A stretch of 64,000 nt of DNA from assembly GCF_015234305.1 (NCBI RefSeq), contig NZ_JADGMI010000003.1:481884-545883 (forward strand), read 5' to 3'. The position numbers were made by a program, and so were the translations under genes. Origin of the DNA: Superficieibacter sp. 1612_C1 (GTDB taxonomy: Bacteria > Pseudomonadota > Gammaproteobacteria > Enterobacterales > Enterobacteriaceae). This document shows positions 1 to 64,000 of this stretch, one piece after another. Position 1 is the stretch's first letter; every line of letters begins with the position of its first letter. The notes below the pieces were generated by a model. It did not search any database and had not been told where the DNA came from. It was given only the letters and a program-made list of their open reading frames with translations.

Positions 1-780
1 GATGCCGATGCCGATTCCGACTCAGATGCAGACGCAGATTCTGACGCCGATGCCGATGCTGACGCTGATTCCGATGCCGACGCAGATGCCGATGCAGATG
101 CGGACGCAGATGCCGACTCAGACGCAGATGCCGATGCAGACTCTGACGCCGATGCTGATGCTGATGCAGACTCTGACGCCGATGCTGATGCTGATGCTGA
201 TGCAGATGCCGACGCCGATGCAGACTCTGATGCCGATTCCGATGCGGACGCTGATGCGGACGCTGATGCCGATGCCGATGCCGATTCTGACGCGGACGCA
301 GATTCTGACGCAGATGCGGACGCCGACGCTGATGCCGACGCTGATGCTGATTCTGACGCGGATGCCGATGCCGATGCCGATTCTGACGCGGATGCGGACG
401 CTGATGCCGATGCTGACTCTGATGCCGATTCCGACGCCGATGCAGACTCTGATGCCGATGCGGATGCCGACGCTGATGCCGATGCCGATTCCGACGCGGA
501 CGCTGATGCTGATTCCGATGCGGATGCTGACGCCGATGCAGACACTGATGCTGACTCTGACTCTGACGCTGATGCCGATGCAGACGCTGATTCTGACGCG
601 GATGCCGACGCCGATGCTGATGCCGACGCAGACGCAGACGCAGATGCCGATGCTGACTCTGATGCCGATGCGGACGCTGATTCCGACGCAGATTCTGACG
701 CCGATGCCGATGCCGATGCCGATTCAGATGCTGATGCAGACGCTGATTCTGACGCCGATGCCGATGCCGACGCCGACGCC
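1..780 (+). repeat. Hexanucleotide-periodic tract encoding about 130 Asp-Ala/Asp-Ser dipeptides
   Basis: Every sixth base from position 1 begins GAT or GAC, followed by GCN, TCN or TCT, up to 780, where His-Thr breaks the pattern. Asp and Ala codons are mixed, so the DNA is degenerate although the peptide is almost invariant. The tract probably forms an extended acidic stalk near the C-terminus of the adhesin and may change length by recombination or slippage. Confidence 0.9.
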
Positions 781-2388
781 CACACCGATCTCGACGTCAA
801 AGTCGACGTTGCCCAAAATACGGTACAAACGGGCAGTGAAGTCATCCATATCAATGGTGGCAGCAAGGATCCCAACGGTTTCGATATTCAGGATGGCAAG
901 ATTGTTGCCATCGGCTCAAACGTTCGGGTGTGGCTAACCCCGACCAGTCCGGATGGCAAAATCGCGGGCGATAGCGTGCCTGCACACGATAACGCCTCGC
1001 AGATTAAATATTACGATCAGTCCAGTAATGCGAACACCGACGACACCGCCAAAGGCTATAGCGATATTTTTGTCGTCAGCGGTCATACCGGGGGCTATTA
1101 CCAGCAGGGTGACTGGCAGCCGAGTCAGGCGCAGTTCAGGGATCTGAAGGGCATTACCGGTAATGGCGGCGTTGCGCAGGGCGATGCCGGAAAAGACTAT
1201 ATTTTTGTTTCGGGAAATAGCGAGAATTACAACGTTAGTTATAGCTCGAATAATAATGCCAGCACGCAGAATAACACTTATGACGGCCTGAAAATTACCG
1301 ATAAAACCACCGGTAAGGGGCTGTATGAAAATGCCAACCATATTGAAGGCGTGATTTTTGGCAACGGTACAACCTCGTCGTCGGGAACCACAACGACGAC
1401 GGTAACCACCAACACGGTTCAGCATATCACCGTGGATATTCATCTGGCGCTGGCCAGCGATATCACAGATGCCCATCTCACCCAGATTACCCTCACCGGT
1501 ATTCCGGAAGGGGCGACATTTACCGGTAATCATAGTGCGGTGAGCTGGGATAACGGCGTCTATACCCTGACGCTGAACGGTTCGACGTTTGATGGTCAGT
1601 TGACGGTGGATTTGCCGGAGGGCCAGAGCAAGCTGGGCGATATCACGCTGAGCGTTGATTCTACCGTAGCCGATCAGCATCAAACTGAATTCACCATTAA
1701 CGGTGAAAACGGCACCCATTATGATAACAGCGATTCGGCAGTGACCACCGATGAGCATCATAGTGATGCGGCCGCCCATACGTTGATAATGTCGCATGAA
1801 GACAGTGCCGATACGTCAAACGATCATACTGATGCCCACGAGCAAACGGACGATCACAGCCACCAGGCGGACACGCAAAGTGACAGTCATGAGGCAACGC
1901 AGAACGAGCCAGTAACGGCTGAGGAAGATCATCAGACCGCCGGGCTAATTGATGATAGCGAGCTACATCTGAGCCAGGAGCCGACCAGCATCACGGTCGC
2001 TGAAGCGGATACTCACCCCGCCACGCCAGAGGATACCTCGCTCAGCAATCTGCTGGACGATAGCCATGACGATCACGCCACTACCCCAGAGCATGCCCAG
2101 ACAGCGACCGACGATCACGCTGAGGCCGATCACGCTGTCGCCTCGATCCTGGCAGCGGACGATCCGATCCAGCTCAGCGATGTCGTCAGCGATGCGGATG
2201 ACGGCAAAGATCTCACCAGCCTGATCCCGACGATCGAACCGGGGCCAGCGGCAGAGCCAGATCACAGCGCGGGCGCGGAAGCCAATACCCCTGCGGTTCC
2301 CGATGCGAACATCGCCGAAAGCTATCATGCCGTCGACGAGTCGCTGGTTGAAAACCTGATCGCGAAACCGGAAGAGCTGCACAGTTAA
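1..2388 (+). CDS. Giant repetitive type I-secreted adhesin, 3' part (5' end outside window)
   Basis: The reading frame is open from base 1 to a TAA at 2386-2388, giving 795 residues of a longer protein. Residues 1-260 are a nearly pure Asp-X dipeptide run (X is Ala or Ser, once Thr). Residues 261-470 look like a folded beta-rich module rich in Gly, Asn and Thr. Residues 470-590 resemble an Ig-like/Calx-type beta domain. The last 200 residues are very rich in Asp, His, Glu and Ala and contain LSNLLDDS and IQLSDVVSD, which resemble the short hydrophobic patches near the C-terminus of type I-secreted adhesins. No GGxGxD RTX repeats are visible. The three genes downstream encode a complete type I exporter in the BapA-BapBCD / LapA-LapEBC arrangement. 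Inferred role: surface adhesion or biofilm formation. The protein cannot be named without its N-terminus. Confidence 0.85.
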
Positions 2389-2396
2389 ACGTATCC

Positions 2397-2430
2397 GCCG
2401 TTATCCCACCGGCCCGGGGAGGATAACGGC
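2397..2430 (+). terminator. Hairpin after the adhesin gene
   Basis: A 10-bp perfect stem (GCCGTTATCC at 2397-2406 with GGATAACGGC at 2421-2430) encloses a 14-base loop. No T-run follows. It may act as a partial attenuator or mRNA stabiliser separating adhesin from exporter expression, not a strong terminator. Confidence 0.5.
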
Positions 2431-2558
2431 ATCCATGCTGGAGCCTGGGTATAAATCCTTCCTGTTTTATCAGAACAGGGAATGAAAAGTTAATTATCTG
2501 AAGACATCATCTCTGATGGGCAACATTCAGGGAAATGATCGTTAGCAAAGGACGACCT

Positions 2559-3911
2559 ATGAAATATCGCAGCCAATTATTATCAGGGATATCCCTTTCG
2601 CTGCTCACGCTGAGTGCGGCACATGCCACGACGCTCGAAAAAGCGATTAAAGATACGCTGGCCTGGCACCCGGAAGTCAGCTCATCGTCCAATAGCCGTT
2701 ATTCCGCGGATCAGGATCTGCGCGCCGCGCAGGGCGGTTATTTACCGTCGCTGGATCTTCGGGCGGGCACCGGCTGGGAACAGACGGATAACTCAACCAC
2801 CCGCGCGGAAGGCGATCATCTGCGCGATCTGCACCGCAGCGAATCCAGTATTAATCTGACGCAGAACCTGTTTAACGGTTTTGCCACCACCAGCGAAGTC
2901 GCCCGCCAGAAAGCGACGGTAAACTCACGCGCCTGGACGGTGCTGAACACCAGCGAAGATACCGCGCTGACCGCCGTTCAAACCTATATTGGCGTGCTGA
3001 TGCGGCAGAAAATGGTCGCGCTGGCGGAAGAGAACCTGAAAAATCACGAACGGGTGTTCGATCAAATACGGCTGCGTACCGAGCAGGGCGTGGGCCGTCA
3101 GGCGGACTATGAGCAGGCGGAAGCGCGTCTGGCGCAGGCGCGAAATAATCTGCTGACCGAGCAGACTAATCTGGAAGATGCGAAGGCCAATTATCAAAGC
3201 GTGACCGGCACTGAACCGGTCGATCTGACGATGCCGATGAAGGTCCCGGCGCCCGCGTCGCTTGAAGAAGCGAAAAGAAACATGCTGGAAAACAGCCCGC
3301 TGTTAAAACAGGCGGCGGCAGATGTGGAGGCCACCCGTCAGCAGTATGAAGCCCAGAAGTCGCGGTTTTATCCTGATGTGGACCTGGACGTGGGCAGAAG
3401 GATGGACAACAACATCGACGGCACCCGCGGTCATGACCAGGAGTGGCAGGCGATGTTGCGCATGCGCTACAACCTGTATAACGGCGGCAGCGATAAGGCC
3501 ACCCTCACCTCCTACGCCTATAAAATGAAAGAGGCGGAAGACATCCGCAATAACGCCCTGCGCCAGTTGAACGAAGAGCTGCGTCTGTCGTGGAACGCCC
3601 TGCAAAACGCCGAAAAACAGGTGCCGATTGCCAAAGAGTATGCGGATCGCAGTATGACCGTGCGCACCGCTTACCAGGAGCAGTTCAGCCTCGGGGATCG
3701 TACTCTGCTGGATATGCTGGACAGTGAGAACGAAGTATTTACCGCCCAGCGGCGCTATGTTGAGATGCAATTCACCGAGATGTTTAATACCTATCGTATT
3801 AGCGCCCGGACCGGTTTATTGTTGAAAACGCTGAATATCCAGCCGCCGTCTGCCGCACAGCCGCTGGATGATATGCAGACGTCAAAAAACGAGTTACCGG
3901 AACTTAAATAA
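2559..3911 (+). CDS. TolC/LapE/BapB-type outer-membrane channel of the type I exporter
   Basis: The 450-residue product begins with a signal peptide (MKYRSQ, hydrophobic core, AHA cleavage site near residue 23) followed by TLEKAIKDTLAWHPEV, the usual start of the TolC/OEP fold. Two duplicated coiled-coil halves are evident, with many Ala/Gln/Glu heptads (around residues 145-220 and 330-400). Family role: a trimeric channel that links the inner-membrane ABC-HlyD complex to the outside. The ATG at 2559 is chosen over the in-frame ATG at 2535 because AAAGGA lies just upstream and a signal peptide then starts directly. It lies 170 bases after the adhesin gene and ends before a clear terminator, so adhesin and channel probably form one unit with ABC and HlyD genes following. 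Confidence 0.88.
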   Translation: MKYRSQLLSGISLSLLTLSAAHATTLEKAIKDTLAWHPEVSSSSNSRYSADQDLRAAQGGYLPSLDLRAGTGWEQTDNSTTRAEGDHLRDLHRSESSINLTQNLFNGFATTSEVARQKATVNSRAWTVLNTSEDTALTAVQTYIGVLMRQKMVALAEENLKNHERVFDQIRLRTEQGVGRQADYEQAEARLAQARNNLLTEQTNLEDAKANYQSVTGTEPVDLTMPMKVPAPASLEEAKRNMLENSPLLKQAAADVEATRQQYEAQKSRFYPDVDLDVGRRMDNNIDGTRGHDQEWQAMLRMRYNLYNGGSDKATLTSYAYKMKEAEDIRNNALRQLNEELRLSWNALQNAEKQVPIAKEYADRSMTVRTAYQEQFSLGDRTLLDMLDSENEVFTAQRRYVEMQFTEMFNTYRISARTGLLLKTLNIQPPSAAQPLDDMQTSKNELPELK

Positions 3912-3934
3912 ATCTTATATTAAAAAGATCTGAT

Positions 3935-3974
3935 GGGTTATTTCACGTACTGGCTGCGGAAATAACCCGTTTTT
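3935..3974 (+). terminator. Rho-independent terminator after the TolC-like gene
   Basis: A 9-bp stem (GGGTTATTT at 3935-3943 with AAATAACCC at 3960-3968) is followed by GTTTTT. It lies between the TolC-like and ABC exporter genes, so exporter expression may depend partly on read-through or on a promoter in 3975-4019. Confidence 0.75.
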
Positions 3975-4019
3975 ACTTATGCCTGCGTTGGATCCGCCAA
4001 CGGTAATAAAGGTCAGGTT

Positions 4020-6206
4020 ATGGCTGCTTACCCCGATATCCAGGATATCTCAGACGCTCCTGTTGATAACGTAATAAAAAACGACCCACGACTACATCAT
4101 GACGATCCGTTGTTGGATTGTTTGCTGGTGATGTGCAAACTGCACGGCATTATCGCAACTCGTACAATGCTCAGCGCCGGACTGCCGCTGTCGGCGCACT
4201 CGCTGACGCTCAGCACGTTCCCCCGCGCGGCGCAGCGCGCCGGGCTGAAAGCCAGGGCGATCCAGCGCCCGCTTGAGAAGATAACCGCGCTTTCGCTACC
4301 GGCCATTGTGCTGTTAACCCACGATCGCGCCGCCGTGCTGCTCGGGTGGGATGAGCAGGGTCAGGCGCGTCTGCTGCCGAGTGAAACGGAAGGCGGCGAG
4401 ATCCGCGTGCCGCGTGAGACGCTTGCGGAAAACTATGCAGGCAAGGCAATTTTTATCCAGCCGGAGCATGAGTATGATACCCAGCCGACCGCGACGATCC
4501 CGCGGACAAAGAACTGGTTCCGGGATACGTTAAAGCTCTCCCGCTTGCTGTATGTAGATGCGGTCGTCGCCAGTTTTATTATTAATATCATCGCCCTGTC
4601 GACACCATTGTTCGTGATGAACGTCTACGATCGCGTGGTGCCCAATCAGGCTACCGCTACGCTATGGGTGCTGGCGATTGGCATTACGATTGCGTTTGTG
4701 TTTGATTTTATCCTCAAGATTTTACGCAGTGTCTGCCTCGATCTGGCGGGGAAAAAGACCGATCTTATTGTTTCCGCCGCGCTGTTTGAACGTCTTCTGG
4801 GGATGAAAATAAAGACGCGTCCCAAACGCGTCGGCAGCTTCGCGCAGAATTTTCAGGAATTCCAGTCGCTGCGCGATTTTCTCTCATCGCTGACGCTGAC
4901 CGCGCTGATTGACCTGCCCTTTACCCTGCTGATCCTGCTGGTGATTGGCATCATTGGCGGCCCGCTGGTGTTTATTCCGCTGCTGGCCTATCCCGTCGCG
5001 CTGCTCGTGAACTGGGCTATTCAACGCCCGCTACTGTCCACTATCGAAAAAACCTATAAGCTCGCCAACGAGCGCCAGGCAATGCTGATTGAAACGCTGG
5101 GCGGCCTGGATGCCATTAAGATCAATAACGCCCAGAGCGACCGTCAGTATCAGTGGGAGCAGATTATCGGCCAGCTCAGCAAGCTGGAGATGCGGGTGAA
5201 GTCGCTCTCTTACGTGGCAGTGAATTTCACCACCTGGCTGCAACAGGTCTGCGGTGTGAGTATCGTGGTGGCCGGGGTCTATATCATTATCGGCGGCAAT
5301 TTGAGTATGGGCGGGCTGATTGCCTGCTATTTGTTGACCCGCCGCGCGATGATCCCGGTGAGCCATCTTTGCAGTCTGGTCACCCGCTACCAGCGCGCCA
5401 GTATGACCAAAACAACCATCGACCGCATGATGTCGCTGGAACAGGAAAGCGAGCAGGTTGAGGTGCCGTTAAAACGCGAAACGCTCTCCGGCGCGATTGA
5501 GCTGCGCGACGTAACGTTCAGCTATCCCGATAACCAGAATGCCGCGCTGACCAACGTGTCGCTGAGTATCGCGCCCGGTGAAAAGGTGGGGATCATCGGG
5601 CGTAGCGGATCGGGAAAAAGCTCGCTGGCGAAGCTGCTGCTCGGCTTTTACCAGCCGGATGCGGGCAGCGTGCTGATTGATGGCATCGATGCCCGGCAAA
5701 TTGACGTGCACGATCTGCGGCATAACATCGGCTATGCGCCGCAGGATGTGCATCTGTTCAACGGTACGCTGCGCGACAATCTGTTATTCGGCGCAAGCTA
5801 TGTCGATGAAGAAACCATGCTGCGCGCGGCGCAAATCAGCGGCGTCCACGAGTTCGCCCGCCGTCACCCGTCTGGTTACAGTATGCAGGTGGGCGAGCGC
5901 GGGATGAATCTCTCCGGCGGTCAGCGCCAGGCGGTGACCCTTGCCCGCTCGCTGCTGCTCGATCCCCCCGTGTTGTTAATGGATGAACCCACCAGTTCAA
6001 TGGACAACACCAGCGAAGATCTGATTAAGAAAGCGCTGGCGACGGTGATCGGTCAAAAAACCCTGCTGCTGGTTACGCATCGTGCCTCCCTGCTGTCACT
6101 GGTCGATCGGCTGATTATTCTGGATAACGGTAAAATTATTGCCGACGGACCGAAAGAGAGCGTGATGAGCGCGCTGAAAAAAGGACAGATCCATGCGAAC
6201 CGCTAA
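4020..6206 (+). CDS. Type I secretion ABC exporter with degenerate C39-like domain (LapB/BapC type)
   Basis: The 728 residues contain, in order, an N-terminal C39-peptidase-like domain (about 25-150), a six-helix transmembrane domain (about 160-440) and an ATPase domain. Walker A GRSGSGKSS is near residue 527, the LSGGQ signature near 631, Walker B LLMDEP near 654, then the switch His in VTHR. Aligned by eye with active C39 peptidases, the catalytic Cys position in DPLLDCLLVMCKLHG falls on Pro2 of that stretch, so the domain should bind substrate and not cleave it. This is known for LapB/HlyB-type exporters of large adhesins with a C-terminal signal. The stop overlaps the HlyD-type gene by 14 bases, indicating translational coupling. 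Confidence 0.92.
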   Translation: MAAYPDIQDISDAPVDNVIKNDPRLHHDDPLLDCLLVMCKLHGIIATRTMLSAGLPLSAHSLTLSTFPRAAQRAGLKARAIQRPLEKITALSLPAIVLLTHDRAAVLLGWDEQGQARLLPSETEGGEIRVPRETLAENYAGKAIFIQPEHEYDTQPTATIPRTKNWFRDTLKLSRLLYVDAVVASFIINIIALSTPLFVMNVYDRVVPNQATATLWVLAIGITIAFVFDFILKILRSVCLDLAGKKTDLIVSAALFERLLGMKIKTRPKRVGSFAQNFQEFQSLRDFLSSLTLTALIDLPFTLLILLVIGIIGGPLVFIPLLAYPVALLVNWAIQRPLLSTIEKTYKLANERQAMLIETLGGLDAIKINNAQSDRQYQWEQIIGQLSKLEMRVKSLSYVAVNFTTWLQQVCGVSIVVAGVYIIIGGNLSMGGLIACYLLTRRAMIPVSHLCSLVTRYQRASMTKTTIDRMMSLEQESEQVEVPLKRETLSGAIELRDVTFSYPDNQNAALTNVSLSIAPGEKVGIIGRSGSGKSSLAKLLLGFYQPDAGSVLIDGIDARQIDVHDLRHNIGYAPQDVHLFNGTLRDNLLFGASYVDEETMLRAAQISGVHEFARRHPSGYSMQVGERGMNLSGGQRQAVTLARSLLLDPPVLLMDEPTSSMDNTSEDLIKKALATVIGQKTLLLVTHRASLLSLVDRLIILDNGKIIADGPKESVMSALKKGQIHANR

Positions 6207-7548
6207 CCGTCTGCTGAGCTGGCTCTCCGGCGATAAAAGCGCGAATCAGTTCTCCACCAGCGAAGTGAATAAGGCTCTGCTGGACGACTCACCTCGCGTG
6301 GTGCGTATTACGCTATGGGCGATTTTCGCCTTCTTTCTGGCGCTGATTGTCTGGGCCTCGCTTGCCAGTATTGATGAAGTGACGCGCGGCGAAGGACGCG
6401 CGATCCCCTCCTCCCGGCTGCAAAAAGTACAGAACCTGGAAGGCGGAATTGTGGCGCAGGTGTTTGTCCACGAAGGGGAAGTGGTGCAGGCTGGCGCGCC
6501 GCTGCTGCGCCTGGACGATACGCGCTTCAAATCCAACGCCGGGGAGACGGAAGCCGATCGGCTGTCGTTGCAGGCGCGCATCCAGCGTCTTAACGCACAG
6601 TTAAACGACCAGCAAACGCTGACGCTTAACCCGGAGATCGTCAAACAAGCACCGGACATCGCTCAGGGGGAAATCGACCTTTTTAACAGCGTTAATAAAC
6701 GCATTCAGGATGAAATTGCCGGGTTAAACGAACAACTGGTGCAGAAAAAGCAGGATTTGCTCGATTATAAAGCTAAACAGGCCCAGTTCCGTAACAGTCT
6801 GCGCCTGCTCCAGCAGGAAATCTCCATGTCTGTACCGCTGGTAGCTAAGGGCGCAATATCCAAAGTAGAAGTGCTGCGTCTCCAGCGCTCTGAGGTCGAT
6901 ACGCGCGGCCAGCTTGATTCTGTAACGCTCTCGATCCCCGGCGCAGAAGCGGCGATTAAAGAGATCCAGAGTAAAATCGCCGAGACCCGGGGACGCTACC
7001 GTAGCGATGCCCTTTCACAACTGAATGAAGCACGTACCGATCTGAGTAAGATTGAGGCGTCGGGGAAGGCGATTGAAGACCGGGTTAACCGCACGCTGGT
7101 CACCTCGCCGGTGAGAGGTATCGTGCAGCAACTGTTGGTCAATACTATCGGTGGCGTGATCCAGCCGGGCAACGACCTGGTGGAGATTGTGCCGCTGGAT
7201 GACACGCTGCTGATTGAAACCAAAATCCGCCCGCAGGATATCGCCTTCCTGCATCCGGGGCAGCGGGCCATCGTCAAATTTACCGCTTACGACTACACCA
7301 TTTATGGCGGTCTGGAAGGTAAACTTGAACAGATCAGCCCCGATACGGTGACGGATAAAGACGGTAAAAGCTACTACGTGATCCGCCTGCGTACCGATAA
7401 AAACCATCTCGGCAGCGACAGCAAGCCGCTGTTAATCATTCCGGGCATGGTCGCCTCGGTGGATATTATCACCGGCAAGAAAACCATCCTTGCTTACCTG
7501 ATGAAACCAATCCTGCGCGCCAGAGCGGAAGCGTTTCGCGAGCGTTAA
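6193..7548 (+). CDS. HlyD-family periplasmic adaptor of the type I exporter (LapC/BapD type)
   Basis: This 451-residue membrane-fusion protein has a short cytosolic N-terminus, one membrane helix (about 36-57, WAIFAFFLALIVWASL), then a split lipoyl domain (VQNLEGGIVAQVFVHEGEVVQAG, about 78-100), long coiled-coil hairpin (about 110-300) and the C-terminal beta-barrel (about 300-430). Family role: it bridges the ABC exporter and the TolC-like channel. The start codon lies inside the end of the ABC gene (14-base overlap). It is the last gene of the cluster and is followed by a hairpin shared with the convergent transporter gene. Confidence 0.92.
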   Translation: MRTANRLLSWLSGDKSANQFSTSEVNKALLDDSPRVVRITLWAIFAFFLALIVWASLASIDEVTRGEGRAIPSSRLQKVQNLEGGIVAQVFVHEGEVVQAGAPLLRLDDTRFKSNAGETEADRLSLQARIQRLNAQLNDQQTLTLNPEIVKQAPDIAQGEIDLFNSVNKRIQDEIAGLNEQLVQKKQDLLDYKAKQAQFRNSLRLLQQEISMSVPLVAKGAISKVEVLRLQRSEVDTRGQLDSVTLSIPGAEAAIKEIQSKIAETRGRYRSDALSQLNEARTDLSKIEASGKAIEDRVNRTLVTSPVRGIVQQLLVNTIGGVIQPGNDLVEIVPLDDTLLIETKIRPQDIAFLHPGQRAIVKFTAYDYTIYGGLEGKLEQISPDTVTDKDGKSYYVIRLRTDKNHLGSDSKPLLIIPGMVASVDIITGKKTILAYLMKPILRARAEAFRER

Positions 7549-7552
7549 GGAG

Positions 7553-7572
7553 ATGCCCGGCGTGCCGGGCAT
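7553..7572. terminator. Hairpin between convergent hlyD-like and MFS genes
   Basis: A 9-bp GC-rich stem (ATGCCCGGC at 7553-7561, GCCGGGCAT at 7564-7572) lies between the ends of two convergent genes. It lacks a strong T-run on either strand, so it is probably a weak bidirectional terminator. Confidence 0.5.
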
Positions 7573-7577
7573 TGAGG

Positions 7578-8876
7578 TTAATGATCGGTAACGGCTCCCT
7601 TTACGCGCAGTTCATCCGGGTTATCGTCACCATGACGTAGCATCAGCGCGCCCACGGCGGCCAGCACCGCCAGCACAATGGCGTAAAACGCGATAGGCCA
7701 CCACGCACCGCCCGCGCTGCTTTGCAGGGCGACAGCGATAAACGGCAATGTCCCGCCTGCCGCCGCGCCAGCCAGCTCGCGGCTGCCTGCCATTCCGGTA
7801 TAGCGTATATGCGCGGGGAACGCTTCCGATAGCATCGCCGCCTGCGCGCCCAGCATCGCGTCATTACAGGCGCAGTAGATGAGGAACATCCCCAGCCAGA
7901 TAAGCCCCTGCTCCCCGGTATTCAGCAGCAGGAAAAACGGCACAATCAATACACCCAGACCCACTGCGCCAGCCAGAAAGACCTTCCTGGCACCGAATTT
8001 GTCGCTAAAGGCTCCTGCCGCAGGCACGGTAATGAATTTAATGAAATTGCAGATCATCACTCCCATGACGCCGACGCTTTTATCCACACCGACATGCACG
8101 ACCAGATAGGTCAGCGCGAATGCCGAGGGAAGATAGGAGGTGACATTGGGTCCGATGCTTAGCAGGAAAGCACCGATAAAATTGCGCGGTTTGCGCTGAA
8201 ACACTTCGACCAGCGGTAGGCGTTTAGGGGCATCCGTGACTTTAACCGCCTTAAACTCAGGGCTTTCTGCCACGCCGGTTCGGATCCAAATCCCCACGAT
8301 CCCGATGATGAATGAAGCGACAAACGGAACCCGCCATCCCCAGCTAATCATCTCTTCACGCGGTAACTGCTGGACGGCGATGATCGCCAGGCTGGCAATA
8401 ATCGATCCCAGCGCATTACCTGCCCCCGGAATAGAGGCAAACAGCCCGCGGTTCTTTTTCCCGGCATGTTCCGCCGAAAGCAATACCGCGCCGGAATACT
8501 CTCCGCCCGCCGCGAAACCCTGTCCCAGGCGGCAAATGACCAGCAGGATCGGTGCCCACAGACCGATGGTGTGATAAGCCGGAATCAACCCAATCAGCGT
8601 GGTGGATACCGCCATCAGCACCAGGGTGAAAAAGAGCATGCCCCGGCGACCCAGTTTATCGCCGAGCGAGCCGACGATCAGGCCGCCAAAGGGACGGGCA
8701 AAGAAGCCCACGCCAAAAGTAGCGAACGATGCCAGGATGCCGTATGCGCCGCTCATTTCCGGGAAAAAAACGTAAGGAAAAATCAACGCGCTGGCCATGC
8801 CGTAAAGCGCGAAATCATACCACTCAAGCGCAGTGCCTACAGTGGAGGCCAGCGCCGAACGTTTTGCATTAGACAT
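7578..8876 (-). CDS. MFS transporter, metabolite:H+ symporter (MHS) subfamily
   Basis: The 432-residue, 12-helix protein begins SALASTVGTALEWYDFALYG and carries FARPFGGLIVGSLGDKLGRR between helices 2 and 3. Both are hallmarks of the MHS subfamily that includes ShiA, KgtP and ProP. These carriers import small organic acids or zwitterions with protons; the substrate here cannot be read from sequence. The start ATG lies 3 bases after the stop of the upstream unknown gene, so it is the last gene of a three-gene unit. It has no close positional counterpart in the E. coli map, and is distinct from the nearby proP. Confidence 0.88.
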   Translation of the reverse strand: MSNAKRSALASTVGTALEWYDFALYGMASALIFPYVFFPEMSGAYGILASFATFGVGFFARPFGGLIVGSLGDKLGRRGMLFFTLVLMAVSTTLIGLIPAYHTIGLWAPILLVICRLGQGFAAGGEYSGAVLLSAEHAGKKNRGLFASIPGAGNALGSIIASLAIIAVQQLPREEMISWGWRVPFVASFIIGIVGIWIRTGVAESPEFKAVKVTDAPKRLPLVEVFQRKPRNFIGAFLLSIGPNVTSYLPSAFALTYLVVHVGVDKSVGVMGVMICNFIKFITVPAAGAFSDKFGARKVFLAGAVGLGVLIVPFFLLLNTGEQGLIWLGMFLIYCACNDAMLGAQAAMLSEAFPAHIRYTGMAGSRELAGAAAGGTLPFIAVALQSSAGGAWWPIAFYAIVLAVLAAVGALMLRHGDDNPDELRVKGAVTDH

Positions 8877-8879
8877 GGC

Positions 8880-9215
8880 TCACCCCTTCAGTGCCAGATG
8901 TAAAGTGATCATCGCAGCCTGTTTAGCGTCTGCGAGCGTAAGTTCAAGGCACAGCCAGCCGCCAAAATGCGATTGCGCAATGGCGATGGTGCCCGGTTTA
9001 TCCACTCTCGTTGCCTCGCCTGGCGCATCGATCCAGTGAATACCATCGGGCGAGATTTTTGGCCTGACCACTATTTGCGTAAAATCCGCCAGCTCCGGAT
9101 GAACAGTTAAAAAGAACAGCGCTTCGTTTGCCCAGCCACATTCATAAGGTTCAGTTAAAAAGGTATTTTTAATCGGCTGGCGTAATTCCACGACCGAGGT
9201 ATAAAACTCTTTCAT
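8880..9215 (-). CDS. Unrecognised 111-residue protein in the GntR/MFS module
   Basis: I do not recognise this protein. The ATG at 9215 is preceded by GAGG nine bases upstream and sits 10 bases after the previous gene's stop; a longer upstream-open frame would overlap that gene deeply and is unlikely. The 111 residues have no signal peptide or membrane helix and alternate short strands (VELRQPI, ALFFLTVHP, FTQIVVRPKISPDGIHWIDA, HFGGWLCLELTL), suggesting a small beta-sandwich. HFGGWLCLEL near the end is reminiscent of carbohydrate-binding folds, but that is only impression. Context suggests it works with the 310-residue partner on the compound imported by the MHS carrier. Confidence 0.75.
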   Translation of the reverse strand: MKEFYTSVVELRQPIKNTFLTEPYECGWANEALFFLTVHPELADFTQIVVRPKISPDGIHWIDAPGEATRVDKPGTIAIAQSHFGGWLCLELTLADAKQAAMITLHLALKG

Positions 9216-9225
9216 TAATTCATCC

Positions 9226-10158
9226 TCACGCCTGACGATTAAGGTAATCACCGGTGGATAAAACCACGGAATCCAGGTAAAGGAAAACGCGTCGGTTAGC
9301 GCCCGTTTCAATAAAGAACACCGGATTAAGCAAACCGGTAATGCCTTTATATTCTGGTGCCAGCGTTGGTTGTTTTCCGCGGAGATCCATAACTTTATCC
9401 ATGCACTGTAATTCCACATATTCTCTGCGGGATACGTCCACCGTTAAACGCATATACATCCAGTTAATTTTATCATCGGCTTCATTAGCGACCAGATCCT
9501 GATGCCCGTCTTCAACCCACTGAAAACCATCGGCGGACCCGTCAGCCTGGCGCTGCCCATACCACTGGCTGTCAACGCCAACCTTATGCCAGCCGTCGTG
9601 GCCATAATTCCAGCGGCGGTGATCGACACCCTCATTAACCCGGAAATATTGCCAGCGCTTAATATATTCGCCATCGGCGCTGTTGACATAGCGTACCCCC
9701 GGCATCCAGCGGTTTTGCTGGCTTTGCAGATCGATAAAACAGCCAAAGGCACGCACGTCGCGGTCGCCAAGCCCGGCCACCGAAGGCTCCGGCGTGAAGG
9801 TAAACCAGGCTTCCAGCTGGAGCAAATGCAGGCTGCCGGGAACCGCCATACGTTTAATCGCCAGCCCCATGCTGCCCGGCGCGGGCGGCTGGTCGATGGG
9901 CGCGCTATTGGCCCGGGTCGTCAACTTTAGGGAGCGGCTACCGCTCATCGCGCCGTGCGTTCCCATCATTGGAAACGTGGCGGAGGAGAGCATTGTCGGC
10001 CCCCAGTGAATAAGATCGATTTCTTCCGAATGCGGCGCAAAACCGGCTTTAACAAAATTAGGTCGCAGATCTAACCAGCCACAATGGCCATAATTAAAAT
10101 TATCAAAGGTAATTATATTCTTAAGCGGTAAATACTTAGAGAGCGCGTAATCGGTCAT
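9226..10158 (-). CDS. Unrecognised 310-residue beta-rich protein in the GntR/MFS module
   Basis: No family can be named with confidence. The protein has no signal peptide and no membrane helix, so it should be cytosolic. It is rich in Trp, Tyr, His and Asp (DNFNYGHCGWLDLRPNF, WGPTMLSSATFPMMGTHGAMSGS, RRWNYGHDGWHKVGVDSQWYG) and appears mostly beta strand, as in jelly-roll sugar-binding or lyase folds. Aromatic and His/Asp clusters could form a ligand pocket. It is first in the unit 310-aa gene, 111-aa gene, MHS carrier, and lies downstream of gntR across a 278-base gap with operator-like sites. An enzyme or binding protein for the imported metabolite is inferred only from context. Confidence 0.78.
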   Translation of the reverse strand: MTDYALSKYLPLKNIITFDNFNYGHCGWLDLRPNFVKAGFAPHSEEIDLIHWGPTMLSSATFPMMGTHGAMSGSRSLKLTTRANSAPIDQPPAPGSMGLAIKRMAVPGSLHLLQLEAWFTFTPEPSVAGLGDRDVRAFGCFIDLQSQQNRWMPGVRYVNSADGEYIKRWQYFRVNEGVDHRRWNYGHDGWHKVGVDSQWYGQRQADGSADGFQWVEDGHQDLVANEADDKINWMYMRLTVDVSRREYVELQCMDKVMDLRGKQPTLAPEYKGITGLLNPVFFIETGANRRVFLYLDSVVLSTGDYLNRQA

Positions 10159-10384
10159 AGGCCATCTCTTATAATGAATACAGGGCTGCCCTTCGCTTAA
10201 AAAAAAGCGAATTCGCCAAAGAAAAAAGTAACAGGGAAAACATTATTCAGGACGATATTAATGGCGCATAATATGACTCTCCAGATGATCGGCTAAACCG
10301 GGGAAGGCGATAAAATGAGCTTAATAGAAGTTTTTGCCAGCGGTAAAGGCGCTCAGGTGCAGAGTGTGAGGCGGGGCACATAAT

Positions 10385-10427
10385 TGGTCAGTCAACTTGG
10401 CGGTTAACGTCATTTTTGGCCTGACCA
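10385..10427. promoter_or_regulatory. Pair of GntR-type operator candidates between gntR and its target genes
   Basis: Two copies of a quasi-palindrome of form TGGNCNGNCCA are seen: TGGTCAGTCAA (10385-10395) and TGGCCTGACCA (10417-10427), 32 bp apart (about three helical turns). They lie just past the gntR stop and about 230-270 bases upstream of the 310-aa gene. The same motif occurs twice in front of gntR. FadR-subfamily GntR proteins typically bind short palindromes of this kind. Confidence 0.6.
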
Positions 10428-10436
10428 ATAATGGCA

Positions 10437-11195
10437 TTACAGCGATTTTTTGTTATCCAGCGGTGTGGAAGTGAACAGGTAACCGTCAAAATCCGCAGCG
10501 GAGATGTCCGCCAGCGTCAGCATTTTGTTCTTCACGTTTTCTATATGTTGCCACATCGCCTGTTTTGCGGCGGCGGCGTCGCGATGCTGGATAGCTTGCA
10601 GAATACGCAGCCGATCCTCAAACCACGCCCAGCGCGCGCTAAAATCGCTGGTATCGTGATGATGATTCTGCCACATGCCGGAACGGTGACGCAGCTTCCA
10701 GCTTTCCTGCACAATGGCGACCAGCGCCGCGTTTTGTGTCGCCATAGCGACCAGATAATGAAAATGCTCATCGGTATCGTCAGCAATGGTGCCAGAAGAG
10801 AGCTGCACGCGTTCCAGTTCAACGGCTTTACGCAGTTCAACGATGTCATTTTTAGTGGCCTGGAGAGCGGCAAATCCGGCGATTTCACTCTCCAGAAGCT
10901 GCCGGGCCTGTAGCAGTTCAAAAACGCCGCAGTTCACGCTATCCGATTCAGGTGCCGGTGACGATACGGCATCAGGAGAAGCAGGAAGAACATACACGCC
11001 GGACCCTTTGCGTATTTCCACGCATCGCTCCAGCTCAAGGAGGATCAGCGCTTCTCTTACCACGCTGCGACTGACGCTGAACTGGGCCGCGATATCGCGC
11101 TCCGCCGGGAGTTTATCCCCCGCTTTGAACACACCCTGCTGGATGGCATCGCGTAATTTTTGCCCTATCTCCTGATATAATCTCATTTCTGTCAC
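10437..11195 (-). CDS. GntR-family regulator, FadR/UxuR subfamily
   Basis: The 252-residue protein has an N-terminal winged helix (about 5-75: LYQEIGQKLRDAIQQG, AGDKLPAERDIAAQFSVSRSVVREAL, EIRKGSGVYVLP) and a C-terminal all-helical FCD ligand domain (about 95-230) with the Asp/His pattern DEHFHYLVAMATQN that often binds metal and a carboxylate or sugar acid. The listed start is GTG at 11195; an ATG three codons inside (11186) is an equal alternative, and neither has a strong ribosome site. Operator-like palindromes flank the gene on both sides, suggesting autoregulation plus control of the downstream three-gene unit. The ligand is unknown. Confidence 0.88.
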   Translation of the reverse strand: MTEMRLYQEIGQKLRDAIQQGVFKAGDKLPAERDIAAQFSVSRSVVREALILLELERCVEIRKGSGVYVLPASPDAVSSPAPESDSVNCGVFELLQARQLLESEIAGFAALQATKNDIVELRKAVELERVQLSSGTIADDTDEHFHYLVAMATQNAALVAIVQESWKLRHRSGMWQNHHHDTSDFSARWAWFEDRLRILQAIQHRDAAAAKQAMWQHIENVKNKMLTLADISAADFDGYLFTSTPLDNKKSL

Positions 11196-11215
11196 GCTCG
11201 CTTAGACGTAAAATG

Positions 11216-11248
11216 TGGACCGACCAAAAGCCATTTGTGGTCTGTCCA
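11216..11248. promoter_or_regulatory. Pair of GntR-type operator candidates upstream of gntR
   Basis: TGGACCGACCA (11216-11226) and TGGTCTGTCCA (11238-11248) match the same TGGNCNGNCCA pattern seen downstream of gntR. Their starts are 22 bp apart, about two helical turns. They sit 20-50 bases upstream of the gntR start, where a repressor would block its own promoter. Confidence 0.65.
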
Positions 11249-11321
11249 CTTCGCTTTCTTCATCATCGCAAATTATCACGATAATAGCCAATACGAGACG
11301 TGCCGTTGCAAAGAGAGGGAT

Positions 11322-11351
11322 ATAAAAAAGCCCGGCACATAAGGCCGGGCC
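11322..11351 (-). terminator. Rho-independent terminator of proP
   Basis: Read on the minus strand, a 7-bp GCCCGGC/GCCGGGC stem (11350-11344 with 11336-11330) is followed by a run of six T. It lies about 20 bases after the proP stop codon. Confidence 0.85.
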
Positions 11352-11372
11352 CAGTTAATAAGGCGTTGTCCC

Positions 11373-12875
11373 TCAGTCGTTAATCACCGGGTGCTGCTGC
11401 ACCAGACGAGAACGTTTCTCCTGAAGATCGGCAATTTCTTTGTCGATATCTTCAATTTTCTGCTCAATGTTATCGTGATGCTCCTGAAGAATTTCCTTCG
11501 CTTCCTGGAGGTCAGACGCCGCAGGGGTAGCGCCTTTCAGAGGCAGATTCGCGGTTTCCTTCATGGTCAGGCCGGTAATCAAACCAATCGCCGCGACGAC
11601 CATCAAATAGTACGCTGGCATCATCAGGTTCTGCGTGCTTTCCACCAGCCAGGCGGCCAGCGTCGGCGTCAGACCGGCAACCAGGATCGAGATATTAAAC
11701 GAGCTGGCGAGCGCACTGTAACGCAGGTGCGTTGGGAACATCGCTGGCAGCGTAGAGGCCATCACCCCGGTGAAGCAGTTAAGCACCACGGCCAGGATCA
11801 GCAGGCCGGCAAAAATTAAGCCGAGGACGTTACTGTTGATCAGGATGAACGCCGGGATTGCCAGCGCAAATAGCGCAATACTGCCCAGCAGCACGAAAGG
11901 ACGACGGCCAAAACGGTCACTCAGCAGCCCCATAACAGGCTGAACAAACAACATGCCGATCATGATGGCGATAATAATCAGCACCCCATGATCTTCCGAA
12001 TAGTGCAGGTTATGCGACAGGTAGCTCGGCATGTAGGTAAGCAGCATGTAATAGGTCACGTTGGTCGCGATGACCAGACCAATACAGGTCAGCAGGCTGC
12101 GCCAGTGTTTAGTGGCGATCTCTTTAAAGGACACTTTCGGACCTTCCTGGAGCCCCTGGCGATCGCCCTGTTCAAGCTTATCAACATGCTGCTGGAATGC
12201 CGGTGTCTCTTCCAGCGCATGACGCAGATAGAGACCAATCAGACCCAGCGGTAGCGCCAGGAAGAACGGAATACGCCAGCCCCAGTCAAGGAAGTTATTT
12301 TCACCCACAATGGCCGACAGCAGCACCACGATCCCTGCCCCGAGCACAAACCCGGCGATGGACCCGAAGTCCAGCCAACTGCCCATAAACCCACGTTTAC
12401 GGTCGGGAGAGTATTCGGCCACAAAGATGGACGCGCCGGTGTATTCCCCGCCGACCGAGAACCCCTGCGCCATCTTACAGAGCAGCAGTAAGATCGGAGC
12501 CCAGATGCCAATCGATTCATAGGAAGGTATCAGGCCGATACAGAAGGTACTGACCGACATGATAATAATGGTGATAGAGAGTATCTTTTGCCGACCGTAT
12601 TTGTCGCCAAGCATCCCGAAGAACAGGCCGCCCAGCGGGCGAATCAGGAAGGGAACGGAGAAGGTCCCGAGCGCGGCGATCATCTGCACGCTGGGGTTGG
12701 CGTCCGGGAAAAAGACTTTACCCAACGCATAAGCGACAAAGCCATAAACGCCGAAATCAAACCACTCCATCGCGTTACCGAGCGAAGCCGCGGTAATCGC
12801 TTTACGCAGTTTGGCATCATCAATGATGGTGACATCGCGCAGGGTGATTGGCTTTACTTTTTTCCTTTTAAGCAT
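11373..12875 (-). CDS. proP: Osmoprotectant:H+ symporter ProP
   Basis: At 500 residues this is the ProP length, with 12 MFS helices and the MHS signature (AMEWFDFGVYGFVAYALGKVFF near residue 40; FLIRPLGGLFFGMLGDKYGR near 85). ProP imports proline, glycine betaine and ectoine at high osmolality. The long cytosolic C-terminus ends in an acidic/basic heptad stretch (about 455-495, HHDNIEQKIEDIDKEIADLQ) which in E. coli forms the antiparallel coiled coil tuning the osmotic set point. The gene lies downstream of crfC-yjcZ on the same strand as in E. coli, with 284 bases between for its own promoters, and has its own terminator. Confidence 0.96.
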   Translation of the reverse strand: MLKRKKVKPITLRDVTIIDDAKLRKAITAASLGNAMEWFDFGVYGFVAYALGKVFFPDANPSVQMIAALGTFSVPFLIRPLGGLFFGMLGDKYGRQKILSITIIIMSVSTFCIGLIPSYESIGIWAPILLLLCKMAQGFSVGGEYTGASIFVAEYSPDRKRGFMGSWLDFGSIAGFVLGAGIVVLLSAIVGENNFLDWGWRIPFFLALPLGLIGLYLRHALEETPAFQQHVDKLEQGDRQGLQEGPKVSFKEIATKHWRSLLTCIGLVIATNVTYYMLLTYMPSYLSHNLHYSEDHGVLIIIAIMIGMLFVQPVMGLLSDRFGRRPFVLLGSIALFALAIPAFILINSNVLGLIFAGLLILAVVLNCFTGVMASTLPAMFPTHLRYSALASSFNISILVAGLTPTLAAWLVESTQNLMMPAYYLMVVAAIGLITGLTMKETANLPLKGATPAASDLQEAKEILQEHHDNIEQKIEDIDKEIADLQEKRSRLVQQHPVIND

Positions 12876-13159
12876 AGTTATCCTCGTTAACTTTCGCCCT
12901 GAATGAGCAACGCAAACGCATCGTCAACCTTTGACGACGGCGGTTGTTCGCGAGCGGTGCTTCATGATCGTCAATCCACACTTCAAGCGTAGCAGGTTTA
13001 CTTATGCTGGCTGACCAAAGCCTGCATAACCAAACGCATTCACGCCATGAATAATACATCTACCCTACCAGCGTTTAAAAACGTGATCAACTTCACGAAA
13101 TTCAGCCGGGTACGTTAACGGGGATTATCGTGCAGCGAAAAAAAAGAGGAGAAGCGCCC

Positions 13160-14047
13160 TTACGCCACGGTGAAAAAATTCTCCTCCTGAAAGATTTCAT
13201 CGACCATTGCCACGGCCAGTCGCATGGCTGAACATAGTCTCGGCATCCCCAGCGCGATAGTCTGCCAGGTCTGCGTGACCGACCAGCTCACCGGGTGCCG
13301 CTCGCTGTCGCAGGCGCTGCCAAGCCAGCACAACATCTCTTTATGATCCATCGGTGCGGGAGTTACCGGCGTGCTCAGCCATTGATGATAAAAATGACGG
13401 GTGGCGGGCGCGGCGTTAATGCTTTGTGCCAGATACTGAGTGGCCGTCGCGCGTAAATTATCCATCAGCAGCGCTTTCGCCTCCCCGGTTGCCAGGCGGC
13501 AGGCATCGCCGAACGCTCCCCAGCGCAGCTCTTCCAGCGCGACGAAACAGCGGCCCGCCAGCGACCAGCCGCTGTAGCTTCCTGCATGCCAACGGGTAAA
13601 AACTTGCTCACTATGTTCGCCAGCCTGCACCATCAGACCGCGCCGGGATAATGCACGCTGTTTATGTTCTGCACGGCGGAGAAAACGCTCCCCCGTGGTG
13701 GCATAAAGTTGCAGCACGCCGGGCGTCTCATTGCCCTTCTGTTGCAGAATATGCAGATGGTGTCCCATTTTAGTTAACGCTAGATACCCCGGATCCAGCG
13801 TGCTGGCCAGCTTATCCGCCAGCCCCACCCGCATCGCCGGATTTTCACTGAGCGCATCCACCATTGACCAGGATCGGAGTTGTGCCTGAGCCATAATGTC
13901 ATTCATTAAACGTTCGCGAAAACGTAACTGCTGAGGGGCAATTGCCGTCTGCCGGGGGTTATCAATCCCCAATACCAGTTCGACGATAAATTTTGCATGA
14001 ACAGATTCAAGCGGGCGCGCGGGCCCATCCAGCAATGGCGTATTCAT
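13160..14047 (-). CDS. yjcZ: YjcZ family protein paired with CrfC
   Basis: The 295-residue product matches E. coli YjcZ in length and position. It begins MNTPLLDGPARPLESVHAKFIVELVLGIDN and is mostly helical, with no signal peptide or membrane helix. Its ATG overlaps the crfC stop by four bases (ATGA), so the pair is translationally coupled. Function is poorly known; the strict pairing with a dynamin-like GTPase suggests a partner or modulator. The weak diversity-free C-terminus ends QEENFFTVA. Confidence 0.9.
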   Translation of the reverse strand: MNTPLLDGPARPLESVHAKFIVELVLGIDNPRQTAIAPQQLRFRERLMNDIMAQAQLRSWSMVDALSENPAMRVGLADKLASTLDPGYLALTKMGHHLHILQQKGNETPGVLQLYATTGERFLRRAEHKQRALSRRGLMVQAGEHSEQVFTRWHAGSYSGWSLAGRCFVALEELRWGAFGDACRLATGEAKALLMDNLRATATQYLAQSINAAPATRHFYHQWLSTPVTPAPMDHKEMLCWLGSACDSERHPVSWSVTQTWQTIALGMPRLCSAMRLAVAMVDEIFQEENFFTVA

Positions 14048-16386
14048 GGGTTTTCAGCCGCAAAAAGAGTTTGAATATCGTCGCGCAGCAAACGCGCGTC
14101 CTCCTGGATCCAACGCACGGTGGTCAAACTGTGTTGCAGTTGCTGACGCAAGGCCTTAACCGTCGATTCACGCTGCTGACGCAAGGCCAGGCTGTCCTGC
14201 AAACTGTTTTGTAATCCGCTCAGCGTGTGTGAAAATTCATTGAAAAAGGCATTCATTGCCGACGAGACGGAAAGCTCCACTTGCGTGGTAACGGTGGTGA
14301 TGAGCTGCGTATAAAAATCATCAACTTGACGGGTCAGTTTTTCCTCCAGCGCGGTAAGGTCGATGACATAGCGCGTGGTGGAGATAACATAATCATCCCA
14401 GCCCCAGTTGGGATTATTCAGCCAGCGCGACACCGCTTCGCGCATGCCAGAGGTCCGCGTCGGCGCGTCACCGTCGTTATCTTCGGCAACAATGACGTCG
14501 TTAAATAATTGCGGCGCATTGAAACTCACGCTGCTCGTCTGAAACGCAGGCAGAGCGATCCGCACGCTAAAACCGGACTGACTGAGTTCTTGTTTGACCC
14601 GTTGTTCGATGGGCCGCAGCGTATCGTTGAGCGTGCGCGTCAGGGTGGATTCTAACTGGCTAAAACGTGACGTTAACTCGCGTGATGCCGTTTCTTGTGC
14701 CGCCGTCAGCGTGGTTTCACAGGCCATCCGAACTTTACTCAGCATAATCTGCGCCTGGCTTTCGTTACTCAACACCAGCTGCTTGTGTCCAGTCTCATTA
14801 TCCTGACGGAAATCGCCATGACTGAGGCTCATCAGGCTAAGCAAGCGCATGGGCCTGAAACTCTCTTCAATCTCACGCCGGGTCTCACACTGCTGGCTGG
14901 CAGCAAAATCGGTCACCGTGGCGAGCAACTGCTCAACTTCATGGTTGATCTCATCCCGCACGCCTTCGTGCTTCAGCCGTAATTGCGCCATATCCTCTTC
15001 CAGTAGCGTAATGCTACGCTGCAACTCCTCGAAGGTGACTGTCAGTCCCTGATGGCGGAACTCAAGATATTCCCGGGCGCTTTGCCCGTAGTTCAGTAAT
15101 TTATGCGAGGCTGAGCGCAGGGCATAGAGAGACGCGTTGGCGTGCGCGGCATGCAGCAGGCTGACGATCGGCAGTCCGAAAAGCGAGTCCTCCCACAGCA
15201 GATCGGCGGCATGGTGGATGTGTTCAATATCATCCAGATCGGCAGTACGCCAGCGCCGCCCGAGCGCCGCCTCGGCAAAATCCTGCACCCAGCGTTGTTC
15301 ATCCGGATTGGGCAGCTTGCCGTGTGTTGTCAGCTCGTAACGTGCGCGATTGGCCAGATAACCCCACATGGAAGAGACCGGGAAGATCTGTCCCGGCGCA
15401 ATCAGTCCTTTCATCAGCGTACCGGAGATGAGCGCCCGCACCTGCTCTGCATCGTCGCTATTACGATCCTTTTGATCGAACTTATTCACCAGGGCATAGA
15501 GCGGGACAGATTTACCCACCGTAGAGATCGCCTGGCGCACCTCGTGATCCGAAATCGATTTGAGCTGGGTGTAGTCCATCACCGCCAGCACTGCTGAGGC
15601 GCGCGCCAGTTGCTCATTAAGCATTTTTTGCAGGTGTGGCTGTCCGGCCTCATTCGGTCCCGGCGTATCCAGCAACGTCAGTTGACCCGGATGGGTTTCC
15701 AGCCCGGATAAATGAATAAACTCAACTTCAATTACCGGGATATGCTCAATCGCGGCATAATCAGAGAAGGGAAAATCAACGTTTAACGCTCGTGATAGTC
15801 TGACGAGGTCATTGAGGCTTTTTAGAAAGTGAAAAATAGGTTCGGCACCCAGATAATGTTTTTCAAATGCCACGCCGTTAATAATACTTTCTAATAACAA
15901 CGCCATATCTTTATCGATTTCAAGATGTTGAGCCAGAGTTTCCCGCTCAACCTGTCTCAGGCTCCCCTGTAGCTCATGCATCAGCTTTTCAATGGGAGCA
16001 ACATGCGAGAAATGCAAAATAGGCTCTTTCTGCCCTGAAGTATGTCGAATGAGCGTGGGTAATGCCGTCATCGGACGATTACGATTAGGTAAAACCTCCG
16101 TACCGACAATAGCGTTAATGGTGGTGGATTTACCTGCTTTCATTGTGCCGATAATCGCCAGTACCATTTCCAGGCGGGTAATTTTACGTAATTCGTTATT
16201 TAATGCGGCTTGCTGAGCGTCCACACCTCGCGCACTAAAATGGTGCTGATCCTGGCTACCATTAATAGTAGGCTCGCCATCCACAAGCTCGGGAAGCGGA
16301 ATTTTTATCGCCTGCAAATGATGCTGCGCAAGCTGTAACAGGCGTTCAGCTTCCTGGCTTAATTCATAGATTGTCTGTGTGTACAT
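14044..16386 (-). CDS. crfC: Dynamin-like clamp-binding GTPase CrfC
   Basis: At 780 residues this is close to E. coli CrfC (YjdA, about 740). The GTPase motifs are intact: G1 GTMKAGKST (80-88), the switch region PMTALPTLIRHT, G3 LLDTPGPNEAG near 247 and G4 NKFD near 302. The second half is long helical bundle typical of dynamin stalks. In E. coli CrfC helps keep sister replication forks together and binds the DNA-polymerase sliding clamp through an N-terminal motif. Here the equivalent segment (about residues 30-55) reads differently and no clear Gln-x-x-Leu-type clamp motif is visible. The C-terminal half also diverges from what I recall of E. coli. It leads the crfC-yjcZ unit. Confidence 0.93.
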   Translation of the reverse strand: MYTQTIYELSQEAERLLQLAQHHLQAIKIPLPELVDGEPTINGSQDQHHFSARGVDAQQAALNNELRKITRLEMVLAIIGTMKAGKSTTINAIVGTEVLPNRNRPMTALPTLIRHTSGQKEPILHFSHVAPIEKLMHELQGSLRQVERETLAQHLEIDKDMALLLESIINGVAFEKHYLGAEPIFHFLKSLNDLVRLSRALNVDFPFSDYAAIEHIPVIEVEFIHLSGLETHPGQLTLLDTPGPNEAGQPHLQKMLNEQLARASAVLAVMDYTQLKSISDHEVRQAISTVGKSVPLYALVNKFDQKDRNSDDAEQVRALISGTLMKGLIAPGQIFPVSSMWGYLANRARYELTTHGKLPNPDEQRWVQDFAEAALGRRWRTADLDDIEHIHHAADLLWEDSLFGLPIVSLLHAAHANASLYALRSASHKLLNYGQSAREYLEFRHQGLTVTFEELQRSITLLEEDMAQLRLKHEGVRDEINHEVEQLLATVTDFAASQQCETRREIEESFRPMRLLSLMSLSHGDFRQDNETGHKQLVLSNESQAQIMLSKVRMACETTLTAAQETASRELTSRFSQLESTLTRTLNDTLRPIEQRVKQELSQSGFSVRIALPAFQTSSVSFNAPQLFNDVIVAEDNDGDAPTRTSGMREAVSRWLNNPNWGWDDYVISTTRYVIDLTALEEKLTRQVDDFYTQLITTVTTQVELSVSSAMNAFFNEFSHTLSGLQNSLQDSLALRQQRESTVKALRQQLQHSLTTVRWIQEDARLLRDDIQTLFAAENP

Positions 16387-16898
16387 GGTTAAAGTCTTCC
16401 CTTAACGCAAATTTTATTGGTTTTATTTGTCAGACTTTTTATTACCAATTTTAGATTTCTATAATTTTTATATGGCAAATAGTTTTAACGCCATAATACC
16501 CGTTGGCATTAGCTAATATATTTTTTTGACGCTGAATGAGCAATACATAGCATACTCCTCAAACGACAGGAAAATGTTCAGCGTAGCTCATTTTTAATAA
16601 ACAGCTGGATATATCTGACCACGCGCAGAGGCAGTGGTAGCTGGCAAGAAATCGCACTCTTATTGGGGAAAAGGCGTAGCTTCACCATATCTGAAATAGT
16701 TAAGGGTAGCAATTTCCGGCCATAAAAATTCTCTTTAGTCGAGGAACGTCTCTTCGCAGCGGCTAACCGCCGCATAAAGATCCAACAATAGCAGCAACAA
16801 AAGTATGGAATTTAGGGTATAATCGCCGCCTTTTCCGGTAAAATGCCGGGTTTTTCTGGCTAACTGCCAGTTTTGCAAGCACTTATGAGGATCACAAC
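16387..16898. other. Intergenic region between divergent crfC and yjdM
   Basis: This 512-base AT-rich stretch holds promoters for both genes. A TATAAT at 16818-16823 lies 76 bases before yjdM and is a plausible -10 on the plus strand, though its -35 is poor. No convincing small gene, repeat or known RNA was found; short open frames here lack ribosome sites. Confidence 0.5.
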
Positions 16899-17234
16899 AT
16901 GCAACTTCCCCATTGCCCACAATGCAATTCCGAATACACCTATGAAGATAACGGTATGTTCATCTGCCCGGAATGCGCCCATGAATGGAACGACGCCGAG
17001 CCCGCACAGGATCACGACCAGCTGATCGTCAAAGACGCCAATGGCAACCTGCTGGCGGATGGTGATAGCGTGACGGTGGTGAAAGATCTGAAAGTGAAAG
17101 GCAGCTCTTCAATGCTGAAGATCGGCACCAAAGTGAAAAATATCCGCCTGGTTGAAGGCGATCACAACATTGATTGTAAAATCGACGGTTTTGGCCCGAT
17201 GAAGCTGAAATCAGAGTTTGTGAAAAAGAACTGA
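16899..17234 (+). CDS. yjdM: Zinc-ribbon protein YjdM (PhnA family)
   Basis: The 111-residue protein is almost identical in layout to E. coli YjdM (formerly PhnA). It has an N-terminal zinc ribbon ([21 protein letters not shown], four Cys within residues 5-25) and a C-terminal PhnA beta-barrel ([18 protein letters not shown] to the end). Despite the old name it is not a phosphonoacetate hydrolase, and its role is uncertain. AGGATCACAAC gives a reasonable ribosome site. In E. coli it sits beside the phn operon; here only phnH remains next to it. Confidence 0.95.
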
Positions 17235-17440
17235 TCCTCAGGGCGGGCACACCCTGTCCGCCTGATACCTTCCTTCTACTCTTCATCTCCCGTTCACGCC
17301 GCCGTAACGAAATTGTCATCTAAAACCGTCACGATGAATGTGCCTCTCAGCAGGCTACATCTAATAATGATCTCGTCACCGTGCCGTAAAATCGCCAGCC
17401 AGCCGGAATGACTTTTAACTCTACCTGGCGGAGATAATGT

Positions 17441-17902
17441 ATGACCCTACAAACCGCGTTTACCCTGCCCGCGCAGACCACCCCGCCAGGCTCCCGTCGC
17501 TTAATGAAAGCCCTGAGCGAGCCGGGCGTGATTATTTCGCTCGACCATCCGCTCGATCTCGCTACGGCAAATCGACTGATGGCGCTTGCCGGTAGCGATA
17601 CTCCTGTCTGGTTACCCGCTACCGCCAGTCATCATGTCGTGCAGCAGAATTTGCGCTTTGGCGGTAACGCCATGTTGATTTTAGACGTTGCCAGCCTCAG
17701 CGGTGGGCATATGCTGCGACTGACCGGAAGTGGTATCGCAGAGGAGCGCATGGTCGCGCCAAAACTGCCGACGTGCTTACTGCATGAGTTGATGGAACGC
17801 CCTTTGTCAGCGCCACTGGGTATCGATCTGATCCTGACGAGCGGCGAACGACTGATGGCGATCCCACGCGCTACCTGTGTTGAAACGGGTGGCACAAAAT
17901 AA
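17441..17902 (+). CDS. phnH: Orphan, internally shortened PhnH (C-P lyase core subunit remnant)
   Basis: The 153 residues match E. coli PhnH at both ends: [22 protein letters not shown] and TPVWL, then [21 protein letters not shown] and [19 protein letters not shown]. PhnH is normally about 194 residues. About 35-40 residues between NLRF and the ASLSGG segment are missing, in frame, plus a few near residue 37. PhnH works only in the PhnG-H-I-J core of carbon-phosphorus lyase, and no other phn gene lies between yjdM and rpiB. This is probably a decaying remnant of a deleted phn operon, although the frame is intact and GGAGATAATGT precedes the ATG. Function without partners is doubtful. Confidence 0.8.
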
Positions 17903-17910
17903 TGGTGATG

Positions 17911-18360
17911 CTATTCGCGTCGTTGTTCGATCTCTGAAATCGCCTGCACCCGCGCCTGATGTCGGCCACCTTCAAATTCCGCCGCCAGCCAGGCATCAAC
18001 GATCATTTTTGCCAGCTCCAGTCCGACCACACGTGAGCCAAACGCCAGCACGTTTGTATCATTGTGCTGGCGGGAAAGCTGCGCAGAATACGGTTCGCTA
18101 CACACGACCGCCCGAATACCGGGAAACTTATTTGCGGTAATTGATATCCCCACGCCGGTACCACAGATGAGCAACCCACCGTCTACCTCGCCCTGTATGA
18201 CTGCTTCCGCCACGGCGCTGGCATAGCGCGGATAGTCGGTGCGCTCCTCCGACCATGTGCCTTTGTCGATAACCTCGATGCCTTTGCTGTGAAGATGCGC
18301 CAGCAAATCCTGTTTAAGGATGAATCCGACATGATCGCAACCCAACGCCAATTTTTTCAT
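17911..18360 (-). CDS. rpiB: Ribose-5-phosphate / allose-6-phosphate isomerase B
   Basis: The 149-residue protein begins MKKLALGCDHVGFILKQDLLAHL and has the catalytic loop GTGVGISITANK with LLICGTGVG, where the Cys near residue 66 is the family base. RpiB (AlsI) interconverts ribose-5-phosphate and ribulose-5-phosphate, and allose-6-phosphate with allulose-6-phosphate. It is divergent from alsR-alsBACEK as in E. coli, so it supplies the isomerase step between AlsK and AlsE. Its stop is only 8 bases past the convergent phnH stop. Confidence 0.95.
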   Translation of the reverse strand: MKKLALGCDHVGFILKQDLLAHLHSKGIEVIDKGTWSEERTDYPRYASAVAEAVIQGEVDGGLLICGTGVGISITANKFPGIRAVVCSEPYSAQLSRQHNDTNVLAFGSRVVGLELAKMIVDAWLAAEFEGGRHQARVQAISEIEQRRE

Positions 18361-18475
18361 TTTTGCCTCGCTTTACGCCAAACTTTACTGGCCCGGTGTA
18401 GTTTGTGATTTAAGACCGGTACATGTTGATAAAATCCCCAAAAACACCGGGACCGACGCCTGTTCTACACGCCGT

Positions 18476-18653
18476 GATTTCACAAATCAAGTCATGATTA
18501 TGAGATATACGGGTAATAGAGCTGCGACCACCCATAGTTAATATCAACACAAGTACATGAATTATAATATTTTAAAATGAACCACAACCCGTTAGCCCTC
18601 ACCATAAACTTCACAAAAACTAAAACTTTATGAATTAACTATTTTTGTGAAGT
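18476..18653. promoter_or_regulatory. TTTGTGA-type palindromes in the rpiB-alsR control region (AlsR operator candidates)
   Basis: Within the 361-base region between divergent rpiB and alsR there is a 13-base palindrome GATTTCACAAATC (18476-18488) and a perfect 12-bp inverted repeat ACTTCACAAAAA (18608-18619) / TTTTTGTGAAGT (18642-18653) with a 22-base spacer. Another TTTGTGATTT lies at 18402-18411. The shared TTTGTGA core suggests one regulator; AlsR, an RpiR-type repressor, is the natural candidate. Overlap with CRP half-sites (TGTGA) is also possible. Nothing else is seen in this gap. Confidence 0.5.
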
Positions 18654-18721
18654 GGTCAACATATTTATTGTTTCCGCTGTGGTGATATAGTGATGTCTTC
18701 ACTTCAAGGACACACAGAGCA

Positions 18722-19612
18722 ATGAGTCAGACAGAATTTGATCAAGGTCTTCCCAATGGCATCGGCCTGGCCCCTTACCTGCGAATGAAGCAGGAAGGCA
18801 TGACCGGAAATGAAAGCCGGATAGTGGACTGGTTGCTGTCACCGGGTAACCTGAGCGACGCGCCAGCGATAAAAGACGTGGCAGAAGCGTTGATGGTCTC
18901 GGAAGCGATGATCGTGAAAGTCTCAAAACTGCTGGGTTTTAGCGGCTTTCGTAATCTGCGCAGCGCGCTGGTGGACTATTTCTCTCAGTCTGAACAGGTT
19001 CTGCCCGCTGAGCTTGCCTTTGATGAAGCCCCGCTGGACGTGGTCAATAAAGTCTTTAACATCACCCTGCGCACCATTATGGAAGGGCAGTCGATCGTTA
19101 ACGTGGATGAGATCCACCGGGCAGCGCGTTTTTTCTATCAGGCAAAACAGCGCGATCTGTATGGCGTAGGTGGATCGAACGCCATCTGTGCCGATATTCA
19201 CCATAAATTCTTACGCATCGGCGTGCGCTGCCAGTCTTATCAGGACGCCCACATTATGATGATGTCGGCCTCACTGCTGAAGGAAGGTGACGTGGTACTG
19301 GTCGTTTCCCACTCCGGGCGGACCAGCGATTTAAAATCGGCCACCGAACTGGCGAAGAAGAATGGCGCGAAGATCATTTGTATCACCCACAGCTATCACT
19401 CGCCGATTGCCAAACTGGCAGATTTTATTATTTGCTCACCTGCGCCAGAGACGCCGCTATTAGGGCGTAACGCTTCGGCGCGGATATTACAATTAACCTT
19501 ATTAGATGCATTCTTTGTTTCTGTGGCGCAACAAAACATTGAACAGGCAACATTAAATATGAAAAAAACCGGCGCAATTGTTGATTACTTTTCACCAGGC
19601 GCGCTGAAATAA
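18722..19612 (+). CDS. alsR: RpiR-family allose-operon repressor AlsR
   Basis: The 296 residues consist of an RpiR-type helix-turn-helix (about 15-95, NLSDAPAIKDVAEALMVSEAMIVKVSKLLGFSGFRNLR) and a SIS sugar-phosphate domain (about 135-275, DLYGVGGSNAICADIHHKF, VVSHSGRTSDLKSATELAKKNGAKIICITH). AlsR (RpiR) represses rpiB and the als genes, and allose or its phosphate releases it in E. coli. It is divergent from rpiB and leads the als cluster. An ERIC element separates it from alsB. Confidence 0.94.
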   Translation: MSQTEFDQGLPNGIGLAPYLRMKQEGMTGNESRIVDWLLSPGNLSDAPAIKDVAEALMVSEAMIVKVSKLLGFSGFRNLRSALVDYFSQSEQVLPAELAFDEAPLDVVNKVFNITLRTIMEGQSIVNVDEIHRAARFFYQAKQRDLYGVGGSNAICADIHHKFLRIGVRCQSYQDAHIMMMSASLLKEGDVVLVVSHSGRTSDLKSATELAKKNGAKIICITHSYHSPIAKLADFIICSPAPETPLLGRNASARILQLTLLDAFFVSVAQQNIEQATLNMKKTGAIVDYFSPGALK

Positions 19613-19614
19613 AA

Positions 19615-19732
19615 TATACCCTAAATAATTCGAGTTGCATGAAGGCGGCGACGCAGTGAATCCCCGGGAGCGTACTCCAGTCCGTGACTGGGGAAAGCCA
19701 ACGCACAGGCAACTTGAAGTATGACGGGCATA
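19615..19732. repeat. ERIC (enterobacterial repetitive intergenic consensus) element
   Basis: About 118 bases match the ERIC pattern: outer arms TATACCCTAAATAATTCGAG and CAACTTGAAGTATGACGGGC, with internal GTGAATCCCCGGGAGCGTAC and GTGACTGGGG segments as in the classic ERIC consensus. It lies between alsR and alsB, starts three bases after the alsR stop and would fold into a long hairpin in the mRNA. It can affect transcript stability or read-through into alsB. Confidence 0.88.
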
Positions 19733-19784
19733 GAGTCTATCCGCGGGATGGACTCACCTCTACCCTACCATTGAGATCATTGTT

Positions 19785-20720
19785 ATGAATAAATATCTGA
19801 AATTATTCAGCGGTGCTGCCGTGGGCCTAATGTTATCCACCAGCGCATTTGCGGCTGCCGAATACGCTGTGGTATTAAAAACATTATCTAACCCATTTTG
19901 GGTGGATATGAAAAAGGGAATTGAAGATGAAGCCAAAACGCTTGGTGTCAGCGTTGATATTTTTGCCTCGCCGTCCGAAGGTGATTTCCAGTCACAATTA
20001 CAGTTATTCGAAGATCTGAGCAACAAGAATTATAAAGGCATCGCCTTTGCTCCCCTCTCCTCCGTTAACCTGGTGATGCCGGTAGCCCGCGCGTGGAAAA
20101 AGGGGATTTACCTGGTGAATCTCGATGAAAAAATCGATATGGATAACCTGAAAAAAGCGGGCGGGAATGTCGAAGGCTTCGTCACCACCGATAACGTCGC
20201 TGTCGGCGCGAAAGGTGCAGAATTTATTATCAATAAACTGGGCGCTGAAGGCGGCGAAGTGGCGATTATTGAAGGCAAAGCCGGAAACGCATCCGGAGAA
20301 GCCCGCCGTAACGGCGCAACAGATGCGTTCAAAAAAGCCAGCCAGATCAAACTGGTTGCCAGCCAGCCTGCCGACTGGGACCGCATCAAAGCACTCGATG
20401 TTGCCACCAATGTTTTGCAGCGAAACCCGAACCTGAAAGCGTTCTACTGCGCGAATGACACGATGGCGATGGGCGTGGCGCAGGCCGTTGCCAACGCAGG
20501 CAAGGCAGGTAAGGTGCTGGTGGTCGGCACCGATGGTATCCCGGAAGCCCGTAAGATGGTCGATGGCGGCCAGATGACCGCTACGGTGGCACAGAATCCG
20601 GCGGATATCGGTGCCACTGGCCTGAAGCTGATGGTTGATGCGGCCAAAACCGGCAAAGTGATCCCGCTGGATAAATCACCGGAAATAAAGACCGTAGATT
20701 CTGTTCTGGTCACAAAGTAA
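19785..20720 (+). CDS. alsB: D-allose periplasmic binding protein AlsB
   Basis: The 311 residues start with a signal peptide (MNKYLKLFSGAAVGLMLSTSAFA, cleavage near 23). The mature protein has the RbsB fold: EYAVVLKTLSNPFWVDMKKGIEDEA, AFYCANDTMAMG and VVGTDGIPEARKMVDGGQMTATVAQNP. AlsB delivers D-allose to the AlsA2C2 importer and can bind ribose weakly. It is followed by a strong intergenic hairpin, common after binding-protein genes that need more product than their membrane partners. Confidence 0.95.
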   Translation: MNKYLKLFSGAAVGLMLSTSAFAAAEYAVVLKTLSNPFWVDMKKGIEDEAKTLGVSVDIFASPSEGDFQSQLQLFEDLSNKNYKGIAFAPLSSVNLVMPVARAWKKGIYLVNLDEKIDMDNLKKAGGNVEGFVTTDNVAVGAKGAEFIINKLGAEGGEVAIIEGKAGNASGEARRNGATDAFKKASQIKLVASQPADWDRIKALDVATNVLQRNPNLKAFYCANDTMAMGVAQAVANAGKAGKVLVVGTDGIPEARKMVDGGQMTATVAQNPADIGATGLKLMVDAAKTGKVIPLDKSPEIKTVDSVLVTK

Positions 20721-20728
20721 GTCTGTAG

Positions 20729-20761
20729 CCAGGCCGGGGGGGTAATACGCCTCCGGCCTGG
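20729..20761 (+). terminator. Intercistronic hairpin between alsB and alsA
   Basis: A 9-bp perfect stem (CCAGGCCGG at 20729-20737, CCGGCCTGG at 20753-20761) has no T-run. It probably stabilises the alsB mRNA 3' end or gives partial termination, as in other sugar ABC operons. Confidence 0.6.
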
Positions 20762-20793
20762 GGAATTTAGCCAATATTGTGTAGAGGCGACTT

Positions 20794-22326
20794 ATGGTCA
20801 CGCCATATATTTCCATGGCGGGGATCGGCAAATCTTTTGGTCCGGTTCACGCCTTAAAATCGGTTGATTTAACGATCTATACGCATGAGATCCATGCCCT
20901 GTTAGGTGAAAATGGTGCCGGTAAATCGACGTTAATGAAAGTCCTGTCGGGAATACACGACCCGACCAAAGGTATCATTACGATTAATAACGTCAATTAC
21001 GACAAGCTCGATCATAAACTGGCAGCCCAGCTTGGCATCGGTATCATTTACCAGGAGCTCAGCGTCATTGATGAATTAACGGTTCTGGAGAATCTCTATA
21101 TCGGCCGCCATCTGACGAAGAAAGTCTGCGGCATTAATGTTATTGACTGGAAAGAGATGCGTTTGCGCGCGGCGATGATGTTATTACGCATTGGTCTGAA
21201 AGTGGATCTTGATGAAAAAGTGGCAAATTTATCTATCAGCCATAAGCAGATGCTGGAAATTGCCAAGACGTTAATGCTGGATGCAAAAGTCATCATTATG
21301 GATGAACCCACGTCATCGCTCACTAATAAGGAAGTGGATTATCTCTTTTTGATCATGAATCAGCTGCGTAAAGAGGGCACGGCAATTGTTTATATCTCGC
21401 ATAAGCTGGCGGAAATTCGCCGTATCTGCGATCGCTATACGGTAATGAAGGACGGCAGCAGCGTGTGCAGCGGCAGAGTCAGCGACGTTACCAATGACGA
21501 TATCGTGCGTCTGATGGTCGGTCGCGAACTGCAAAACCGTTTTAACGTGATGAAAGAGAACACCGGCAACGTCGAGCGCGACACCGTTTTTGAGGTGAAA
21601 AACGTTACCAGTCGGGATAAGAAAAAGGTTCGCGATATCTCCTTTAGCGTCAACCGCGGCGAGATCCTCGGCTTTGCCGGGCTGGTCGGTTCCGGGCGTA
21701 CCGAACTGATGGACTGCTTATTCGGCGTCGATAAACGCAGCAGCGGTGAAATTCGCCTGAACGGACAGACCATTTCTCCCCGCTCTCCGCTCGACGCATT
21801 GAAAAAAGGGATGGGCTACATCACCGAAAGCCGACGCGATAACGGCTTTTTCCCCAACTTCTCTATTGCGCAGAACATGGCGATTAGCCGCAGCCTGAAG
21901 AACGGTGGTTATAAAGGCGCGATGGGCCTGTTTCGCGAGGCTGATGAGCATAAAACCGCCGAGGCGCAGCGCAACCTGCTGGCGCTGAAATGCCATTCTG
22001 TCGATCAGAACATTACCGAACTCTCCGGCGGCAATCAGCAAAAGGTGCTGATTTCCAAATGGCTCAACTGCAATCCGGAAGTCCTTATTTTTGATGAGCC
22101 GACGCGCGGTATTGATGTCGGTGCGAAAGCGGAAATTTACAAAGTGATGCGCCAACTGGCTGACGAGGGAAAAGTCATCCTGATGGTGTCATCTGAACTT
22201 CCGGAAATCATCGCCGTTTGTGACCGCATCGCGGTGTTCTGTGAAGGGCGACTGACGCAAATCCTGACCAATCGCGATGATATGAGCGAAGAGGAGATTA
22301 TGGCATGGGCATTACCACAAGAGTAA
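20794..22326 (+). CDS. alsA: D-allose importer ATPase AlsA
   Basis: The 510-residue protein contains two fused ABC domains, as in RbsA. The first has Walker A GENGAGKST near residue 38, IIMDEPTSSLT and the His of ISHK. The second has the altered Walker A LVGSGRTEL near 298, ELSGGNQQKVLISKWL and LIFDEPTRGIDVGAKAEI. It energises allose uptake through AlsC. GAGG precedes the ATG and its end overlaps alsC by 22 bases. Confidence 0.96.
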   Translation: MVTPYISMAGIGKSFGPVHALKSVDLTIYTHEIHALLGENGAGKSTLMKVLSGIHDPTKGIITINNVNYDKLDHKLAAQLGIGIIYQELSVIDELTVLENLYIGRHLTKKVCGINVIDWKEMRLRAAMMLLRIGLKVDLDEKVANLSISHKQMLEIAKTLMLDAKVIIMDEPTSSLTNKEVDYLFLIMNQLRKEGTAIVYISHKLAEIRRICDRYTVMKDGSSVCSGRVSDVTNDDIVRLMVGRELQNRFNVMKENTGNVERDTVFEVKNVTSRDKKKVRDISFSVNRGEILGFAGLVGSGRTELMDCLFGVDKRSSGEIRLNGQTISPRSPLDALKKGMGYITESRRDNGFFPNFSIAQNMAISRSLKNGGYKGAMGLFREADEHKTAEAQRNLLALKCHSVDQNITELSGGNQQKVLISKWLNCNPEVLIFDEPTRGIDVGAKAEIYKVMRQLADEGKVILMVSSELPEIIAVCDRIAVFCEGRLTQILTNRDDMSEEEIMAWALPQE

Positions 22327-23285
22327 AAGGCGATGTGGACGGCAAAAAGCCGTTTAACTTCGCGCTGTTCTGGGATAAGTACGGCACCTTTTTCATCCTC
22401 GCAATTATCGTGGCGATTTTCGGCACGCTGTCGTCGGAATACTTTCTGACCGCGAACAATATTACGCAAATTTTTGTGCAAAGCTCGGTAACGGTGTTGA
22501 TTGGGATGGGAGAGTTTTTCGCCATTCTGGTCGCCGGTATCGACCTCTCGGTTGGCGCGATTCTGGCGCTTTCCGGCATGGTGACGGCCAAACTGATGCT
22601 CGCTGGCGTCGATCCGTTCCTTGCGGCGCTAATAGGCGGCGTGCTGGTCGGCGGCGCGCTGGGAGCGATTAACGGTTGTCTGGTGAACTGGACCGGACTG
22701 CACCCGTTTATTATCACCCTCGGCACTAACGCGATTTTTCGCGGCGTGACGTTGGTGATTTCCGACGCCAACTCGGTTTATGGCTTTTCGTTTGATTTCG
22801 TTAACTTCTTTGCCGCCAGCGTAATCGGCATACCGGTACCGGTCATTTTCTCGCTGATCGTGGCGCTTATTTTGTGGTTCCTCACCACCCGTATGCGGCT
22901 GGGACGCAATATTTACGCCCTCGGCGGCAATAAAAACTCGGCGTTTTACTCCGGCATTGATGTGAAGTTTCATATCCTGGTGGTGTTTATTATTTCCGGT
23001 ATCTGCGCGGGCCTCGCGGGCGTGGTCTCCACTGCAAGGCTGGGCGCTGCGGAACCGCTGGCGGGGATGGGGTTTGAAACTTACGCCATCGCCAGCGCCA
23101 TTATTGGCGGCACCAGTTTCTTCGGCGGCAAGGGCCGCATCTTCTCGGTGGTGATTGGTGGGCTGATCATCGGCACCATCAACAACGGGCTGAATATCCT
23201 GCAAGTACAAACTTATTATCAGTTGGTGGTGATGGGCGGGCTGATCATTGCCGCCGTGGCTCTCGACAGACTGATTAGCAAATAA
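22305..23285 (+). CDS. alsC: D-allose importer permease AlsC
   Basis: The 326-residue inner-membrane protein has about 8-10 helices and RbsC-family signatures: VLIGMGEFFAILVAGIDLSVGAILALSG, GALGAINGCLVN, GLHPFIITLGTNAIFRGVTL and AGLAGVVSTARLGAAEP. It forms the transmembrane pore with AlsA. The start overlaps the alsA end by 22 bases, so translation is coupled. Confidence 0.96.
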   Translation: MGITTRVKGDVDGKKPFNFALFWDKYGTFFILAIIVAIFGTLSSEYFLTANNITQIFVQSSVTVLIGMGEFFAILVAGIDLSVGAILALSGMVTAKLMLAGVDPFLAALIGGVLVGGALGAINGCLVNWTGLHPFIITLGTNAIFRGVTLVISDANSVYGFSFDFVNFFAASVIGIPVPVIFSLIVALILWFLTTRMRLGRNIYALGGNKNSAFYSGIDVKFHILVVFIISGICAGLAGVVSTARLGAAEPLAGMGFETYAIASAIIGGTSFFGGKGRIFSVVIGGLIIGTINNGLNILQVQTYYQLVVMGGLIIAAVALDRLISK

Positions 23286-23309
23286 ACGCGTCGTATCCAG
23301 GAGTTAATG

Positions 23310-24005
23310 ATGAAAATTTCCCCCTCTCTGATGTGTATGGATCTGCTGAAGTTTCAGGAGCAGATTGAATTTATCGACCAGCACGCGGACTACTTCCATA
23401 TCGATATTATGGACGGTCACTTTGTCCCCAATCTGACGCTCTCGCCGTTTTTCGTCAGCCAGGTGAAAAAGCTCGCCAGCAAACCGCTGGATTGTCACCT
23501 GATGGTGACCCGTCCGCAGGATTATATCGGCCAGCTGGCGCGCGCCGGCGCAGATTTTATTACCCTGCATCCGGAGACCATCAACGGTCAGGCGTTCCGT
23601 TTGATCGAGGAGATCCGCCGCCACAACATGAAGGTTGGCCTGATCCTTAACCCTGAGACGCCGGTGGAGGCCATGAAGTATTACATCCATAAGGCCGATA
23701 AGATCACCGTAATGACGGTCGATCCCGGCTTTGCCGGTCAGCCGTTTATCCCGGAAATGCTGGCGAAAATCAGCGAGCTGAAAGCCTGGCGCGAGCGCGC
23801 AGGCCTGAATTATGAGATTGAGGTCGACGGCTCCTGTAATCAGGGCACTTATCAGCAGCTGATGGCGGCGGGTGCGGATGTCTTTATTGTCGGCACGTCA
23901 GGGCTGTTTAATCATGCCGAACAGATCGACGACGCCTGGTCCGTGATGGCTGAACACATCCTGGCCGCCAAAAACGAGGTATTTCCTCATGCGAGAAGAG
24001 CATAA
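23310..24005 (+). CDS. alsE: D-allulose-6-phosphate 3-epimerase AlsE
   Basis: The 231-residue TIM barrel of the ribulose-phosphate 3-epimerase family has [15 protein letters not shown], the metal ligands in [17 protein letters not shown] and the second metal segment [16 protein letters not shown] with DGSCNQ. It converts allulose-6-phosphate to fructose-6-phosphate, feeding glycolysis. The second of two adjacent ATGs (23310) is chosen because it matches the E. coli length and is better spaced from AGGAG. Confidence 0.95.
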
Positions 24006-24921
24006 CGTTGTCGCAGGCGTGGATATGGGGGCGACGCATATTCGGTTCTGCCTGCAACGCGATGATGGTTCGGTACTCCACAGCGAGAAGCACCGTACGG
24101 CGGAGGTGATTGCCGGTGGCGTTCAGGCAGGGATCGTCTCGCTGATTCAGGCGCAGTTGCAGGCCTTTTCTGCCCGCTGTCACGGCCTGGTGATGGGGTT
24201 TCCGGCGCTGGTCGGTAAAGACGGGCGCACGATTATCTCCACGCCCAACTTGCCGCTGGATATGAACGAACTGCGAGGTCTCGCTGACCGGCTGGAGCAG
24301 GATCTGGGTTGTCCGGTGACGTTTGCCCGCGATGTGAATCTTCAGCTGTCATTCGACGTGCAGGAGAATGACCTCCAGGATCAACAGGTACTGGCAGCGT
24401 ACCTGGGGACCGGCATGGGATTCGCCATCTGGCTGAACGGCGCACCGTGGACCGGAGCGCACGGCGTCGCGGGGGAGCTGGGACATATTCCACAGGGTGA
24501 TATGTCCCAGCGCTGCGGCTGTGGCAATGCCGGCTGCCTCGAAACCGTATGCTCCGGCGTGGCGCTGCAACGCTGGTACTTACAGCAGCCGCGCGACTAT
24601 GAACTCGGGGAATTGTTTATTCATGCTGTTGAAGAGCCGTTTGTTCAGCACCTCCTGCAACATGCCGCCCGCGCTATTGCCACCAGCATCAATCTGTTCG
24701 ATCCGGATGCAGTGATCCTTGGCGGCGGCGTCATGGATATGTCCGCTTTTCCGCGTGAGACGCTGATCGCGCTGACTGGTACCCATCTTCGTCGACCGCT
24801 GCCCTACCAGGCGGTGCGCTTCATTACGGCTTCATCCTCCTCCTTCAATGGCGCGCTGGGAGCCGCAACGCTGGCCCGTAGTCGCTATTTAGCACAGCCT
24901 GCCGCCGCTGCGCTCGGGTAA
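23989..24921 (+). CDS. alsK: D-allose kinase AlsK
   Basis: The 310-residue ROK kinase has the phosphate loop [14 protein letters not shown], the catalytic Asp in [33 protein letters not shown] and the zinc motif [10 protein letters not shown]. It phosphorylates D-allose to allose-6-phosphate. Its start overlaps alsE by 17 bases. It is the last als gene and precedes a hairpin and the fdhF control region. Confidence 0.95.
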
Positions 24922-24957
24922 TGGGCTGCCGCTCTCTCTCCCAGACACATATTTATA

Positions 24958-24982
24958 GCAGGCTGACGTGTTGTCAGTCTGC
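24958..24982 (+). terminator. Probable terminator hairpin of the als operon
   Basis: GCAGGCTGAC (24958-24967) pairs with GTCAGTCTGC (24973-24982) with one G-U pair and a five-base loop, 36 bases after the alsK stop. Only a short T-run (TTTT at about 24992) follows. Confidence 0.55.
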
Positions 24983-25024
24983 GCAGCAGATTTTGGTATG
25001 CCTCCCGTCACACGGTCAGCTTTT

Positions 25025-25047
25025 CGACACGTCAAATATGACGACAT
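25025..25047. promoter_or_regulatory. Candidate FhlA upstream activating sequence for fdhF
   Basis: An imperfect inverted repeat CGACACGTCA / TGACGACAT lies about 70-90 bases upstream of the sigma-54 -24 element. FhlA sites of the formate regulon contain TGTCG and TGACA half-sites at comparable distances. The assignment rests on position and half-site resemblance. Confidence 0.5.
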
Positions 25048-25114
25048 CCTGTTTTTCGTCAGCATTCTGACCAAATTCCAGGCGTAATATCAGTGAATAT
25101 CCCCAGTAAAAATA

Positions 25115-25131
25115 TGGCATAAAAGATGCAT
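25115..25131 (+). promoter_or_regulatory. Sigma-54 promoter of fdhF
   Basis: TGGCATAAAAGATGCAT matches the -24/-12 consensus TGGCAC-N5-TTGCA with GG and GC exactly 12 bases apart. It lies 53 bases before the fdhF ATG, as expected for the formate hydrogenlyase regulon. Confidence 0.85.
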
Positions 25132-25183
25132 AGTGGGGGGTGACAAGCGCGTAGGCGCGATTTGATTAACTGGAGCATGACCG

Positions 25184-27331
25184 ATGAAAAAAGTCGTCAC
25201 GGTTTGCCCGTATTGCGCATCAGGTTGCAAAATCAATCTGGTGGTCGATAACGGCAAGATCGTCAGGGCGGAGGCGGCGCAGGGGAAAACCAACCAGGGT
25301 ACTCTGTGTCTGAAAGGCTATTACGGCTGGGATTTTATCAACGATACCCAGATCCTGACCCCGCGCCTGAAAACCCCTATGATCCGTCGCCAGCGTGGCG
25401 GCAAGCTGGAGTCCGTCTCCTGGGACGAAGCGCTGAATTATGTCGCCGACAAACTGAGCGCGATCAAAGCGAAATACGGCCCGGACGCCATCCAGACTAC
25501 CGGCTCCTCTCGCGGCACCGGTAATGAAACCAACTATGTAATGCAAAAATTTGCGCGCGCGGCGATTGGTACTAACAACGTCGACTGCTGCGCTCGCGTC
25601 TGACACGGCCCATCGGTTGCAGGTCTGCACCAGTCGGTCGGTAACGGCGCAATGAGTAATGCCATCAATGAGATTGATAACACGGACTTAGTGTTCGTCT
25701 TTGGGTACAACCCGGCAGACTCTCACCCCATCGTGGCGAATCATGTGATTAACGCTAAACGCAACGGGGCAAAAATCATCGTCTGCGATCCGCGCAAAAT
25801 TGAAACCGCGCGCATTGCTGATATGCACATCGCATTGAAAAACGGCTCGAATATCGCGCTGCTCAACGCTATGGGTCATGTCATTATTGAAGAAAACCTG
25901 TATGACCAGGCGTTTATCGCCAATCGTACCGAAGGTTTTGAAGAGTATCGCAAAATTGTCGAAGGCTATACTCCGGAATCCGTTGAGGATATCACCGGCG
26001 TGAGCGCGCACGACATTCGTCAGGCGGCACGGATGTATGCCGGCGCGAAAAGTGCGGCGATCCTGTGGGGCATGGGCGTAACCCAGTTCTATCAGGGCGT
26101 GGAAACCGTGCGTTCCCTGACCAGTCTCGCGATGCTGACCGGTAACCTCGGCAAGCCGAGCGTGGGCGTTAACCCGGTTCGCGGTCAGAACAACGTACAG
26201 GGCGCGTGTGATATGGGCGCACTTCCGGATACCTACCCCGGCTACCAGTATGTGAAGTTCCCGGAAAACCGCGAGAAATTTGCCAAAGCGTGGGGCGTGG
26301 AAAGTCTGCCTGCGCATACCGGCTATCGTATCAGCGAACTGCCGCACCGGGCGGCGCATGGCGAAGTACGCGCGGCGTATATCATGGGTGAAGATCCGCT
26401 CCAGACGGATGCGGAACTGTCCGCCGTGCGTAAGGGTTTCGAAGATCTGGAACTGGTCATTGTGCAGGATATCTTCATGACTAAAACCGCCGCTGCCGCA
26501 GACGTTATTTTACCGTCTACGTCATGGGGCGAGCATGAAGGCGTTTTCTCTGCCGCTGACCGTGGCTTCCAGCGCTTCTTTAAAGCCGTTGAGCCGAAGT
26601 GGGATCTGAAAACCGACTGGCAGATCATTAGTGAAATCTCCACCCGCATGGGTTATCCGATGCACTACAACAACACCCAGGAGATCTGGGATGAGTTGCG
26701 CAATCTGTGTCCGGATTTCTACGGGGCGACCTACGAGAAGATGGGCGAACTGGGCTATATCCAGTGGCCGTGCCGCGACACGTCGGATGCCGATCAGGGA
26801 ACGTCTTATCTCTTTAAAGAGAAGTTCGATACCCCGAACGGTCTGGCGCAGTTCTTCACCTGCGACTGGGTCGCGCCGATCGACAAACTCACCGACGAGT
26901 ACCCGATGGTGCTCTCCACCGTGCGTGAAGTCGGCCACTACTCCTGTCGTTCAATGACCGGCAACTGTGCCGCCCTGGCCGCGCTGGCGGACGAACCGGG
27001 CTATGCGCAAATCAACACTGCCGACGCGGCGCGTCTGGGCATTGAGGATGAAGCGCTGGTGTGGGTTAACTCGCGTAAGGGCCGGATCATCACCCGTGCG
27101 CAGGTCAGCGATCGTCCGAACAAAGGGGCGATTTACATGACCTACCAGTGGTGGATTGGTGCCTGTAACGAGCTGGTCACTGAAAACCTCAGCCCGATTA
27201 CCAAAACGCCGGAGTACAAATACTGCGCGGTCAACGTTGAGCGGATTGCCGATCAGCAGGCTGCCGAGCAGTATGTGATTGACGAGTATAACAAACTGAA
27301 AGCCAGCCTGCGCGAGAGCGCAATGGGCTAA
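25184..27331 (+). CDS. fdhF: Formate dehydrogenase H, selenocysteine-containing (UGA at codon 140)
   Basis: The product is a 715-residue molybdopterin enzyme that oxidises formate in the formate hydrogenlyase complex. The in-frame TGA at 25601-25603 is codon 140 and reads as selenocysteine: flanking residues CCARV-U-HGPSV match E. coli FdhF, and a SECIS-like hairpin follows directly. The 4Fe-4S motif is CPYCASGC (Cys 8, 11, 15) with Cys 42 in TLCLKGYYG. Later segments PVRGQNNVQGACDMGALPD and ADVILPSTSWGEHEGVF bind the bis-MGD cofactor. The unbroken similarity on both sides rules out a pseudogene. An automatic caller would split it at the UGA. Confidence 0.97.
25601..25643 (+). promoter_or_regulatory. 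SECIS element of fdhF
   Basis: The stretch beginning TGACACGGCCCATCGGTTGC can pair with downstream CGGTCGG, and the apical region GGTTGCAGGTCTGCACC carries the bulged-loop GGTCTGC bound by SelB. It is nearly the same as the E. coli fdhF SECIS and starts at the UGA, as required for decoding. Confidence 0.93.
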
Positions 27332-27360
27332 CGCTTCGGCTTACGAGTAGTAATAATAAA

Positions 27361-27386
27361 AGCGGCGAGAATATTCGCCGCTTTTT
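27361..27386 (+). terminator. Rho-independent terminator of fdhF
   Basis: AGCGGCGA (27361-27368) pairs with TCGCCGCT (27375-27382), followed by a run of T. It is 29 bases after the fdhF stop. Confidence 0.88.
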
Positions 27387-27454
27387 TATTTACAGTATTT
27401 ATTGATAATTTATTTTTGCGAGCATTATTCCAGTTAAATGTAATTGTATTACAG

Positions 27455-27867
27455 AAATTACATTACGCTTTTTCTTTAATTTCTGATTAAAAAGAATATG
27501 ATACTTCGCGGGTGCTTAAGGCTTTCTGTCTTAAGCATGATTGAGGGACAGAAAGCAGAAAGCCCCGGGCAATGTTTCCATTAACCCGAGGCTATCCCTC
27601 AACTCCGACAAGTTGAGATTAGCCTCTTACCCTTAGGTTTGCAAGGAGTAAAAGGCATGACGCCATTGAAATATGTGTTAGCCATTTTAGTTGTGGTTTG
27701 TCTGACCATAGTGATCTTTACCTTTATTAATCGCGGCAGGCTTTGCGAGTTAACGATAAAGAGTAAACATCAGGAGGTGGCGGCGAAGCTGGCCTGTACG
27801 GCTGGTTAAACTCAGCAGGCGGGGCAACCCGCCTGTTCTTGTCTGGAGCAGAGGTCTTAATGCACCC
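27455..27867 (+). repeat. Tandem hok-locus duplication, copy 1
   Basis: These 413 bases are repeated almost exactly 512 bases downstream. Each copy contains an upstream region, a structured leader, a 50-codon hok-type gene and a 3' hairpin. The leader has a hairpin GCTTAAG/CTTAAGC (27514-27536) and a second one GAGGCTA/TAGCCTC (27588-27626) enclosing TCAACT/AGTTGA, as in hok leader RNAs targeted by a Sok antisense. The antisense RNA itself cannot be proved from sequence. Copy 1 is one base shorter than copy 2 in the leader (ACTCCGACAAG versus ACTCCCAACAAG). Confidence 0.85.
27657..27809 (+). CDS. Hok/Gef-family membrane toxin, copy 1
   Basis: The 50-residue peptide has a hydrophobic helix (LAILVVVCLTIVIFTFI, about 8-24) then NRGRLCELTIKSKHQEVAAKLAC, which contains the Hok-family pattern L-C-E-L and a C-terminal A-C. 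Such peptides depolarise the inner membrane when their antisense RNA is lost or depleted. AAGGAG lies upstream of the ATG. The leader frame beginning at 27541 (TTG) ends in TAG before hok in this copy, because of a one-base deletion relative to copy 2. The chromosomal role is unknown. Confidence 0.85.
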   Translation: MTPLKYVLAILVVVCLTIVIFTFINRGRLCELTIKSKHQEVAAKLACTAG

Positions 27868-27966
27868 GTTCTATTTGTAATTCTATTAAGTCCCACGGAA
27901 AATATTCACCCTATATATAATATATTTGTGAACCTGATTCAGAAACTAATGTAATTTTCACCGCGT

Positions 27967-28380
27967 AAATTACATTACGCTTTTCCTTTAATTCCTGATT
28001 AAAAAGAATATCATACTTCGCGGGTGCTTAAGGCTTTCTGTCTTAAGCATGATTGAGGGACAGAAAGCAGAAAGCCCCGGGCAATGTTTCCATTAACCCG
28101 AGGCTATCCCTCAACTCCCAACAAGTTGAGATTAGCCTCTTACCCTTAGGTTTGCAAGGAGTAAAAGGCATGACGCCATTGAAATATGTGTTAGCCATGT
28201 TATTCGTGGTTTGTCTGACCATAGTGATCTTTACCTTTATTAATCGCGGAAGATTATGCGAGTTAACAATAAAGAGCGAGCATCAGGAAGTGGCGGCGAA
28301 ATTAGCCTGTAAGGCTGGTTAAACTCAACAGGCGGGGAAACCCGCCTGTTCTTGTCTGGAGCAGAGGTCTTAATGCACCC
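27967..28380 (+). repeat. Tandem hok-locus duplication, copy 2
   Basis: These 414 bases copy 27455-27867 with scattered substitutions and one extra base in the leader. The unit again contains leader hairpins, hok gene and the 3' stem CAGGCGGG/CCCGCCTG (28329-28348; in copy 1 27816-27835). About 99 unrelated AT-rich bases (27868-27966) separate the copies, so this is an old duplication or two insertions. The 3' hairpin may also terminate the convergent gltP transcript. Confidence 0.85.
28170..28322 (+). CDS. Hok/Gef-family membrane toxin, copy 2
   Basis: The 50-residue product differs from copy 1 at a few positions (AMLFVV for AILVVV, SEHQ for SKHQ, CKAG for CTAG). Because of the extra leader base, an upstream open frame from a TTG at 28053 runs in frame into hok, giving a possible 89-residue N-terminally extended product; the ATG at 28170 with AAGGAG upstream is the likely real start. 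Substitutions are mostly conservative, so both toxins seem to be maintained. Confidence 0.85.
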   Translation: MTPLKYVLAMLFVVCLTIVIFTFINRGRLCELTIKSEHQEVAAKLACKAG

Positions 28381-28385
28381 CTTAA

Positions 28386-29699
28386 TTATTGATCGGCAGT
28401 CTTGTCAAATTTGCCCAGCATGTCGCGCTCGTAGGCCAGCGCTTTTTTACGGTCAAATTGATGTTCCCACTTGGCGATAACCAGCACGGCCAGCGCGTTA
28501 CCTACCACGTTAAGCGCGGTACGCGCCATATCGAGAATACGGTCAACACCGGCAATAAAGGCCAGCCCTTCCAGCGGAATACCGACGCTGCCAAGCGTGG
28601 CTAACAGCACCACAAAAGAAACGCCCGGCACGCCAGCAATGCCCTTCGACGTGACCATCAGCGTCAGCACGAGGATAATTTCCTGGCCGAGGGAGAGATC
28701 GATACCGTAAAGCTGAGCAATAAAGATGGCCGCAATACTCTGATATAGGGTTGAACCATCGAGGTTAAAGGAGTAGCCGGTCGGCACCACGAAACTGGTA
28801 ATAGACGCTGGCGCACCGTAGGCTTCCATCTTCTCAATAATGCGCGGCAGAACGCTCTCGGAACTGGCGGTTGAATAGGCCAGAATCAGCTCGTCTTTCA
28901 GAATGCGGATCAGCGTCCAGATACTGAGCTTACACACCCGGGCGACTGCGCCGAGCACCACCAGCGCAAAAAAGATAATGGCAAAATGCACCAGGATCAC
29001 CAGCTTCGCCAGCGGCCACAGCGAGGCGAAACCAAAGTTAGCCACCGTCACCGAAATGAGCGCGAATACCCCGACTGGCGCATAACGCATCACCATATGG
29101 GTCACTTTAAACATGGTTTCTGAAATCGAGCGAAATACGGTGACCAGCGGCTCACGGTGCGTGGCGGGCAGCGAAGAAAGCCCCAGGCCAAACAGCACCG
29201 AGAAGAAGATAATCGCCAGCATATCGCCTTTTGCCATTGAGGCGATAATATTGGTTGGCACCAGCGACAGGATCGTCCCCATCAAACCATGCGCATGACT
29301 TTGTACTTCCGCCGTCGTGCTCTGGTATTTTGAAATATCCACCGTGGCCAGCTGCGCCATATCAATACCCGCGCCCGGCTGAAACACGTTCGCCAGCGTA
29401 ATACCAATAACAATGGCGATTGTGGTGATCGCTTCGAAATAGAGAATCGTCTTTGCGCCGATGCGGCCAAGCTGTTTTGCATCGCCCACGCCCGCAATTC
29501 CCACAATTAAAGTGGAAATAACAATAGGGACGACTATCATCTTGATGAGGTGAATAAAGATATCACCCGCCGGAGAAAGAAGGTTGGCGATAAGCCATTC
29601 GCGGCTATCGCTATGGTAATGCAGATAGCTTCCCAGCAGGATGCCCAGCACAAGGGCCAGCAAAATCTGCCATGCCAGGCTGAGTTTAAAAATTTTCAT
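28386..29699 (-). CDS. gltP: Glutamate/aspartate:proton symporter GltP
   Basis: The 437-residue protein is a DAACS-family carrier: IHLIKMIVVPIVISTLIVGIAG, the serine-rich re-entrant loop AYSTASSESVLPRI, the TM7 motif GYSFNLDGSTLY and TSKGIAGVPG with the final FIAGVDRILDMARTALNVVGNALAVLVI. It imports glutamate and aspartate with protons. It is convergent with hok copy 2 and divergent from acs. In E. coli nrf genes lie between gltP and acs; here they are absent. Confidence 0.96.
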   Translation of the reverse strand: MKIFKLSLAWQILLALVLGILLGSYLHYHSDSREWLIANLLSPAGDIFIHLIKMIVVPIVISTLIVGIAGVGDAKQLGRIGAKTILYFEAITTIAIVIGITLANVFQPGAGIDMAQLATVDISKYQSTTAEVQSHAHGLMGTILSLVPTNIIASMAKGDMLAIIFFSVLFGLGLSSLPATHREPLVTVFRSISETMFKVTHMVMRYAPVGVFALISVTVANFGFASLWPLAKLVILVHFAIIFFALVVLGAVARVCKLSIWTLIRILKDELILAYSTASSESVLPRIIEKMEAYGAPASITSFVVPTGYSFNLDGSTLYQSIAAIFIAQLYGIDLSLGQEIILVLTLMVTSKGIAGVPGVSFVVLLATLGSVGIPLEGLAFIAGVDRILDMARTALNVVGNALAVLVIAKWEHQFDRKKALAYERDMLGKFDKTADQ

Positions 29700-30113
29700 A
29701 ATAACGGACTTCCTTAACGAGCCGCCCCATTCAAAATGTGAATGAGACCGGGTGAACGGTATGAAATTGTGTCGCGTCCTTTTTTAGGATTTTTAGCGCG
29801 TGTCATCAGTACCACTTGCAGCCTATGCTGCGCAACCCCTTCCCGACGGCGTGGTTGGAGCAAAATGCAGATGTTAAGTCAGTTTATGGGCTGTTACGTT
29901 CTATAACCTTTTGTTATAAATAAATAATTTACTGCTGAGTTTTTAATAATTCCCTCTATAAACTATTAACCTTCAAAGATCCGTTTGCTGTTTTTTCAAA
30001 CACTACATTTAATGCGTGATCTGCCGCCCAAAAAATAAACAAAGCTCATCCTCCCTCCTGTAATTAACGTTTACGTGACATATCATTAACATCTTACAAG
30101 GAGAAAAAAAGCC
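29700..30113. promoter_or_regulatory. Divergent control region of gltP and acs
   Basis: This 414-base AT-rich region must hold the promoters of both genes. E. coli acs is driven from here by CRP, FNR and nucleoid proteins. I can see only half-matches to CRP sites (TGTGA near 29738, CGTGACATATCATTA near 30074) and no confident -10/-35 set. No small gene is evident. Confidence 0.45.
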
Positions 30114-32072
30114 ATGAGCCAAATCCATAAACACGCCATTCCCGCAAATATTGCGGAAAACTGCCTGATAAACCCGGAGCAGTACAAAGAGAAATACCAG
30201 CAATCTATCACCGATCCTGATGCTTTCTGGGGTGAGCAAGGCAAAATCCTCGACTGGATTAAGCCTTATCAAAAGGTAAAGAATACCTCGTTTGCGCCTG
30301 GCAACATCTCTATTAAATGGTACGAAGACGGCACGCTAAATCTGGCGGCCAACTGCCTCGATCGTCATTTGCAGACGCGTGGCGATCAAACCGCAATCAT
30401 CTGGGAAGGCGATGATGCCAGCCAGAGCAAGCACATTACTTATCGTGAACTGCATAAAGACGTTTGCCGCTTTGCCAATACCCTGGTCGATTTGGGAATA
30501 AAAAAAGGCGATGTTGTGGCTATCTATATGCCGATGGTGCCGGAAGCGGCTGTTGCCATGCTGGCCTGCGCCCGTATCGGCGCGGTGCACTCCGTTATTT
30601 TTGGTGGTTTCTCACCCGAAGCCGTCGCCGGGCGTATTATCGACTCCAGCTCGCGTCTGGTCATTACTGCCGATGAAGGCGTGCGCGCCGGACGCAGCAT
30701 CCCGCTGAAGAAAAATGTCGATGACGCGCTGAAAAATCCGAACGTAAAAAGCGTTGAGCACGTCATTGTGCTTAAGCGTACCGGCGGCAAAATCGACTGG
30801 CAGGAGGGGCGCGATCTGTGGTGGAGTGATGTGGTTGAAAACGCCAGCGCAGAACATCAGCCGGAAGAGATGAATGCAGAAGATCCGCTATTCATTCTGT
30901 ATACCTCTGGTTCCACCGGTAAGCCGAAAGGGGTGCTGCACACTACCGGGGGCTATCTGGTTTATGCCGCGACCACCTTTAAATACGTTTTTGACTACCA
31001 TCCTGGTGAAGTTTACTGGTGCACCGCCGATGTTGGCTGGGTCACCGGCCACAGCTATTTGCTCTACGGCCCGCTGGCCTGCGGTGCCACTACGCTGATG
31101 TTTGAAGGTGTGCCAAACTGGCCGACCCCAGCGCGCATGTCTCAGGTCGTTGACAAGCATCAGGTTAATATCCTTTATACCGCGCCCACCGCCATCCGCG
31201 CATTAATGGCTGAAGGGGATAAAGCGACCGAAGGCACCGATCGCGCTTCGCTGCGTATTCTGGGGTCCGTCGGCGAGCCGATTAACCCGGAAGCCTGGGA
31301 GTGGTACTGGAAAAAGATCGGCAATGAAAAATGCCCGGTAATGGATACCTGGTGGCAGACTGAAACGGGTGGTTTCATGATCACGCCGCTGCCGGGTGCG
31401 ATTGAACTGAAAGCTGGTTCCGCCACCCGACCGTTCTTTGGCGTCCAGCCTGCGCTGGTCGACAACGAAGGCAATCCGCAGGAAGGGGCAACCGAAGGCA
31501 ACCTGGTGATCACAGACTCCTGGCCTGGTCAGGCACGCACGCTGTTTGGCGATCACGAACGTTTCGAACAAACCTACTTCTCGACCTTTAAAAATTGTTA
31601 TTTCAGCGGTGACGGTGCGCGTCGCGATGAAGACGGTTACTTCTGGATCACCGGACGCGTGGATGATGTGCTGAATGTCTCAGGACACCGCCTGGGCACG
31701 GCAGAGATCGAATCCGCGCTGGTCTCGCATCCGAAAATCGCCGAAGCGGCGGTGGTCGGCATTCCCCACAATATCAAAGGCCAGGCGATCTACGCCTACG
31801 TCACCCTCAATCATGGCGAGGAACCCTCGGCGGCGTTGTACACCGAGGTGCGCAACTGGGTGCGTAAGGAGATCGGCCCGTTGGCGACGCCGGATGTACT
31901 GCACTGGACCGACTCGCTGCCGAAAACACGCTCCGGCAAAATCATGCGTCGTATTCTGCGCAAAATCGCCGCCGGTGATACCAGCAACCTGGGTGATACC
32001 TCGACGCTGGCCGATCCTGGCGTAGTGGAAAAACTGCTCGAAGAGAAGCAGAACCTGGCGATGCCATCTTAA
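30114..32072 (+). CDS. acs: Acetyl-CoA synthetase
   Basis: The 652-residue AMP-forming enzyme converts acetate, ATP and CoA to acetyl-CoA. It has the phosphate loop [18 protein letters not shown] near residue 263, [10 protein letters not shown] near 413, [20 protein letters not shown] near 515 and the acetylation lysine in [15 protein letters not shown] near 609. AAGGAG precedes the ATG. It begins the acs-yjcH-actP unit for scavenging low acetate; a stable hairpin follows before yjcH. Confidence 0.98.
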
Positions 32073-32083
32073 TCAGGCCTCTC

Positions 32084-32106
32084 CCCTCTCCCGATAAGGG
32101 AGAGGG
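32084..32106 (+). terminator. Intercistronic hairpin between acs and yjcH
   Basis: CCCTCTCCC (32084-32092) pairs with GGGAGAGGG (32098-32106) around a GATAA loop. There is no T-run, so it is likely an mRNA-stabilising or attenuating hairpin within the operon. Confidence 0.6.
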
Positions 32107-32146
32107 TTATTAAAACAAAACCTACCCTACCTCTGGAGACTCTGTG

Positions 32147-34107
<1,961 letters not shown>

Positions 34108-34233
34108 TGAGATTGATGACAAACCGTCCGTGGAACACGGGGCGACCACCGGGTTGGGCCTCCCGCCGGGAACCCAATCCCGGTGTTTCCCCTGACAATC
34201 CACTTTGTCAGCGGTTTGATTAATTACGCCCAT

Positions 34234-34260
34234 CGCCCCGGCTATCTGGCCGGGGCGTTT
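34234..34260 (+). terminator. Terminator of the acs-yjcH-actP operon
   Basis: CGCCCCGGC (34234-34242) pairs with GCCGGGGCG (34249-34257), then TTT. It directly abuts the convergent cidB-like stop. A second imperfect structure (CCGGGTTGGG / CCCAATCCCGG, about 34153-34188) lies just upstream. Confidence 0.7.
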
Positions 34261-34952
34261 CAGAACATCATCCAGGCGACCAGCGGCGCAATCAGCACCA
34301 TCAGTATCCCTGAAAGCATCATCACCAGGCTGGCGATAACCCCTTCCTGCGGACCTAACTCCCACGACCGCGCGGTCCCCGCTCCGTGCGAAGCAGCCCC
34401 AAACCCCGCGCCTTTTGCCATCCCGGCCTGAATAGAGAGACGCAGAAAAAGCATGTCTCCAACCGCCATGCCAAACACGCCTGTTACCACCACAAAGAGC
34501 GCCACCAGATCCGGCTGCCCGCCCAGCGGTCTTGCCGCTGCCAGCGCAAACGGCGTAGTGACGGAACGTACCGCCAGGCTGCGCTGGATCTCATCGGGAA
34601 GCATAAACAGTCGCGCCAGCCAGACTGAGCTGGTTACCGCGACGACCGTTGCGGTGATCACCCCCGCCGACAGCGACATCCAGTGGCGACGAATAATCGA
34701 CAGGTTATCGTAAACCGGTACGGCGAAGGCGACGGTTGCCGGTCCCAGCAGCCACAGTAGCCAGTGGGACTCGCCCATGTAGTTTTGATACGAAATATGG
34801 CCGACCACCAGCATCAACACCAGCAGAACGGGGGTTAATACCAGCGGCATCAGCGGTAGCTTATGAAAACGGCGATACAGCCGTTTGTTGGCGTAATACA
34901 GTCCCAGCGTCATCGCCAGGCAAATCAGGCTCAGCAGAAGATTATTCATCAT
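34260..34952 (-). CDS. CidB/LrgB-family membrane protein
   Basis: The 230-residue protein has 6-7 helices and the LrgB-type segments LPLMPLVLTPVLLVLMLVVGHISYQNYM, LLGPATVAFAVPVYDN and RSVTTPFALAAARPLGGQPDL. Family members (LrgB, CidB, E. coli YohK, plant PLGG1) act in pyruvate/glycolate transport or holin-like control. It pairs with the CidA/LrgA-type gene by an 11-base overlap. This pair is not at this site in E. coli K-12. Confidence 0.9.
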   Translation of the reverse strand: MMNNLLLSLICLAMTLGLYYANKRLYRRFHKLPLMPLVLTPVLLVLMLVVGHISYQNYMGESHWLLWLLGPATVAFAVPVYDNLSIIRRHWMSLSAGVITATVVAVTSSVWLARLFMLPDEIQRSLAVRSVTTPFALAAARPLGGQPDLVALFVVVTGVFGMAVGDMLFLRLSIQAGMAKGAGFGAASHGAGTARSWELGPQEGVIASLVMMLSGILMVLIAPLVAWMMF

Positions 34953-35352
34953 TCAGCCTGCGCATTTCGTAGTGATACACCCGATCCACCACCCAGGCCG
35001 TCGCCCCGAGGACCATTAGCGTGCTCAGGGCTATCACCGCAAAAATACGCCAGCCGTCGACCATCAGAAGCTGAACGTAATTCACCACTGCCACTACTGC
35101 CGGAACGAAAAAGAGCAGCATTTCCGCCAGCAACCAGCGTGAGCCTGCGCGGATCCACGCCAGCGGGATCACCCGGCAGGCAATCAGCACGAGTAGCATC
35201 AGCATGCCCACCAGATTGGCGGGCAAAGGTAAATGCAGCCATGCGACGAGATACTCAGCAATCACGAAAAATCCGGCGTACAGTAGAACCTGCACCGGAG
35301 TTTGCAGGTGTTGAAAGACAGCAGGCACAACGCGCCCGGAGGCCACAGCCAT
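34942..35352 (-). CDS. CidA/LrgA-family membrane protein
   Basis: With the ATG at 35352 the product is 136 residues with four helices and fits the CidA/LrgA length; similarity to this family starts at LQTPVQVLLYAGFFVIAEYLV and includes PANLVGMLMLLVLI and LFFVPAVVAVVNYVQLL. The frame is open further upstream to an ATG at 35439, but that would add 29 hydrophobic residues and leave only 17 bases to the divergent LysR gene. CAGGAATTC upstream of 35352 gives a ribosome site and a TATAAT on the minus strand (35392-35387) a -10. The longer start remains possible. Confidence 0.8.
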   Translation of the reverse strand: MAVASGRVVPAVFQHLQTPVQVLLYAGFFVIAEYLVAWLHLPLPANLVGMLMLLVLIACRVIPLAWIRAGSRWLLAEMLLFFVPAVVAVVNYVQLLMVDGWRIFAVIALSTLMVLGATAWVVDRVYHYEMRRLNDE

Positions 35353-35456
35353 GAAGAGAATTCCTGGGAATATAATCAGAGCCAGCATTATAGTGAGCGG
35401 CTGGCGATGAAAAAAATGAATTAAAATCATCGCGCCCATAGTTTTAAGGAATAACC

Positions 35457-36344
35457 ATGGATCTGAGAACGCTACGCTATTTTGTCGAAGTGGTACGCCA
35501 GCAGAGCTTCACCCGCGCGGCGGAGCGGCTTTTTGTCACCCAGCCCACCATCAGTAAAATGCTGAAGAATCTGGAAGATGAGCTTAACTGCACGCTGCTG
35601 ATCCGCGACGGACGCAGGCTGCTGCTGACCGACACCGGACGCGTGGTGTTTGAGAGAGGGCTGGCGATCCTTGATGAGTTTAACCAGTTAGAGGCGGAAC
35701 TCAGCGACATCAATCATCTCAATAAAGGCTTATTGAGGCTTGGCATTCCGCCGATGGTGGGCGTGCTGATGGCTGGCCCCATCAGTCTGTTTCGCCAGCG
35801 CTATCCCGGCGTTGAGTTAAAAATTTCTGAATTTGGCGGACTGACGGTGCAGCAGGCGGTTATAAACGGCGAGCTTGACGTCGCCATGACCGCGCTGCCG
35901 GTAGAGGAAGAGAGCGGGCTGACGACGTTGCCGCTTTTTAGCCATCCGCTCTGCGTACTGGTTCCCCGCTCGGGCGAGTGGCTGAACTGTCAGTCGATTT
36001 CCCCCCACCAGCTCGCTGCGCACCCCCTGCTGATTTACAACGAGGATTTTGCCCTCAGCCGCCAGCTTATGCACCTTTTCGACCAGCATGATGCAAAACC
36101 CAAAATTGCCGTCCGTAGCGGGCAGTGGGATTTTCTGGCCGCCATGGTGCAGGCAGGCGTGGGACTGGCAATTTTACCCGAGCCGATTTGTGAGCGGCTA
36201 AATAAAGATACGCTGCGCTGGATCCCGCTGCAAAGCGAGCTGAGCTGGCAACTGGGCATGATCTGGCGTGAAGGGGTCTATTTGTCGCACAGTGCCAGAG
36301 CGTGGCTGACCTGCTGTGAAGGATTCTGGCTGGCGGAAAAATAA
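35457..36344 (+). CDS. LysR-family regulator (CidR-like), divergent from cidAB-like genes
   Basis: The 295 residues have an N-terminal winged helix (MDLRTLRYFVEVVRQQSFTRAAERLFVTQPTISKMLKNLEDEL) and a periplasmic-binding-like effector domain from about 90 on. AAGGA precedes the ATG. Divergence from cidA-cidB genes is the classic LysR layout; CidR of Gram-positive bacteria controls cidABC in response to acetate or pyruvate. The gene converges on yjcE with a hairpin between them. Confidence 0.9.
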   Translation: MDLRTLRYFVEVVRQQSFTRAAERLFVTQPTISKMLKNLEDELNCTLLIRDGRRLLLTDTGRVVFERGLAILDEFNQLEAELSDINHLNKGLLRLGIPPMVGVLMAGPISLFRQRYPGVELKISEFGGLTVQQAVINGELDVAMTALPVEEESGLTTLPLFSHPLCVLVPRSGEWLNCQSISPHQLAAHPLLIYNEDFALSRQLMHLFDQHDAKPKIAVRSGQWDFLAAMVQAGVGLAILPEPICERLNKDTLRWIPLQSELSWQLGMIWREGVYLSHSARAWLTCCEGFWLAEK

Positions 36345-36365
36345 TCGCCGGGGGCTGCCCGGCGA
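36345..36365. terminator. Bidirectional hairpin between lysR and yjcE
   Basis: TCGCCGGG (36345-36352) pairs with CCCGGCGA (36358-36365) around a five-base loop. It separates two convergent genes; T-runs are short on either strand. Confidence 0.6.
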
Positions 36366-36373
36366 GAAAGCGG

Positions 36374-38020
36374 TTATTTATTTTCCACCAGCAGTGCTTC
36401 CAGCAGATCCAAATCGTGCAATAACTTTTGCAGCGTCTCATTGCTGATTTGCCGAGTTGCGCGCAGATGGTAAAGCTCGGCCCGCTCAGAGCGCAGTGCG
36501 GCCAGGCGGAAACGACGCTCCAGGTTCTCCTCCTGGAATGAGTGCTCCACATCATTACGCCCGTCGGCGCGGCGACGCAGATTACCAATCACCCGCGAAC
36601 TCACCTCGCGCAGAAGCTGATCGTCAATATTCTCTTCCATATTGGCCGCCAGGCGCTCTTCCATTTTCTCAATGGCGACAATCGCCACATCCGCTGTGGC
36701 GGCACGGGCCAGCCGTTCTTCTTTCTGCTGCTGAGCATGGTCGCGAACTTCAATTCGCTGGAGTAGCATCGGCAGAACAATCACGCCGACAAACAGCGAA
36801 AAGAGGATCACGCCTGCCGCGAGGAACACCAGTTCATAACGCGCCGGGAAACCGCTGCCGTCCGGCAGCAATAGCGGAATGGAGAGCACACCCGCCAGGG
36901 TAATGGCCCCGCGCACGCCAGCAACCGAAGCAATCAGCAGCTCGCGGGTACTCCACGATCCAAACTCCATCGGCTTGTTCTTCAGGAAACGGCGGCTGAA
37001 TTTTTTCATCGTCCACAGCCAGCCAAAACGCACGAACATCAGTGCGGCGTAAATCAGCACAATATCGGTGAACAGCATCCAGGTTTCGACGTTCGGGTCA
37101 CTCTCAGCAGCGGCCAGCGAGGATTCCAGAATACCCGGCAATTGCAGGCCCAATAGCAGGAATACCATGCCGTTAAACACAAACTCGAGCATCGCCCAGG
37201 TGCTGTTGGCGCGCAGGCGCATGGCCAGTGGCGCAGAGCGCATCACACCGGAACGCGTAATGGTCATCCCTGCCGCCACCGCCGCCAGGATGCCCGATAC
37301 GCCCACGTGTTCAGCAATGAGATAGGATGCAAACGGCAGCAGGAACAGCAATACGATTTGGGTAGCCGGTTCATCACCGCCCCAGCGGCTGAGAAAGCGT
37401 AACGAACGCCCGTACAGCCAGCTGACAACAAAACCGGCCAGCAGGCCGCCAATCGCCACCTTCAGAAATTCAACGGAAGCACCACCCACGGTAAAGACCA
37501 TGGTGCCCATCGCCACCGCGACGGCAAATTTCAGCGATACCAGGCCAGAGGCATCGTTCATCAGCGCTTCGCCCTGAAGAATGCCCATGATTTTTTTTGG
37601 AATACGCCCTTCGCCGACGATACCGGAAAGCGCCACGGCATCAGTCGGCGACAGGACGGCCGCCAGCGCGAAGGCTGGGATCAGCGGGATACCCGGCACC
37701 ATCCAGTAGATAAGAAAACCAATCCCCGCCACGGTGACCAGTACCAGCGCCAGCGCGAGGCCGAAGATCTCTCGTCCATGTTCAAGAAATTCGCGGGTCG
37801 GTGTTTTCCAGCCGTCAGCAAACAGAAGCGGCGGAATAAATAATACGAGGAAAAGCTCCGGGTCAAACTCGACGTGCAGGCCAATCGTCGGCCAGGCCAG
37901 CAGCGCCCCGATGGCGATCTGCATCAGCGGGAGCGGGATTTGAAAAGGAAGAACGCGGGTCACCACTCCGGAGAGCGAGACCACAAGCGTCATAATCAGT
38001 ATTGTGAAGAATATTTCCAT
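36374..38020 (-). CDS. yjcE: Na+/H+ antiporter family protein YjcE (CPA1)
   Basis: The 548-residue protein has about 12 helices followed by a 140-residue cytosolic tail. CPA1 marks are FDPELFLVLFIPPLLFADGWKTP, the ion-binding motif ALAAVLSPTDAVALSGI and GEALMNDASGLVSLKFAVA with the key Asp residues. The ATG at 38020 has AGGGA upstream and gives the E. coli YjcE length; an earlier start would add an unlikely charged segment. It exchanges Na+ or K+ for protons by family inference. Confidence 0.94.
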   Translation of the reverse strand: MEIFFTILIMTLVVSLSGVVTRVLPFQIPLPLMQIAIGALLAWPTIGLHVEFDPELFLVLFIPPLLFADGWKTPTREFLEHGREIFGLALALVLVTVAGIGFLIYWMVPGIPLIPAFALAAVLSPTDAVALSGIVGEGRIPKKIMGILQGEALMNDASGLVSLKFAVAVAMGTMVFTVGGASVEFLKVAIGGLLAGFVVSWLYGRSLRFLSRWGGDEPATQIVLLFLLPFASYLIAEHVGVSGILAAVAAGMTITRSGVMRSAPLAMRLRANSTWAMLEFVFNGMVFLLLGLQLPGILESSLAAAESDPNVETWMLFTDIVLIYAALMFVRFGWLWTMKKFSRRFLKNKPMEFGSWSTRELLIASVAGVRGAITLAGVLSIPLLLPDGSGFPARYELVFLAAGVILFSLFVGVIVLPMLLQRIEVRDHAQQQKEERLARAATADVAIVAIEKMEERLAANMEENIDDQLLREVSSRVIGNLRRRADGRNDVEHSFQEENLERRFRLAALRSERAELYHLRATRQISNETLQKLLHDLDLLEALLVENK

Positions 38021-38112
38021 TCTGTCCCTGTTTGCTTTGTGTGGAATCAAGCGCACTGCGCACTCTTGATAGTAAAACATTGTGGTCAACGGAAGGGAAA
38101 CAGGATGTGCCT

Positions 38113-38143
38113 TAAAAACAAAAACGGGCGGCCTGAGCCACCC
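38113..38143 (-). terminator. Rho-independent terminator of ghxP
   Basis: Read on the minus strand, GGGTGGC (38143-38137) pairs with GCCGCCC (38132-38126) around TCAG, followed by GTTTTTGTTTTT. It lies 28 bases after the ghxP stop. Confidence 0.85.
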
Positions 38144-38170
38144 ATTTTAGACATGAAAAATACGTTTAAC

Positions 38171-39520
38171 TTAAATAGCCCAGCCACCTGCATAAAAAAC
38201 AACCAGTGCAATCGCAATGATCACGGTGCCAAGGTTCAGCTTACGCCATTCGCCCGACACGATACGGCCAATCACCAGCGCCGCAAAACCGATCATAATG
38301 CCGGTCACAATGTTACAGGTCAGGACGATAAAGACGGCGGTGATCAGACCGCACATGGCATCAACAAAGTCCGCAAAGTCGATGCGTGCCACATTGCTTA
38401 ACATCAGCAGGCCAACGTACATCAGCGCCGGTGCGGTCGCATAGGCCGGAACCAGGTAAGACAGCGGAGAGAGGAACAGGATCAGCAGGAACAGAACGCC
38501 GACCACAATTGCCGTCAGACCGGTTTTGCCGCCCGCCGCCGTCCCTGCCGCAGATTCGATATAGACCGCTGCCGGAGCCGCACCGACCAGGCCGGAGAAG
38601 ACGCTGCTCAGGGAGTCGGTGGTCAGCGCTTTGCCGCCGTTGATGATCTGCCCGTCTTTATCCAGCAAATTCGCCTGTCCGGCTACCGCGCGAATGGTGC
38701 CGGTGGCGTCGAAAACGGCGGTCATGACCAGCGCCAGCACGCTTGGCAGTACCACCGGGTTCAGCGCGCCCATAATATCCAGGCTACCAATCAGCGAGTT
38801 ACCATGTTCATCGCTCAGCGACGGCATGGCAAAAATACCCGAGAAATGGACGTTCGGATCAAACAGCAGACCGACAATAGAGATACCGATAATGGTCAGC
38901 AAAATGCCGCCCGGTACTTTCAGTTTTTCGAGGCCGATGATCATCGCCAGACCAATCAGCGACATGATCACCGGGAAGCTGGCGAAATGACCCAGCGTGA
39001 CCGGCAGCCCGTCCAGCGGGTTTTTAATGACCAGACCCACGCCGTTGGCGGCGATCAGCAGCAGGAACAGACCGATACCAATCCCGGTACCGTGTGCAAT
39101 GCCCTGCGGCAGGTTACGCAGGATCCAGCTACGAATGCCGGTCGCTGAAATAATGGTAAACAGCACGCCCATCAGGAAGACCGCACCCAGCGCCACCGGA
39201 ATACTGATGTGTTGACCGAGCACCAGGCTGAAGGCGGTAAAGGCGGTCAGAGAGATAGCGCAGCCAATTGCCAGCGGCAGATTGGCCCACAGGCCCATTA
39301 ACAGAGAGCCAACGCCCGCCACCAGACAGGTCGCTACAAAGACGGCGGCAGGCGGGAAGCCAGCTTTACCGAGCATTCCTGGAACCACAATGACGGAGTA
39401 CACCATCGCCAGAAAAGTGGTTAACCCCGCCAGAATCTCCTGACGAACGGAACTGCCGCGAGCAGAAATTTTAAACCAGGCGTCGAGTGAACCGCCGGTA
39501 CGCGCTGAAGGCGTAGACAT
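38171..39520 (-). CDS. ghxP: Guanine/hypoxanthine permease GhxP (YjcD)
   Basis: The 449-residue AzgA-type purine permease starts [18 protein letters not shown], the same start as E. coli GhxP, with [62 protein letters not shown] and [31 protein letters not shown]. It imports guanine and hypoxanthine with protons. The start at 39520 is chosen over longer frames by this match. PurR-like sites occur upstream, in line with the PurR control known in E. coli. Confidence 0.95.
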
Positions 39521-39922
39521 AGAAAACATCCCCTGAGAATTTTTTATCTTTCGTTGGTTAGCGTGGTGGACAATCCACTGCCAGGTAAACGTCATCTCCC
39601 TGTGCTGCGTTACGGTAAAGAAGCACCGTAAAAAGCAAACGTTTAACTCCGCGCAAACAAAACGGCTTAACAATGTTATTCAACAGGCAAATGAGGGCGA
39701 CAAAATCAGTCATCCTCGGCCTGCAAAATAAAAGGCAAACGATTATCCAGCCTTTAACCCGCCTTTTTCAACTGAACTTTGCAGCATTTTGCTAAGTTTC
39801 GCTTATGACGGTGAAGAAATCGCCAGCGCATGCGCAAACGTTATCGTTTATGCGCAAACTGGCAACATTTTTATTGCGGATTATTTTCAATTTGAGGAAC
39901 GGCCTTTTGCCATTAGAAAAAG
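39521..39922. promoter_or_regulatory. Region upstream of ghxP with three PurR-like boxes
   Basis: The core GCAAACG occurs three times at almost equal spacing: GCAAACGTTT (39635-39644), GCAAACGATT (39735-39744) and GCGCAAACGTTATCGT (39832-39847). The last matches 14 of 16 bases of the PurR consensus ACGCAAACGTTTTCGT. The region also contains the 3' flank of the glutathione S-transferase gene. No small gene was identified. Confidence 0.6.
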
Positions 39923-40591
39923 CTATTCGCCAGGCAAGGTGAAGGGCCCGCCTTTTTCGATAGCGTGTTTCCATGCCGGACGCATTTCCACCCGCTTTTT
40001 CCAGGCATGCAGATTCGGCAAATTATCAATGCCGCCGCGCGATAGCAGCGCAAATACCGGAAAGCTCATCTGCACATCCGCCATACTCAGGTTGTCACCC
40101 GCAAACCACGGCTTATGCGCCAGTTCAGATTCGATAAAACGCGCGTGCGTCTCAATCTGCTTATTCAGGTACGCTTTCTGCACGCCCTGACCTAATGCGC
40201 TGCCGAGTGTACGCAGCCCGAACGGTACGGGGGGTTTACCCAGCCGCCCGAAGACCAGCTTCATCAATAGCAGGGGCATCAGCGATCCTTCGGCATAGTG
40301 CAGCCAGAAACGATACTGTAATTTCTGCGCTTTATCCTGCGGCTGAAGCTGGTGGGTGGGATCGTAATACTCTTCGAGATACTCAAGGATCGCCCCGGAT
40401 TCGGCAATAATCAGCCCGTCATCTTCAAGCACTGGCGATTTTCCCAGCGGATGCACCTTTTTAAGGGATTCCGGGGCGAGCATGGTTTTTTCGCGCTCGT
40501 AGCGTACGATCTCATAAGGCTGATTTAATTCTTCTAGCGCCCAGAGCACGCGTTGTGAACGCGACTGATTCAGATGGTGCACCTTCAGCAT
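39923..40591 (-). CDS. Glutathione S-transferase family protein
   Basis: The 222-residue protein has a thioredoxin-like N-domain (about 1-80: MLKVHHLNQSRSQRVLWALEELNQPYEIVRYER, PLGKSPVLEDDGLIIAESGAILEYL) and an all-helical C-domain with the N-capping motif FAGDNLSMADVQMSFP. SRSQR at residues 9-13 supplies the likely catalytic Ser. A GST at this site beside soxR is also known in Salmonella. Position next to soxRS hints at a detoxification role, but its substrate is unknown. Confidence 0.92.
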   Translation of the reverse strand: MLKVHHLNQSRSQRVLWALEELNQPYEIVRYEREKTMLAPESLKKVHPLGKSPVLEDDGLIIAESGAILEYLEEYYDPTHQLQPQDKAQKLQYRFWLHYAEGSLMPLLLMKLVFGRLGKPPVPFGLRTLGSALGQGVQKAYLNKQIETHARFIESELAHKPWFAGDNLSMADVQMSFPVFALLSRGGIDNLPNLHAWKKRVEMRPAWKHAIEKGGPFTLPGE

Positions 40592-40638
40592 AATTTTCTC
40601 CTGTCGTTAAGCTGTTAACTATAGGAGAGGTTTGGCCT

Positions 40639-41097
40639 TTATTCTTCCTCCAGCAGCCGTGCGCCGGTCCCCTCTTCTCCCAGTTTATCGCCGGGGTTAC
40701 GCAGCGGACAGTCGCGACGGGAAAGACAGCCGCAGCCGATACAGCCATCCAGCTGATCGCGCAACGCCACCAGGGTATGAATGCGCCGATCCAGCTCTTC
40801 TCGCCATTGCGATGAAAGATGCTGCCACTCTTTGACGCTCAGATTATGCCCTTCCGGCAGAACGCCAAACGACTCGCCAATGGTGGAAAGTGGAATGCCA
40901 ATACGCTGAGCAATCTTAATAATCGCCACATATCGCAGCACATCACGCGAGTAACGCCGTTGATTGCCGCTATTGCGCACGCTCTTTATCAGCCCTTTGC
41001 TTTCATAGAAATGCAGGGCCGAGACGGCAACGCCGCTACGTCTGGCAACCTCGCCGGGCGTCAGCATCGCTTTAATCCGGGGTGATCTCTTTTCCAT
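40639..41097 (-). CDS. soxR: Redox-sensing activator SoxR
   Basis: The 152-residue MerR-family protein has the winged helix [27 protein letters not shown], a dimerisation helix and the 2Fe-2S site [12 protein letters not shown] (pattern C-x2-C-x-C-x5-C, near residues 119-130). Oxidation of the cluster by redox-cycling drugs activates soxS. It is divergent from soxS with the SoxR operator between. The C-terminus is two residues shorter than in E. coli. Confidence 0.97.
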
Positions 41098-41104
41098 AAA
41101 CCGC

Positions 41105-41135
41105 TTTACCTCAAGTTAACTTGAGGAATTATACT
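41105..41135 (+). promoter_or_regulatory. soxS promoter with SoxR operator in an overlong spacer
   Basis: TTTACC (41105-41110) and TATACT (41130-41135) are separated by 19 bp. Inside lies the perfect palindrome CCTCAAGTTAACTTGAGG (41109-41126), identical to the known SoxR site. The long spacer makes the promoter dependent on SoxR distortion. Confidence 0.95.
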
Positions 41136-41182
41136 CGCCCGCAGAGAAAACGACGAATCTGATGATGAGAAGAGGACGCTGT

Positions 41183-41512
41183 ATGTCGCATCGTGAAATT
41201 ATTCAAACGCTGATTGAATGGATTGATGAGCATATCGATCAACCGCTTAACATCGATATGGTTGCCAGAAAATCAGGCTATTCGAAGTGGTATCTGCAAC
41301 GGATGTTCCGTGCGGTGATGCATCAAACGCTGGGTGATTATATCCGTCAGCGGCGCTTATTGATGGCAGCGGAGGCGTTGCGCACCACGCAGCGGCCGAT
41401 TTTTGATATTGCGATGGATTTGGGTTATGTCTCCCAGCAGACCTTTTCCCGCGTGTTCCGCCGCGAGTTTGATCGCACGCCGACGGATTATCGCCATCAG
41501 ATTTCAGCGTGA
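41183..41512 (+). CDS. soxS: Superoxide-response activator SoxS
   Basis: The 109-residue AraC-family protein starts MSHREIIQTLIEWIDEHIDQPLN and carries both helix-turn-helix units (MVARKSGYSKWYLQRMFR and IFDIAMDLGYVSQQTFSRVFRREFDRTPTDYR). It activates sodA, zwf, fumC, nfo and other genes. The ATG at 41183 follows E. coli; an in-frame ATG at 41162 would extend it by seven residues. Its 3' end overlaps the convergent pdeC by 16 bases. Confidence 0.96.
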   Translation: MSHREIIQTLIEWIDEHIDQPLNIDMVARKSGYSKWYLQRMFRAVMHQTLGDYIRQRRLLMAAEALRTTQRPIFDIAMDLGYVSQQTFSRVFRREFDRTPTDYRHQISA

Positions 41513-43086
41513 CGCTTACGCGGCTTCAGCAGCCTTATCGGTTGCTGGAGCCAGAGAATAAACTCGTGCGACGGCATCGCTTTCGCAAAGTGCCAGCCCT
41601 GACAGTATTGAACGCCACGTTTCAATAGCCAGGAGACCTGCTCCGCCGTTTCCACACCCTCAGCGATGGTTTTCAGGCGCAAACTCTGTGCCATTTCAAC
41701 AATATGCTCAGCAATCAGATTGTTGGTGCTTAAGGTATCAATAAATGATTTATCGATTTTTAATATATCGACATTGAGCGAGTAGAGATTGTGCAGGTTA
41801 GAATAGCCGGTGCCGAAATCATCAATTGCCACTTCATAGCCAGCCTGACGAAACGCCTGAATAACCGGTGTGGTTTTTGGCACATCAATAAACCCACGTT
41901 CGGTCACTTCAATTTTGATTTGCTGGGCCAGCACCGAGTATTTTTGTGCTTTATCAGAGATTAACGCGATTAAACGCGAAGAGTGGAAATCCGAAGCCGA
42001 TAAGTTGATTGAGATATAGAGCTGCGGATGCGCGGCAAGAAACTCGCCTAAATCGGTAAACACTTCTTCCACCACGTAATTCGTTACATGCTCAATCAGC
42101 CCCTCTTTTTCTGCCAGCGGAATAAATTCCGCCGGACTCATCACTTGCCCTTCAAATGCTGGCCAGCGCAATAGCGCTTCTGCGCCAACGCACTGGTTAT
42201 TTTTGATATCAATAATAGGCTGATAGTGCAGGCGAAGCTGGCGTTTCTGAAGCGCGCGCTGTAGCAGACGGCGCGGAGAGTTAAACTCCCGATGCGTTCG
42301 CGCCCAGACCAGCAGGATAAGAATACTGCATATCATTCCCAGAGGGAGCGTGAGCGATGCCTGGTGGTAGAAATTATCATGAAAGCGGGATGAAACGGTT
42401 GAGACAATAATAGCGATTGGCCGTCGTTCAGATCGCGCAATAGTATAAAAGCGTCCGTTATACTGAAAGGTGTAGTCTTTATTAAGCAGCAGTTTTTTTA
42501 ATATCGCGGGATCGGCCTGCTCACTTACCGAAAAAAACGCATTGGTGACCGTATCGTATACCCCATACGCCAGGGACTGATCTTCCGAGATAACTTCACT
42601 GTAGGAGAGAGGATTAATAACAGCAACATAATTCCCTCGCCGCATATAGTTCATTTTATAGCCAGGGTAAAACGGGGTATCACGGTAGTAGTAAATAAAG
42701 ATATCGGGCTTACGCCAGTAATTCTGTCTCGGCATCAGATAGGATTGTGCAGGACGAAGAGACGTCGAGCATAAAAAACGATCGCCCTCGGCGTAGATTA
42801 AATCATCAACGTATAGTCGGCCATGAACGATATTCAGCATTTGTTGCTGATGGCGGACGCTGCAAATGTCACCGCGGAATTGCTCTGCGGCATCGCGTGC
42901 CAGATCGGCCTGACGAATTACTTTTTCCGTTTTATTGAGAGCAAGTTGCGCAAATGAGCGCAGCTGGTCACGAGTTTCTGAAACGGCTCTTAAATGAGCA
43001 AACCATAGCGCAAGCATCACCGGCAGTAAAACTACCATGATGATCCCGAGGACTCTCAGCACCTTGCGTTGCACGCTATGGTTCAT
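41497..43086 (-). CDS. pdeC: Cyclic-di-GMP phosphodiesterase PdeC (CSS-motif, EAL)
   Basis: The 529-residue membrane protein has an N-terminal helix (about 10-32), a periplasmic CSS domain with Cys residues in ICSVRHQQ and FLCSTSLRP, a second helix (about 243-262) and a C-terminal EAL domain (about 270-515: GAEALLRW, YISINLSASDF, IKIEVTERGF, AIDDFGTGYSNL, KIDKSFID, AEGVET). In E. coli redox state and disulfide formation in the periplasmic part control c-di-GMP hydrolysis. The stop codon lies within the end of soxS. Confidence 0.95.
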   Translation of the reverse strand: MNHSVQRKVLRVLGIIMVVLLPVMLALWFAHLRAVSETRDQLRSFAQLALNKTEKVIRQADLARDAAEQFRGDICSVRHQQQMLNIVHGRLYVDDLIYAEGDRFLCSTSLRPAQSYLMPRQNYWRKPDIFIYYYRDTPFYPGYKMNYMRRGNYVAVINPLSYSEVISEDQSLAYGVYDTVTNAFFSVSEQADPAILKKLLLNKDYTFQYNGRFYTIARSERRPIAIIVSTVSSRFHDNFYHQASLTLPLGMICSILILLVWARTHREFNSPRRLLQRALQKRQLRLHYQPIIDIKNNQCVGAEALLRWPAFEGQVMSPAEFIPLAEKEGLIEHVTNYVVEEVFTDLGEFLAAHPQLYISINLSASDFHSSRLIALISDKAQKYSVLAQQIKIEVTERGFIDVPKTTPVIQAFRQAGYEVAIDDFGTGYSNLHNLYSLNVDILKIDKSFIDTLSTNNLIAEHIVEMAQSLRLKTIAEGVETAEQVSWLLKRGVQYCQGWHFAKAMPSHEFILWLQQPIRLLKPRKRHAEI

Positions 43087-43287
43087 TTCAGCCTAATATC
43101 CCTGCATTTTATGTGCCTGAGCCCCAAAATGGATACTTTGATAAAAGAAGTGATTACGTTGCATGAATCATACGACATTAGCAACCGACTTTTTATCGCA
43201 AAAACCTAATATTTAGTGATGACGATAATATTTTTCCGTAAGGCAAACTTAAAGTGGAGGTCACGTTTTTATTAAGGAGAGGAGAAA

Positions 43288-43383
43288 ATGTACATGGCGT
43301 TGTTTAAAGCAGGAGAAGCCAGGCTAAGGGCTAAAGCGTATTGTATAGTTCTGCATCAACTGGTTGATGAGTGTCCTTTTTAG
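43288..43383 (+). CDS. Candidate 31-residue small protein
   Basis: The frame ATG TAC ATG GCG to TAG encodes 31 residues beginning MYMALFKAGEARLRAKAY and ending LVDECPF, with a weakly amphipathic basic-then-acidic layout. AAGGAGAGGAG lies four bases before the ATG, much stronger than neighbouring chance frames. I do not recognise the product, and no promoter is certain. It could be a leader peptide or spurious. Confidence 0.35.
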   Translation: MYMALFKAGEARLRAKAYCIVLHQLVDECPF

Positions 43384-43768
43384 CAGCATAAATGCTGAAT
43401 TAGAGATACAACTTTTGAGGATATTCGCTAAAGATAAACAGCGTAATAATTAAGTATTCGTTAAATTACAAAAAAATATATGCAGCGTTGAGAAACATAA
43501 AAATACGAGCAAAAAAAATGCCAGGAGAATTAAAAAGCCCGCGGTTAAAGGGGTGCTAAAAAGTTAAGCTGACGCATAACAATCCGTATTGCGACATTTT
43601 ATAAAATAGTTATAGGGCGAAACATGTTATCGCCGCTTAATTCTTAATCAAAACTGAATTGAGAAAACCAGATATCACTATAGCGGAGTTTCATCACTAC
43701 GTATGACATTTTTCTTGCCCTTCGACAAGCACGAAGGCGGTTCTTTCACTGGCGAATAAAACAACAAA

Positions 43769-43784
43769 TGTGATATAGTTCACA
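43769..43784. promoter_or_regulatory. Perfect CRP-binding site upstream of yjcB
   Basis: TGTGATATAGTTCACA has both half-sites of the TGTGA-N6-TCACA consensus intact and flanking AAA/AAT. It lies 117 bases upstream of yjcB. A second palindrome CCTGTGACACAGG follows at 43788-43800. Confidence 0.75.
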
Positions 43785-43900
43785 AATCCTGTGACACAGG
43801 AACGCCGTTTCATAAAAATTTCCCTGCCTGACGACAGTCTGCGCCTCCCGGCCGGGCTGCTGGCCGAAGGCATGTCGTTTTTCACTGAGGATAAGATTTC

Positions 43901-44182
43901 ATGGCTACCATTACTACCAGCGTCGTGTTGCTGCGCTGGCCTCTGGTAAGCGCCGGGCTAATGTTTTTAGCCAGCACGTTGAACATTCAGTTTCGCAAAG
44001 CGGATTATATCGGCCTGGCGGTGATCAGCACGCTGCTGGGTATGATTGCCGCCTGCTGGTTTGCGACCAACCTGCTGGGGATCACGATGGCTGATGTCTC
44101 TATGATCTGGGGCAACGTAAAAGATGTGATGGTTGAAACGATGGGGCAGATGCCGCCGGAATGGCCTGTGGTCATGACCTGA
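43901..44182 (+). CDS. yjcB: Inner-membrane protein YjcB
   Basis: The 93-residue protein resembles E. coli YjcB at the same map position, with two predicted helices (about 7-24 and 36-57) and RWPLVSAGLMFLASTLNIQFRKADYIGLAVIS. Function is unknown; E. coli studies link yjcB loss to envelope or polysaccharide phenotypes only loosely. The consensus CRP site upstream suggests carbon-source control. It is convergent with ssb. Confidence 0.9.
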   Translation: MATITTSVVLLRWPLVSAGLMFLASTLNIQFRKADYIGLAVISTLLGMIAACWFATNLLGITMADVSMIWGNVKDVMVETMGQMPPEWPVVMT

Positions 44183-44206
44183 TGATAGTCTGTTACACAA
44201 TGAACT

Positions 44207-44232
44207 GACCAGCCCCGGTAAAGGAGCTGGTC
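44207..44232. terminator. Hairpin between convergent yjcB and ssb
   Basis: GACCAGC (44207-44213) pairs with GCTGGTC (44226-44232) around a 12-base loop. No T-run follows on either strand, so this is a weak candidate. Confidence 0.4.
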
Positions 44233-44244
44233 GGGATATCGCGC

Positions 44245-44790
44245 TTAGAACGGAATATCGTCGTCAAAGTCCATCGGCGGTTCGTTGGACTGCGCAGGTG
44301 CTGCCTGCTGTTGTGGCTGCGGGCGAGACTGCGCGCCGCCGCTGAACTGGTTGCCGCCCTGAGACTGCTGCTGAGGCTGCTGAGGTTGACCCCAACCGCC
44401 CTGCTGACCGCCGCCTGCCGGTGCGCCGCCGCCCTGCGGACGTCCGCCCAGCATCTGCATCACGCCGCCAATCTGCGGGACGTTAATCTCGGTGGTGTAG
44501 CGCTCCTGACCACTTTGATCGGTCCATTTACGGGTACGTAACTGCCCTTCGATATACACCTGAGAACCTTTGCGCAGATACTCACCGGCCACTTCCGCCA
44601 GTTTGCCGAACATCACCACGCGATGCCATTCTGTCTGCTCTTTCGTCTCACCGGTCTGCTTATCACGCCAGGATTCGGAAGTAGCCAGCGTGAAGTTGGC
44701 AACTGCGCCACCACTCGGCAAGTAGCGTACTTCCGGGTCCTGCCCCAGATTACCGACGAGAATCACCTTATTTACGCCTCTACTGGCCAT
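44245..44790 (-). CDS. ssb: Single-stranded DNA-binding protein
   Basis: The 181-residue SSB has the OB fold ([55 protein letters not shown]), a Gly/Gln-rich linker and the conserved C-terminal tail MDFDDDIPF that recruits repair proteins. The start at 44790 follows E. coli; the upstream frame runs on through the SOS box and is not coding. It is divergent from uvrA. Confidence 0.98.
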
Positions 44791-44936
44791 AATTGTGTCT
44801 CCTGAAAACGTTCTTAATGAGTGTAAACGCGCGATTGTAACATTACCAGACCACGCTTTGATACCTTGTGAAGTCGATTCCGTTAAACAACTTCCTGATG
44901 ACATTTTTGCACATCTGCATGGAAGTTGCATTCCAA

Positions 44937-44956
44937 TACTGTATATTCATTCAGGT
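44937..44956. promoter_or_regulatory. LexA box between ssb and uvrA
   Basis: TACTGTATATTCATTCAGGT contains CTG-N10-CAG and is identical to the E. coli uvrA SOS box. It is 83 bases upstream of uvrA and 147 bases upstream of ssb, so LexA represses uvrA and perhaps one ssb promoter. Confidence 0.95.
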
Positions 44957-45038
44957 TAATTTGTGTCATAATTAGCCGTTTCAGTTGCAAAAAAACGCCG
45001 TTTGTCCTTCAAACAAATCAGGCTACCGGGAAAGGTGA

Positions 45039-47861
45039 ATGGATAAGATAGAAGTTCGGGGCGCACGTACCCACAATCTAAAAAACATCAACCTCGTTAT
45101 CCCTCGCGACAAACTGATTGTCGTCACCGGGCTTTCGGGTTCTGGCAAATCTTCTCTGGCTTTTGACACGTTATACGCTGAAGGGCAACGTCGCTACGTC
45201 GAGTCCCTTTCTGCCTATGCGCGTCAGTTCCTGTCGCTGATGGAAAAGCCGGATGTCGATCATATTGAAGGCTTATCGCCAGCGATTTCTATTGAACAGA
45301 AATCAACGTCGCATAACCCGCGTTCTACCGTAGGGACGATTACCGAGATCCACGACTACCTGCGTCTGCTATTTGCCCGCGTGGGCGAGCCGCGCTGCCC
45401 GGATCACGACGTACCGCTGGCCGCGCAAACCGTCAGCCAGATGGTCGATAACGTGCTGTCACAGCCTGAGGAAAAGCGGCTAATGCTGCTCGCGCCCATC
45501 ATCAAAGAGCGTAAGGGCGAACACACTAAGACGCTGGAAAACCTCGCCAGTCAGGGGTATATCCGCGCCAGGATTGACGGCGAAGTCTGCGATCTCTCGG
45601 ACCCGCCCTCGCTGGAGCTGCAAAAGAAACATACTATTGAGGTGGTGATCGACCGCTTTAAGGTACGTGACGATCTCTCTCAGCGTCTGGCCGAATCTTT
45701 TGAAACGGCGCTGGATCTCTCCGGCGGTACGGCCATCGTCGCCGATATGGACGATCCCAAAGCGGAAGAGCTGCTCTTCTCCGCCAACTTTGCCTGTCCG
45801 ATTTGCGGCTACAGCATGCGCGAGCTTGAACCGCGCCTGTTCTCGTTTAATAACCCGGCGGGCGCGTGTCCAACCTGTGACGGGCTGGGCGTGCAGCAGT
45901 ATTTCGATCCCGATCGCGTGCTGCAAAACCCGGAGCTGTCGCTGGCGGGCGGGGCGATCCGCGGCTGGGATCGCCGTAACTTTTACTATTTCCAGATGCT
46001 GCGCTCGCTGGCGGAGCATTACAAATTCGACGTCGATGCACCGTGGGGCAGCCTGAGCGCCAGCGTGCAGAAGGTCATTCTCTTTGGTTCCGGTAAAGAG
46101 TCTATTGAATTCAAATACATGAACGACCGCGGGGATACTTCCGTGCGCCGTCATCCGTTTGAAGGCGTGCTGCATAATATGGAGCGTCGCTATAAAGAGA
46201 CCGAATCCAGCGCGGTGCGCGAGGAGCTGGCAAAGTACATCAGCAACCGTCCGTGCGCGACCTGTGAAGGGACGCGTCTGCGTCGCGAAGCGCGTCACGT
46301 ATTTGTTGAAAACACCGCGCTCCCGACCATCTCTGATATGAGCATCGGTCATGCGATGGACTTCTTCACTAACCTGAAGCTGTCCGGCCAGCGGGCGAAA
46401 ATCGCTGAGAAAGTGCTCAAAGAGATTGGCGATCGTCTGAAATTCCTGGTCAACGTCGGCCTGAACTACCTGACGCTTTCACGCTCGGCGGAAACGCTTT
46501 CCGGCGGCGAGGCGCAGCGTATTCGTCTGGCAAGCCAGATTGGTGCGGGCCTGGTCGGCGTCATGTACGTGCTGGATGAACCCTCTATCGGCCTGCATCA
46601 GCGCGATAACGAACGTCTGCTGGGGACGCTGGTTCACCTGCGCGATCTTGGTAACACCGTGATTGTGGTGGAGCATGACGAAGACGCGATTCGCGCGGCG
46701 GATCACGTGATTGATATCGGCCCCGGTGCAGGCGTTCACGGCGGTCAGGTAGTAGCAGAAGGTCCGCTGGACGCCATTATGGCGGTGCCGGAATCCCTGA
46801 CCGGTCAGTTTATGAGCGGCAAGCGCAAAATCGAGGTGCCGAAGGAGCGGGTGAAAGCCGATCCGGAGAAAGTGCTGCGGTTAACCGGCGCACGCGGCAA
46901 TAACCTGAAAGACGTTACCCTGACGCTGCCGGTGGGGCTGTTTACCTGCGTGACCGGCGTCTCCGGTTCCGGTAAATCAACGCTGATTAACGATACGCTG
47001 TTCCCGATTGCTCAGCGTCAGCTGAACGGCGCGACCATCATCGAACCGGCACCGTACCGCGATGTGCAGGGCCTGGAGCATTTCGATAAGGTTATCGACA
47101 TCGACCAAAGCCCAATCGGTCGTACGCCGCGCTCTAACCCGGCGACCTACACCGGCGTCTTTACGCCAGTGCGAGAACTGTTTGCCGGCGTACCGGAGTC
47201 CCGTTCACGCGGCTATACGCCAGGACGTTTTAGCTTTAACGTGCGCGGCGGGCGCTGCGAGGCCTGTCAGGGCGACGGCGTGATTAAGGTTGAGATGCAC
47301 TTCCTGCCGGACATTTACGTGCCGTGCGATCAGTGTAAAGGCAAGCGCTATAACCGTGAAACGCTGGAAGTGAAGTACAAAGGCAAAAGCATTCACGAAG
47401 TGCTGGATATGACCATCGAAGAAGCGCGTGAGTTCTTTGATGCCGTACCGGCGCTGGCGCGTAAGTTACAAACGCTGATGGACGTTGGCCTGTCGTACAT
47501 CCGTCTCGGTCAGGCGGCGACAACGCTTTCCGGCGGTGAAGCCCAGCGCGTGAAGCTGGCGCGTGAGCTGTCGAAGCGCGGTACCGGGCAGACGCTGTAT
47601 ATTCTTGATGAGCCGACTACCGGTCTGCACTTTGCCGATATTCAGCAACTGCTGGAAGTGCTGCACCAGTTACGCGATCAGGGCAACACCATCGTGGTGA
47701 TTGAGCATAACCTTGATGTCATCAAGACCGCCGACTGGGTGGTCGATCTCGGTCCGGAAGGCGGCAGCGGCGGCGGCGAGATCCTCGTCTCCGGCACGCC
47801 GGAAACGGTGGCGGAGTGCGAAGCTTCGCATACCGCGCGTTTCCTCAAACCGATGCTGTAA
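45039..47861 (+). CDS. uvrA: UvrABC excinuclease subunit A
   Basis: The 940-residue protein has two ABC ATPase modules: Walker [16 protein letters not shown] near residue 31 and [15 protein letters not shown] near 640, with signatures [14 protein letters not shown] and [12 protein letters not shown] and Walker [11 protein letters not shown] and [10 protein letters not shown]. Zinc-binding Cys pairs occur in CPICGYS...CPTCDG and CEACQGDG...CDQCKG. It scans DNA for lesions and loads UvrB. LexA controls it; a terminator follows at 47872. Confidence 0.98.
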
Positions 47862-47871
47862 CCGTTCTCTG

Positions 47872-47905
47872 CCGCTTCCTGTTACGGGAAGCGGCATCAT
47901 TTTTC
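47872..47905 (+). terminator. Rho-independent terminator of uvrA
   Basis: GCCGCTTCC (47872-47880) pairs with GGAAGCGGC (47888-47896), followed by ATCATTTTT, ten bases after the uvrA stop. Confidence 0.88.
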
Positions 47906-48003
47906 CTCATCCGTTCTCATTTCTCCCCCGTGAGCTTTTATGATTTGCCCCGTCACCCCGGCTGGTATGAGATTGCCGCACCTGTTCACCGCCGGAAACG
48001 ATC

Positions 48004-48444
48004 ATGCTTTGCTATCACTGGATCACCCGATGCGCCGCCGTATGCTGCGCCCTTTTGCTGTCGGCCTGCTCGCTAACCGATAACTACAACGCTCAGGCCC
48101 ATCAGCAACTGGAAGGGCTGGAAACGTCGTATCTGCACTTTATCGCCGATGCGGCCACCGCGCCGCTGGATACAAACATCATTGCCCGGGACGATAGCGA
48201 ACTCCGCCAGGGCTTTGATGAGGCGCTGATGCTGGCGGCAACGCTTAACGATCCGCTACGCATAGAGAATCTGACCCTGCTGGAAGACAATTACTTTCGC
48301 CTGCATGCGCGAGTAATCCGACAAAACAGCGCGCTGACAGAAGTTCAGGCGAGACTGTTCACACAGCAGGCCCGGCAGGCATGGCAACTGGCTATTGAGG
48401 GCGAATGTCTGCGACCCGGTTCCGCCTGCCATCCGGAGAAATAA
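48004..48444 (+). CDS. Unrecognised small lipoprotein (146 residues)
   Basis: No family is recognised. The first 22 residues form a lipoprotein signal (MLCYHWITRCAAVCCALLLSAC) with lipobox LSAC, so the mature protein would begin at Cys22. The residue after is Ser, predicting outer-membrane sorting. The rest is mainly helical and acidic (HQQLEGLETSYLHFIADAAT, SELRQGFDEALMLAATLNDPLRIENLTLLE, ARLFTQQARQAWQLA). Two bases separate its stop from the next gene, so they form a unit. It is absent from this place in E. coli K-12. Confidence 0.8.
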   Translation: MLCYHWITRCAAVCCALLLSACSLTDNYNAQAHQQLEGLETSYLHFIADAATAPLDTNIIARDDSELRQGFDEALMLAATLNDPLRIENLTLLEDNYFRLHARVIRQNSALTEVQARLFTQQARQAWQLAIEGECLRPGSACHPEK

Positions 48445-48446
48445 AG

Positions 48447-48776
48447 ATGCCATCGCTTAATACGCTTTTAACCAACGCCAAAGGACAGCCTGCGAGCTTA
48501 GGCACAGCGGCCACAGAATTTATCACCCTGCTTGATCTTGCCACCCGCGATGAAGATGCCGGCATACGCGATGCCGGAACGTTGATCGCACTGGCTCTGC
48601 GCGAAAAAGCACGTGGCTGGCTTACCCAGGATGATCTGATCGTTTTACTGGAGGGGCAGCGCGACATCGCCCGCCTGCGCGCGAATAATGCGGAAATAGC
48701 TCTCCGCAGTCGCATTCAGTCGATTGTCATCCGCCTGCTTGATATCGCACTGGCAACGCTGATTGCCGCACTCTGA
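48447..48776 (+). CDS. Unrecognised 109-residue protein, partner of the lipoprotein
   Basis: I cannot assign this protein. The ATG at 48447 has GGAG nine bases upstream and starts two bases after the lipoprotein stop. The sequence is nearly all helix, with charged heptads (DLATRDEDAGIRDAG, LLEGQRDIARLRANNAEIALRSRIQ) and a hydrophobic end (IVIRLLDIALATLIAAL) that may be a short membrane helix or packing surface. No signal peptide is visible. It ends one base before the convergent yjbR stop. A link to the lipoprotein is inferred from coupling alone. Confidence 0.75.
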   Translation: MPSLNTLLTNAKGQPASLGTAATEFITLLDLATRDEDAGIRDAGTLIALALREKARGWLTQDDLIVLLEGQRDIARLRANNAEIALRSRIQSIVIRLLDIALATLIAAL

Positions 48777-48777
48777 G

Positions 48778-49131
48778 TCAGCGCGCCAGCAGTTTGCGTT
48801 TATCTTCCGGCAGCGTCGTGATGACCTGCTGATAAGAGGCATCTACCAGATAATAAATTTGTGAAGCTGGCAATGTGCCGTCAAGGTACACCGTGCTCCA
48901 GTGCGCTTTATTAAGATGCTTGCTGGGTCGAACATCTTTATGTTCATTACGTAATAGCTCTGCCAGCTCGGGGCTGGTTTTCAGGGAAACGGCCGGGCGT
49001 TCTTCCACTATTTTGACCATCGCAAAAAGGACATCTGCGACTTTAATCTGCGTGGCTTTCCAGTCGCTGTGTACGCTCTGTTCCGCGCCCGGTTTTGCCA
49101 TACAGTATTGTAAGAGTTCCGAATCGGTCAT
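48778..49131 (-). CDS. yjbR: MmcQ/YjbR-family protein YjbR
   Basis: The 117-residue protein matches E. coli YjbR (MTDSELLQYCMAKPGAEQSV..WKATQIKVADVLFAMV, PELAELLRNEHKDVRPSKHLNKAHWSTVYLDG). It is a double-wing DNA-binding-like fold with unknown role. The start at 49131 follows E. coli; a longer frame overlapping yjbQ is unlikely. It lies two bases after yjbQ and is probably co-transcribed. Confidence 0.93.
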   Translation of the reverse strand: MTDSELLQYCMAKPGAEQSVHSDWKATQIKVADVLFAMVKIVEERPAVSLKTSPELAELLRNEHKDVRPSKHLNKAHWSTVYLDGTLPASQIYYLVDASYQQVITTLPEDKRKLLAR

Positions 49132-49133
49132 GA

Positions 49134-49550
49134 TTATTCTCCTTGCAGGGTCGCGATAATATGACGCGAACCGCCGTGGATACGATGTTCTCCCAGCCAA
49201 ATCCCCTGCCAGGTGCCGAGTTGCACGCGCCCGTTTTTCACCGGCAGCAGCAGGGAAACGCCCAGCGTTGATGATTTGATATGCGAGGGCATATCGTCTG
49301 CCCCTTCATAATCATGTTCATACGGGGCGTTATCGGGGATGGCTTTGAGAAAATGCTGTTCCATATCGCGTCGAACGCTCGGATCGCAGTTCTCATTGAG
49401 GGTCAGGGAGGCGGAAGTGTGTTGAAGCAGCAGATGCAGCAAGCCGATGTTAACGCGTGATAGATCGTGAATTTGCCCCAGCACCTCATCCGTCACCAGG
49501 TGAAATCCACGCGGCTGCGCGCGTAATGTCAGGGTTTGCTGATACCACAT
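49134..49550 (-). CDS. yjbQ: UPF0047 family protein YjbQ
   Basis: The 138-residue protein has the YjbQ/UPF0047 marks [25 protein letters not shown], a central [17 protein letters not shown] segment, and a terminal [29 protein letters not shown]. coli YjbQ has weak thiamine-phosphate synthase-like activity in vitro; its physiological role is unclear. It heads a two-gene unit with yjbR. Confidence 0.93.
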
Positions 49551-49595
49551 AAGCTGCTCCAGTCAGAAAGATGAACCTCTCTAAGTGTGCAGCAA

Positions 49596-49628
49596 GACGC
49601 CAAAAGGTAAACCCTTTGGCGTCTTTTT
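49596..49628. terminator. Terminator hairpin between aphA and yjbQ
   Basis: GACGCCAAAAGG (49596-49607) pairs with CCTTTGGCGTC (49613-49623) with one bulge. TTTTT follows on the plus strand and AAAAA precedes on the minus, so orientation is ambiguous; it most likely ends the leftward aphA transcript. Confidence 0.6.
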
Positions 49629-49659
49629 GTTTAAAAAGCCAGCAATTCACATGTGAACG

Positions 49660-50373
49660 TTAATATTCAGAGTTAGCAATCACTTCTTCGCCAAACATGC
49701 CAGCCTGCGGCAGCGGTTTATAGGTCGAGTTAGAGGCGCGTAGCACACGGATCGCCCGCGCGCCCGTCTCCTGCGCGGCAGTAATGTCGTTATCAGAATC
49801 GCCGTAGAACAGTTTGATCTGCTTATCCTGTAACCACTGGGTTTTGGTATTCTGGCCTGCTTTATCGCCCGCGAAAATGACCGGATTCATGTTTGCCGCC
49901 GGAATAGAAAAATCGTTCTGTAGCGTTTTTGACACCGTTTCGGTCTGGGTCTGGCTGCGTCCGGTGATGAAGTAAATACGGTCGCCGCGTTTAACGTGCA
50001 TAGCAATCAGCGCGCGCGCCACCTCTTTTGGAATACTGAACTCATCCCAGCCGTTATTCATTTTTTCCCAGAAGGCCGGATTGTGCAGATAGTCCTCGCT
50101 GTCGGGCGAATACGTTTCTTTACCGCGCCAGAAGCCAGGGCTTGAGAACAGCACGGTATCGTCGATATCAAAACCCACGGCCATCGGCGGGCGTCCCGTC
50201 AGGCTATTTTCGATTTGCGCCACGGAAACCCAGTGAACCGGCGCTTGTTCAGCGAGTCTGGCAACGTTGGTGCCTGTGTACAGCGGAGAAGGCGTGGAGG
50301 CGCGGGCGACGACCGTGCCATTAAGTGCCAGAGCCAGGCAGGCGGTACTGAGCGCCATGATAATTTTGCGCAT
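49660..50373 (-). CDS. aphA: Class B acid phosphatase AphA
   Basis: The 237-residue periplasmic enzyme starts with a signal peptide ([25 protein letters not shown], about 25 residues). The HAD-fold motif [13 protein letters not shown] holds the nucleophile and acid/base Asp; motif II ITGR and motif [10 protein letters not shown] follow. It dephosphorylates nucleotides and other monoesters. Its own terminator precedes yjbQ. Confidence 0.96.
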
Positions 50374-50511
50374 ACGTTTCCCTTAAGTCCCTATTTTTTA
50401 TGTTGTTAACGTGCGCAGTTATTGTGCGCTTTTTCAGACCTTAATCTCAGCGGCAGGCGAAAGAAAGGGTTTTATCGGCATTGGTTGTGCGGGATCAAAA
50501 AGGCAGGTAAT

Positions 50512-50547
50512 GCGCGAAGTCCGACATGATTTTGCCAGACTTCGCGC
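50512..50547. terminator. Hairpin downstream of tyrB
   Basis: GCGCGAAGTC (50512-50521) pairs perfectly with GACTTCGCGC (50538-50547) around a 16-base loop, 24 bases after the tyrB stop. T residues are further away (about 15 bases), so termination strength is uncertain. Confidence 0.5.
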
Positions 50548-50570
50548 CCGGGCAGCGGGTAAGTGAGCGC

Positions 50571-51764
50571 TTACATTACCGCAGCGAAAGCCTGTGCCAC
50601 GCGCTCAACGTTGCGTGTATTCAGTCCGGCGACACACATTCGTCCGCTGGCAATCAGGTAAATACCAAATTCGTCGCGCAAGCGATCAACCTGGGCCGCG
50701 CTCAGTCCGGTATAGCTGAACATGCCGCGCTGTTGCAGCAGGTAGTCGAAGTTGCGTCCCGGCACGGCCTCTTTTAGCACCGTGACCAGCGTCTGACGCA
50801 TCGCCAGAATTCGCAGGCGCATCTCTTCCACCTCTGCCAGCCAGCTAGCTTTTAACCCGGCGTCACCCAGCACCGTCGAGACCACCTGCGCACCGAAATT
50901 CGGCGGGCTGGAGTAGTTGCGACGCACGGTCGCTTTTAACTGACCCAGCACGCGAGAGGCCGATTCAGCATCGTCACAGACCACCGACAGCCCGCCGACG
51001 CGCTCGCCGTACAGCGAGAAAATCTTGGAAAACGAATTGCTGACCAGCGCGGGCAGCCCGGCGCTGGCAATCGCGCGGATCGCATACGCATCCTCTTCCA
51101 TACCCGCACCAAAACCCTGATAGGCAATATCGAGGAACGGGATCAGCTCACGGGCCTTCAGCACCTCTACTACCGCATCCCACTGATCATTGGTGAGATC
51201 GGACCCGGTAGGGTTATGACAGCACGGATGCAGCAGGACAATACTCTGCGCGGGCAGCGTATTCAGCGTTTCGATGAGCGCATTAACGCGAACGCCTTTG
51301 GTGGTATCGTCAAACCAGGGGTAGGTGTTTACGCTGAATCCGGCACCTTCAAAAATGGCCACGTGATTATCCCAGGTTGGATCGCTGACCCAGACGCCAG
51401 AATTCGGGAAATAGCGTTTCAGGAAATCCGCCCCGACTTTCAGCGCGCCAGAGCCGCCGAGGGTCTGGATGGTCGCCACGCGATGCTGCGCCAGTACCGG
51501 ATGATCGGCACCAAATAGCAGGGGAGCAATGGTGTGACGATAACTATTCAGACCTTCCATTGGCAGATAAAGCGACGCGCCATGCGGCTGCGCATTGAGA
51601 CGCGCCTCGGCTTCAGCCACCGCCTGTAGCTGCGGAATAATGCCATCTTCATTGTAATAAAGGCCGATGCTGAGATTGACTTTGTCGCTGCGCGGATCGT
51701 CTTTGAAGCGTTCCATCAGGGAGAGAATCGGGTCGCCAGCGTAGGCGTCAACTTTCTGAAACAC
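50571..51764 (-). CDS. tyrB: Aromatic-amino-acid aminotransferase TyrB
   Basis: The 397-residue class I PLP aminotransferase has NPTGSDLT, the PLP lysine in [15 protein letters not shown] near residue 247 and the C-terminal [10 protein letters not shown] with the substrate Arg. It starts at a GTG (51764), as in E. coli tyrB, with CTGGAG eight bases upstream. It catalyses the last step of tyrosine, phenylalanine and leucine synthesis. TyrR sites could not be located with confidence. Confidence 0.96.
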
Positions 51765-51834
51765 GTGGTGGTTCTCCAGGTTTACGGTCTGAGTGAATTA
51801 CACAATAAACCAGCCTGCAAAGAGATAACAGCGT

Positions 51835-52845
51835 TTAATGCAGCGTCGCCAGGTGCGTCAGAATTTGCGTAATCCGCTCAGAAACCGGACCAAGGACGCG
51901 AATAAACGGCAGCTTTCTGCGCGTCAGCTCTCGCTCATACCACGCCTGTTGCAGACGGCGAAAATCCTCCCCCTGCCGCGTGCCGTCCTGCACAAAATCG
52001 AAATCGGCATCGCACAGGACAATCAATGCGTAATCTCGCTCGGCAAGGTGATGAAGTTCTGGCGGCGCATGGCCGAACTGATGAAGCGTATAGAACAGGG
52101 TCGTCAGCGGCGAGGTGTCACAGACCAGATACTGCGCTGGCTGTGCGGCCTCTTCGCGCTGGACCTGGGTGCGGGCGATATGCAGAAGATCGTGATAACC
52201 TAACTCCCCCTGCTTCTGTTCCCAGTATTCACGGCCAAATTCAGCGACGAACGTGGTATTCAGCGCCTCTGCCAGCGCTTTTGAGAGCGTACTTTTACCG
52301 GTGGACTCTCCGCCCAGCAGACAAATGCGAAAAATAAAATCACGGTAGACCTCGTCCGCCAGTATCGCACGATGGCGGTGAACATCGGCGCGGATCAGCG
52401 TCCCGGACGGCGCGTCAGGCTCCGCACCGCGCTGTAGCCTGACGTGCGTAACCGGCTGTTTAAAACGCTCGCTGAGCACCGCCGCAAAGCCGTCACCATA
52501 ATCTTCTCCGCTAAATACCGCCTGCGGACGTTGCTGAAAAACCTGCTCGCATACCGTGGCAACATAGTGTCGATGGCTATCCGCGCTATCCTCGTTATGA
52601 GGGATCGCCGGGAGTTGCCACGCCGTCACCCGCTCAGGCGTCAGCACAATTGACCGACACTGAGGAAACCGCTGTTGCAGCCAGCGCTGCCGCTTTTCCG
52701 GCTCGCAGCCCGGCAGTTCAGGCACCGAATAACTCAGCAGCAGTACCGTGTCGCACTGCGCCAGCGCGGCGTTAATCAGCCGCTCATGGCCGCAGTGCAG
52801 TGGCGCAAACTTGCCGACAATAAGACCGGTGGCGAAGCGCTTCAT
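51835..52845 (-). CDS. NadR-like bifunctional NMN adenylyltransferase / nicotinamide riboside kinase lacking the HTH domain
   Basis: The 336 residues hold an N-terminal nucleotidyltransferase (GKFAPLHCGHERLI near 11-24, with H-x-G-H, and SGTLIRAD) and a C-terminal P-loop kinase (GGESTGKST near 178, VCDTSPLTT). This is NadR without its N-terminal DNA-binding domain; full NadR is about 410 residues. Inferred role: it phosphorylates nicotinamide riboside imported by PnuC and adenylylates NMN to NAD. The start at 52845 overlaps the pnuC stop by four bases. The regulatory full-length nadR would be elsewhere on the chromosome. Confidence 0.88.
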   Translation of the reverse strand: MKRFATGLIVGKFAPLHCGHERLINAALAQCDTVLLLSYSVPELPGCEPEKRQRWLQQRFPQCRSIVLTPERVTAWQLPAIPHNEDSADSHRHYVATVCEQVFQQRPQAVFSGEDYGDGFAAVLSERFKQPVTHVRLQRGAEPDAPSGTLIRADVHRHRAILADEVYRDFIFRICLLGGESTGKSTLSKALAEALNTTFVAEFGREYWEQKQGELGYHDLLHIARTQVQREEAAQPAQYLVCDTSPLTTLFYTLHQFGHAPPELHHLAERDYALIVLCDADFDFVQDGTRQGEDFRRLQQAWYERELTRRKLPFIRVLGPVSERITQILTHLATLH

Positions 52846-53399
52846 TGCCTTCTCAGCTCTCTGCGCCATTTCCACAGACCGTGCCAGGCGTTAAACCAGA
52901 AAATCAGATACAGCCCCGCCGTCAGGGACAATCCACGATACGCATACAACGGGACTGCCAGCGTGTTCACGGCAAGCCAGACGTACCAGTTTTCCAGACG
53001 GCGGCCCATCAGCATAAACTGCGCCAGCACGCTGAACGTCAGGATTAAGGAATCCAGCCACGGCGACCAGGCGTTAGTGAAGGTATGCAATAAGAGGCCA
53101 TAGCCAGCGGCGACGAGGATCGCGCCGCAGAAAAGCAGAAAAAGATGGCCGACGTGTGTCTTCCTGATGGGAAGCACCTCGCCGTGATAGCCTTTAAGCC
53201 AGTGTAGCCAGCCGGTAATACTGGTGGCGATGAAAAAGATCTGTAGCGTCACATCGGCGTAGAGTTGTACCGACCAGAATACCCAGCCATACAGCACGCT
53301 ACCGATAATGCCCGTCCACCAGGTGTGAACGCTGTTACGCGCCGCCAGCCAGACTGAAATGGCATAGCTGAGGCAGGCGGCGATTTCCGGTATGGACAT
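52842..53399 (-). CDS. pnuC: PnuC-family nicotinamide riboside transporter
   Basis: The 185-residue protein has six to seven helices and PnuC patterns NSVHTWWTGIIGSVLYGWVFWSVQLYADVTLQIFF, WYVWLAVNTLAVPLYAYRGL. It is shorter than E. coli PnuC (about 239). The neighbouring NadR-like kinase indicates nicotinamide riboside as substrate; PnuT thiamine homologues are excluded by context. It follows alr by 23 bases, making an alr-pnuC-nadR' run. Confidence 0.88.
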   Translation of the reverse strand: MSIPEIAACLSYAISVWLAARNSVHTWWTGIIGSVLYGWVFWSVQLYADVTLQIFFIATSITGWLHWLKGYHGEVLPIRKTHVGHLFLLFCGAILVAAGYGLLLHTFTNAWSPWLDSLILTFSVLAQFMLMGRRLENWYVWLAVNTLAVPLYAYRGLSLTAGLYLIFWFNAWHGLWKWRRELRRQ

Positions 53400-53422
53400 T
53401 TTCCCTCCCTGGAAAGCCAGGA

Positions 53423-54502
53423 TTAATCGATATACTGCATCGCTACCCGCGACGTTAGCCGCGTGATAAGTTCGTAAGCACTTACTTTTGTAATTTCAGC
53501 AATTCGCTCAACGGGTAAACCCTCGCCCCACACGATCACGGTATCACCTGCACGGTCGGCGCTTTCCGGGCCTAAATCAACGCAGATCATATCCATCGCC
53601 ACGCGCCCGACAATCGGCACTTCACGCCCGTTGACCAGCACCGGCGTACCGGACGGTGCGGCGCGTGGATAACCATCGCCGTAGCCCATCGCCACCACAC
53701 CCAGACGGGTATCGCGCTCGCTCACCCAGGTGCCGCCGTAGCCGACCGGCTCGCCGGCTTTATGTTCGCGCACGGCAATCAGGCTGGAGGTGAGCGACAT
53801 GACCGGCTGGAAGCCAAAATCCGGGCCCCAGGGTTTTTGCTCCAGCGGCGAGACGCCGTAGAGAATAATGCCCGGCCGCGCCCAGTCAAAATGCGACTGC
53901 GGCCATAGCAGAATGCCGCCCGAAGCGGCGATAGAGCGCTGCCCCGGTTTGCCTTCGCAGAACGTATTAAAAATATCGAGCTGTCTCTCTGTGGCCCCAC
54001 ACTCAGGCTCATCGGCACGGGCAAAATGGCTGACGATATTGACAGGCTGACGCACGTTTTTGCACTGCGTCAGACGCTGATAAAACGCCTCCGCCTCTTC
54101 CGGGCGCACGCCGAGGCGGTGCATACCGGTATCCAGCTTCATCCATACGGTAACCGGCTCGCTGAGATCGGCGCTTTCCAGCGCCTCAAGCTGTTCGGGA
54201 TTATGGACGGCAGTGTGCAGATGCTGTGCGGCGATGGTCGGCAGATCGGCAGCGTTGAAAAAGCCTTCGAGCAGTAAAATCGGCTGGGGAATGCCGCCTT
54301 GACGCAGCTGTAAAGCCTCTTCGAGACGGGCGACGCCGAAAGCGTCAGCGTCGGGGAGCGTTCGCGCGGTCTCCAGGAGACCGTGTCCGTAGGCGTTCGC
54401 TTTCACCACCGCAACGAGCTTGCTGGCGGGAGCCAGTTCGCGCAGGCGTTGCAGGTTGTGTCGCAGAGCGCGGCGGTTAATAACTACAGTTGCCGCTTGC
54501 AT
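53423..54502 (-). CDS. alr: Alanine racemase Alr
   Basis: The 359-residue PLP enzyme has the lysine motif [13 protein letters not shown] near residue 34, [10 protein letters not shown], and the second catalytic Tyr in [10 protein letters not shown] near 254. It makes D-alanine for peptidoglycan. It lies between dnaB upstream and pnuC downstream on the same strand, as in E. coli apart from the inserted pnuC-nadR' pair. Confidence 0.97.
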
Positions 54503-54540
54503 GTGTGTTCCTTGATAAGTGTTTGCTTTAACTACCTGAA

Positions 54541-55947
54541 TTATTCGTCGTCGTACTGTGGTCCGGCGTAGTTATCAAAACGCGACCACTGCCCGTTAAA
54601 GGTCAAACGTACCGTACCGATAGGGCCATTACGCTGTTTACCGATAATAATTTCGGCGATGCCTTTAAGATCGCTGTTCTCGTGATACACCTCGTCACGA
54701 TAGATAAACATGATTAAGTCGGCGTCCTGCTCAATGGAGCCGGATTCACGGAGATCGGAGTTCACCGGGCGTTTGTCGGCACGCTGCTCCAGCGAGCGGT
54801 TAAGCTGCGACAGCGCCACTACCGGCACCTGAAGCTCTTTCGCCAGCGCCTTCAGCGAGCGGGAGATTTCGGCGATCTCCAGGGTACGGTTATCGGACAG
54901 CGACGGCACGCGCATCAGCTGGAGGTAGTCGATCATGATCAGGCTCAGCCCGTCATGCTCGCGGAAAATACGCCGTGCGCGGGAGCGGACTTCCGTCGGC
55001 GTTAGGCCGGAGGAGTCGTCGATATACATATTGCGCTTTTCCAGCAGGATCCCCATCGTGCCGGAGATCCGCGCCCAGTCTTCGTCATCAAGCTGCCCGG
55101 TACGAATGCGCGTCTGATCGACACGGGAGAGCGACGCCAGCATACGCATCATGATCTGTTCGCCGGGCATCTCCAGACTGAAGATCAGTACCGGTTTATC
55201 CTGCAACATCGCCGCGTTTTCGCAGAGGTTCATCGCAAAGGTGGTTTTACCCATCGACGGACGTGCCGCCACGATGATCAAATCCGAGCGTTGCAGACCG
55301 GCGGTTTTCTTATTCAGATCCTGATAGCCGGTATCCACCCCGGTGACGCCATCGTGCGGCTGCTGAAATAACGTCTCAATACGCGCCACGGTGGCGTCGA
55401 GGATCTGATCGATACTCTTCGGGCCTTCGTCTTTATTCGCGCGGTTTTCGGCGATCTGAAAAACGCGGGATTCGGCGAGATCCAGCAGTTCGTCGCTGCT
55501 GCGGCCCTGCGGATCGTAGCCCGCATCGGCAATCTCATTAGCCACCGAAATCATATCGCGGACGACGGCGCGTTCGCGCACGATATCCGCGTAAGCGTTG
55601 ATGTTCGCCGCGCTTGGCGTATTTTTTGATAGTTCCGCCAGATAGGCGAAGCCGCCGACGCTGTCCAGCTGCCCCTGTTGTTCAAGGGATTCAGCGAGGG
55701 TGATCAGGTCGATGGGTTTCCCCATCTCCTGCAAACGCCCCATTTCGGTGAAAATATGCCGGTGTGGCCGGGTATAAAAGTCATCCGACACTACGCGTTC
55801 GGCGACATCGTCCCAGCGTTCGTTATCCAGCATTAAACCACCCAACACCGACTGTTCCGCTTCAATCGAGTGCGGTGGCATTTTCAGCCCGGCGACCTGC
55901 GGGTCGCGAGGTTCAGTCTGTTTGTTGAAGGGTTTATTTCCTGCCAT
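54541..55947 (-). CDS. dnaB: Replicative DNA helicase DnaB
   Basis: The 468-residue helicase has an N-terminal collar (about 20-150) followed by a RecA-like motor: Walker [14 protein letters not shown] near 232, [10 protein letters not shown] and [35 protein letters not shown]. It unwinds DNA at the replication fork. It is divergent from qorA, 63 bases away. Confidence 0.98.
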
Positions 55948-56010
55948 AGTGAATGGAGTTACCGAGATGATGAATGGGTCGAAAGATTATCACATTGTTC
56001 AGGAGGAAGC

Positions 56011-56994
56011 ATGGCAACACGTATCGAATTTAACAAGCACGGCGGGCCGGAAGTGTTGCAGGCGGTGGAGTTTACGCCGGGCGATCCAGCCGAAAATGAG
56101 ATTCAGGTAGAGAATAAAGCGATTGGCATCAACTACATCGACACCTATATCCGCAGCGGGCTGTATCCGCCGCCGTCATTGCCCAGCGGATTAGGCACCG
56201 AGGCGGCGGGCGTAGTGAGTAAAGTCGGCAGCGGCGTGAGCGATATCAAGCCCGGCGACCGGGTGGTTTATGCGCAGTCCGCGCTCGGCGCTTACAGCTC
56301 GGTACACAACGTACCTGCTGATAAAGCGGCTATTTTGCCGGATGCCATCTCCTTTGAGCAGGCGGCCGCCTCGTTCCTTAAAGGGCTGACGGTGTTCTAT
56401 TTACTGCGTAAAACTTATGAAATTAAACCGGATGAGGTGTTTTTGTTTCACGCTGCCGCCGGGGGCGTTGGGCTAATCGCCTGCCAGTGGGCGAAAGCGC
56501 TGGGCGCGAAGCTCATCGGCACGGTCGGCTCGGCGGAGAAAGCGCAGCGGGCGAAGCAGGCGGGCGCGTGGCAGGTGATTAACTACCGCGAAGAGAACCT
56601 GGTGGAGCGGGTAAAAGAGATCACCGGCGGTAAAAAAGTGCACGTAGTGTACGATTCGGTAGGTAAAGATACCTGGGAGTCCTCGCTGGACTGCCTGCAA
56701 CGCCACGGACTGATGGTGAGTTTTGGTAACTCTTCCGGCCCGGTTACCGGCGTTAACCTTGGCATCCTGAATCAGAAAGGTTCCTTGTTCGCGACGCGCC
56801 CTTCCCTTCAGGGCTACATCACTAACCGCGAGGAGCTGACCGAAGCCAGCAATGAGCTGTTTTCACTGATCGCCAGCGGCGTGATCAAGGTGGATGTGGC
56901 GGAGGCGCAAAAATTTGCGCTGAAGGATGCGCAAAAAGCCCATGAGACGCTTGAGAGCCGGGCGACGCAGGGTTCAAGCCTGCTGATCCCCTAG
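56011..56994 (+). CDS. qorA: Quinone oxidoreductase QorA
   Basis: The 327-residue zinc-independent MDR protein has NADPH-binding AAAGGVGLIACQWAKALGAKLIGTVGS and the N-terminal AIGINYIDTYIRSGLYP. It reduces quinones with NADPH, mainly by one-electron chemistry. AGGAGGAAGC precedes the ATG at 56011, which rules out longer frames opening in the dnaB start. Confidence 0.96.
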   Translation: MATRIEFNKHGGPEVLQAVEFTPGDPAENEIQVENKAIGINYIDTYIRSGLYPPPSLPSGLGTEAAGVVSKVGSGVSDIKPGDRVVYAQSALGAYSSVHNVPADKAAILPDAISFEQAAASFLKGLTVFYLLRKTYEIKPDEVFLFHAAAGGVGLIACQWAKALGAKLIGTVGSAEKAQRAKQAGAWQVINYREENLVERVKEITGGKKVHVVYDSVGKDTWESSLDCLQRHGLMVSFGNSSGPVTGVNLGILNQKGSLFATRPSLQGYITNREELTEASNELFSLIASGVIKVDVAEAQKFALKDAQKAHETLESRATQGSSLLIP

Positions 56995-57002
56995 AAAAGT
57001 TT

Positions 57003-57036
57003 AGGGCTTCCACGAGGGAAGCCCTTACTTTTTTTT
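57003..57036 (+). terminator. Rho-independent terminator of qorA
   Basis: AGGGCTTCC (57003-57011) pairs with GGAAGCCCT (57017-57025), then TACTTTTTTTT. Confidence 0.9.
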
Positions 57037-57160
57037 AGTTCGGCCGTATGTAGGGTACAGCGCGATGAATTCGTTAGACGGAGAATAGTGACAGATTTGC
57101 TAAGCAAAGCCTACGCGATTCTCGTCCAAAGTGCTGGGGTTGTGATCCTCTGCACATTCC

Positions 57161-57403
57161 TTAGTAACGAGAGCGCTTATTGCACTGATATTGCGGTACT
57201 TTTGGCGCTTTTATTACCCGAATAACCCATACCACCGCGACCGCCAGCAACAGCCATGGCAGCAATTTGATGACCAGCGCAAACAGGCCGCCAACAAACA
57301 TCAGCGCCGTCGCCACGAACAGCGCCGCGCTGATGCCCAGCAGTGATACGCCCGTCATCAGCAGCACGACAAAAAATCCGATAACAAAAAGTAATTCCAG
57401 CAT
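57161..57403 (-). CDS. pspG: Envelope stress protein PspG
   Basis: The 80-residue protein starts MLELLFVIGFFVVLLMTGVSL and has two or three hydrophobic helices, ending RVIKAPKVPQYQCNKRSRY, close to E. coli PspG. It belongs to the phage-shock response. The start at 57403 is chosen by comparison and lies 40 bases from a sigma-54 promoter. Confidence 0.93.
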   Translation of the reverse strand: MLELLFVIGFFVVLLMTGVSLLGISAALFVATALMFVGGLFALVIKLLPWLLLAVAVVWVIRVIKAPKVPQYQCNKRSRY

Positions 57404-57442
57404 GACGATCTCCCCCGAAATATGCCTTGATACCATTATATT

Positions 57443-57458
57443 TACAAAAATCGTGCCA
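57443..57458 (-). promoter_or_regulatory. Sigma-54 promoter of pspG
   Basis: On the minus strand TGGCACGATTTTTGTA fits the -24/-12 pattern, with GG and TTG 12 bases apart. PspF-dependent sigma-54 control of pspG is known in E. coli. Confidence 0.82.
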
Positions 57459-57539
57459 GAATTAAGCTATTGATTATCAATAAAAACGCCCCGCATACGG
57501 TAGCGAGGCGTGGTGAAATTGACCAGATTGTAGTGAAGA

Positions 57540-58598
57540 TTAGCGTTTATCCGCCACCAGCTTCAGTGCCCGCTCGAGCACTTCAATATCGGCTCCTGCC
57601 TTGTGCGCATTTTCACTCAGGTAACGACGCCACTGGCGCGCGCCGGGGATCCCCTGAAACAGCCCCAGCATATGCCGTGAGATATGCCCGAGGTAGGTTC
57701 CCTGACTAAGTTCGCGTTCAATGTACGGGTACATGGCGCGGACTATCGCCACCGGATCGGCATCTGCGCCGGTGGTATTAAAGATTTCGCGATCCACCGA
57801 CGCCAGAATCCCCGGGTTCTGGTACGCCTCACGCCCGACCATCACGCCATCCATATGCTGAAGGTGCGCTTTGGCTTCTTCCAGCGATTTAATACCGCCG
57901 TTGATCGCCATGGTTAAGTGCGGGAAATCGCGCTTCAGCTGGTAAACGCGCGGATAATCCAGCGGCGGGATTTCGCGGTTTTCTTTCGGACTCAGCCCGG
58001 AAAGCCAGGCTTTGCGCGCATGAATGATAAACATCTCGCATTCGCCCTTGCCGGAAACGGTATCAATAAACTGGCACAGGAACTCATAGCTGTCCTGCTC
58101 GTCGATACCAATACGCGTTTTCACCGTCACCGGAATGGAAACCACATCGCGCATCGCCTTAATACAATCCGCGACCAGCGCGGCGTTACCCATCAGGCAG
58201 GCACCAAACATACCGTTTTGCACGCGGTCTGAAGGACAACCCACGTTCAGGTTGATTTCATCATAGCCACGCGCTTCTGCCAGTTTCGCACACTGCGCAA
58301 GCGCCGCCGGATCGCTGCCGCCAAGCTGGAGCGCGACTGGTTGTTCTTCTTCGCTATAGGCCAGATAATCGCCTTTACCGTGAATAATCGCGCCTGTCGT
58401 GACCATTTCCGTGTACAGCAGCGTGTGGCGGGAAAGCAGACGCAGGAAATAACGGCAGTGCCTGTCCGTCCAGTCGAGCATCGGCGCGATGGAGAAACGG
58501 TGGGCGGGGAAAGCCGCTGTATTATCAGATATCTCGTTGTTTTCAGGCTCTTTATTTTGATACATTTTAAACTTTTTAGGTATTGTGGATTTGAGCAT
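57540..58598 (-). CDS. dusA: tRNA-dihydrouridine(20/20a) synthase DusA
   Basis: The 352-residue flavoenzyme has [32 protein letters not shown], the catalytic loop [22 protein letters not shown] (Cys active site) and [13 protein letters not shown]. It reduces uridines 20/20a in tRNA D loops. Two starts are possible, 58598 or an in-frame ATG at 58565; the N-terminal 30 residues are variable in the family, and neither has a strong ribosome site. Confidence 0.94.
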
Positions 58599-58715
58599 CT
58601 GCCATTGCTGCTTGTGTGTAATTTACGTCTGTGAACGAGGCTTCTGGCGATCTCAAACAGGTAAAAAGCCCAATCCAATATCATCGCCGGGTTATCTTTT
58701 CGCCTGAGATACGTC

Positions 58716-59024
58716 TCAACCAAATAGCTCGCTATGAGTACCTAAATCAACAAATACAACTACATTTTGCTTTTCATCGATATTGTATAGAAGTAAGAAG
58801 TCACCGCCAACGTGAAGCTCTCTCGTCCCCATCCAGTTACCTTTTAACTCATGGTCAAGGTACTCAGCTGGAAGCAATTTATTGGCGAAAATCAACTGCA
58901 TAACGGTTACTACATCGTTCATGTTATAGCGGCCGGAGCGATTATAACGTTCCCATGACTTCATGAAGGCTTTCGTGTATTCAACCGCTCGCGGTATTTT
59001 ACTTCTCTTGTTCACCATCGCCAT
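58716..59024 (-). CDS. YafQ/RelE-family mRNA interferase toxin
   Basis: The 102-residue protein ends with the YafQ-type pattern YLDHELKGNWMGTRELHVGGDFLLLYN and FVDLGTHSELFG, where the late His is catalytic in YafQ. Members cleave mRNA on ribosomes. It overlaps the antitoxin gene by 26 bases, an unusually long overlap. Not part of the E. coli dusA-zur interval, so probably acquired. Confidence 0.85.
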   Translation of the reverse strand: MAMVNKRSKIPRAVEYTKAFMKSWERYNRSGRYNMNDVVTVMQLIFANKLLPAEYLDHELKGNWMGTRELHVGGDFLLLYNIDEKQNVVVFVDLGTHSELFG

Positions 59025-59280
59025 TAAGTCCTTTTAGCATGGCATCCACGGAATCAAAACGGGCGCTACGTTTGCTGAGAATATCCTGTGTCTCACGTAG
59101 TGCAGCGGCTGTTTTCGCCGAGGGGCGACGAGTTACATCAAAAGGCAATCCCTGAGTCTGAACAACTTTTTCCAGAAACAGACGGATAGCGGCGCTAACC
59201 GTTAAGCCGCAACCGTTCAAAACATGCGTGACGTCGCTTTTTAGTTCTTCAGAAATTCGGGTGTTAATTCTGGTATCCAT
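58999..59280 (-). CDS. RelB/DinJ-family antitoxin
   Basis: The 93-residue protein has the ribbon-helix-helix start MDTRINTRISEELKSDVTHVLNGCGLTVSAAIRLFLEKVV, as in DinJ, and an acidic tail. It should bind the toxin downstream and repress the operon. The upstream region (59281-59330) has no LexA box, unlike E. coli dinJ-yafQ. Confidence 0.85.
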   Translation of the reverse strand: MDTRINTRISEELKSDVTHVLNGCGLTVSAAIRLFLEKVVQTQGLPFDVTRRPSAKTAAALRETQDILSKRSARFDSVDAMLKGLNGDGEQEK

Positions 59281-59442
59281 AAAACCCTCCTGCTTTGTAC
59301 ATCCATTGTACTCACAAAAATTTTTTCTTTCAAACGATGCTCACATGTTCGCACTCCGTTTTCTGAACGCAGCAGCCTCCATTTCTGACTTTCAACAGAA
59401 CATGATAAAATAGGCTTCTGCCCACCCCCACCAGAGGACGCT

Positions 59443-59955
59443 ATGGACAAGACCACTTCGCAGGAGATGTTAGCGCAAGCTGAAAAGCTGTGCGTGCAAC
59501 GCAATGTGCGCCTGACTCCGCAGCGCCTTGAAGTGTTGCGGTTAATGAGCCTGCAACAGGGCGCAATTAGCGCCTACGATCTGCTCGACCTGCTGCGCGA
59601 CAAAGAACCGCAGGCCAAGCCGCCGACGGTATATCGTGCGCTGGAGTTCTTGCTCGAGCAGGGTTTCGTGCATAAGGTGGAATCGACCAACAGCTACGTG
59701 CTGTGCCATCTTTTCGATCACTCCCACACGTCGGCGATGTTTATCTGCGACCGCTGCGGCGTCGTAAAAGAGGAAGGTGCCGACGGCGTGGAAGATATCA
59801 TGCATGCGCTGGCAGCGCGGATGGGGTTTGCTTTACGTCACAATGTGATCGAAGCACACGGCCTGTGCGCAGAGTGCGCCGAGGTTGAAGCCTGTCGTCA
59901 TCCCGGCGAATGTCATCACGATCACAGTATTCAGAGCAAGAAAAAGCCGCGCTGA
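59443..59955 (+). CDS. zur: Zinc uptake regulator Zur
   Basis: The 170-residue Fur-family repressor has a winged helix (NVRLTPQRLEVLRLMSLQQGAISAYDLLDLL, PPTVYRALEFLLEQGFVHKVES) and metal sites including CDRCG and CAECAEVEAC, with a His-rich C-terminus HPGECHHDHS. It represses zinc uptake genes when zinc is plentiful. Its usual neighbour yjbJ lies convergently. Confidence 0.96.
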   Translation: MDKTTSQEMLAQAEKLCVQRNVRLTPQRLEVLRLMSLQQGAISAYDLLDLLRDKEPQAKPPTVYRALEFLLEQGFVHKVESTNSYVLCHLFDHSHTSAMFICDRCGVVKEEGADGVEDIMHALAARMGFALRHNVIEAHGLCAECAEVEACRHPGECHHDHSIQSKKKPR

Positions 59956-59974
59956 TTGCAGCACGGCTTCTTTT
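59945..59974 (+). terminator. Terminator at the end of zur
   Basis: AGCCGCGCTG (59945-59954) pairs with CAGCACGGCT (59959-59968) with one mismatch, followed by TCTTTT. It overlaps the zur stop. Confidence 0.7.
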
Positions 59975-60033
59975 GGGGTGGTACCTCCATGTACCTTCGG
60001 GCAGGACTTCTCAGGGGTTAGCTGAGTGCACTA

Positions 60034-60243
60034 CTACCAGCGGTAATCGTGACGGGTTTCCCAGTCTTTCACTTCGGTTTCCGCCTGATCTTTCTGATAA
60101 CCATAACGCTCCTGGATTTTACCCACCAGCTGGTCACGTTTACCTTCGATGACGGTCATATCGTCATCGGTCAGTTTGCCCCATTGTTCTTTCGCTTTAC
60201 CTTTGAACTGTTTCCAGTTACCGCCGACTTCGTCTTTATTCAT
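60034..60243 (-). CDS. yjbJ: CsbD-family stress protein YjbJ
   Basis: The 69-residue protein starts MNKDEVGGNWKQFKGKAKEQWGKLTDDD and ends DWETRHDYRW, close to E. coli YjbJ, an abundant stationary-phase and osmotic-stress protein of unknown mechanism. The ATG at 60243 gives the conserved start. Confidence 0.95.
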   Translation of the reverse strand: MNKDEVGGNWKQFKGKAKEQWGKLTDDDMTVIEGKRDQLVGKIQERYGYQKDQAETEVKDWETRHDYRW

Positions 60244-60461
60244 AATTATGTCCTCATTGTTGGGGTACAAATCATTCGAATTCTGTCGTCCAGATAAGCT
60301 GTGTTTTCTGCTGAACGTAAGAATAAGTGTAGATGAGGATCCTGTACCCTGCGGGGAATTAAGAATATTTAACCCTGTGAAGCGCCATAAGGCTGAGATG
60401 GTATTAGAGGGTAAAGAGGAGATCCTGCGGCACCAACAGCACCGCAGAAATCAGAACGAGG

Positions 60462-61070
60462 TTACAGCCACTCGCCGTTGCGGATCACGCCAACAGCCAG
60501 TCCTTCAATAGAGAAGTTTTGCTTACGCAGGTCGACCACGATAGGTGAAAACTCGTTATTTTCAGGCAGTAGTTCAACGACGTTGCCCTGTTTTTTCAGG
60601 CGCTTCACGGTTACTTCTTCGTCAATACGCGCGACGACAACCTGACCGTTACGCACGTCCTGCGTTTTATGCACTGCCAGCAAATCGCCGTCCATAATAC
60701 CGATGTCTTTCATCGACATCCCGCTAACGCGCAGCAGAAAATCGGCGTTGGGTTTAAACAGTGACGGGTCAACCTGATAGTGGCTTTCAATATGCTGCTG
60801 CGCCAGCAGCGGCTCACCGGCAGCCACGCGACCGATAAGCGGAATGCCTTCTTCTTCCTGAATTAGCAGACGAATACCACGCGATGCGCCGGTAACAATC
60901 TCAATCACCCCTTTACGCGCCAGCGCTTTAAGGTGTTCTTCAGCCGCGTTTGGGGAACGGAACCCCAAACGTTGCGCAATTTCCGCACGCGTCGGTGGCA
61001 TGCCTGTCTGGCTGATGTGATCCCGAATGAGATCGAACACCTCTTGCTGCCTGGCCGTTAACGCTTTCAT
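60462..61070 (-). CDS. lexA: SOS repressor LexA
   Basis: The 202-residue repressor has the winged helix ([31 protein letters not shown]), autocleavage site VAAGEP (Ala-Gly near 84-85), nucleophile Ser in [16 protein letters not shown] near 119 and Lys in VTVKRLKK near 156. Two LexA boxes control it. dinF, which follows lexA in E. coli, is missing: yjbJ starts only 219 bases downstream. Confidence 0.98.
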
Positions 61071-61078
61071 TCCGCCCC

Positions 61079-61115
61079 CTGGGTGTATATACAGTTATGC
61101 TGTGAGTATATACAG
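61079..61115. promoter_or_regulatory. Two LexA boxes upstream of lexA
   Basis: Plus-strand CTGGGTGTATATACAG (61079-61094) and CTGTGAGTATATACAG (61100-61115), 21 bp apart, match the two autoregulatory SOS boxes of E. coli lexA. Confidence 0.95.
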
Positions 61116-61179
61116 CTAACGGCGATTTTGGAACCACCAATGGCACGAAAAATAAGAGACTTTTCTACTTTTGCGACCT

Positions 61180-61548
61180 TCAGCGGAAATGCGACCACAA
61201 TAAAGTGGTCCAGGTGATAAGCGCGACGACTATCGCCAGCAGTACCGCCGCCGATCCCATATCCTTGGCGCGGCCCGACAGTTCGTGCCGTTCCGTGCCG
61301 ATACGGTCCACGACAGCTTCAATCGCACTGTTTAAAATTTCCACAATCATCACCAGCAGTACCGAGCCTATCAGCAGGACACGCGTGATGGGGTCCACAT
61401 CCAGCCAGCAGGCGATAATGATAGCCACAATGGCGGCCACGCCTTCCTGCCGAAAAGCGGCTTCGTTAATCCATGCCGCACGAAATCCTTTCCAGGAATA
61501 ACCCGCTGCGTTGATAATCCGGGTCAATCCGGTGGTATTATTGGCCAT
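61180..61548 (-). CDS. dgkA: Diacylglycerol kinase DgkA
   Basis: The 122-residue inner-membrane enzyme has three helices and the family motif EILNSAIEAVVDRIGTERHELSGRAKDMGSAAV. It recycles diacylglycerol from membrane-derived oligosaccharide and lipid A modification. It is upstream of lexA on the same strand and divergent from plsB, as in E. coli. Confidence 0.96.
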   Translation of the reverse strand: MANNTTGLTRIINAAGYSWKGFRAAWINEAAFRQEGVAAIVAIIIACWLDVDPITRVLLIGSVLLVMIVEILNSAIEAVVDRIGTERHELSGRAKDMGSAAVLLAIVVALITWTTLLWSHFR

Positions 61549-61677
61549 TAAAAGAACCTTTTTACATTATTAGCGTCAATGATATAGCGCGCGTCCTGCG
61601 TAAGCTCAGAAAATCGGTTCACTTTCTGATATCCTTGCAGCGCATTTGCATGATTAACCAGAGGCTTCACATCGTTT

Positions 61678-64000
61678 ATGTCCGGCTGGCCACGAATTTA
61701 CTACAAATTACTGAATTTACCATTAAGCGTGCTGGTAAAGAGCAAGTCTATTCCGGCGGAACCCGCACAGGAATTGGGTCTGGATACCTCCCGCCCGATT
61801 ATGTACGTATTGCCTTATAACTCAAAAGCGGATTTGCTGACGCTGCGCACGCAGTGCCTGGCGCACGATCTCCCCGATCCTCTGGAGCCGCTGGAGGTCG
61901 ACGGCACCCTGCTGCCGCGTTACGTCTTTATTCACGGCGGACCGCGTGTGTTTACCTACTACACGCCGAAAGAAGAGTCTATCAAACTCTTCCACGACTA
62001 TCTGGATCTGCATCGCAGCAATCCGGGTCTGGACGTGCAGATGGTGCCGGTATCGGTGATGTTTGGCCGTTCGCCAGGGCGTGAGAAGGGCGAGGTTAAT
62101 CCGCCGCTGCGCATGCTCAATGGCATACAAAAGTTTTTCGCCGTGTCCTGGCTGGGGCGCGACAGTTTTGTCCGCTTCTCCCCTTCGGTCTCTCTGCGGC
62201 GTATGGCAGACGAGCATGGAACGGATAAGATCATTGCGCAAAAGCTGGCGCGCGTTGCGCGTATGCACTTTGCCCGCCAGCGTCTGGCGGCCGTTGGGCC
62301 ACGTCTGCCTGCCCGTCAGGATCTGTTTAATAAGCTTCTGGCGTCCAAAGCCATTGCCCGCGCGGTAGAAGACGAAGCACGCAGCAAAAAAATCTCTCAT
62401 GAAAAAGCGCAGCAGAATGCGATTGCGCTGATGGAGGAGATTGCCGCTAACTTCTCTTACGAGATGATCCGCCTGACCGACCGTATTCTGGGCTTCACCT
62501 GGAACCGTCTGTATCAGGGGATTAACGTGCATAACGCCGAGCGCGTGCGGCAGTTGGCGCATGACGGTCATGAGATTGTCTACGTGCCCTGTCACCGCAG
62601 CCATATGGACTATATGCTGCTCTCCTACGTGCTCTATCATCAGGGGCTGGTGCCGCCGCACATTGCTGCGGGTATCAATCTGAACTTCTGGCCTGCCGGG
62701 CCGATTTTCCGCCGCCTGGGCGCGTTCTTCATTCGCCGTACCTTTAAGGGTAACAAGCTCTATTCGACGGTGTTCCGTGAATATCTCGGTGAGCTGTTTA
62801 GCCGCGGCTATTCCGTTGAGTATTTTGTCGAGGGTGGCCGCTCACGTACTGGCCGCCTGCTGGATCCAAAAACCGGCACCCTGTCGATGACGATTCAGGC
62901 GATGCTCCGTGGCGGGACGCGCCCAATCACTCTGGTGCCGATTTATATCGGCTATGAGCATGTGATGGAAGTGGGCACTTACGCCAAAGAGCTGCGTGGC
63001 GCGACGAAAGAGAAAGAAAACCTGCTGCAAATGATGCGCGGTTTGAGCAAGCTGCGTAATCTCGGTCAGGGCTACGTCAACTTCGGCGAGCCGATGCCGC
63101 TGATGACCTACCTTAATCACCATGTGCCTGAGTGGCGTGAATCCATCGATCCGATTGAAGCGGTGCGCCCGGCCTGGCTAACGCCGACCGTTAACCGCAT
63201 CGCCGCCGATCTGATGGTGCGCATTAACAATGCAGGGGCGGCTAACGCCATGAACCTGTGCTGTACCGCGTTGCTGGCTTCCCGTCAGCGCTCCCTGACG
63301 CGTGAGCAACTGACGCAACAACTGGATTGCTATCTCGATCTGTTACGTAATGTGCCGTATGCGCCGGACTCTACCGCGCCTGTCGCCACGGCTAACGAAC
63401 TTATTGAGCATGCATTGCAGATGAATAAGTTCCTGGTCGAGAAAGACACCATCGGCGATATCATCGTCCTGCCGCGCGAGCAGGCGGTTCTGATGACTTA
63501 CTATCGCAATAACATCACGCATATGCTGATGTTGCCGTCGCTGATTGCCGCCATTGTGACTCAGCATCGGCAGATTTCGCGCGACGCCCTGCTGCATCAT
63601 GTGGAATTACTTTATCCGATGCTGAAAGCCGAACTGTTCCTGCGCTGGGATACCAGCGAAGTGGCAGGCGTGATTGACGCGCTGACGGCAGAGATGGCGC
63701 GCCAGGGGCTGATTACCTCCGAAGAAGCGGAGTTCCGTATCAACCCGGCCCGTGCCCGGACGCTGCAACTGCTGGCGGCAGGCGCGCGTGAAACGCTACA
63801 GCGCTATGCGATTACCTTCTGGCTGCTCAGTGCTAATCCGTCGATCAACCGTGGCACGCTGGAGAAAGAGAGTCGTACCGTGGCGCAGCGTTTATCCGTG
63901 CTGCACGGTATCAACGCACCGGAGTTCTTCGATAAAGCAGTCTTTAGTTCTCTGGTGCTGACGCTGCGTGATGAGGGCTATATCAGCGATACCGGGGATG
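61678..64000 (+). CDS. plsB: Glycerol-3-phosphate acyltransferase PlsB (3' end outside window)
   Basis: From ATG at 61678 the frame ([20 protein letters not shown]) is open to the window end: 774 codons, of about 807 in E. coli, so roughly 33 are missing. The acyltransferase block [13 protein letters not shown] (H-x4-D) is near residue 305, followed by GAFFIRRTF and [13 protein letters not shown] and [12 protein letters not shown]. It makes lysophosphatidate, the first step of phospholipid synthesis, and is divergent from dgkA. Confidence 0.97.

Follow-up and report, generated by a model that had tools for sequence, protein, structure and literature searches.

The locus described here raises the question of what two beta proteins of no assigned function are doing between a transcriptional regulator and a transporter. 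The window, that is, the whole stretch of 64,000 nucleotides of Superficieibacter DNA that was analysed, contains at 7578-11195 a four-gene module coding for a GntR regulator, two proteins of 310 and 111 aa, and an MHS-type carrier (Table 1). A preliminary description had proposed this arrangement, and it is real, with all the genes on the minus strand at the positions assigned to them. Comparison with five relatives gave dN/dS values far below 1, showing strong purifying selection on all four genes (310-aa protein 0.03-0.06, small protein 0.07-0.15, carrier 0.02-0.07, GntR 0.05-0.09); no ratio was obtained for 3 of the 20 comparisons, which were saturated, and L006 and L023, with identical values, seem to be one genome. 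The gntR gene probably starts at the ATG at 11186, giving 249 aa, because this ATG is present in all 8 aligned loci; a GTG start was held less likely. For the small gene a mechanical ORF list offered an upstream start giving 179 aa, which is less likely as the orthologues align to the 111-aa start; GAGGATG immediately precedes the latter. On by-eye reading of their N-termini neither beta protein has a signal peptide or secretion signal. No dehydrogenase, lactonase or enolase-type gene is present within the Enterobacterales module itself, and this form (regulator, pair, carrier) is the smallest version found. The promoter and terminator consensus scan showed no excess of sites, with 4 terminator-like sites against a shuffle mean of 5.1.

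Table 1. Features of the module and its promoters (positions in the window).
Feature	Position	Strand	Basis or remark
MHS-type MFS carrier (metabolite:H+ symporter group)	7578..8876	-	Pfam match; TIGR00883 profile match under cut-off
Small partner protein, 111 aa	8880..9215	-	predicted jelly-roll sandwich; remote DUF6385 relative
DUF6772 (PF20562) protein, 310 aa	9226..10158	-	Pfam match; predicted concanavalin-A-like fold
Second site of the gntR-DUF6772 promoter pair; minus strand reads TTGACTGACCAA	10384..10396	+	pattern scan, 2 mismatches
Operator-like site TTGGTCAGGCCAA, gntR-DUF6772 promoter	10416..10428	-	pattern scan; aligned across Enterobacterales loci
gntR	10437..11195	-	FadR/FCD-type GntR regulator; UxuR/ExuR are nearest models
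Operator-like site TTGGTCGGTCCAC, upstream of gntR	11215..11227	-	pattern scan, 1 mismatch; alignment
Second operator-like site upstream of gntR, GTGGTCTGTCCAC	11237..11249	+	pattern scan, 2 mismatches; alignment
Terminator-like hairpin, between proP and the module	11328..11352	-	consensus scan

It had been stated earlier that neither beta protein belongs to a nameable family. This fails for the 310-aa protein, which is a member of Pfam DUF6772 (322.9 bits against a cut-off of 27, E 2.2e-96, residues 2-303 of 310), a family that is named but functionless; neither the name DUF6772 nor the accession PF20562 was found in a search of 5.39 million open papers. For the 111-aa protein the statement holds in so far as its score against Pfam DUF6385 (PF19912) is 18.6 bits, under the cut-off of 26.8, but 54 of the 59 aligned members of its family match DUF6385 at E<=0.01 (best 1.4e-7), and profile comparison thus makes it a remote relative. 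No paper on DUF6385 was found in the literature.

The AlphaFold2 model of the DUF6772 protein (pLDDT 85.7, pTM 0.89) predicts a concanavalin-A-like fold, with two sheets forming a jelly roll as in L-type lectins. In the VIA comparison it aligns with ERGIC-53 at Z 13.9 (rmsd 3.6, 200 aligned), and 508 of the 992 aligned chains have Z>=8; the VIA rows name no lyase family and are not counted as evidence on this point. The Foldseek matches include the alginate lyase Aly36B (6kzk) at rank 24. Sequence comparison gave no solved relative of DUF6772, the best profile match being the tannase 6yq4 at E 0.32, and the resemblance to polysaccharide lyases and glycoside hydrolases of concanavalin-A fold is one of fold alone. 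The small protein is predicted to be a jelly-roll sandwich (pLDDT 95; against YomS, VIA Z 11.2, rmsd 2.2, 96 aligned), with no convincing solved relative by sequence. The earlier guess of a lyase or jelly-roll fold fits at the level of the fold only and does not extend to a catalytic function. Most of the listed structural matches of the DUF6772 model are lectins or binding domains, and no enzyme class was drawn from these lists because they hold mostly lectins and general sandwiches. Folds of the concanavalin-A type are frequently those of plain binding proteins. It is the DUF6772 alignment that would suggest an enzyme rather than a lectin, as 20 columns are invariant in 59 rows from three phyla and many of them are charged or amide residues (D19, R103, E116, D143, R150, R156, N159, N225, E226, K230 and N232). 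The 59 rows are 53 of the best 80 of 275 loci, the window and five second copies; L025, whose range contains a stop, and the decayed L042 were excluded, as were 25 similar loci by manual choice.

A DUF6772 relative is encoded at no fewer than 275 genomic places, and by sequence the pair is found in Pseudomonadota, Actinomycetota and Chloroflexota. The gene neighbourhood was studied in the best-scoring 80 of the 275 loci, which are rich in Rhizobiales, so that the counts are not independent, and 7 of which are under 12 kb. The small gene lies 3' of DUF6772 in 79 of these 80, and the contig of the 80th ends there. With start codons chosen by rule, 82 of 84 copies could be measured, and in 78 of these the two genes overlap or are separated by 15 nt or less; three gaps, of 299-417 nt, are too long for tight coupling. 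The trees of the two proteins agree, with a correlation of distances of 0.92 over 58 pairs against 0.33 for the best of 2000 permutations; in L026 and L076 the own partners fit no better than swapped ones. Pairing and linkage are well supported at the sequence level.

What surrounds the pair is more variable. The neighbour search used seeds from the window, L014, L018 and L019, and other transporter or enzyme families would be missed by it. Within 8 kb of DUF6772 it found a sugar ABC permease in 61 of the 80 loci, an MR/MLE enzyme in 55, GntR in 53, SDR in 44, SMP30 in 13 and an MHS carrier in 8; GntR and MHS genes thus do occur beside the homologues, contrary to the outcome that the preliminary description had named as refuting it. 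GntR, sugar ABC permease, mandelate-racemase-type enzyme and SDR are all present in 40 of 80 loci. These genes cluster close to the pair, as the counts within 4 kb as against 6-10 kb are 55 and 0 for GntR, 60 and 2 for MLE, and 9 and 0 for MHS. The flanking sequence retrieved for L036 and L057 contains no MLE, though the GntR, ABC and SDR set is there. Either a sugar ABC permease or an MHS carrier is near DUF6772 in 69 of 80 loci (61 + 8), and in the remaining 11 neither the seed kind of permease nor an MHS carrier occurs within 8 kb; three of these (L024, L034, L080) have another MFS gene, L026 has a peptide-type binding protein, L042 has decayed carrier fragments and in the other six none was identified. 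All four genes of the module were found as a set in Enterobacterales only. The two beta proteins are the constant core of the module, and the regulator and transporter vary by lineage.

A few loci carry genes of known sugar-acid metabolism. UxuA adjoins the pair in a single locus, L034, where it scores above cut-off and is accompanied by a KDG-kinase-like PfkB (under NCBIfam cut-offs). L024 has a gluconokinase above cut-off, L026 a fructuronate-reductase-like gene under cut-off (332 against 603), and the window's own genome has uxuA at two places. It is the UxuA and PfkB of L034, the gluconokinase of L024, the genome's own uxuA and the UxuR/ExuR-like regulator that suggest a link to hexuronates.

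The regulator was correctly described as FadR-type, since both its GntR DNA-binding domain (80.5 bits, cut-off 27) and its FCD domain (63.6 bits, cut-off 24.3) pass the Pfam cut-offs. It scores 252.9 bits against NCBIfam UxuR (cut-off 442) and 220.3 against ExuR (cut-off 396) and is not an equivalog member. Two other regulators in the genome are 44-45% identical to it, and it is therefore a further paralogue. Both promoters contain pairs of GntR operator-like sites, which are largely kept in relatives and whose form matches the FadR-subfamily consensus in PMC4494728. The GACCAA half-site at 10384..10396 is aligned in 7 of 8 loci, the exception being L022, in which the pattern is poorly kept in both promoters; L005, L008 and L022 deviate in the operator-like site at 11215..11227 upstream of gntR. 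With the search pattern drawn from the site at 10416..10428, a genome-wide search at 1 mismatch gave 39 matches per strand, fewer than the backwards control (86, 66), and the window has 21 matches at 2 mismatches or fewer, not above chance overall (mean 16.5). As the genome-wide search is uninformative by itself, it is the placing of the sites and their conservation that support them as operators. There are 4 distinct sites in the two promoters (455 bp in total) against about 0.1 expected by length, a figure that is partly circular as the pattern was taken from one of the four. Regulation of the module by GntR is thus a prediction from sequence. The view of the four genes as one regulon gains from the sites in both promoters, but the set was found only in Enterobacterales and the partners of the pair vary elsewhere.

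The carrier passes the Pfam cut-offs of both Sugar_tr and MFS_1. It reaches 378.4 bits against TIGR00883, under the cut-off of 443.45, and 334.5 against the shikimate transporter model NF007414 (cut-off 538). It is about 33% identical to ProP, encoded by a gene that begins 2.5 kb away, and 49-55% identical to the carriers that accompany DUF6772 in 6 loci of Actinobacteria; in two phyla, sequence comparison thus links a distinct group of MHS carriers to the pair. In the tree the Enterobacterales rows nest in an actinobacterial clade; SH-aLRT is 99 at the clade of 13 rows and 91 at the fork that joins the Frankiales row. As long branches come together at the base, this nesting is suggestive. Two same-genus genomes lack the unit at this slot, one of them cleanly, with the stretch 7550-11371 absent. 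No DNA match was found in 5,426 E. coli genomes, and among viral contigs 27 pattern matches included no relative. The unit has apparently moved horizontally.

In our judgement there is about an even chance that the module is a catabolic unit, complete in itself and apparently moved by horizontal transfer, that serves an acidic sugar or its derivative and in which the pair forms a two-subunit cytosolic enzyme. The carrier would import the acid together with protons. The concanavalin-A-like DUF6772 protein and the small jelly-roll protein, acting as a single enzyme, could then turn it into a hexuronate or aldonate by hydrolysis, lyase cleavage or ring opening, after which the cell's own UxuA-type pathway may take over, and an intermediate would release the UxuR-like GntR. 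In many other proteobacteria the pair could be working with a sugar ABC transporter, an SDR dehydrogenase, an acid-sugar enzyme of the enolase superfamily and sometimes an SMP-30 lactonase. The earlier suggestion of uptake and cytosolic processing of a sugar acid or organic acid gains from the co-occurrence, the sugar-acid enzymes beside homologues and the operator-like sites in both promoters, while substrate and reaction can so far be proposed only by inference.

The fold itself allows another explanation, namely that the pair is a non-catalytic, lectin-like cytosolic sugar-binding complex serving as a buffer, chaperone or sensor, with the chemistry done elsewhere in the genome. The listed matches, mostly carbohydrate-binding lectins and binding sandwiches, agree with this, and many proteobacterial loci have other genes that might do the chemistry. 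We regard it as unlikely, since the Enterobacterales unit is either wholly there or wholly missing and, apart from the regulator, encodes no cytosolic proteins other than the pair, and a loop-based lectin site usually keeps fewer invariant columns than the 20, many of them charged, that persist across the three phyla. The carrier in turn could be read as handling a non-sugar organic acid or osmolyte (shikimate-like or betaine-like), the sugar-acid neighbours elsewhere being later recruitments. Its closest named models are indeed the shikimate transporter and ProP, both under cut-off, and proP adjoins the module, though the two carriers share so little identity. Such a role appears improbable in view of the frequent sugar ABC permeases and MR/MLE enzymes beside the pair and of the likeness of the regulator to UxuR/ExuR. 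Moreover, the MLE of L014, when read by eye, has KxK, D-E-E, D and H at the places where they stand in the aligned solved enzymes, which include a galactonate dehydratase.

In oxidation-assisted deglycosylation systems an oxidoreductase forms a keto-sugar before cleavage. By analogy the pair might be a 3-oxo-sugar lyase or hydrolase, in which a concanavalin-A-like protein cleaves; besides the SDR genes, FAD_oxidored lies beside the pair in L024, L026 and L087 and Gfo/Idh in L032. This we consider very unlikely, as the Enterobacterales unit has no oxidoreductase, a literature search for the analogy found nothing, and sequence comparison gave no link to a solved relative (best E 0.32).

Returning to the catabolic unit with its two-subunit enzyme, constant pairing and nearby transporters would turn two functionless proteins into one testable enzyme. 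As the Enterobacterales form is the smallest version found, it may be the easiest place for finding the substrate. A broader proposal, to which we give somewhat less than an even chance, is that DUF6772 and its partner are a new class of intracellular two-subunit enzyme on a lectin-type fold, opening an undescribed acid-sugar pathway in three phyla, and that they have passed between Actinobacteria and Enterobacterales as a cassette of carrier and enzyme. Literature searches with combined terms found no paper.

Each component has a known counterpart from which it differs. Like ExuR and UxuR of E. coli, its best NCBIfam models, the regulator is an FCD-type GntR protein, and the sites have TTGGTC/GACCAA half-sites in which 3 nt separate GT from AC, a spacing reported for ExuR and others in PMC4494728; the regulator differs as a further paralogue under both equivalog cut-offs. 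The carrier matches the MHS subfamily profile (TIGR00883; ShiA and ProP type) over nearly its full length, but falls far under the ShiA and ProP cut-offs and is nearer to the DUF6772-linked actinobacterial carriers. The small protein has a weak profile likeness to DUF6385, which is likewise functionless. Within Pfam DUF6772 several inserts make the Enterobacterales members a net 28 or so residues longer than those of alphaproteobacteria. The predicted fold agrees with that of ERGIC-53, legume lectins and Aly36B, from which DUF6772 is set apart by an identity of about 8%, the lack of a secretion signal on by-eye reading, a jelly-roll partner and its own invariant polar set. DUF6772 was already known as a Pfam family; its constant partner and its linkage to transporters are added here.

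A search for relatives of the DUF6772 protein covered genomes from 84,980 species of bacteria and archaea; among the best 80 of 275 places the small gene follows the DUF6772 gene in 79 loci (L numbers denote loci, G numbers the compared genomes); at the other locus, L097, the contig stops about 200 bases beyond DUF6772. The small gene also adjoins DUF6772 in all seven records of a plasmid collection with a DUF6772 match. Five loci hold a second DUF6772 copy, and every copy has its own small partner. The two genes overlap or lie within 15 nt in 78 of the 82 measurable copies (84 examined), and three gaps are 299–417 nt long. Over 58 pairs the tree distances of the two proteins correlate with r = 0.92, against a maximum of 0.33 among 2000 label permutations; since a common neighbour history would also produce a correlation of this kind, this supports co-inheritance more than contact. 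In the tree-distance fit, own partners beat swapped ones at the two-copy loci L029, L031 and L087 and are not clearly ahead at L026 and L076. In L029 (Microlunatus) and L031 (Humibacter), at ~6200–11260, two outward-facing, deeply divergent pairs flank one MHS carrier.

The preliminary description could name no family for the 310-residue protein. This is corrected here, as a Pfam profile search makes it a full member of DUF6772, a family without function, for which no paper was found in open papers by name or accession. The 111-residue protein falls below the Pfam DUF6385 cut-off, and a like weak match is seen in 54 of 59 aligned members; NCBIfam gave zero matches for both proteins. AlphaFold2 models reached pLDDT 85.7 and pTM 0.89 for the DUF6772 protein, with weak stretches around residues 36–43, and 95.0 and 0.86 for its partner. 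Compared with solved structures, the former matches ERGIC-53 (Z 13.9, rmsd 3.6 Å, 200 aligned), with legume lectins tying within 1 Z, and is predicted to have a concanavalin-A-like fold. The small protein, matching YomS (Z 11.2, rmsd 2.2, 96 aligned) and XepA (Z 11.1), is modelled as a jelly-roll sandwich.

Module genes and operator-like sites in the window
Feature	Coordinates	Strand	Basis
MHS-type carrier	7578-8876	minus	
111-aa small gene	8880-9215	minus	
310-aa gene (DUF6772)	9226-10158	minus	
Operator-like site, gntR-DUF6772 gap	10384-10396		pattern scan
Operator-like site, gntR-DUF6772 gap	10416-10428		pattern scan
gntR	10437-11195	minus	
Operator-like site, before gntR	11215-11227		pattern scan
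Operator-like site, before gntR	11237-11249		pattern scan

Transcription in the window runs from gntR through DUF6772 and the small gene to the carrier, with spacings by coordinates of 10 bp between DUF6772 and the small gene and 3 bp before the carrier. Upstream of the module lies proP, whose product is 98.8% identical to that of Superficieibacter electus BP-1 (L021), and a HlyD-type secretion gene converges from the opposite side. Upstream of the secretion genes, window 1–2388 begins with ~800 bases of repetitive coding sequence, self-similar BLAST pieces of which abound in relatives; it is presumably the adhesin locus of the preliminary description, and its two ORFs gave no Pfam match at E ≤ 1e-5. 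At 17441–17902, a 153-aa ORF matches PhnH with a best stretch spanning only the profile's last part, and could be a truncated gene or one with a frameshift.

Among the best 80 of 275 loci, the neighbours within 8 kb of DUF6772 are a sugar ABC permease (61), binding protein (58) and ATPase (45), a mandelate racemase/MLE enzyme (55), GntR (53), SDR (44), SMP-30 lactonase (13) and MHS carrier (8); permease, GntR, MLE and SDR occur jointly in 40. As a positional control, matches within 4 kb (608.8 kb of sequence) were set against those at 6–10 kb (532.4 kb): GntR 55 vs 0, MLE 60 vs 2, MHS 9 vs 0, SDR 51 vs 12, SMP-30 9 vs 2, permease 62 vs 25 and binding protein 23 vs 4. The ATPase showed the reverse trend (15 vs 51), and in Rhizobium-type clusters its gene lies at the distal end. 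Sphingomonas L034 carries UxuA over the cut-off and a KDG-kinase-like gene, Cellulomonas L026 a fructuronate-reductase-like gene below the cut-off, and Frankiales L024 (7169–9088) a 640-aa ORF fusing a gluconokinase domain, over the cut-off, to a FAD_oxidored domain. In alignment with 4ggb, 3ozm and 5olc, the L014 MLE protein keeps, by eye, the lysine, metal-ligand and histidine positions of that group. In the genome of the window itself uxuA occurs twice, once in full length and once matched as two pieces. Together, this gene company points to sugar acids and to no single compound. FAD_oxidored also adjoins DUF6772 in L026 and L087.

What is observed is the genes themselves, the constant adjacency of the pair, its linkage to the carrier, the operator-like sites and the slot. 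In the mechanism proposed from these, the carrier would bring in an acidic sugar, a putative complex of the pair would turn it into a hexuronate or an aldonate, breakdown would be completed through the resident UxuA route, and GntR would sense a pathway intermediate. Against it, however, stand several observations: binding domains make up most of the matching folds, neither an oxidoreductase nor a dehydratase is encoded in the Enterobacterales unit itself, and nearby hexuronate genes are limited to single loci. Moreover, the flanks of L036 and L057 contain no MLE, and 11 of the 80 loci have neither sugar ABC permease nor MHS carrier within 8 kb.

In Enterobacterales (L021, L022, L023) the unit is pared to regulator, pair and carrier. 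The window's carrier is 49–55% identical to DUF6772-adjacent carriers of six actinobacterial loci (L020, L027–L031), to which the window's ProP is only 31–34% identical, and the DUF6772 tree places four Enterobacterales rows and a Frankiales row within a 13-row clade, otherwise actinobacterial. Carrier identity and tree nesting suggest that carrier and pair travelled together between phyla. L026 and L027 have LacI-type genes close to the pair, as do L028, L029 and L031 judging solely from N-terminal sequence; the UxuR-like gntR thus seems to have been added locally.

Within the genus, G630 retains the module, window positions 7549 and 11372 are only ~60 bases apart in G424, and 4.3 kb of different DNA fills the slot (window 7550–11371) in G551. 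Six of 392 genomes from the family of the window, its own included, have a DUF6772 match, which is fragmented in two of them (G472, G419). Of 369 genomes drawn across the class, the window's own alone exceeded the cut-off, with two weaker matches below it; of 398 drawn across the phylum, three did so, own included. None of 5,426 E. coli genomes gave a DNA match. Wherever the unit is kept, purifying selection on its genes is strong. Thus, by slot absence and sparse matches, the unit is patchy and dispensable, yet strongly selected where retained. In G551 the slot (L145, 8359–11760) holds a Hcp/S-type pyocin/DNase-domain ORF and two more DNase-domain ORFs, and with these in place of the module the hlyD-proP interval looks like a variable slot. 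Decaying module copies, with DUF6772 in pieces and a fragmented carrier, occur in other Enterobacterales (L008/L010, L009/L011, L042), one of them in a Sodalis-like endosymbiont.

Promoters were aligned for eight Enterobacterales loci including the window; L021/L007 and L023/L006 each seem to be one genome present in two collections. A TTGGTC/GACCAA site pair in the gntR-DUF6772 gap is kept in seven of the eight, L022 deviating, and a second pair upstream of gntR is conserved less strictly. Another operator-like site, GTGGTCAGGCCAA, lies within the small gene (window 9059–9071) with one mismatch. From the conserved site pairs and their consensus agreement, GntR is predicted to control probably both its own gene and the operon. 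The FadR-subfamily consensus given in PMC4494728 is TKGT/ACMA with a GT-AC spacing of typically 3 nt, and the operator-like sites of the window match this form.
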